Of a stretch of 33,614 nucleotides of DNA, positions 1 through 33,614 are shown in pieces. A program made the translations under genes and the position numbers. The stretch comes from Chloroflexota bacterium (GTDB lineage Bacteria; Chloroflexota; Limnocylindria; P2-11E). Under the pieces are notes generated by a model. That model did not search any database. It saw only the letters and a list, made by a program, of their open reading frames with translations, and was not told where the DNA came from. The stretch is from NCBI GenBank assembly GCA_005882765.1, contig VBDV01000034.1, forward strand, positions 1-33,614. The letters run 5' to 3'. The stretch's first letter is position 1. The number at the start of each line of letters is the position of its first letter.

Positions 1-1178
1 TCCGCTTTCGCGGCATCGCCGTCGCGTAGATCGAGCTCGGCGAGGACGAGCGTCGCGCCCGCGACCGCGCGGTCGGCATCGGCGCCGCGCTCCCCGACCG
101 CCGCGATCGCGGCCTCCGCGCTTGAGCGCGCGAACGGCGCGTCTTTAGCTTTGAGCGCGACCTCGGCCCTCGTCGCATAGCAATGAGCGAGGTACGCGGC
201 CGGTCCCGACACGCGCGCGATCTCGATCGCCCGGGCGACGTGCTCGTACGCGGCCTCGATGCGACCGGCGTCGGCCGCGATCACCGCGAGCGCGTTGCGC
301 ATGATGAGCACGCCGACGAGGTCCTTCCCGAGCTCCGCCGAAGCCAGCGCTTTCTGGTAGTGACCGGCGGCCGCGTCGTGGTCGCCGAGCGCGCGATAGG
401 CATTTCCGAGGCCCTGATGGATGAATGCGATCCGCGCGAGGTCGCCGATCTCACTCGACCACTCAAGGGCCTGCTGGTAATAGGTGGTCGCGGCTTGCGG
501 CTCCCCCAGGTCCTGCGCGCAGCCGCCCATAGTGATGAGCACGCGGAGCCGCAGGAGCTGATCGGGAGGCTTCGCTGTCTCGATCCGGCGAAGGAGCGTC
601 TCCAGCGCCTCGCGCGCCCCGCGCGGATTCCCCGCGATCCGGGTGGCCACGGCGAGCTGATAGTCGGCCGCGCGGCCGAGCGGCTCGTCGCCCAGCTCGC
701 CCGCGAGGCGTTGCGCGACGGTCAACGTCTTGATCGCCTCGCGACCGCGCTGGAGAAGATTGAGGGCCGAGCCGGCGTGCAGCCGTACTCGAGCGGTGTC
801 GCGCACCGAGAGACTTCCCGTGTCGAGCGCCTTCTCGGCGCGGCGCAGCGCCTCCGGAGCCGATGCGAATGTGAGGAGGCCCGCGATCGCACCGATCTCG
901 AGTTCTCTCTCGCTACGCGCACGCTCAAGATCGGCGTCGTCGAGGAAGTACGAAGCCGGCTTGTCGAGCTTCTTCGCCATGTGCTCAAGCGACCGCATCG
1001 CCGGACGGATCTTGCCGAGCTCGATCGCGCTTACGTGTGCGCGTGTGAAATACGGCGCCCCGAGCTGGGCCTGCGACATGCCCGACGCGATCCGGGCGTC
1101 GCGCAGGCGCTCGCCGAGCTTCTTGAGCGACGGCGAGAGCGGCGCGGGTCGGCGCCTTCGCGTGCGCGTGGCAGGCAT
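1..1178 (-). CDS. XRE-family HTH regulator with TPR-like C-terminal region (truncated by window start)
   Basis: Manual reverse-strand translation from ATG at 1178: MPATRTRRRRPAPLSPSLKKLGERLRDARIASGMSQAQLGAPYFTRAHVSAIELGKIRPAMRSLEHMAKKLDKPASYFL..., a typical XRE HTH followed by helical TPR-like sequence. The ORF runs off the edge, so it is absent from the ORF track. Confidence 0.85.
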   Translation of the reverse strand, partial: MPATRTRRRRPAPLSPSLKKLGERLRDARIASGMSQAQLGAPYFTRAHVSAIELGKIRPAMRSLEHMAKKLDKPASYFLDDADLERARSERELEIGAIAGLLTFASAPEALRRAEKALDTGSLSVRDTARVRLHAGSALNLLQRGREAIKTLTVAQRLAGELGDEPLGRAADYQLAVATRIAGNPRGAREALETLLRRIETAKPPDQLLRLRVLITMGGCAQDLGEPQAATTYYQQALEWSSEIGDLARIAFIHQGLGNAYRALGDHDAAAGHYQKALASAELGKDLVGVLIMRNALAVIAADAGRIEAAYEHVARAIEIARVSGPAAYLAHCYATRAEVALKAKDAPFARSSAEAAIAAVGERGADADRAVAGATLVLAELDLRDGDAAKA

Positions 1179-1184
1179 CCGAAG

Positions 1185-1213
1185 AAGCTAGATGGAGACC
1201 TTCGCCATGTCAA
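1185..1213 (-). promoter_or_regulatory. Sigma70-type promoter of the XRE-TPR gene, leaderless spacing
   Basis: Minus strand TTGACA (1213-1208), 17-nt spacer, TAGCTT (1190-1185), then 6 nt to ATG at 1178. Confidence 0.65.
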
Positions 1214-1262
1214 TCCAAAATCGACAGTGTGCCGCTTCCCGGCCCGACCTAGACTGCCAACG

Positions 1263-1655
1263 GTGCCTGGGGAAAGGATCCGGGTCCTCGTAGTCGACGA
1301 CCATCCGTCGGTGCGCGAGAACCTCCGCTATCTCGTAAATGCCGAGCGCGACATGGACTGCATCGGCGTGGCGCGCGATGCCCCCGAGGCCGTCCGGACC
1401 TGCCAGGAGCTGATGCCGGACGTCGTCATCCTCGACGACGAGATGCCCGGCGGGCGCGGCGTCCAGGTGCTCGAGTGGATCACGAGCGAGCTCCCCGACA
1501 CGCGCGTCGTGATGTACACGCTCGACGCCGAGGTCTGCGATGTCGCGCGTGCCTTCGGCGCGGGCTGCGTCCTGAAAGACGCGAACTACGAAGTCCTTAT
1601 GCGTGCGGTCCGCAACGGGGCCGCGTCGCTGCCGAGGTCCGCCGAGACGTATTAG
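1263..1655 (+). CDS. Single-domain response regulator (NarL-type receiver, no output domain)
   Basis: In frame with ORF 183..1655, whose N-terminal part is antisense to the XRE gene. Real start is GTG at 1263: VPGERIRVLVVDDHPSVRENLRYL...VVILDDEMPG...GCVLKDAN. TAGACT -10-like box lies 7 nt upstream. Confidence 0.85.
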   Translation: MPGERIRVLVVDDHPSVRENLRYLVNAERDMDCIGVARDAPEAVRTCQELMPDVVILDDEMPGGRGVQVLEWITSELPDTRVVMYTLDAEVCDVARAFGAGCVLKDANYEVLMRAVRNGAASLPRSAETY

Positions 1656-1662
1656 CGGCGGG

Positions 1663-2673
1663 TCATTCCAGCCGGATGAGCGGCGGGTGATCGATGTCCT
1701 CGAAGTGCGTGGTGTCGATGAACCGCAGCTTCCCCATCAGCCGGTCGAGCAGCAGTGAATGCGTTCGTGCGCCGCGCGCGAAGAAGTGCACTCCTTTCAA
1801 GACTTCCCCATCGGTCACTCCGGTCGCCACAAATCGGATGTCCGTGCCGCTCGCCAGGTCCTCGGTCCGGTAGACGCGCTCTTCATCAGCGACGCCCATC
1901 TTCTTCGCGCGACGCCGCTCCTCATCGTTGCGGAAGCGCAGTCGGCCAAGAATTTCCGCACCGAGGCACCGGAGCGCAGCCGCGGCGAGCACGCCCTCAG
2001 GCGCGCCGCCCGTACCCATGACGGCGTGCACGTCCGTTCCGGCGATGGGCACGGAGAGTGACGCCATGAGGTCGCCGTCCTCGATGAGCTTGATGCGCGC
2101 GCCGGCGGCGCGCACATCGTTGATCAGCTTCTCGTGCCGGGGACGATCGAGGATGACGATCGTCAGGTCGCTCACATCGCGGTTCAGCGACTGCGCGATG
2201 ATCCGGAGGTTCTCCGCGACGGGTCGATCGAGGTCGACCTTGCCGCGCGCAGGCGCACCCACGACGAGCTTCTCCATATAGGTATCTGGCGCATGCAACA
2301 GCCCACCCGGCTCGGAGACGGCCATGACCGCGCACGCATTTGGGCGGCCCTTTGCCACAGGGTTCGTGCCCTCCAGAGGATCGACGGCAATGTGCAGCTC
2401 CGGTCCCTCGCCCCGTCCGACGCGCTCGCCGATGAAGAGCATCGGCGCTTCATCGCGCTCGCCTTCTCCGATGACGATCATTCCGTTGAAGCGCGCGTCC
2501 TCCATGGTCTTCCGCATAGCTTCGACCGCTGCCTGATCGGCCTCGTTGTTGTTGCCGTGGCCCATCCAGTGTGCCGCGGCGATCGCCGCGGCCTCCGTTA
2601 TCCGTACCAGCTCGAGGCTCGGCGTGCGATCGACGGGAATGCGTTCGAGCGGAGGCGTTGCTTTGACCTGCAT
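1663..2673 (-). CDS. glpX: Class II fructose-1,6-bisphosphatase (GlpX)
   Basis: ORF 1663..2682 contains GEGERDEAPMLFIGERVG and HIAVDPLEGTNPVAKGRPNACAVMA, hallmarks of GlpX. ATG at 2673, with an alternative TTG at 2682. Confidence 0.93.
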   Translation of the reverse strand: MQVKATPPLERIPVDRTPSLELVRITEAAAIAAAHWMGHGNNNEADQAAVEAMRKTMEDARFNGMIVIGEGERDEAPMLFIGERVGRGEGPELHIAVDPLEGTNPVAKGRPNACAVMAVSEPGGLLHAPDTYMEKLVVGAPARGKVDLDRPVAENLRIIAQSLNRDVSDLTIVILDRPRHEKLINDVRAAGARIKLIEDGDLMASLSVPIAGTDVHAVMGTGGAPEGVLAAAALRCLGAEILGRLRFRNDEERRRAKKMGVADEERVYRTEDLASGTDIRFVATGVTDGEVLKGVHFFARGARTHSLLLDRLMGKLRFIDTTHFEDIDHPPLIRLE

Positions 2674-2684
2674 CGGCGGCAACG

Positions 2685-3824
2685 CTAGTCCGTAACCGGC
2701 GCTCGCGCACGCACGACGCGCTCTGCGGCGCGTTCGATGAGCGGCAGCGGCGCTCGCATCGACTCCGCGATCGCAACACCCTCACTTGCGATGGCGATCG
2801 CATCGAGACCGAGCGTCTCGTGTCCCGTACCGAGACTGCCCGCAACCGCGACGACCGGCACTCCGGCGCGCCGCGCGGCTGCGGTCACCGCACCCGTGAG
2901 CTTGCCGTATCCGCTCTGCTGATCGACGCGGCCTTCGCCGGTCACCACCAGGTCGGCGCCTGCGATGCGTTCGGCGAATCCGACCACGCGAAGGACGAGC
3001 TCGGCCCCCGACACCAAGCGCGCGTCGAGGAAGGCGAGTAGTCCGGCGCCAAGTCCACCGGCCGCGCCCGCGCCGGGCACGTCGCGTATCGGCCTGCCGA
3101 CGAAGGCCTCGACCACATCCGCGTACCGCGCGAGCCCCGCGTCAAGCTCGTGGACGATCTCAGGAGTGGCGCCCTTCTGCGGGCCGTAGATCGCGGAGGC
3201 GCCCTCGGGTCCGAGCAGCGGATTCCGAACGTCGCAGGCGACCTCGATCGAGGGACGGACGAGACGCGGATCCGTCTGGCCATCGATGCGGCCGAGCCGC
3301 ACGAGCGCCGCGCCGCCTTCGGGAAGGTCGTTGCCGCTTCGATCGAGGAAGCGGTACCCAAATGCTCGTGCCATACCGGCGCCCCCATCATTCGTGGCGC
3401 TTCCGCCGATCCCGATGACGATGCGGTGAGCGCCGCTCGCCGCCGCAGCGAGGATGAGCTCTCCCGTCCCACGAGTGCTCGTGATGCGCGGGTCGCGCTC
3501 GCTCGGCTCGAGCAACGGGAGACCACTCGCCGCCGCCATCTCCACGACAGCGGTCACGCCGTCGCCGAGCACTCCCCATTCCGCGTCGATCTCACGACCG
3601 AGCGGATCGTGCACGCGCGATCTGCGCGTGCCGCCGTTCGTGGCGGTCACAAGAGCGCGCACGGTGCCCTCGCCTCCATCGGCGAGCGGCATCTCTTCGA
3701 CCCGTGCACCCGGCCATGCGCGGCGTATGCCACGCGCGATCGCCGAAGCGACAGCGACGGCATCTGCCGAACCCTTGAACGACTGGGGAGCGACGATCAC
3801 CCGCGGTGCGGGGCCTCGATTCAC
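2685..3824 (-). CDS. Glycerate kinase (GlxK/GarK family)
   Basis: RVIVAPQSFKGSADAVAVASAIARGIRRAWPGARVEEMPLADGGEGTVRALV...GIGGSATNDGGAGMARAFGYRFLD is diagnostic of glycerate kinase. GTG start 6 nt after a TAGAAT box. Confidence 0.93.
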   Translation of the reverse strand: MNRGPAPRVIVAPQSFKGSADAVAVASAIARGIRRAWPGARVEEMPLADGGEGTVRALVTATNGGTRRSRVHDPLGREIDAEWGVLGDGVTAVVEMAAASGLPLLEPSERDPRITSTRGTGELILAAAASGAHRIVIGIGGSATNDGGAGMARAFGYRFLDRSGNDLPEGGAALVRLGRIDGQTDPRLVRPSIEVACDVRNPLLGPEGASAIYGPQKGATPEIVHELDAGLARYADVVEAFVGRPIRDVPGAGAAGGLGAGLLAFLDARLVSGAELVLRVVGFAERIAGADLVVTGEGRVDQQSGYGKLTGAVTAAARRAGVPVVAVAGSLGTGHETLGLDAIAIASEGVAIAESMRAPLPLIERAAERVVRARAPVTD

Positions 3825-3882
3825 CGCGGAATTCTAAGAGCGGCGCGCACGTTCACCCGAGCGTGCGCTCCCCTAGACTCGG

Positions 3883-4857
3883 ATGATCCTCACCACGTCT
3901 GACCCGGTCTGTATCGCGCGCGATCCGGCATCGCTCGAGCCCGAATGGTCCGAGCTGGCCCGGCGTCGCGCCTACCCGACGGTCTTTCTCACGCCCGACT
4001 GGATCCGTCTCGCGCGCCGACACGATCGTCGCCAGCAGATCACGCTCGGGATCGCGGACCGCGGCATCGCTGCGCTGGCCCGGGACGCGGACGGCACGAT
4101 CTCCTTCGCGGGCGGCGAGTTCACCGACTACCAGGACATCGTCGCGGCGCCGCAAGACGTGCCGACGGTCGCGGGCGCGCTCGCGGAGTGGATCACGGCT
4201 GAGCGGACGGCGCGCATTCGTCTCGACTTCGTGCCGGAAGAAACCGGAACCGTAGGTGCGATGTCGCCCGTTCTCACCGCCGCGGGCTACGAGGTCCGCG
4301 TCGAGCGGCTGGTCACCGCCCCGCGAATGGAGCTGCCGGGCAGCTTCGACGCATACGTGCAGGGCCTTGGAAAGAAGGAGCGCCACGAGCTCCGCAGAAA
4401 GCTCCGCCGCCTCGAGACCGGCCGCCGGGTCGCGTTTCGTTTCGGCGAGGAGGGCGAGCGCGCCGCGGTGACGGACCGGTTCGTCGCGCTCCATCGCAGG
4501 TCGCGCGGCGAAAAGGCCGAGTTCATGACCCCCGATACCGAGCGGTTCTTTCGCGACGTGGCCGACACGCTGGCGGCGCGCGGCTGGCTGCGACTGGGCG
4601 TGCTCAGCGTCGACGGCGAGGATGCCGCGGTCCTGTTCGGCTTCGCCTACGAGGGAACGCTCGCGCTATACAACGCGGCGTACGACCCGAACCTTGCGCC
4701 GCTCTCGGTAGGCATCGCGTGCGCGGCGTATGCGATCCGATCAGCGATCGCCGAAGGCTTACGCACCTACGACTTTCTGCGCGGCGATGAGCCGTACAAG
4801 TACGACCTCGGCGGGGCCGATCACTGGCTGCTCCGCTTCGAGGCATCGCGGCCATGA
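3883..4857 (+). CDS. BioF2-like / CelD-type GNAT acyltransferase
   Basis: Contains PTVFLTPDWIRLARRH, LPGSFDAYVQGLGKKERHELRRKLRRLE and FLRGDEPYKYDLGG, typical of the Acetyltransf_6/FemAB-like fold. Its stop overlaps the start of the next gene (ATGA). Confidence 0.75.
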   Translation: MILTTSDPVCIARDPASLEPEWSELARRRAYPTVFLTPDWIRLARRHDRRQQITLGIADRGIAALARDADGTISFAGGEFTDYQDIVAAPQDVPTVAGALAEWITAERTARIRLDFVPEETGTVGAMSPVLTAAGYEVRVERLVTAPRMELPGSFDAYVQGLGKKERHELRRKLRRLETGRRVAFRFGEEGERAAVTDRFVALHRRSRGEKAEFMTPDTERFFRDVADTLAARGWLRLGVLSVDGEDAAVLFGFAYEGTLALYNAAYDPNLAPLSVGIACAAYAIRSAIAEGLRTYDFLRGDEPYKYDLGGADHWLLRFEASRP

Positions 4858-6116
4858 CCCGAAGGATCGCGATGATCTCGGTCCATGCGTGTCCCCTGGC
4901 GAAGCTCGGTGGCCGCGACTCCGGTGGGATGAACGTGTACGTGCGCGAGCTCGCGCGCGACCTCGGCGCGCGAGGCATCGAGGTCGACGTCTTCACTCGC
5001 TGGCGCGAGCAGTACGACCCGCGGATCCAGCAGCTCGGTCCGAATGCCCGGGTCATCCACATTCAGTCCGGCCCGATCGGCTACTGGCCGAAGATGGACG
5101 TGTACGAGCACCTCGATGAATTCACGGCGAAGCTTCTCGAGCACGCCGCCTCCGAGGGAAAGCCGTACGACCTCGTGCACGCGCATTACTGGCTCTCCGC
5201 AAAAGTCGCGCGGACGCTCGAGCAGACATGGAACGTACCGGTCATCCAGATGTTCCACACCCTCGGGCTCGTGAAGCGCGAGGTCATGGATGAGGACATC
5301 GACGGCGAAAGCGACATCCGGATCGAGATCGAACGCGAGGCAGTGAAGAAGTCGGCGGCCGTCGTCGCGGCGAGCGAGATCGAGCTCGGCGAGCTGCGCC
5401 GGCTCTACCGCGCGAACGCCTCACGCGTGGCGGTCATTCCCTGCGGTGTGGATCCGACCCTGTTCCATCCGGTCCGACAGGCCGATGCACGCGAGAAGCT
5501 CGGGCGCGACCAGTGCGAGCGGCTCATCCTGTTCGTGGGTCGAATCGAGCAGATCAAGGGGATCGACGTGCTCCTGCGCGCGCTCGGTCTCCTGTTTCAA
5601 CGTCATCCCGACATGCGGAGCGACATCTGTCTCCTCGTCGTGGGCGGTGCTCTTGACCCCGGCGACGACGCACCAGAGACCGAGAAGATCCTCGAGCTCC
5701 GGCGCCTCGTGCACGAGCACCGGCTCGAGTCGAACGTCTCGTTCGTCGGCTCGCGGGGACAGGAAGATCTCGCCCTCTACTACGCTGCCGCGGACCTCTG
5801 CGCGGTACCGTCGCTCACCGAGTCATTCGGACTGGTGGCGCTCGAGGCGATGGCGTGCGGCACACCGGTCGTCGGCACTCGCGTCGGCGGACTGCAGACA
5901 GTGATCGAGAACGGGAGGTCGGGACTCCTCGTGCCGGCCGGCGATTACCAGGCGCTCGCCGACGCCATGACGCAGGTCCTGACCGACGCGCGCCTCCGCA
6001 TGCACCTCGCGCACGGTGCGCGCGAGCGCGCCGAGCACTTCACCTGGCGTCGCGTCGGCGACCGGATCGTCGATCTCTACGATCGCGTGCTCGACGAACG
6101 GAAGGTGAACGTCTAG
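4854..6116 (+). CDS. GT4-family glycosyltransferase (MshA/sucrose-phosphate-synthase-like)
   Basis: RIAMISVHACPLAKLGGRDSGGMNVYVRELARDLGARGIEVDVFTR; VIPCGVDPTLFHPV; ESFGLVALEAMACGTPVVGTRVGGL. Confidence 0.9.
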   Translation: MTRRIAMISVHACPLAKLGGRDSGGMNVYVRELARDLGARGIEVDVFTRWREQYDPRIQQLGPNARVIHIQSGPIGYWPKMDVYEHLDEFTAKLLEHAASEGKPYDLVHAHYWLSAKVARTLEQTWNVPVIQMFHTLGLVKREVMDEDIDGESDIRIEIEREAVKKSAAVVAASEIELGELRRLYRANASRVAVIPCGVDPTLFHPVRQADAREKLGRDQCERLILFVGRIEQIKGIDVLLRALGLLFQRHPDMRSDICLLVVGGALDPGDDAPETEKILELRRLVHEHRLESNVSFVGSRGQEDLALYYAAADLCAVPSLTESFGLVALEAMACGTPVVGTRVGGLQTVIENGRSGLLVPAGDYQALADAMTQVLTDARLRMHLAHGARERAEHFTWRRVGDRIVDLYDRVLDERKVNV

Positions 6117-6814
6117 TGGCGCCGGCGTTCGCGATTCCGAAGAGGGCGATGGCCGTCTTCGCCCATCCGGACGACGTCGACTTCGGCTGCTCCGGCACGC
6201 TCGCCTCGTGGATCCGCGCGGCAGAGACACACGTGACGTACTGCGTGATCACCAGCGGGCAGAAGGGCACGCATGACCCGAAGATGACGGCGGAGCAGAT
6301 GGCCGAAACGAGGCAGCGCGAGCAACGCGCGGCCGGCGAAGCGATCGGCGTGAAGGAGTTCGTCTTCCTCGGGCACCAGGATGGTGAGCTCGAGCCGACG
6401 ATGCAGCTGCGCGCCGAGGTGTGCCTGGCCATCCGCGAGCACAAGCCCGACGTGGTCTTCACGAACGATCCGTGGGGTCACTACCAGGTGCATCCCGACC
6501 ATCGCGTCGCCGGATGGAGCGGGCTCGACGGGGTGATCGCCGCGCGGGACCACCTCTTCTTCCCAGAGCAGCTGACCGGCGGTCTCAAGCACCACCGCGT
6601 GTCGCGTGTGCTTCTCTTCGGAACGCGCGACCCCAACATCTGGTTCGACATCTCGGGGTCGATCGATGGAAAGATCGCCGCGCTCAAAGCGCACAAGAGC
6701 CAAGTCGGTGGCCGCAAGGGTTTTGCCGAGCGCATGCGCTGGTGGGCGAAAACCACAGGCTCGACCTGGGACCTGGCGGCCGCGGAGGCGTTCCGCTACA
6801 TCGAGCTCGCCTAG
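6116..6814 (+). CDS. PIG-L/LmbE-family deacetylase (MshB/BshB-like)
   Basis: GTG start inside the TAGTG overlap with the GT stop; MAVFAHPDDVDFGCSGTLASWI (AHPDD motif), NDPWGHYQVHPDHR. Confidence 0.9.
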   Translation: MAPAFAIPKRAMAVFAHPDDVDFGCSGTLASWIRAAETHVTYCVITSGQKGTHDPKMTAEQMAETRQREQRAAGEAIGVKEFVFLGHQDGELEPTMQLRAEVCLAIREHKPDVVFTNDPWGHYQVHPDHRVAGWSGLDGVIAARDHLFFPEQLTGGLKHHRVSRVLLFGTRDPNIWFDISGSIDGKIAALKAHKSQVGGRKGFAERMRWWAKTTGSTWDLAAAEAFRYIELA

Positions 6815-6963
6815 TGGCGAGCCCGGAAGAGGATGGCGGCCGAGGTCAGACCTGCGAGCAGGAAGACTCCGACGAGAACCAGACCTGGCGGCCCGAGATA
6901 TCCCACCACAAGGGCAGCGGCGACCACAAAAGCGACATAAGGCACTGCGCGCATCACGGTCAT
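6811..6963 (-). CDS. Small hypothetical membrane protein (50 aa)
   Basis: MTVMRAVPYVAFVVAAALVVGYLGPPGLVLVGVFLLAGLTSAAILFRARH; two hydrophobic segments. Stop interlocked with the PIG-L stop (CTAG). Confidence 0.5.
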   Translation of the reverse strand: MTVMRAVPYVAFVVAAALVVGYLGPPGLVLVGVFLLAGLTSAAILFRARH

Positions 6964-6976
6964 CGTCAATTCTGAG

Positions 6977-7756
6977 TCAGCCGATCGCCTCGACGACCGC
7001 ATCGATCCGCGATTCGTCAGCGATCCACCGGTCGCCGCTGTCGCCGAGCCGCATTACATCCTGTCGCTGCGTGATCCACAGAATTCCGTCGATCTGACGC
7101 TGGAGCTCCGACGCGCGTTCGTAGAGGCACAGCTCCGAAGCGTGCTCGCGCTCCCGTCGCACGCGGTCGACGGCATCGATCACGGCGGACCGGTCGCGAT
7201 CCAATACATTCGCCGCCCGCTGCGAGAGATCGTCGAGATCGTGCTCTCCGACGCCGCGGATCCGAGCGAGATCCCGCTCGATGCTGTCCAACTCTCCGGG
7301 AGGGCGGCAGAAGTGCACCGGAAAGAGCCGCATGAGCGCGGACGCGGCCGCGTACGTCGGCGCCCAGCCGAGGTACGGGCCAAAGACTCGATCGATTCTT
7401 GGAGCAAGGTCGACGACGGCCGCGATGCCCGGTGGCGTCGAGCTCAACCGAACGCCGACGACCGTCTCGAAACCGGTCGTTCGATTGAACGGCGGGTCGA
7501 GGCGCTCGAGGAGTGTTCGTTCGAGCAGCGCGGCCTCGTGCTCGGATATGCACGGACCGGCGAGGACACGCCGGATCCGGCGGACCATCCCACGTAGTCC
7601 GGGCCGGTCGAGGCCGGAGTTCCAATAGCTCCGGACACGCGATCGCAGGTTCGACGCGCGCCCGACGTAGAGCAGATGCCCGCGCGCGTCGATGAAGAGA
7701 TAGACCCCAGGCGTGGACGGCAGCTTTGCGAGATCCGCGGGCGCGACGGCGAGCAC
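6977..7756 (-). CDS. Stand-alone GIY-YIG nuclease domain protein with UVR-like motif (UvrC N-terminal-like)
   Basis: From GTG at 7756: VLAVAPADLAKLPSTPGVYLFIDARGHLLYVGRASNLRSRVRSYW (GIY-YIG) and C-terminal YERASELQRQIDGILWITQRQD (UVR). No UvrC RNase-H-like or HhH region. Confidence 0.8.
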   Translation of the reverse strand: MLAVAPADLAKLPSTPGVYLFIDARGHLLYVGRASNLRSRVRSYWNSGLDRPGLRGMVRRIRRVLAGPCISEHEAALLERTLLERLDPPFNRTTGFETVVGVRLSSTPPGIAAVVDLAPRIDRVFGPYLGWAPTYAAASALMRLFPVHFCRPPGELDSIERDLARIRGVGEHDLDDLSQRAANVLDRDRSAVIDAVDRVRREREHASELCLYERASELQRQIDGILWITQRQDVMRLGDSGDRWIADESRIDAVVEAIG

Positions 7757-7801
7757 GTAACCGAGAGTAGCGCGCGATGAGCTGGCGTAGCCTCGTCCGC
7801 G

Positions 7802-8623
7802 ATGCTCGAAGAGCCTTTCATCGGCGGGAACATGAGCGACGCGACGCGCGTCGGCGACACGGTGAGGCGACGCGCGGGTCCCTGGACTCCGGCGGTCCAC
7901 GCGCTGCTTCGCTTCCTCGAGAACGCCGGCTTCGAAGCGCCACGCGCCCGAGGGATGGACCCAAAGGGCCGCGAAATGCTCGAGTACGTCGAGGGCGATG
8001 CGCATCCGGGCTGGCCCGATCCGGCCCCGGACTGGGTCACGGACGACGATCACCTGGCCGAGGGTGCGCGTCTGCTCCGTCGCTACCACGACCTCGTCGA
8101 AGGTTTTGAGCCGCCCGCCGGAGCGCGATGGCGATTCGTTGCACCGACGGCCCACGAGATCATCTGTCACAACGATTGGGCGCCGTGGAACGCGCTCTTC
8201 CGCGAGCGTCGTCTCGCGGTGATGCTCGACTGGGACATGGCCGGTCCAGGGACTCGCCTCTGGGACATCACGAACAGTGCGTACTCGTGGGTCCCGCTGT
8301 TGTCACATAGGCCGGCAGTCTCGATCGAAGAGCGAGCGCGGCGCCTTCGTTTGTTCTGTGATGCCTACGGTCTGCTGGACCGTGCGTCGCTCCTCGACGT
8401 GCTGAAGGAGCGGACGCTCTTCGTGGGCGAGTTCATCGCGGAGCAGGCGCGCCTCGGGGACAAGGGCTCGATGAAGCTGGCTGATTGGGACGTCCCGGCG
8501 CGGATGAAACGCGACGCGGCGTATCTCGATGAGAACCGGGCGGTCCTGCAACGAGCACTCGACTCGGCGCGCCCTGCCGCGCGACGAAGGCAGCCCGGGG
8601 TCTTCCGAGCGAGCGGCCCCTAG
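7802..8623 (+). CDS. Aminoglycoside phosphotransferase (APH)-family kinase
   Basis: EIICHNDWAPWNALFRERRLAVMLDWDMAGPGTRLWDI matches APH catalytic HNDxxxxN and DWDxAGPG. TAGCCT box 8 nt upstream of ATG. Confidence 0.85.
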   Translation: MLEEPFIGGNMSDATRVGDTVRRRAGPWTPAVHALLRFLENAGFEAPRARGMDPKGREMLEYVEGDAHPGWPDPAPDWVTDDDHLAEGARLLRRYHDLVEGFEPPAGARWRFVAPTAHEIICHNDWAPWNALFRERRLAVMLDWDMAGPGTRLWDITNSAYSWVPLLSHRPAVSIEERARRLRLFCDAYGLLDRASLLDVLKERTLFVGEFIAEQARLGDKGSMKLADWDVPARMKRDAAYLDENRAVLQRALDSARPAARRRQPGVFRASGP

Positions 8624-8677
8624 ACGGCCGGACATTGCGATCCCACGAGGGGCCGAGTGAGGAAGACCCCGGGCTGC
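8590..8677. terminator. Long two-part inverted repeat between convergent genes (putative bidirectional terminator or structured RNA)
   Basis: GCAGCCCGGGGTCTTCC (8590-8606) pairs perfectly with GGAAGACCCCGGGCTGC (8661-8677); inner GGCCCCT (8615-8621) pairs with AGGGGCC (8648-8654). Confidence 0.6.
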
Positions 8678-8704
8678 ACCTGCGCCCCGCTGGCTGCGCG
8701 ACGA

Positions 8705-10252
8705 TCAGTGCTTGAAGTGACGTCGCCCGGTGAACAGCATCGCCATGTGGTTCTTGTTCGCGGTGTCGATCATCATCGCGTCGCGGAGCGAGCCGCCGGG
8801 TTGGATGATCGCCGTCACGCCCGCGCGCGCCGCGACTTCGATGCCGTCGGGGAACGGGAAGTACGCATCCGAGGCCATGACCGCGAGCCGCGCGTTCTCG
8901 CCCGCCTTACGCACCGCGGTCTCGACCGCCACGACGCGTGACATTTGGCCTGGCCCGACGCCGACCGTAGCGAGCCCCCTCGCGAGGACGATCGCGTTCG
9001 AGGTCACGTGCTTCACGCAGCGCCACGCGAACAGGAGGTCGGTGAGCTCCTCGAGTGACGGCGTGCGCTCCGTGGCCACTTTGAAGTTGCCCTCGTCGAC
9101 CGCGGATTCGTCAGGCGTCTGCACCAGCATGCCGCCGGCGATGCGCTTGTAATCGAACGCGCCGCCGTCCTTGCGCGCGAGGCGTCCACCGACGATCGCG
9201 TGGCCGGGAACCGCGAGTATCTCCAGATTCTTTCGCTGCCGAAGGATGGGCAAGGCCTCGTCCTCATACCCGGGCGCGATGATCGCCTCGTAGAACGTCC
9301 CCTCCATGGCCTCGGCGAGCTCGCGCGTCACGATCCGGTTCGCTCCGACGATCCCGCCGAACGCCGAGACCGAGTCGCACATGAAAGCGCGCCGGTACGC
9401 CTTCGTGATCTCGTTGTCCGATGCTATGCCGCACGGGTTCTGGTGCTTGATGATCGCGACGGTCGGTTGAGCGAAGTCGATCGCGACCCGCCACGCCGCG
9501 TTGATGTCCAGCATGTTGTTGAAGCTCGTGGCCTTGCCGTGCAGTTGCTGCATCGCCGTCATCGCGCCATCTTCACCGCGCACCGCGTACATCGCGGCCT
9601 GCTGGTGCGGGTTCTCGCCATAGCGCAGGTCGCGGACCTTGCGGAGCGAGAGCGTCAGCTCGTCGGGGAACTGCACCCCGGCCTCGCTCGCGAAGCGCGA
9701 TGCGATCGCCGCGTCGTACGCCGCCGTATGGCTGAAGGCCTCGGAGGCGAGCACGCGACGGGTCTCGAGCGAGACGTTGCTCCGCAGCTTCAGCTCGTCG
9801 AGCACCGCGGCGTAACGCTCCGGCCGCGCGACGACGACAACGTGCTCGTAGTTCTTCGCCGCGGCGCGGAGGATCGTGGCGCCGCCGATGTCGATCTGGT
9901 CGAGCAGCATGCCGCCGCTCTTTCCCGCGGCCGCGTGCTCCGCGAAGGGATAGAGGTTGACGGCGACGAGGTCGATCGGCTCGATGCCCTCGCGCTTGAG
10001 CTCCTCGCGATGCGTCGGATCGTCGCGGCGCGCGAGGAGCGCGGCATGAATCTTCGGGTGGAGGGTCTTCACACGTCCCCCCAGAAGCGATGGCTGGCCG
10101 GTCACGTCTTCGACTGAGCGCGACGTAATGCCCTCGGCGGCGAGCGCGGCCCGCGTCCCGTCGGTGGCGATGAGCTCCCATCCGAGGTTCTGCAATCCGC
10201 GCGCGAACGCGTCGAGTCCGGTGCGATCAGAGACAGAGAGGAGGGCTCGCAG
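8705..10252 (-). CDS. purH: Bifunctional AICAR formyltransferase / IMP cyclohydrolase
   Basis: RALLSVSDRTGLDAFARGLQNLGWELIATDGT...VKTLHPKIHAALLARRDD...KHQNPCGIA, unambiguous PurH. Start placed at CTG 10252 (homology plus TATACT 7 nt upstream); the track's 10294 start overlaps the divergent gene. Confidence 0.93.
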   Translation of the reverse strand: MRALLSVSDRTGLDAFARGLQNLGWELIATDGTRAALAAEGITSRSVEDVTGQPSLLGGRVKTLHPKIHAALLARRDDPTHREELKREGIEPIDLVAVNLYPFAEHAAAGKSGGMLLDQIDIGGATILRAAAKNYEHVVVVARPERYAAVLDELKLRSNVSLETRRVLASEAFSHTAAYDAAIASRFASEAGVQFPDELTLSLRKVRDLRYGENPHQQAAMYAVRGEDGAMTAMQQLHGKATSFNNMLDINAAWRVAIDFAQPTVAIIKHQNPCGIASDNEITKAYRRAFMCDSVSAFGGIVGANRIVTRELAEAMEGTFYEAIIAPGYEDEALPILRQRKNLEILAVPGHAIVGGRLARKDGGAFDYKRIAGGMLVQTPDESAVDEGNFKVATERTPSLEELTDLLFAWRCVKHVTSNAIVLARGLATVGVGPGQMSRVVAVETAVRKAGENARLAVMASDAYFPFPDGIEVAARAGVTAIIQPGGSLRDAMMIDTANKNHMAMLFTGRRHFKH

Positions 10253-10265
10253 CGCGACTAGTATA
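10253..10265 (-). promoter_or_regulatory. -10-like element of purH (TATACT plus 7 nt)
   Basis: Minus strand TATACT (10265-10260) then agtcgcg then CTG at 10252; overlaps a plus-strand TAGTAT (10259-10264) facing the divergent gene. Confidence 0.5.
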
Positions 10266-10273
10266 GCCAGTCC

Positions 10274-10666
10274 ATGCCGTTCGATCCCCAGCACTTCGTT
10301 GATCGCTTCTTCCAGCCATTCAACAGCGAATCCCGTTTTTATTGGCCCGCCGTGATCGCGGTGGTCGTGTCCTTCATCGCGAACATCGTTTGGTACAACT
10401 GGCGGAGCCGAACGACGCCTCCGCCCGAAATCGGCGTCCGACCTTGGGCTTTCTGGAGCAATGTCGTTTTCCTCATCTGGTACCTGGTGCTGCTTCGGCA
10501 GGGCGTGCCCTTCTGGGTGCTCGTGCTGTCAATCGCCGCCAACGTCGCGCTCGTCGTGTACCTGTACTGGACGTACCTGCCGCCGCGCGAGGCCGCGTGG
10601 GAGCGAGAGCGCCGCCGTCAGGCCTACTTTCCGAAGCCCGGACGCAAAAGAAGGCGCCGCCGCTAG
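10274..10666 (+). CDS. Hypothetical membrane protein with strongly basic C-terminus
   Basis: 130 aa with hydrophobic segments FYWPAVIAVVVSFIANIVWYNW, WAFWSNVVFLIWYLVLL and FWVLVLSIAANVALVVYLYW, and a tail GRKRRRRR. Confidence 0.75.
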   Translation: MPFDPQHFVDRFFQPFNSESRFYWPAVIAVVVSFIANIVWYNWRSRTTPPPEIGVRPWAFWSNVVFLIWYLVLLRQGVPFWVLVLSIAANVALVVYLYWTYLPPREAAWERERRRQAYFPKPGRKRRRRR

Positions 10667-10953
10667 TCGTCTCTGGGCGCGCCCCAGGTGATGTTGAAGC
10701 CTTCGTAGTGCGGTTTCCCGCCGAGCTCGGTCCTGGACACCTCGGTCACATCCGCGCCCGGCGGACCGTCGTTCAACCAGCTCTGCAGCGCCGCGAGCGC
10801 GCCACCGCTTCCTTCCGCGACCAGTTCTACTGATCCGTCGTCGCTGTTCCACACGCGACCAGTGATCGCAAGGCGTAAGGCCTCGCGCACCGCGCTGGCG
10901 CGGAAGTTCACGCCCTGCACGGAGCCGCGAACGACGAACCGAGCGCGCGGCAT
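10663..10953 (-). CDS. acyP: Acylphosphatase
   Basis: MPRARFVVRGSVQGVNFRASAVREALRLAITGRVWNSDDGSVELVAEG: VxGxVQGVxFR and GxVxNxxDGSVE motifs. ATG overlaps the polX stop. Confidence 0.9.
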   Translation of the reverse strand: MPRARFVVRGSVQGVNFRASAVREALRLAITGRVWNSDDGSVELVAEGSGGALAALQSWLNDGPPGADVTEVSRTELGGKPHYEGFNITWGAPRDD

Positions 10954-12701
10954 CAGCGCTTCTTCCGTAACGCGAGCATCGCGTCGAGACCGCTCACGTT
11001 GGCGAGATTTCTTTGGGCCGCCCAACCGCGTCGCGCCGTCCCCACGGCGAGGTCCATCCAATCGAGCTCCTCGATCGCGTGCGCGTCCGAGTTCGTGACG
11101 AGCGTCGCGCCGCGCTCGACCGCCTTGCGAATCCACGTATCCGGAAGATCGAGGCGCTCGGGTCCGCCGTTCACTTCGATCCATGTCCCGGTCTCGACCG
11201 CCGCGTCTATCACCTTGTCGAGGTCGACCGCGTGCGGCTCGCGTTTCTCCAGAAGCCGGCCGGTGGGATGCGAGAGCGCCGTCACGAGCGGGTGACGCAT
11301 CGCGCCGACGACACGCGCGGTCATCTGATCGCGCGTCTGCGCGAATGAGGAATGCACGGAGGCGCTCACGATGTCGAACTTCGCGAGAAGCTGGTCCGGA
11401 TAGTCGAGCGCCCCGTTCGCGCGGATGTCGACCTCGGTGCCGACGATGATGCGGAACGGCGCGAGCTCCGCGTTCAGGCGCGCGGCCTCGGCGAGCCGCG
11501 CCTCGATCCGCTCGGGCGATAGGCCGTTGGTCATGCCGAGACCCGGCGAGTGGTCCGTCACCGCGATGTATGCGTAGCCCTTCGCGCGGGCCCGCCGCGC
11601 CATATCGGCGAGAGGATCACGGCCGTCGGTCCAGTTCGTGTGGGTGTGCAGGTCGCCACGGATTTGTGCGACCTCGACCAGCGTCGGAAGCGCATGCGCT
11701 CTGGCGGCGTCGACCTCACCGCGATCCTCGCGGAGCTCCGGCGGGATGAAGTCCATGTCGAGGGCGGCGTAGACCTCCTCCTCCGTGACCGACGCGATCT
11801 CCTGACCGCGCGCCTCCGCGCCCACGCGATAGAGGCCGTACTCGTTCAGAAGGAGCTTTCGGCGGAGGGCGAGCCCGCGCAGGCGCACGTTGTGCTCCTT
11901 CGAGCCCGTGAAGTAGAGGAGAGCAGCGCCGAACGAACGCGCGGGAATGACACGCAGATCGATCTGCAGCCCTCGGTCAACGATGACCGAGCATTTCGTG
12001 TCGCCGCGCGCCAGCACACGCTCGACCCTGGGGCCGCGTGCGAAGACCTCGAAGATCGGTGCGGCGTCGTCGCCCGCGACGACGATGTCGACATCGCCGA
12101 TCGTCTCCTTGTAACGACGGAGGCTGCCCGCGATCGCGATCTGGACGACACCGGTCTCCGCGCGGAGGTAGTCGACCATCGTCGTGGCGGCCGCCCGAGC
12201 CTCGTGGAGCAGCGAGCGGCCAGTGCGTTGCTTCAGGGCCGCGATCGAGCGGAGAATGTTCTCCTCAGTCTTCGCCTGGATCTTCGGAAGCTGCTGAAGG
12301 CGGTGGTCTTTCGCGGCTTCCTCGAGCTCCTCGATCGTCGTGATCTTCAAGCCCTCGTAGATGGTCCGCGCGGTGGCCGGGCCTACACCCGGCACCCGCA
12401 ACAGCGTCAGAAGACCCGGCGGGACGGCGGCTTGAAGCTCGTCGTGACGCTTCGATCGGCCCGTGGCGACGATCTGCTCGATCGCTTCGCCCACCGACGA
12501 TCCGACTTTCGGGATCTCTTTGAGCCGGCGCTCCTGGACGAGCTTCGTCAGCGGCTCGCGCAGATCGCGGATCGAGCGCGCTGCGGCCCGATAGGTGACC
12601 GCGCGAAAGACGTTCTCGCCTTTGAGCTCGATCAGGTCGCCGATCTCGTCGAGGACCTTCGCGATGGCGTCGTTGCCGACGGCGAGGGCATCGAGGGGCA
12701 C
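10953..12701 (-). CDS. polX: PolX-type DNA polymerase X / PHP domain protein
   Basis: N-terminal HhH (LRVPGVGPATARTIYEGL), nucleotidyltransferase (AIAGSLRRYKETIGDVDIVV), C-terminal PHP (GDLHTHTNWTDGRDPLADMARRARAKGYAYIAVTDHSPGL). Confidence 0.93.
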   Translation of the reverse strand: MPLDALAVGNDAIAKVLDEIGDLIELKGENVFRAVTYRAAARSIRDLREPLTKLVQERRLKEIPKVGSSVGEAIEQIVATGRSKRHDELQAAVPPGLLTLLRVPGVGPATARTIYEGLKITTIEELEEAAKDHRLQQLPKIQAKTEENILRSIAALKQRTGRSLLHEARAAATTMVDYLRAETGVVQIAIAGSLRRYKETIGDVDIVVAGDDAAPIFEVFARGPRVERVLARGDTKCSVIVDRGLQIDLRVIPARSFGAALLYFTGSKEHNVRLRGLALRRKLLLNEYGLYRVGAEARGQEIASVTEEEVYAALDMDFIPPELREDRGEVDAARAHALPTLVEVAQIRGDLHTHTNWTDGRDPLADMARRARAKGYAYIAVTDHSPGLGMTNGLSPERIEARLAEAARLNAELAPFRIIVGTEVDIRANGALDYPDQLLAKFDIVSASVHSSFAQTRDQMTARVVGAMRHPLVTALSHPTGRLLEKREPHAVDLDKVIDAAVETGTWIEVNGGPERLDLPDTWIRKAVERGATLVTNSDAHAIEELDWMDLAVGTARRGWAAQRNLANVSGLDAMLALRKKR

Positions 12702-12727
12702 GCCCCCGATGCTACGGCGCTACGCGG

Positions 12728-14044
12728 TCAGGACGCCGGGCGCGAGGCGGCGGGATCGCGCGCGAGCTCGAGGTACGCGAACGCGGACTCCAGATCGCCG
12801 CGCGCTCGAAGCTTTTGCGCGTACTCCGCGGCGAGCGTCGAAAGATCCGGATGGTCCTCGATCGAAGCAAGTATTTCGATCGCCTTGCGGTACGACTGGT
12901 CGGACGAGCCGAAGTCGCCACGCGCGTGAGCGGCTGCGGCGCCGACGCGCAGCGCGTCGGCCTGCTGGCGGTGGTCGCCAAGATCGGCAAGGCGGGCTCC
13001 GGCGCTCTCGGCAAGGCGAAGCGCATTCTCGGAATCGCCTTCCTCGAGCGTGATCCGCGCGCGCAGGACGTCGACGATCGCGCCCACACGGACATCGCCG
13101 GCGAGCGCGGCGCGCTCGCTGCAGCGATCGACCGTCTCGCGTGCGGCGTTCATGTCGCCGTGCTCGAACTGCACCGTCGCGAGCGACTGCATGACGGAGA
13201 GCTCCACCGTGGTGTCGGAGACGCGCTCGAGCAATCCGAGTGCGCGCTGGTAGTTGCCGATCGCACCGTCGAGCTCGCCCGCGTCGTAGAGCGCGACGGC
13301 GACACCCATGTAGCTCTGCGCGGCGAGGCGCAGCTCGCTGGATCGCGACGCCACGGCGAGCGCGAGCTCGTACGTGGCGAGGGCCTTCACCGTGCGGTGG
13401 AGCCGGCGGTAGACGGTGCCGAGATGGACGAGCGTCCTCGCGCGGAGACGCGGGTCGGTGATCTCGCGCTGCTCCATGACGTCGCGCGCGGCCTCGAGCG
13501 ATTCGGCGCCGGCCGCGAGCTGGCCGTGCTCCACGTACAGCACACCGCGGGCGTGGAGCAGCTCAGCGAGCTCGGTGGCGTCGCTGTTCGCATCGACAAG
13601 CGACATCGCCTCGGCCAGCCGTTCGAACGCCTGCTCTCTTTTCCCTTCGGCAGCATCGGCCGAGGCGAGGTAGCGGAGAAGGGTGGCGCGCTCGCCGGCC
13701 TGCGCCTGCAGGGCCAGCGCTGAGCTCGCCTCGCGGCGGACGGCCGCCCAATCGTGGCGTTCGATCGCGGCCTGTGCCGCCAGACGATGGAAAACGCGCC
13801 GCTTCGCACCCGCGAGCGACTCGTCGCCGATGAAGTAGTCGAGGCTTCGGCCGAGCCGGGAGGCGATGATCTGCAGGGAGCGGAGGGACGGACGGACGAG
13901 GCCCGCCTCCACCTGACTGATAAAGCCCTTGGTAAGCTCGTCGCCGGCAAGCTGCGCCTGGCTTAGCCCCAGGGCGTGTCGAGCGGCGCGGACCCGCTCG
14001 CCCAAGGTCACCGGCTTCTGAACTGCTTCAGGCAGACTCGCCAC
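12728..14044 (-). CDS. XRE-family HTH regulator with extended TPR array (RRNPPA-like architecture)
   Basis: From GTG at 14044 (GGGGAG 5 nt upstream): VASLPEAVQKPVTLGERVRAARHALGLSQAQLAGDELTKGFISQVEAGLVRPSLRSLQIIASRLGRSLDYFIGDE, then repeated TPR-like helices (ATYELALAVASRSSELRLAAQSYMGVAVALYDAGELDGAIGNYQRALGLLERV...). Confidence 0.9.
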   Translation of the reverse strand: MASLPEAVQKPVTLGERVRAARHALGLSQAQLAGDELTKGFISQVEAGLVRPSLRSLQIIASRLGRSLDYFIGDESLAGAKRRVFHRLAAQAAIERHDWAAVRREASSALALQAQAGERATLLRYLASADAAEGKREQAFERLAEAMSLVDANSDATELAELLHARGVLYVEHGQLAAGAESLEAARDVMEQREITDPRLRARTLVHLGTVYRRLHRTVKALATYELALAVASRSSELRLAAQSYMGVAVALYDAGELDGAIGNYQRALGLLERVSDTTVELSVMQSLATVQFEHGDMNAARETVDRCSERAALAGDVRVGAIVDVLRARITLEEGDSENALRLAESAGARLADLGDHRQQADALRVGAAAAHARGDFGSSDQSYRKAIEILASIEDHPDLSTLAAEYAQKLRARGDLESAFAYLELARDPAASRPAS

Positions 14045-14054
14045 CGACGCTCCC

Positions 14055-14138
14055 CTGTCTAGACCGAACTGACAGTACGCCCAGCGATCCGGATTCTCTA
14101 GACTGCTGGAACAATACTGGCCGCTGTCGGCGCGGACA
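14055..14138. promoter_or_regulatory. Divergent intergenic region with repeated dyads (candidate XRE operators)
   Basis: TCTAGAC at 14058-14064 and 14097-14103; CTGTC(14055-14059)...GACAG(14071-14075); TGTC(14125-14128)-N6-GACA(14135-14138). Confidence 0.35.
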
Positions 14139-14154
14139 ATGTGGGGAGAACGAG

Positions 14155-14373
14155 ATGAGACCGTTCCGCTCGCGTGTGCTGACAGCACTCGTCATGGCGA
14201 TCCTGAGTCTCGGGCTGCTCGGAACCGTCGCGTTTGCCGACGAGATCCCGACCCAAACCCTCGTCGTCGATCCCGCTCCGACCGTCATCGAGGTGCCCGC
14301 GACGGTCTTCCCCGAGGATCCCTGGGGACTTCCGACCCTGGGCTTCCCCGAGGATCCCTGGCCGGATCTCTAA
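14155..14373 (+). CDS. Small secreted peptide with signal peptide and duplicated FPEDPW motif (candidate pro-pheromone)
   Basis: MRPFRSRVLTALVMAILSLGLLGTVAFA|DEIPTQTLVVDPAPTVIEVPATVFPEDPWGLPTLGFPEDPWPDL; n/h/c regions with an AFA cleavage site; GGGGAGA RBS upstream. Confidence 0.75.
   Translation: MRPFRSRVLTALVMAILSLGLLGTVAFADEIPTQTLVVDPAPTVIEVPATVFPEDPWGLPTLGFPEDPWPDL
14307..14361 (+). repeat. 19-bp direct repeat CTTCCCCGAGGATCCCTGG, two copies, 36-bp period
   Basis: Copies at 14307-14325 and 14343-14361; each encodes FPEDPW. Confidence 0.95.
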
Positions 14374-14390
14374 AGGCCATACTGGCGAGA

Positions 14391-14597
14391 GTGCCGGCGA
14401 CCTCGACAGCCCATCGGCAGAGACTCGAGATCGACGGCACGCCGTTCCTGTTCCAGCACGGCTATCGCTTCGGGAAGGTGACGTTCATCACGCGCCTTCC
14501 GCTCGGTAAGAACATGACGGTGTTCACCCCCGGCCACCTCTCCGCGCCGGAGGTCGAGACCGTTGTCCGCGGCGACAACCCTTGGATGCTGGAGTGA
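14391..14597 (+). CDS. Hypothetical protein (68 aa)
   Basis: From GTG 14391 (CATACT 7 nt upstream): VPATSTAHRQRLEIDGTPFLFQHGYRFGKVTFITRLPLGKNMTVFTPGHLSAPEVETVVRGDNPWMLE. Confidence 0.5.
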   Translation: MPATSTAHRQRLEIDGTPFLFQHGYRFGKVTFITRLPLGKNMTVFTPGHLSAPEVETVVRGDNPWMLE

Positions 14598-14622
14598 CGC
14601 TTCCGTTGGGGGTAGGCGGCTA

Positions 14623-15090
14623 ACGCGCGCGATCGTTCAGCGTGTTCGGTCCGCCACTATCGACGTAGCCGAAGAGCGTGTTGCCGAGATCAAATCCGGT
14701 GTCGTGGTCCTCGTCGGGGTCGGCGCGAACGACCGCCCAGAGGACGGCGAACGTCTTGCCGCCAAGATCGCCGGCCTACGCATCTTCGAGGAGGCGGGCA
14801 AGATGCAAAGGTCACTCGCGGACGTGGGCGGGGTGGTGCTCGCGGTGCCCCAATTCACGCTCTACGGCGACGCTCGACACGGCCGGCGACCCGATTTCAC
14901 AGCGGCGGCGCCACCCGAGCTCGGGAAGCGCCTCTTTGACGCGTTCTGCGGCGCTCTTCGCGGCAACGGCATCGAGGTCCGTCAAGGCCGGTTCGGCGCG
15001 ACGATGCTCGTGAGGCTGGAGGCGGATGGACCGGTGACGCTCGCGCTTTCGACCGATGGCTGGCGCGAGAGCGAGCTCGGGTCGTCGTGA
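14623..15090 (+). CDS. dtd: D-aminoacyl-tRNA deacylase (start uncertain)
   Basis: TRAIVQRVRSATIDV...GGVVLAVPQFTLYGDARHGRRPDFTAAAPPE matches DTD. No ATG/GTG/TTG at the conserved N-terminus; ACG at 14623 or upstream TTG at 14563. Confidence 0.9.
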   Translation, partial: TRAIVQRVRSATIDVAEERVAEIKSGVVVLVGVGANDRPEDGERLAAKIAGLRIFEEAGKMQRSLADVGGVVLAVPQFTLYGDARHGRRPDFTAAAPPELGKRLFDAFCGALRGNGIEVRQGRFGATMLVRLEADGPVTLALSTDGWRESELGSS

Positions 15091-15620
15091 ACCACCAGGA
15101 TCACGTCGCGCTCCTGGCGCGCGGCATCACGCAAGGCGAGGGCGGCGCATGGGCCGATCTCGGCGCCGGGACGGGAGCGTTCACTCTCGCGCTTGCCGAC
15201 CTCATCGGCCCGCACGGTGTCATATACGCGATCGACCGCGACCGCGGCGCGCTGGCAGAGCTGCGAACCGCGTTCGTCTCGGCGGTCCCGCAAGCGGAGC
15301 TACGCGTCCAGGTCGCCGACTTCACCCGGCGCCTCGAGCTCAGTGACCTCGACGGGATCGTTATGGCGAACTCGCTTCATTTCGTCGAAGACAAGACACG
15401 AGTGCTCGCTCTCGTGCGCGGCTACCTCAAGAGCGGTGGACGGCTCATCCTGGTGGAGTACGACAGCGACCGCGGCAACACCTGGGTACCGCATCCGCTG
15501 TCCTTTGAAACATGGAAGGACCTCGCGAGCGAGGCCGGATTTGTCGACACGAGAAGGCTTGCGACCGTTCCGAGCCGGTTCCTGCACCGAATTTATTCCG
15601 CTTTGAGCCTCGTCTCGTGA
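15087..15620 (+). CDS. Class I SAM-dependent methyltransferase
   Basis: GAWADLGAGTGAFTLALADLIGPHGVIYAIDRD (motif I) and LKSGGRLILVEYD. GTG start overlaps the dtd stop. Confidence 0.88.
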   Translation: MNHQDHVALLARGITQGEGGAWADLGAGTGAFTLALADLIGPHGVIYAIDRDRGALAELRTAFVSAVPQAELRVQVADFTRRLELSDLDGIVMANSLHFVEDKTRVLALVRGYLKSGGRLILVEYDSDRGNTWVPHPLSFETWKDLASEAGFVDTRRLATVPSRFLHRIYSALSLVS

Positions 15621-15644
15621 GAGCGCTCCCTAGGCTCGGCCGGG

Positions 15645-15887
15645 ATGCGAATTGGTTCCGTCCGGCTCTGGGCTTCCATCGGGGTGCTGGTCATCGCGGC
15701 CGGGATGCCGTACTGCGCCGCGGCCATAGGCTGGGCAGCGATCCAGGACGAGACGACCATCACGGTCCGGGCTGACGTCGCGTTCGGCGTGCTCGTGTCC
15801 TGGGTCGGATGGACGATCCTCGCGATTGCCGGCGCGGCGTGGACCTGGAAGTCGTGGCGCGTTCGGCGCGAAGCGGTGCGCGCTTAG
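15645..15887 (+). CDS. Small two-TM hypothetical membrane protein
   Basis: MRIGSVRLWASIGVLVIAAGMPYCAAAIGWAAI...AFGVLVSWVGWTILAIAGAAWTWKSWRVRREAVRA; TAGGCT box 8 nt upstream. Confidence 0.65.
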   Translation: MRIGSVRLWASIGVLVIAAGMPYCAAAIGWAAIQDETTITVRADVAFGVLVSWVGWTILAIAGAAWTWKSWRVRREAVRA

Positions 15888-16909
15888 CGGGCGAGCTCGA
15901 GCGCAGTCGCGAGCGTGAGCTTCGCGGCTTTCAACCAGAGTCGCTTGTTCGTGACCTTGTCCGGCGTGTCGTTCACCGTGTGGAAGGTGTAGTTCCCGGG
16001 AAAAGTCGCATCGTTCTCGCCGTACCGCTGGACGAGCGCGACCGCGGGAATCCCGGCGAGGCCGAACGGCGCCGCGTCGAGAATGGTCGCGCCGCTCGTC
16101 GCGAGCTGCGGCACGAGTGGCGTTACGCCGATCGCATAGCGATCATTCGCGGAAATCACTCGGTCCCGAAGAGCGGCCGATTCGTTCGTGTAGTAGATGA
16201 GGTCGAGCCGGTCGGCGATCGGGTTGAACCCCACCATGTCGATGTTGATCACGGCGGCATAGGGCGCCGGCGTATCGAGCGATCCCAGATACGAAGCGCT
16301 TCCCTTGAAGAAGAGCTCCTCGCCGTCGAAGAAGGCAAGAACGATCCGCTGCCGGAGCGTAAAGCGCTCCTGCGCGAGCACCCGCGCGTACTCCAAAAGA
16401 GCTGCGGTACCCGTTCCGTTGTCGTCCGCACCCGGCGCGGCCATCGTCGCCGCCTTCGCGGGGGTCCAACCTGGCTGGAAGCTCGCGATCGAGTCGTAGT
16501 GGGCGCAGATCATGACCCACCCTTGATCCGGTGCCGGGCCAAGCGGGTCGATGAACGCGAGGATGTTCTCGAGCGGAAGCGATTGGTACGTGCCGAAGTG
16601 CGACCGTACCGTGACGCCGGGGATCGCGCCGAGCTGTTCCTTGAGATACGCCACGGCCTTCGCATGATTCGGGTTGCGCACGTCACGCGAGCCGAATGAA
16701 GCGAGCGCGACCATGTGGTCGTTCAGCTTCGCGGGATCGATGCCCTCGAGCACCGCGGCAATCGGTCGTGCCGTCGGCGAGGCGGTCGGGGACGCGGCGG
16801 GCTGGCTCGCGGTCGCGGCGACGGCAGGCGACGGGGCAGGAGGCGCCGCGGTTGTCCCACCGCACGACGCCAAAACGATCGCGAGCACGACAAGACGCCG
16901 TCCCACCAC
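15884..16909 (-). CDS. M28-family metallopeptidase, predicted lipoprotein
   Basis: Signal plus lipobox VVLAIVLASCGG; VMICAHYDSIA, PGADDNGTGTAALLEYAR, LAFFDGEELFFKGSASYL are M28 zinc-peptidase motifs. Confidence 0.9.
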   Translation of the reverse strand: MVGRRLVVLAIVLASCGGTTAAPPAPSPAVAATASQPAASPTASPTARPIAAVLEGIDPAKLNDHMVALASFGSRDVRNPNHAKAVAYLKEQLGAIPGVTVRSHFGTYQSLPLENILAFIDPLGPAPDQGWVMICAHYDSIASFQPGWTPAKAATMAAPGADDNGTGTAALLEYARVLAQERFTLRQRIVLAFFDGEELFFKGSASYLGSLDTPAPYAAVINIDMVGFNPIADRLDLIYYTNESAALRDRVISANDRYAIGVTPLVPQLATSGATILDAAPFGLAGIPAVALVQRYGENDATFPGNYTFHTVNDTPDKVTNKRLWLKAAKLTLATALELAR

Positions 16910-16940
16910 TCCGGTATATCGCGCCCGGCGCGAGCGGTCT

Positions 16941-19607
16941 CTAGTTCACCCGTCTGCCGCGACCGCCAGCGGCCGCGGGCTCGCGACCGCCGTTAGGAGA
17001 GGTCTCCTCGGCTTTCTGCTGCGCGTACTGCTCGCTCCAGAAGACGGCCTTGCCGTCCTGCGCATCGACGAAGACGGTGTCGCCCTCCTTGAATTCTCCG
17101 GAGAGCACCTTCTGCGCGAGCGGGTCGATGATGAGCCGCTGGATCGTGCGCTTGATCGGGCGCGCGCCGTAGACCGGGTCGAAGCCCTCCTTGGCGATGA
17201 GCGACTTCGCGTTGTCGGATAGCTCGAGGGTGATCTTCCGCTCGAGGAGACGCCGCGCCAGGATCCGTGTCTCCTTCCCGACGATCTCCATGAGCTGCTG
17301 CGTCACGAGGTTCTTGAAGATGACTATCTCGTCGACGCGGTTCAGGAACTCGGGCCGGAACTGGCCGCGCAGCGCGTCCATAACGCGCTTGCGGAGGAGG
17401 TCCTGCTGCTCCGCGAGCTCGGTGATGAACGTCGAGCCGACGTTGCTCGTCATGATGATCACGACGTTCTTGAAGTCGACCGTTCGGCCCTTGCCGTCAG
17501 TGAGACGGCCGTCGTCGAGGATCTGCAGGAGCACATTGAAGACGTCGGGATGCGCCTTCTCGATCTCGTCCAGCAGGAGGACTGAGTACGGGCGGCGCCG
17601 TATGGCTTCGGTCAGCTGGCCACCCTCCTCGAAACCGATGTAGCCGGGTGGCGCGCCGATGAGCCGCGCCACGGTGTGCTTCTCCATGTACTCGGACATG
17701 TCGAGGCGCACGAGCGACTTCTCGTCGTCGAAGAGGAACTCGGCGAGGGCCTTCGCGAGCAGGGTCTTGCCGACGCCGGTCGGACCGAGGAACAGGAACG
17801 AACCGAGAGGACGGTTCGGGTCCTGCATTCCGGCGCGGGCGCGACGCACCGCGTTCGCCACCGCCGTGACGGCTTCCTCCTGGCCAACGACGCGCTGGTG
17901 CAGGTTCTGCTCCATCCGCAGGAGCTTGGCGACCTCGCCCTCGAGGAGCTTCGTGACCGGGATACCGGTCCACTTGGCGACGACATCGGCGATGTCCTCT
18001 GGCGTCACCTCCTCGGTGAGCATCTTCTGGTTCTTCTGCAAGTCTGCGAGCCGCTTCTCAGCGCGCGCGATCTCCTTTTCGACACCGGCGACGGTGCTGT
18101 ACTTGAGCTCGGCCGCCTTCGCATAGTCCGCGGCGCGCTCGGCGCGCTCGACGTCGGCGCGGATGGCCTCGAGCTGCTGCCGCTTCTCCCGTATCTCGGT
18201 GATTGCGGCCTTCTCCTGCTGCCAGTGCGCCCGCAGCACGCTCGCTTCCTCCTTCGCGTGGGCGAGCTCGCGCTCGAGCTTCCCAAGACGTTCCTTGCTT
18301 GCGGCGTCGGTCTCCTTCTTCAGCGCTTCGCGCTCGATCTCGAGCCGCGTGATGGCGCGCTCGACCTCGTCGAGCTCGGCGGGCATCGAGTCGATCTCCA
18401 TGCGGAGCTTCGACGCGGCCTCGTCCACGAGATCGATCGCCTTGTCCGGAAGAAAGCGATCGGTGATGTAGCGCGATGACAGAGTGGCCGCGGCCACGAG
18501 CGCAGCGTCCTGGATCCGCACGCCGTGGTGGTTCTCGTAGCGCTCTCGTAGGCCGCGAAGTATTGAGATCGTGTCCTCGATCGTGGGCTCGCCGACGTAC
18601 ACCGGCTGGAAGCGACGCTCGAGCGCCGCGTCCTTCTCGATGTGCTTGCGGTACTCGTCGAGGGTGGTCGCGCCGATCGTGTGCAGCTCGCCACGCGCGA
18701 GCATCGGCTTGAGCATGTTCGCGGCGTCGACCGCGCCTTCGGCCGCGCCGGCCCCGACGACGGTGTGTAGCTCGTCGATGAACAGAATGATCTGGCCCTC
18801 GCTCTTCGCGATCTCCTGCAACACCGCCTTGAGCCGCTCCTCGAACTCGCCGCGATACTTCGCACCGGCGAGGAGCGAGCCGATGTCGAGCGCGAACACG
18901 CGCTTGTCCTTCAGACCCTCGGGAACGTCGCCGCGCACGATGCGCTGAGCCAGTCCCTCGACGATCGCGGTCTTGCCGACGCCGGGCTCGCCGATGAGCA
19001 CGGGATTGTTCTTGGTGCGCCGCGAGAGCACCTGGATGACACGCCGGATCTCCTCGTCGCGGCCGATAACGGGATCGATCTTGTTCTTGCGTGCGAGCTC
19101 GGTCAGGTCACGGCCGTACTTGTCGAGCGCCTGGTACTTGCCCTCGGGGTTCTGGTCGGTGACACGCTGGTTGCCGCGCACGTCCTTGAGCGCGTTCAGG
19201 ACGCGCTCGTGCGTCGCGCCGAGCCGTTTCAGGGCCTGCCCGGTGTAGCCCTGGTCCTCGGTCATCGCGAGGAGGAGATGCTCGGTGGAGACGTACTCAT
19301 CACCGAGGGACTGCGCCTCCTTCTGGGCCTGCTGCAAGACGCGGCCGAGCCGCCCGGAGGCCGAGAGCTGCACGTTGCCGCTCACCTTCGGCTGGCGCTG
19401 GAGCTCCGTCGCGAGCGCGGTCGAAAGCTGCGCGGGCTGGATGCCGAGCGCGGTGAGGACACTCGGCACGATGCCGCCGGCCTGGTCAACCAGCGCGGAC
19501 GCGATGTGCTCGACGTCGAGCTGCGCGTGGCCCTCGTCGCGCGCCTTCTGCTGCGCGGCGACAAGCGCCTCCTGCGACTTTTCCGTGAGCTTATTTGGAT
19601 CGATCAC
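16941..19607 (-). CDS. clpB: ATP-dependent chaperone ClpB
   Basis: 888 aa, two AAA modules ([45 protein letters not shown]), coiled-coil middle domain, Clp N-domain. Confidence 0.97.
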
Positions 19608-19638
19608 TCAACAACCTCAATCCGGAACCGCTCGCCTC

Positions 19639-20622
19639 TTAGAGGAGGTGGCTCCTGACGTTCTCCCCGCTGCGCGCCGTGGCGACCTCGCGCGCAAGCT
19701 CGCGCTCTTTTTCGTTGAGCTTCGTCGGCATGACGACCTTGACGGTGCTGTAGAGATCCCCGTGGCCGCCGCCCGCGCGGGGCATCCCCTGGCCGGCGAG
19801 ACGAATAGTGCGCCCGTTCTGCGTTTCGGGCGGGATGCGAAGTGAGACCCGACCCTTGAGCGTGGGCACGGTAACTTCCCCGCCCAGCATCGCTTCGTGC
19901 ATCGCGACCGGTAGGTCGACGCGGAGATCGTCGCCATCGCGCGTGAAGAAAGGATGCGGCTTCACGCGGACGCGGAGGTACGCGTCGCCGGGCGGACCTC
20001 CGCCCACGCCCGGATTCCCCTGCCCCGCAAGGCGGATCCGCTGCCCATCCTTCACCCCCGGCGGGATCTTCACGGTGAGCCGCCTGGGCGGCCCGCCGTT
20101 GTCTCGTGAAATTTGGATCACCTGCTCGGTGCCCTTGTAGGCCTCCGGGAGAGTGACCTCGACCTCGCCCTCGACATCCTCGCCTTGTCTAGCGCGCGAT
20201 CGCGTCCGCGTACGTGTGCGACCGAACACGTCGTCCGCGTCGGCGAACCCGCCGTTCGCGGCTTGTCCAAAGAGGGTGCGGAAGAAGTCGGAGAACCCAC
20301 TCGCATCGTCGCCGAACGGGTTCTCGCCCGGCTGTCCCGTGTACACGTACTGGAAGCCGCCGGTCCCCGAGGGACGTCCGCGCCCTTGCGCGAACTGCTC
20401 CCACTCAGGTCCGACAGTGTCATATCGCTTTCGCTTGTCGGGATCGCTGAGGACTTCGTGAGCCTCGTTGATCTCCTTGAAGCGCCGCTCGGCGTCCGCC
20501 TTCTTGTTGACGTCTGGGTGGTATTGGCGCGCGAGCTTTCGGTAGGCCTTCTTGATGTCGTCGGTCGAGGCGTTCTTCGGAACGCCCAGCGTCTTGTAGT
20601 AGTCCTTGTACTCGACCGGCAT
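19639..20622 (-). CDS. DnaJ/CbpA-like co-chaperone without zinc-finger region
   Basis: [68 protein letters not shown] (J domain, HPD), C-terminal domain, no CxxCxGxG repeats. Confidence 0.95.
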
Positions 20623-20640
20623 CGGTTCCGCCCCCGGAAA

Positions 20641-23073
<2,433 letters not shown>

Positions 23074-23124
23074 TTCTTCTTTCCTTCTAGCTCTTCGTGG
23101 ATCGATTGATCTTCATGGAATTTC

Positions 23125-23505
23125 TTAGAGCTCAACGCCCTTTTGACGCTGGCGAAGTCGCGGTCGTCGAGTCGTCGGCCCGTGGGTGACTTCGATCGTC
23201 TGCTGAGCCTCGGCCTCCGCGTCCTCACGCGCGAGTTCGGTCGCGATCTCGTCCATCAGGTCCGCCGCGTCGCGGAGCTGGAGCAGGAGCTTCACTCCGG
23301 CGAGGTTCACACCACGGGTCTGAGTGAGGTAGCGGATAGCGCGCACGCGCTCGAGATCTTCGTCCGAGTAGAGGCGGATGTTGGTGTCCGTTCGCACCGG
23401 ATCGAGCAGGCCCTCCTCCTCGTAAATGCGGAGCGTCCGGGGATGGCATCCCGCCAGCCCTGCCGCGATGCTGATGACGTACACGGGTCGTCGTGCGCTT
23501 GCCAC
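23125..23505 (-). CDS. hspR: MerR-family heat-shock repressor HspR-like
   Basis: From GTG 23505: VASARRPVYVISIAAGLAGCHPRTLRIYEEEGLLDPVRTDTNIRLYSDEDLERVRAIRYLTQTRGVNLAGVKLLLQL; operon position with lon/dnaJ/clpB. Confidence 0.88.
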   Translation of the reverse strand: MASARRPVYVISIAAGLAGCHPRTLRIYEEEGLLDPVRTDTNIRLYSDEDLERVRAIRYLTQTRGVNLAGVKLLLQLRDAADLMDEIATELAREDAEAEAQQTIEVTHGPTTRRPRLRQRQKGVEL

Positions 23506-23510
23506 GGAAA

Positions 23511-23540
23511 TATCTAAAAGCCTATCAATGCCGTTGTCAA
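23511..23540 (-). promoter_or_regulatory. Promoter of the hspR-lon-dnaJ-clpB operon
   Basis: Minus strand TTGACA (23540-23535), 17/18-nt spacer, TTAGAT/TAGATA, then 5-6 nt to GTG 23505. Confidence 0.55.
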
Positions 23541-23704
23541 CTCTTCTCTTTATTCCGAGGAAGGAGGGCAGAGGGGCGGAAGAGCGCACGGCTGGCCCGC
23601 CGAGGGCCCGCGCGCGATGGGGCACCGGCCGGAGGCCGGGGGGTCCACCGTCGCGTAAAGAGGGTTTCGGCGGGCCGCCGTGCGCCACCGATAATTGGCG
23701 GCCC

Positions 23705-25036
23705 GTGCGGTTTGGCCTTGATTTCGGCACTTCAAATACCTCCCTGGCCGTATCCGACGGCGACTCCGTGCGCGTCCTCCCCATCGACGCCGTCGCGGGC
23801 GAGACGATGCCCACCGTCCTCTATGTCCGGCGGGATGGGACTCCCATCGTCGGGCGAGCGGCCATCGATGCGTATCTCCAGGACAACCGCACCCGCGGGC
23901 CGCTCACCAGGGAGGTCCAGCTGCTCGGCATACGCCTACCCTCGACCGACCCCACCCACAAGAGCCTCGAGGCATACATCCTCGCCGACACCAGCGCTCC
24001 CGGCCGACTCTTCCAGGCCCTCAAGACCTTCCTCGGGGACCCCCTCGACACTCGCACGAACGTGTTTGGCGATGCGAAAGGCCTCGAGGACCTCATTGCT
24101 CTCATCCTCGTCCATGTCCGGAACCGCGCGGAGGAGCTCACCGGTGCCGCCCCTGACGCGATCACGCTCGGCCGCCCGGTCAGATTCATCGGCGGTGACG
24201 ACGCTGAGGCTCGCGCGACCGGCCGTCTGCGGGCGGCCGCCAAGCTCGCGGGCTTTCGCGACGTTCGCTTCGTGGCCGAGCCGATCGCCGCGGCCCACGC
24301 CGCGGATGTCGGACCGGGGACAAGCCTTGTGTTCGACTTTGGCGGCGGCACGCTCGACCTCTGCGTAGTGCGGCGTGACGCCGGTGGACTCGGGGTCCTC
24401 GCGACGGCCGGCGGTCCGATCGGCGGCGACCGCGCGACCGAGCTGCTCATCGAGGATGCGGTGGCGCCGCGTCTGGGCTCCCGGGCCGAGTGGGGACCGA
24501 AGCGTCTTCGGCTTCCGCGATACATCGTGAACGCGCTCCGTGATTGGCACGCGCTCTCCGCGCTGAACGAGAAGCCGCTCCTCGATGCGCTCGACGACCT
24601 CGTGCGTGCGGGTGCGCCGCGTCGCGAGCTCGCGGCTCTGCGGAGCGCGATCGAGCTCCAGCTCGGGTACGAGATCTTTCAGACGACAGATGCGACAAAG
24701 ATCGACCTCTCGACCGTGCCCGCCGCGATCCTCACCTACCACCACGCGGAGGTGGACGTCGATGCCCGTGTCACCCGCGGTCGGTTTGAGCATCTCATCC
24801 GGCCGATGCTCGACGAGACTGCCGCGCTCGTGCGGGGCGTGGTCGGCGACGCGGGCGTCGCGGCGGGCGAGATAACGGCGGTCGTGTACACCGGCGGGTC
24901 GAGCGCGATCCCAGCTTTCCGGGCGCTCATGCACGAGCTCGTCCCAAACGCGGTCGCGCGAGACACCGCGGCGTTCACGAGCGTGGCCGCCGGGCTGGCG
25001 ATGCCCGGCGTGACGGAGGCGGCGATAACCGGCTAA
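23705..25036 (+). CDS. Hsp70-family (YegD-like) ATPase lacking a substrate-binding domain
   Basis: From GTG 23705: VRFGLDFGTSNTSLAVSDGD...FVAEPIAAAHAADVGPGTSLVFDFGGGTLDLCVVRRD...VVYTGGSSAIPAFRALM. The protein ends after the ATPase fold. Confidence 0.88.
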   Translation: MRFGLDFGTSNTSLAVSDGDSVRVLPIDAVAGETMPTVLYVRRDGTPIVGRAAIDAYLQDNRTRGPLTREVQLLGIRLPSTDPTHKSLEAYILADTSAPGRLFQALKTFLGDPLDTRTNVFGDAKGLEDLIALILVHVRNRAEELTGAAPDAITLGRPVRFIGGDDAEARATGRLRAAAKLAGFRDVRFVAEPIAAAHAADVGPGTSLVFDFGGGTLDLCVVRRDAGGLGVLATAGGPIGGDRATELLIEDAVAPRLGSRAEWGPKRLRLPRYIVNALRDWHALSALNEKPLLDALDDLVRAGAPRRELAALRSAIELQLGYEIFQTTDATKIDLSTVPAAILTYHHAEVDVDARVTRGRFEHLIRPMLDETAALVRGVVGDAGVAAGEITAVVYTGGSSAIPAFRALMHELVPNAVARDTAAFTSVAAGLAMPGVTEAAITG

Positions 25037-26559
25037 TGGACAATCGTGTGATGCGACGTCTGATCCCGTTCGTCGCCGCCGCCGCGGCCGTGGCGATCAC
25101 CACGGCCTTCATCGATCTCATCGCTGGGCGCGCGCAGATCGCGAACATCTCGATGCTCTATCTCGTCGCGGTGCTCATCGTCGCGGTGGCATTCGGTCGC
25201 GTTGCCGCGATCGTTGCGAGCGTCCTGGCGTTTGTCACGTTCGACTGGTTCTTCGTGCCGCCGACGCACCAGCTCGTCGTGGCCGACGCGCAGGAGCTCT
25301 TCTCGCTCGCGCTCTTCCTGATCACCGCGGTGGTCACCGGAACGCTCGCGGCACGCGAACGGGCCCGCGCGCAGGAGGCTGAGCACCGCGAGCACGACGC
25401 GAAGGTCCTCTATGAGGCCGCGTTCCTCATGGCGGAGCCGAATCTCGAGCAGGCGCTCGTCGCGGTCGCGGAGCATTTCCGGGCGGCGCTCGACCTCGAC
25501 GCGGTGTCGATCGAAGCGAACGCCGACATCCTCCCGCACCCCGCGATCGCCGCGCGTGACGATGCGGCGCGCGCCGACCTTCGAGCAACGGGTAGCGAGC
25601 TGCGGCTCATGGACCCTGCCGGGCCCTCGCGCACCATCCGCCTTGTTGGACCCACGACGGCCCGCGCTGGTCGCCGAGCTCGCCTCGTGCCGATCGTCGC
25701 GGCAGGCGTGCGCGTGGGTCGCCTCACGGTGCTGCCTCAAGCCGGAGCGCCAGAGTTTGGGCCGGCCGAGGAACGCGTGTTCGCGATCGCCGCCGCGCAG
25801 CTGGGCCTTACGATCGAGCGCGCGCGATTTCGCCAGGACGCGACGGAGTCTGAGGTCCTCCGCCGCTCTGACGATCTCAAGACGGAGCTGCTCCACGCCG
25901 TATCGCACGAGCTCCGGACGCCGCTCGCGTCGATCCTTGCGTCGGCGGGAAGCCTTCGACAACGCGACGTCGACTGGACGGAGCGCGAGCGCGACGAGTT
26001 CGCGACCGCGATCCAGGACGAGGCCGTGCGGCTCGACCGCCTGGTGGGTAGCCTGCTCGATCTCTCGCGCATCGAGAATGGAACGCTCGTGCCGCACAAG
26101 GCATGGCACGACGTCGGCGCCCTCGTGGAGGACGTCGCCGGGCGCATGCGCCCAGTCACCGCGGGTCATCCGGTGCGTCTCGACGTTCCGGAGGATCTGC
26201 CGCCGATCGAGCTCGACTATGTGGAGATCCAGCAGGTCCTCTCGAATCTGGTGGAAAACGCCGCGAAGTTCTCTCCGGCGGGCTCCGAGATCGGGATCAG
26301 CGTCGGCCGCGACGACTCGAACGTTCGCTTCGCAGTCCGCGACCACGGGCCGGGAATCTCGCCGGGGGACTCAGAACGCGTCTTCGAACCGTTCGTCCGG
26401 CTCGCGCGGGCCGGACAGGGCCCGCGCGGCGTCGGGCTTGGCCTGGCTATCGCCAAACGCCTCGTCGAAGCGCACGCTGGAACCATCTGGGTCGATCGCG
26501 GCGTGAGCGATGGAACGCGCATCGTTTTCACGCTCCCGGGGCGGGCCGGTGTCGTCTAA
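25036..26559 (+). CDS. KdpD-like sensor histidine kinase (DUF4118 TM region, GAF-like, HisKA, HATPase) lacking the N-terminal KdpD/Usp domains
   Basis: IANISMLYLVAVLIVAVAFGRVAAIVASVLAFVTFDWFFVPPTHQLVVAD (KdpD DUF4118 signature), HAVSHELRTPLASILASAGSLRQ, NLVENAAKFSPAGSEI, GVGLGLAIAKRLVEAHAG. Confidence 0.9.
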   Translation: MDNRVMRRLIPFVAAAAAVAITTAFIDLIAGRAQIANISMLYLVAVLIVAVAFGRVAAIVASVLAFVTFDWFFVPPTHQLVVADAQELFSLALFLITAVVTGTLAARERARAQEAEHREHDAKVLYEAAFLMAEPNLEQALVAVAEHFRAALDLDAVSIEANADILPHPAIAARDDAARADLRATGSELRLMDPAGPSRTIRLVGPTTARAGRRARLVPIVAAGVRVGRLTVLPQAGAPEFGPAEERVFAIAAAQLGLTIERARFRQDATESEVLRRSDDLKTELLHAVSHELRTPLASILASAGSLRQRDVDWTERERDEFATAIQDEAVRLDRLVGSLLDLSRIENGTLVPHKAWHDVGALVEDVAGRMRPVTAGHPVRLDVPEDLPPIELDYVEIQQVLSNLVENAAKFSPAGSEIGISVGRDDSNVRFAVRDHGPGISPGDSERVFEPFVRLARAGQGPRGVGLGLAIAKRLVEAHAGTIWVDRGVSDGTRIVFTLPGRAGVV

Positions 26560-27271
26560 CGCCGTGCGGGACGAGCCGTCGGGGGCGCGCCTTCTCGTGG
26601 TCGACGACGAACCATCGATGGTCCGAACGCTTCGGACGAACCTGCGCGGCCACGGCTTCCAAGTGGAGACGGCGGAGACCGCGGGTGACGCGCTCGCGAG
26701 CTACGAGCGCCGCCAGCCCGACCTCATCGTGCTCGATCTCAACCTTCCGGACGGCGACGGGTTCGAAGTGGTGCGCCGCATACGCGAGCAGTCGGGGACG
26801 CCGATCATCGTCCTCTCCGCCCGCGGCGGTGAGACCGACAAGGTGAACGCGCTCGATCTCGGCGCGGACGATTACATGACCAAGCCGTTCGGAATCGACG
26901 AGCTGCTTGCGCGCATCCGCGTCGCCCTGCGACACGTCGCGCGCCCCGGAACCGGAGCCGAACCCAGGATCACGAGCGGCGCGCTCGTGATCGATCTCGA
27001 ACGGCGGGAGGTCACGGTCGCGGGCCGCGCGATCCACTTGACACCGACCGAATACGACCTGCTCAAGGTCTTTGTCACCAATCCGAACAAGGTCCTGACC
27101 GACCGAATGCTGCTGCAACAGGTCTGGGGCCCCGACTACGGTGACGAATCGCATTACCTACACGTCTATGTCGCTCGGCTGCGGCGCAAGATCGAAAGCG
27201 ATCCGCAGGATCCGGCCTACCTTGTGACCGAGCCCGGCGTGGGTTACCGCTTCCGCTCCGAAGAGCTTTAA
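26549..27271 (+). CDS. KdpE-like OmpR-family response regulator
   Basis: ARLLVVDDEPSMVRTLRTNLRGHGFQVETAETAGDAL...LNLPDGDGFEVVRRIRE...LTPTEYDLLKVFVTNPNKVLTDRMLLQQVWGPDYGDESHYLHVYVARLRRKIE. GTG 26549 or 26564. Confidence 0.92.
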   Translation: MSSNAVRDEPSGARLLVVDDEPSMVRTLRTNLRGHGFQVETAETAGDALASYERRQPDLIVLDLNLPDGDGFEVVRRIREQSGTPIIVLSARGGETDKVNALDLGADDYMTKPFGIDELLARIRVALRHVARPGTGAEPRITSGALVIDLERREVTVAGRAIHLTPTEYDLLKVFVTNPNKVLTDRMLLQQVWGPDYGDESHYLHVYVARLRRKIESDPQDPAYLVTEPGVGYRFRSEEL

Positions 27272-27276
27272 CGGGC

Positions 27277-27325
27277 TTTGAGACGTCGTTGAGGGCGCGG
27301 CGGCGTTCGTTGACACGCTGTTGAG
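27277..27325 (+). promoter_or_regulatory. Phased direct TTGA repeats upstream of the KimA-like gene (candidate OmpR-family operator)
   Basis: tTTGAG at 27277, GTTGAG at 27288, GTTGAC at 27309, GTTGAG at 27320; offsets 11, 21 and 11 bp. Confidence 0.45.
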
Positions 27326-27349
27326 CGATTTGGCACGACGCTCATTGGG

Positions 27350-29368
27350 ATGGACTCGAAGAGCGAGCGCGGGGACCTTCCCGGGCTCGAACAGCTCGTC
27401 CCAAAGCAAGGTCGTCGGCCAGGCGATCGCTACGTGCGGATCGTTTCGCCTCGCCGCGACTTCCGTCGCGCGGAGGGGCACTACGTAGCGACCGACGCCG
27501 CGATCGTTCCACCGGGGCAGACCGGTCGGATCTTCGCGGGCATCCGGCACGTGCTTTTCGGAAAGCCTCTCGCCACTGAGGCGGAGGGCTCGGAGCGTCT
27601 TTCGGTCGCGACCGGCTACGCGATCCTCGCGTCGGACAACATCTCGTCTTCGGCATATGCGACCGAAGAAGCGATGCGGGTGCTCGCGCTCGCCGGTGTC
27701 GCGGCGCTCTCGCTGACGATGCCGATCGCGCTGGCGATCGTCGCCGTTCTCGCCGTCGTGGTCCTCTCACAGCTTCAGGTCATCAAGGCGTATCCCAACG
27801 GCGGCGGCAGCTACGTCGTCACGAGCGACAACCTTGGGCGGGTGCCCGGCCTCGTCGCGGCGTCGTCGCTCCTGATCGACTACGTCCTCACCGTCGCGGT
27901 CTCCACCGCGGCGGGCGTGGCGGCCATCACGTCGTTCGCGCCTGCGCTGCACGACATGCGGGTCCCGCTCGGACTCGCATTCATCGCCCTACTCGCCATC
28001 GGAAATCTTCGTGGCATCCGCGAGGCGGGAATGATCTTCGCCATTCCGACGTATGTGTACGTTCTCTCGCTGGCCGGCCTCATCGCGTATGGGCTCTTCC
28101 GCGTGGTGTCGGGCGATGTTCCCACGCCGGCGATCCCGCCAGACCCCGTGCCGGCTGCGGGGTTTACCGCGCTGTCGGTGCTTCTCATCCTCCGCGCCTT
28201 CGCATCGGGCTCGGTCGCGCTCACCGGCGCCGAGGCCGTCGCGAACGGGGTTCCGAGCATGAAGCCTCCCGAGACGAAGAACGCGTCCATGACGCTCATC
28301 CTGATGGCGCTCACGTTCGGCACGATCTTTCTCGGCCTCACGTTCCTCGCTCAAGCCCTCGGCGTCGCGCCGGATCAACGAGAACAGGAGACGCTGAACA
28401 GCCTCGTCACCCGCTCGCTCGTCGGCAACGGGTTCCCCTACTACCTGGTGCAGGTGTCGACCGCGGTCATCCTCGCGCTCGCCGCGAACACCGGCTTCAC
28501 CGGATTTCCGCGCCTCGCCGCGGTGCTGGCGAACGATCGCTTCATGCCGCGGCATTTCGCGGATCGCGGCGAACGCCTCGCCTTCTCCTTCGGGATCCTG
28601 GTCCTGGCGGCGCTCGCGAGCGTCGTGCTTGTCGCGTTCGGCGGCAGTGTCACGGCTCTCATTCCGCTCTACACGATCGGTGTGTTCCTTGCGTTCACGC
28701 TTTCACAGACGGGCTTGGTGCGGCGCTGGCTCCGCCTACGGCCGCGCGGGTGGAAGCTCACCGCGGCGATCAACGGTGTCGGGGCGGTGGTGACCGGCGT
28801 CGTGCTGGCGATCACCACGGTGACCAAGTTCGAGCACGGCGCGTGGATGGTGCTGATCGTCATGCCGCTCCTCGTGCTGCTGCTGCACGGCATCAGCTCG
28901 CATTACACAGCCGCCCAGGACTCTCTCGTGGTCGAGGATCTCCGGGAAGACCTGCCGAAGCTGCCGCAGCCGATGGTCATCGTCCCGGTCGCGCGACTCG
29001 ATCGCACCGCGGTGCACGCGCTGACGTTCGCATCCTCGATCTCGGATCACGTCAGGGCGGTGCATGTCGCGACGAGTCACGAGACCGCTGCTGCGTTCCA
29101 GGTTCGGTGGGACGCCTGGGCGGCAAACGTCCCGCTCGAAGTGATCGTGTCGCCATACCGGTCGCTCGTCCCGCCGCTCCTTACGTACATCGAGAGAGTC
29201 GGGCGGAATTGCGACCGGCCGCTCACGATCGTGGTGAGCCAGTTCGTGCCGAGACACTGGTGGGAGTTCTTCCTGCACAGCCAGACGGCGTTCCGGCTGA
29301 AGCTGGCACTTCTCTTTCGGCCGGACACGATCGTGATCGACGTTCCGTACCACCCGCGCGAGACCTAG
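27350..29368 (+). CDS. APC-family KimA-like potassium transporter
   Basis: ILASDNISSSAYATEEAMRVLALAG, IKAYPNGGGSYVVTSDNLG, multiple TMs, and a UspA-like cytosolic C-terminus (MVIVPVARLDRTAVHALTFASSISD...VPRHWWEFFLHSQTAFRLK). Confidence 0.8.
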   Translation: MDSKSERGDLPGLEQLVPKQGRRPGDRYVRIVSPRRDFRRAEGHYVATDAAIVPPGQTGRIFAGIRHVLFGKPLATEAEGSERLSVATGYAILASDNISSSAYATEEAMRVLALAGVAALSLTMPIALAIVAVLAVVVLSQLQVIKAYPNGGGSYVVTSDNLGRVPGLVAASSLLIDYVLTVAVSTAAGVAAITSFAPALHDMRVPLGLAFIALLAIGNLRGIREAGMIFAIPTYVYVLSLAGLIAYGLFRVVSGDVPTPAIPPDPVPAAGFTALSVLLILRAFASGSVALTGAEAVANGVPSMKPPETKNASMTLILMALTFGTIFLGLTFLAQALGVAPDQREQETLNSLVTRSLVGNGFPYYLVQVSTAVILALAANTGFTGFPRLAAVLANDRFMPRHFADRGERLAFSFGILVLAALASVVLVAFGGSVTALIPLYTIGVFLAFTLSQTGLVRRWLRLRPRGWKLTAAINGVGAVVTGVVLAITTVTKFEHGAWMVLIVMPLLVLLLHGISSHYTAAQDSLVVEDLREDLPKLPQPMVIVPVARLDRTAVHALTFASSISDHVRAVHVATSHETAAAFQVRWDAWAANVPLEVIVSPYRSLVPPLLTYIERVGRNCDRPLTIVVSQFVPRHWWEFFLHSQTAFRLKLALLFRPDTIVIDVPYHPRET

Positions 29369-30021
29369 CCCATCAGGGCTTTGCGGACCTCGCCTTCGGA
29401 CGCCGTCGGCGAGAAGACCATGACCCGATCGCCGACTTCGAGCTTTGTGTCGTCGTCCGCGTGCATCAGCTTGCCTTTGCGGATGATCCCGCCGACGAGC
29501 GCACCGCTCGGCAGGCGAAGACTCCCGACGTTCTTTCCGGCGGGAGGCGTTCCGATCGCGATCTCAGCCTCGATCAGCTCGTTCGCTGAGCCGGCGAGTG
29601 ACATGAGCGGCATGAAGCCCCCGGAAGGCAGCTCCTGTTCGATCACATTCATCAGCACGCGGGTCGAAGAGATCGTCTCGTCGATGCCGAGCGTCTTGAA
29701 GACGATCTCGTTCTTGGGATTGTTGACGCGCGCGATCACGCGGGGTGTCCGGCACCGGATCTTCGCCAGCTGGCAGATCACGAGGTTCTTCGCGTCGTCG
29801 CCGGTCACTGCGATGAGCGCGTCGGCGCGACTGCAACCCGCCTCCATCTGCGCGCGGCCCTCGTCGGCCGGCGCGTTCATCACGATCGAACCGAGGCGCT
29901 CTTGGACGAAATTGGCGCGGCGTCGATCGGCCTCGATCACCGTGACCTCGTGCCCGGACTCGAGAAGTGCCTGCGAGAGGTGGAACCCGACCTCACCCGC
30001 CCCAGCGACGACGAAGTACAT
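29365..30021 (-). CDS. TrkA/KtrC-type RCK potassium regulatory protein (TrkA_N + TrkA_C)
   Basis: MYFVVAGAGEVGFHLSQALLESGHEVTVIEADRRRANFVQERL and C-terminal EIAIGTPPAGKNVGSLRLPSGALVGGIIRKGKLMHADDDTKLEVGDRVMVFS. Confidence 0.9.
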   Translation of the reverse strand: MYFVVAGAGEVGFHLSQALLESGHEVTVIEADRRRANFVQERLGSIVMNAPADEGRAQMEAGCSRADALIAVTGDDAKNLVICQLAKIRCRTPRVIARVNNPKNEIVFKTLGIDETISSTRVLMNVIEQELPSGGFMPLMSLAGSANELIEAEIAIGTPPAGKNVGSLRLPSGALVGGIIRKGKLMHADDDTKLEVGDRVMVFSPTASEGEVRKALMG

Positions 30022-30028
30022 CTTTACA

Positions 30029-30048
30029 GCACCTCCGTCAGGAGGTGC
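30029..30048 (-). promoter_or_regulatory. Perfect hairpin sequestering the Shine-Dalgarno of the trkA-like gene
   Basis: Minus strand 5'-GCACCTCC-TGAC-GGAGGTGC-3' (8-bp stem, 4-nt loop), then TGTAAAG-ATG (30021); GGAGGTG is the SD. Confidence 0.7.
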
Positions 30049-30054
30049 ACGTAT

Positions 30055-30085
30055 GGATGGCGACGAGTGGACCGAGTCGCCATCC
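30055..30085 (-). promoter_or_regulatory. Second intercistronic hairpin adjoining the upstream stop codon
   Basis: GGATGGCGAC (30055-30064) and GTCGCCATCC (30076-30085), 10-bp perfect stem, 11-nt loop; directly abuts the TAA at 30086-30088. Confidence 0.65.
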
Positions 30086-30589
30086 TTATCGGGCTTTCAC
30101 CGGTTCGTGGACCAGCTCCGCCTCGTGCGCAAGCGCCTTGCGCATGAGCACCTCCCCAACTTCCCGGTCTTCCTGCAGCATCGCGTGGAGGAGCGTGCCC
30201 AGGATGGTCGTCCGTGAGAACGTATTGATCCCCATCTCCCGATAGGTCTGCGCCCGGACGGGGTCGTTCACCTTGGCGATGACCTGCTTGACGCCGAAGA
30301 TCTTTTGCGCGATCTGCGCAGCCATGAGGTTGCGGTTGTCTCCTTCCGTGAGAGCAAGGAGCGCGTCGGCCCGTTCAATCCCTGCCTGGCGCAGGACTTC
30401 GAGATCAGTTCCGTCACCGAGGATCGTTTCACCCTTGAAGGTGCTCGGGAGATGCTGGAACCACGCGCGCTCCGCCCGGGCCGGACTCGTCGACGCGATG
30501 TCAACCACACTTACGCGATGGCCCTCTGAATCGAGGAGCCCCGCGAGGAACCCGCCCACTCGGCCGCAACCGACGATGACGACGTTCAC
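30086..30589 (-). CDS. TrkA_N-type RCK protein lacking a clear TrkA_C domain
   Basis: From GTG 30589: VNVVIVGCGRVGGFLAGLLDSEGHRVSVVDIAST...GDGTDLEVLRQAGIERADALLALTEGDNRNLMAAQIA. SD AGGAG upstream; start overlaps the UspA stop. Confidence 0.9.
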   Translation of the reverse strand: MNVVIVGCGRVGGFLAGLLDSEGHRVSVVDIASTSPARAERAWFQHLPSTFKGETILGDGTDLEVLRQAGIERADALLALTEGDNRNLMAAQIAQKIFGVKQVIAKVNDPVRAQTYREMGINTFSRTTILGTLLHAMLQEDREVGEVLMRKALAHEAELVHEPVKAR

Positions 30590-31014
30590 CTGGTCTCCTC
30601 CTGACGATACGCGAGCACCGCGCACGGCGCGTTGACGTACACGTTCTGCACGGTCCGTCCCACGTACACCCGCCCCAGTCGCTTGCGAAATGGCATGGCG
30701 ACGACGATGAGATCGGACTTCCGTTCCACGGCCGTGTCCACGATCGCTGCCGCGGCGTCGCGCGCCTGCAGTAGCTCCGTATCCAGCTCGAATCCCGCCT
30801 GGTCGGCGACTTTCTTAGCGCTCGCCAGAAGCTCCTCGCCGCGGTCGAGCTCGGGCTCGAGCACGGCGTCCAGCGGAAGGTTCCACCGCACCTCGATCAC
30901 GTGGATGCCGACCACTTCAGCTTTGCCGGGCTTTGCGATGGAGGCCACGAGACGAAGCACGTCCGGATCCGCGCTTGTACCCGCGAGGGCGACGAGAATC
31001 CGCTTCGGTTGCAT
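30586..31014 (-). CDS. Universal stress protein (UspA family)
   Basis: MQPKRILVALAGTSADPDVLRLVASIAKPGKAEVVGIHVIEV...SDLIVVAMPFRKRLGRVYVGRTVQNVYVNAPCAVLAYR. Confidence 0.85.
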   Translation of the reverse strand: MQPKRILVALAGTSADPDVLRLVASIAKPGKAEVVGIHVIEVRWNLPLDAVLEPELDRGEELLASAKKVADQAGFELDTELLQARDAAAAIVDTAVERKSDLIVVAMPFRKRLGRVYVGRTVQNVYVNAPCAVLAYRQEETR

Positions 31015-31026
31015 GAGTGCGCGAGT

Positions 31027-33120
31027 TTAGCGTCGTCGGGTGAGGTTCGAAGTGTCTTCGAAGTGGTAGGGCACGTCGATGACGATCGTGTTCGGCCGGA
31101 AGAGGAGAGCCGCTTTGAGACGGAACGCGGTCTGGCTGTGCAGCAACCACTCCCACCAGTGGCGGGGGACGAACTCGCTGAGGACGACGGTGATCGGCCG
31201 GTCGTCGGACTTGCCCATCGCGTCGATGTACTTGAGAAGAGGCGCCAGCAGCGATCGGTAGGGCGATACGACGATGTCGAGCTTGATGTTGGTGTCGAGC
31301 TGCATCCAACGCCGACGGAATTCCTCTGCGCTCGCGTTCGAGGTCGAGATGTGCACCGCCTTTACGGTCGGCGACACCGATCCCGCGAAGGCCAGGGCCT
31401 GGAGCGCTGCGCGATCGAGGCGGGCGATCGGCACGATCACGAGCGGAGCTGGAAAAACGGGGACGTGCTGCTGTTCGGGGCCGGTGATGACGAGGGCGTC
31501 GTGCACGGTCTGGTAGTGGCGGTGGATCCCGTAGAGCAGAGCCGTGATGAGCGGGATGAGCACGAGGACCATCCAAGCGCCGTGCTCGAACTTCGTGTAC
31601 GCGACGACCAACAGGACGGTACCGGTCACCAAGGTTCCGAAGGCATTGATGACCATCGAGACCCGCCAGCCCGGATTGCGGAGGCGACGCCACCGCCGCA
31701 CGAGACCTGACTGCGACAGAGTGAACGCGAGGAACACGCCGATCGTGTAGAGCGGGACCAGATTCGTGACGCTGCCGTTGAAAGCGGCGAGGATCACGCA
31801 GGCGAGCAACGCAAGGACGATGATCCCGAAGTTGAAAGCCAGGCGTGATCCGACATCCGCGAAATGGCGAGGCATGAAGCGGTCGTTCGCGAGGACCGAC
31901 GCCAGCCGGGGGAATCCGGTGAAGCCGGTGTTCGCGGCAAGCAACAGGATGACCGCCGTCGTGATCTGAACGATGTAGTAGAAGGGAGTACCCGCCCCCA
32001 CGATCGCCTTCGTCATCATGCTGTTGACCGTTTCCTGCTCCCTGATATCCGGCTGGATCCCGATGGTCGTCGAGAGCCAGGTGATCGCGATGAAGATCGT
32101 CGCGAAGATCGTGCCCATGAGGACCAAGGTTTTGATCGCGTTCGTCTCCTCGGGTCGCCGGAAGCTCGGCACGCCGTTCGCGACCGCCTCGCTGCCCGTC
32201 AGCCCGACCGAGCCGGACGCGAATGCTCGAAGGACGAGCAGAAGCGTCAGCGGTCCGGTTCCTTCCTGAGGGAACGGATTCGGCGGCGTCACGGGCGCCG
32301 GCGGATCGCCGGTAAAGACCCGAAAGAGACCGAACGCGACCAACCCGTACATCGCGATCATGTATGCGTACGTCGGCCCGGCGAAGAGGAGTCCTGCCTC
32401 GCGCACGCCGCGCAGGTTTCCGATGACGAGCAATGCGATGAGAGCGAGGCCGGCCACCACGCGGTAGTCGTGCAGCTCGGGTACGAAGCTCGAGATCGCG
32501 GCGACGCCGGCGGCAGTCGAGACGGCGACGGTCAGCACGTAGTCGATGAGGAGCGCCGATGCCGCGACGAGTCCCGCGATGACGCCGTGGTTCTCGCGCG
32601 CGACGAGGTAGCTGCCGCCGCCGTTTGGGTATGCGCGGATGACGCGCGACTCCGACAGGATGACGATCGCGAGGACGAACACGACCGCGATCGCGATCGG
32701 CATCGTGAGCGCGAGGGCCGCCGTCCCCGCGAGAGCAAGAACGCGCATGGCCTCTTCGGTCGCGTACGCGGACGACGAGATGTTGTCGGACGCGAGGATC
32801 GGCAGGCCCGTTGCGACGCCGACGCGTTCCTCCCCTTCGGCCTCGGTCTCCAGGCGCTTGCCGATCAGAAAGCGCAGGGCCGAGTTCCACGCCTGTCCGA
32901 TTCGGCCAGTCGGTTCCATGGTCTCCTCGGTGGCGGTCCAGCGGCCGCCGTGCCCGCGGAGTCCGCTCCCGGTCGGCCGGACGATCCGAACGTAGCGGTC
33001 GCCTACGCGTCGTCCCGGTTGGCTCACCCGCTTCTCGAGTGAAGGCGACTCGTGTCGGTCGTTCATGTTCGATGGATCGCCTGGTCGATCCTTCGGAGTA
33101 TCGCCTTGGTCGTCTGTCAC
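31027..33120 (-). CDS. APC-family KimA-like potassium transporter (paralog of 27350..29368)
   Basis: LPILASDNISSSAYATEEAMRVLALAG, IRAYPNGGGSYLVARENHG; shares the N-terminal GRRxGDRYVRI extension and UspA-like C-terminus with the first copy. GTG start. Confidence 0.82.
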   Translation of the reverse strand: MTDDQGDTPKDRPGDPSNMNDRHESPSLEKRVSQPGRRVGDRYVRIVRPTGSGLRGHGGRWTATEETMEPTGRIGQAWNSALRFLIGKRLETEAEGEERVGVATGLPILASDNISSSAYATEEAMRVLALAGTAALALTMPIAIAVVFVLAIVILSESRVIRAYPNGGGSYLVARENHGVIAGLVAASALLIDYVLTVAVSTAAGVAAISSFVPELHDYRVVAGLALIALLVIGNLRGVREAGLLFAGPTYAYMIAMYGLVAFGLFRVFTGDPPAPVTPPNPFPQEGTGPLTLLLVLRAFASGSVGLTGSEAVANGVPSFRRPEETNAIKTLVLMGTIFATIFIAITWLSTTIGIQPDIREQETVNSMMTKAIVGAGTPFYYIVQITTAVILLLAANTGFTGFPRLASVLANDRFMPRHFADVGSRLAFNFGIIVLALLACVILAAFNGSVTNLVPLYTIGVFLAFTLSQSGLVRRWRRLRNPGWRVSMVINAFGTLVTGTVLLVVAYTKFEHGAWMVLVLIPLITALLYGIHRHYQTVHDALVITGPEQQHVPVFPAPLVIVPIARLDRAALQALAFAGSVSPTVKAVHISTSNASAEEFRRRWMQLDTNIKLDIVVSPYRSLLAPLLKYIDAMGKSDDRPITVVLSEFVPRHWWEWLLHSQTAFRLKAALLFRPNTIVIDVPYHFEDTSNLTRRR

Positions 33121-33121
33121 G

Positions 33122-33592
33122 TCAGGGTTGCGATTGTGGCACGGTACCGCGAGCCCGCTCCGCAGCCGATTGGTCCAGCAACACGACGTCGCGCGCGGAA
33201 GCGGCCGCCCGCCGGTCTATCGAGACAAGGTGCGCGGGAGACGTGAGCACCTGAATGGTGAGTGCGCCGGGCGGCGGCACCGTGAACATCGCGCGTAGGG
33301 TGAGCGTGCCGCCGGAGCGATCGACGCGCACGACGCGAATGTCATAGCCGCCCGTACGCTGCGAGCCGGCGAAGGCAGCGAGGTACAGGCGAGTGGCGTC
33401 CCTCGCGGCGAGCCCACCAAGGCCCGTGAGTCCCAGATCGGTCGCGGCGACGACGCGCGGCCCGCCCTCGTAACCCGACTGCTGCGTAGAGCCGTGGTCG
33501 GTGAACGGAATGTTCTGAGCGTCGGTCACCTGCGCCGCCGGTCCAGCGCACGCGATAGTGGCGACGAGCAGGAGCTCACAGACCGAACGCAA
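33122..33592 (-). CDS. Secreted PrcB-C-domain-like protein
   Basis: N-terminal signal MRSVCELLLVATIACAGPAA; LYLAAFAGSQRTGGYDIRVVRVDRSGGTLTLRAMFTVPPPGALTIQVLTSPAHLVSID resembles PrcB_C (TGGY...PPPG...TSPxHxV). Stop lies 1 nt before the KimA-like GTG. Confidence 0.65.
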   Translation of the reverse strand: MRSVCELLLVATIACAGPAAQVTDAQNIPFTDHGSTQQSGYEGGPRVVAATDLGLTGLGGLAARDATRLYLAAFAGSQRTGGYDIRVVRVDRSGGTLTLRAMFTVPPPGALTIQVLTSPAHLVSIDRRAAASARDVVLLDQSAAERARGTVPQSQP

Positions 33593-33614
33593 GGCGATCC
33601 GCGAAGATCGACGG

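Follow-up and report, generated by a model that had tools for sequence, protein, structure and literature searches.

Does the divergent gene pair in this soil Chloroflexota DNA, which belongs to an analysed stretch of 33,614 nucleotides (the window), encode a secreted peptide signal and the intracellular receptor that reads it? The first gene lies on the minus strand at 12728..14044, starts with a GTG at 14044, has its stop codon ending at 12728 and encodes a protein of 438 aa. Pfam placed HTH_3 at residues 17-70 and TPR_12 over six stretches (E 7e-21), which together with the ORF coordinates confirmed the sequence-only reading of an XRE-type helix-turn-helix (HTH) protein with a TPR array, here treated as a candidate intracellular peptide receptor. 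The second gene runs head to head with it on the plus strand (14155..14373, ATG at 14155, stop ending at 14373), with 110 bp between the two start codons and a Shine-Dalgarno-like GGGGAG 5' of its ATG (14142..14147, plus strand). Its 72-aa product carries a predicted Sec signal peptide at residues 1-28 (MRPFRSRVLTALVMAILSLGLLGTVAFA, 14155..14238, plus strand), with predicted cleavage at an AxA site, MRPFRSRVLTALVMAILSLGLLGTVAFA|DEIP..., and two C-terminal FPEDPW repeats, read as FPEDPWGLP (14308..14325, plus strand) and FPEDPWPDL (14347..14364, plus strand). This small ORF, too, was as previously described, the signal peptide being called, like all others here, by a home-made Sec/SPase I rule and not by SignalP.

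We consider it likely that the two genes form a peptide-signalling system that works like the RRNPPA systems, located in Chloroflexota and unreported in the papers searched; data on binding, expression or secretion are lacking. The pairing itself and the selection on the repeats are established, both by sequence comparison. The earlier proposal of an autocrine or quorum analogue in another lineage is well supported as far as a secreted peptide paired with a TPR receptor is concerned, while the word quorum remains an inference.

The upstream DNA was read at 25 regulator loci, that of the window plus those of orthologs sharing 52-95% identity with its protein (426-440 aa where full-length). A divergent short signal-peptide ORF was found at all 24 loci, the window included, where the contig reached far enough, so that the predicted recurrence of the small ORF beside orthologous regulators was borne out. 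These 24 pairs span two families, and the ortholog propeptides are 43-92 aa long. In a search of relatives, six further genomes from the genus also had the small ORF adjoining the regulator; all genomes of this genus are fragmented drafts (that of the window is a 2.75-Mb draft). Among the five closest genomes, pN/pS was 0.086 in the regulator, 0.45 in the signal-peptide region of the propeptide, 0.82 in the linker and only 0.019 in the FPEDPW repeats, with third-position-biased codon changes in the propeptide. By this difference between repeats and linker, selection guards the short repeats while the linker drifts, as would be expected of a pheromone precursor. The small ORF is a real gene, since it occupies the same place at 24/24 loci and its repeats have a pN/pS of 0.02; purifying selection on its codons, on which the earlier proposal had depended, is present and concentrated on the repeats.

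A conserved PEDPW-like motif had also been anticipated. The literal motif held in the five closest genomes and is confined to them, drifting more widely to PEDPGFGG, FPSDPGEP, PVDPGYPQ, DPGDGGGF and others. Within one genus the peptide types were FPEDPWGLP/FPEDPWPDL, PEDPGFGG, FPDDPEQP, VDDG types and SPDDPEFD, and other genera had FPSDPGEP x2, PVDPGYPQ x2, DPGDGGGF x2, DPGDPGLPPD, VPYDPGLPG and IDPGFE. Repetition inside the precursor was found for FPEDPW (x2-3), PEDPGFGG, FPSDPGEP, PVDPGYPQ and DPGDGGGF (each x2). Such drift among orthologs fits the divergence expected of putative pherotypes.

AlphaFold2 modelled the regulator as a TPR superhelix with a mean pLDDT of 86, mostly above 90 in the TPR domain and low in the HTH part. 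In a Foldseek search with this model, LGN/Pins and consensus TPR proteins ranked first, and the top 50 included Rap pLS20, RapF, Rap phi3T, NprR and RapJ, with E values of about 1e-7 to 1e-6 for the Rap-type matches 6t3h, 3ulq, 8rst and 4gyo. A profile search of the PDB gave, among general TPR proteins, RapJ (4e-9), Rap pLS20 (1e-7) and a match of the A1 profile to PlcR (E 2e-6) spanning the HTH and the first repeats. Since RRNPPA receptors were equalled or surpassed as matches by O-GlcNAc transferase, LGN/Pins and designed TPR proteins, homology of the regulator to RRNPPA is not shown. Of the peptide-binding TPR domain suggested earlier, the fold was confidently predicted and Rap and NprR were among its matches, but LGN/Pins and consensus TPR proteins outranked them. 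The eukaryotic LGN/Pins domains, the best structural matches to the TPR superhelix, have no HTH and occur in an unrelated context; this likeness is one of TPR folds in general.

The published RRNPP signature consists of five criteria (PMC10075063), and the pair met each of them: a propeptide of 10-100 aa (72 aa), Sec secretion (by the home-made rule, at 24/24 orthologous loci), a receptor of 250-500 aa (438 aa), TPRs in the receptor (the TPR_12 match and the helical-repeat model) and direct neighbourhood (110 bp head to head here, and likewise at all 24 readable orthologous loci). The pair is therefore RRNPPA-like by anatomy, as judged from predicted features, and works like these systems in our reading; membership by descent is not claimed because TPR similarity is too general. 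The known range of RRNPPA (Bacillota with their plasmids and phages), which is not a defining feature, was not matched, the related genomes being Chloroflexi records. As in PlcR-PapR and NprR-NprX, an N-terminal XRE-type HTH precedes the TPRs, a small Sec-type propeptide gene adjoins the receptor gene and the active peptide is expected from the C-terminal part of the propeptide; unlike in these systems, the phylum and the peptide motifs are others, the gene order is divergent in most lineages, and nothing in the sequence other than HTH and TPR is shown to tie the regulator to one RRNPPA subfamily in particular. Internal repeats are a further shared trait, known in NprX, PlcR and AimR propeptides (PMC9765709), and repeats within the precursor from NprR, Rap, PlcR and AimR systems (PMC9765709, PMC11343458). 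Rap-Phr shares the TPR fold, the RapJ profile match and secreted Phr-like precursors that are sometimes repeated (PMC11343458), but Rap proteins, unlike the window regulator, have no DNA-binding HTH (PMC9765709). In Rgg-SHP and ComR-ComS, too, a short peptide gene adjoins that of a receptor built of an HTH and helical repeats, whereas SHP peptides exit via PptAB without a Sec signal peptide (PMC10075063) and a Sec-type one is predicted here.

Inferred from the sequence, the 72-aa precursor would leave the cell by the Sec route and be cleaved by signal peptidase I, after which extracellular proteases may trim the tail to short peptides of about 6-9 residues around the FPEDPW repeats, the exact ends being unknown. 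Re-uptake, probably via an oligopeptide ABC transporter, is inferred because the genome of the window encodes 11 OppA-type binding proteins. The peptide would then bind the TPR groove of the regulator and alter how the XRE domain acts on DNA, if only in the intergenic promoter region that both genes share. This last step is inferred from a conserved box, GACCGAACTGACAG, a candidate operator between the two genes (14062..14075, plus strand), which comparison of intergenic regions found at this position with at most one mismatch in 9/11 genomes of the genus. When the whole genome of the window was searched for the box at 0-1 mismatch, no site besides the local one was found, and this uniqueness suggests that the regulator may autoregulate via the shared promoter region, for which no binding data exist. 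Three genomes from a different genus (G026, G020, G016) have the box as a TGTCA-N6-TGACA inverted repeat. A TAGACT element recurs about 50-75 nt 5' of the propeptide start in the intergenic regions of orthologous loci.

The same motif search, at 0-1 mismatch in the window's genome, revealed no regulator target besides the shared promoter region. With its only box in the pair's own promoter region and no outside regulon visible, the system could be a self-sensing loop, in which the secreted peptide reports on secretion, proteolysis or uptake and carries nothing between cells. We regard this as rather unlikely, since the rapid change of peptides within a genus (FPEDPW, PEDPGFGG, FPDDPEQP and VDDG types) resembles intercellular pherotype divergence; this argument is not decisive, because both readings share the same parts.

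The RRNPPA-like reading also gains from other regulators, where the pairing recurs with different peptides and gene orders, both elsewhere in the class and in one family that does not belong to it. Paralogs of about 28% identity in the same family have a precursor either upstream on the same strand, with a Cys-pair tail (e.g. CDPHGGGGGFC), or immediately downstream, where two of the three precursors end in CC. XRE-TPR homologs from two more families of the class adjoin ORFs of about 35-60 aa, which leave no more than 6-10 residues past the predicted cleavage (VTGGGDFPR, ATGGADFPR, EGQPPFPR, DGGPTIFPR, DSAGGPFPK), and the family outside the class has ADTLPGPR, ADTLPGGH, ADIMPGWK, EVWPNPT and tandem IWPN precursors. 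Counted by eye, peptide-like ORFs were present at 24/24 loci of group A, 13/13 of C, 12/19 of f4, 16/22 of f3 and 15/16 of f19. Signal-peptide ORFs had a density of 0.78 per kb within 600 bp of the regulator and 0.086 per kb more than 1 kb away at the same loci, a ninefold local enrichment over background; the loci in this count are related, which makes a Poisson figure overstate the significance, but the pattern returns in several separate classes of peptide. Gene arrangement followed the receptor clades, with 21 changes against a shuffled mean of 42.0.

These comparisons, with the surroundings of the pair, bear on a second alternative, that the precursor serves as a small secreted or envelope protein, or as an antimicrobial peptide, and is no more than a regulatory target of the XRE-TPR protein, whose TPR domain would respond to something other than this peptide. 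Bacteria often have divergent regulator-target pairs, the Cys-pair peptides such as CDPHGGGGGFC could be small disulfide peptides, and some XRE-TPR paralogs lack a peptide gene. No convincing peptide was found by eye near the regulators of groups B and D (0/4 in group D) or beside the 45%-identity paralogs, and none was recognisable at about 7/19 f4 and 6/22 f3 loci. We nevertheless hold this alternative to be improbable: many mature parts of 6-10 residues are too short to fold as a protein, constraint falls only in the short repeats, the peptide class shifts with the receptor clade, and in the window no gene for modification, immunity or export was seen next to the pair. It is flanked by PolX (10953-12701, minus strand), by a conserved ORF of 68 aa whose family is unknown (VPATSTAHRQRLEIDGTPFLFQHGYRFGKVTFITRLPLGKNMTVFTPGHLSAPEVETVVRGDNPWMLE; ...VVRGDNPWMLE; 14391..14597, plus strand) and by a D-aminoacyl-tRNA deacylase. 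The 68-aa ORF has no Pfam or NCBIfam match and sits between the propeptide gene and the deacylase in most orthologous loci; it adjoins the pair without having been shown to be part of the system. A RiPP or bacteriocin cluster was rejected, as modification and immunity genes were not seen beside the pair.

A toxin-antitoxin pair, with a small membrane-active toxin and an XRE antitoxin, is very improbable. XRE antitoxins are common and the regulator weakly matches the HipB-coupled HTH model TIGR03070, far below its cut-off, but the hydrophobic stretch is of the cleavable signal-peptide type, has an AxA site and is followed by a conserved soluble tail, in which the strongest selection falls, and the antitoxin would have to be a 438-aa TPR protein. 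That the 72-aa frame arose by chance, as many spurious ORFs do in high-GC DNA, was rejected on conservation and selection and is scarcely conceivable, the frame being kept with its signal peptide at all 24 loci and its motif showing the low pN/pS and third-position-biased changes given above. As for origin, regulator homologs were found in no viral contigs or phage records, nor was a full-length plasmid homolog; since the plasmid matches extended over no more than the HTH or the TPR part, a mobile-element origin was rejected.

Intracellular-receptor peptide quorum sensing has been described from Bacillota with their plasmids and phages, and the surveys of such systems consulted here cover Bacillota, their plasmids and viruses (PMC10075063, PMC9765709, PMC12700828). 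Among the papers searched, none described it for Chloroflexota, and nothing relevant was found on Chloroflexi or Limnocylindria and quorum sensing. A broader proposal, on which we are evenly divided, is that the pairs belong to a phylum-spanning Chloroflexota pheromone system with its own receptor family, which arose or diversified apart from Bacillota RRNPPA, with minimal precursors of 26-40 aa, from which signal peptidase alone would free a signal of 6-10 residues, and several paralogous pherotypes per genome. If the RRNPPA-like reading of the pair is right, abundant and mostly uncultured soil bacteria have a language written in their genes; its words can be taken from the sequence and put to the test straight away with synthetic peptides, and the origin of such systems becomes a testable question outside Bacillota.

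Receptor residues also vary with peptide class. T-x-Y-R-R at 210-214 is invariant in 24/24 group A receptors, which go with acidic peptides (mean charge -2.5). In f3/f4 receptors, position 212 is mostly E/D and position 213 mostly S, and a C-terminal R/K/H is frequent in the peptides beside them. R203 is present in nearly all regulators. By canonical TPR numbering, R203, T210, R213 and R214 are inferred to lie on the ligand face of one repeat. The covariation fits cognate binding, for which there are no binding data, but could reflect shared ancestry alone.

A second XRE-TPR protein lies at 1-1130 of the window on the minus strand; it is about 29% identical and is cut by the window edge, at the end of the same contig. 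Four of its orthologs had no recognisable peptide gene nearby, and it is possibly a receptor without a signal of its own. Precursors of 26-28 aa, consisting of a signal peptide plus ADTLPGGH, ADIMPGWK or ADTLPGPR, were found at L140 (G268), L141 (G136) and L136 (G282), and at three further loci (L147, L148, L153), in the family outside the window's class, tandem IWPN-type precursors adjoin XRE-TPR regulators. The window's own genome contains a second candidate system (L072, G000:C166), in which a short precursor lies upstream of the regulator on the same strand and ends in CGTNSGGGGFC, a Cys-pair tail.
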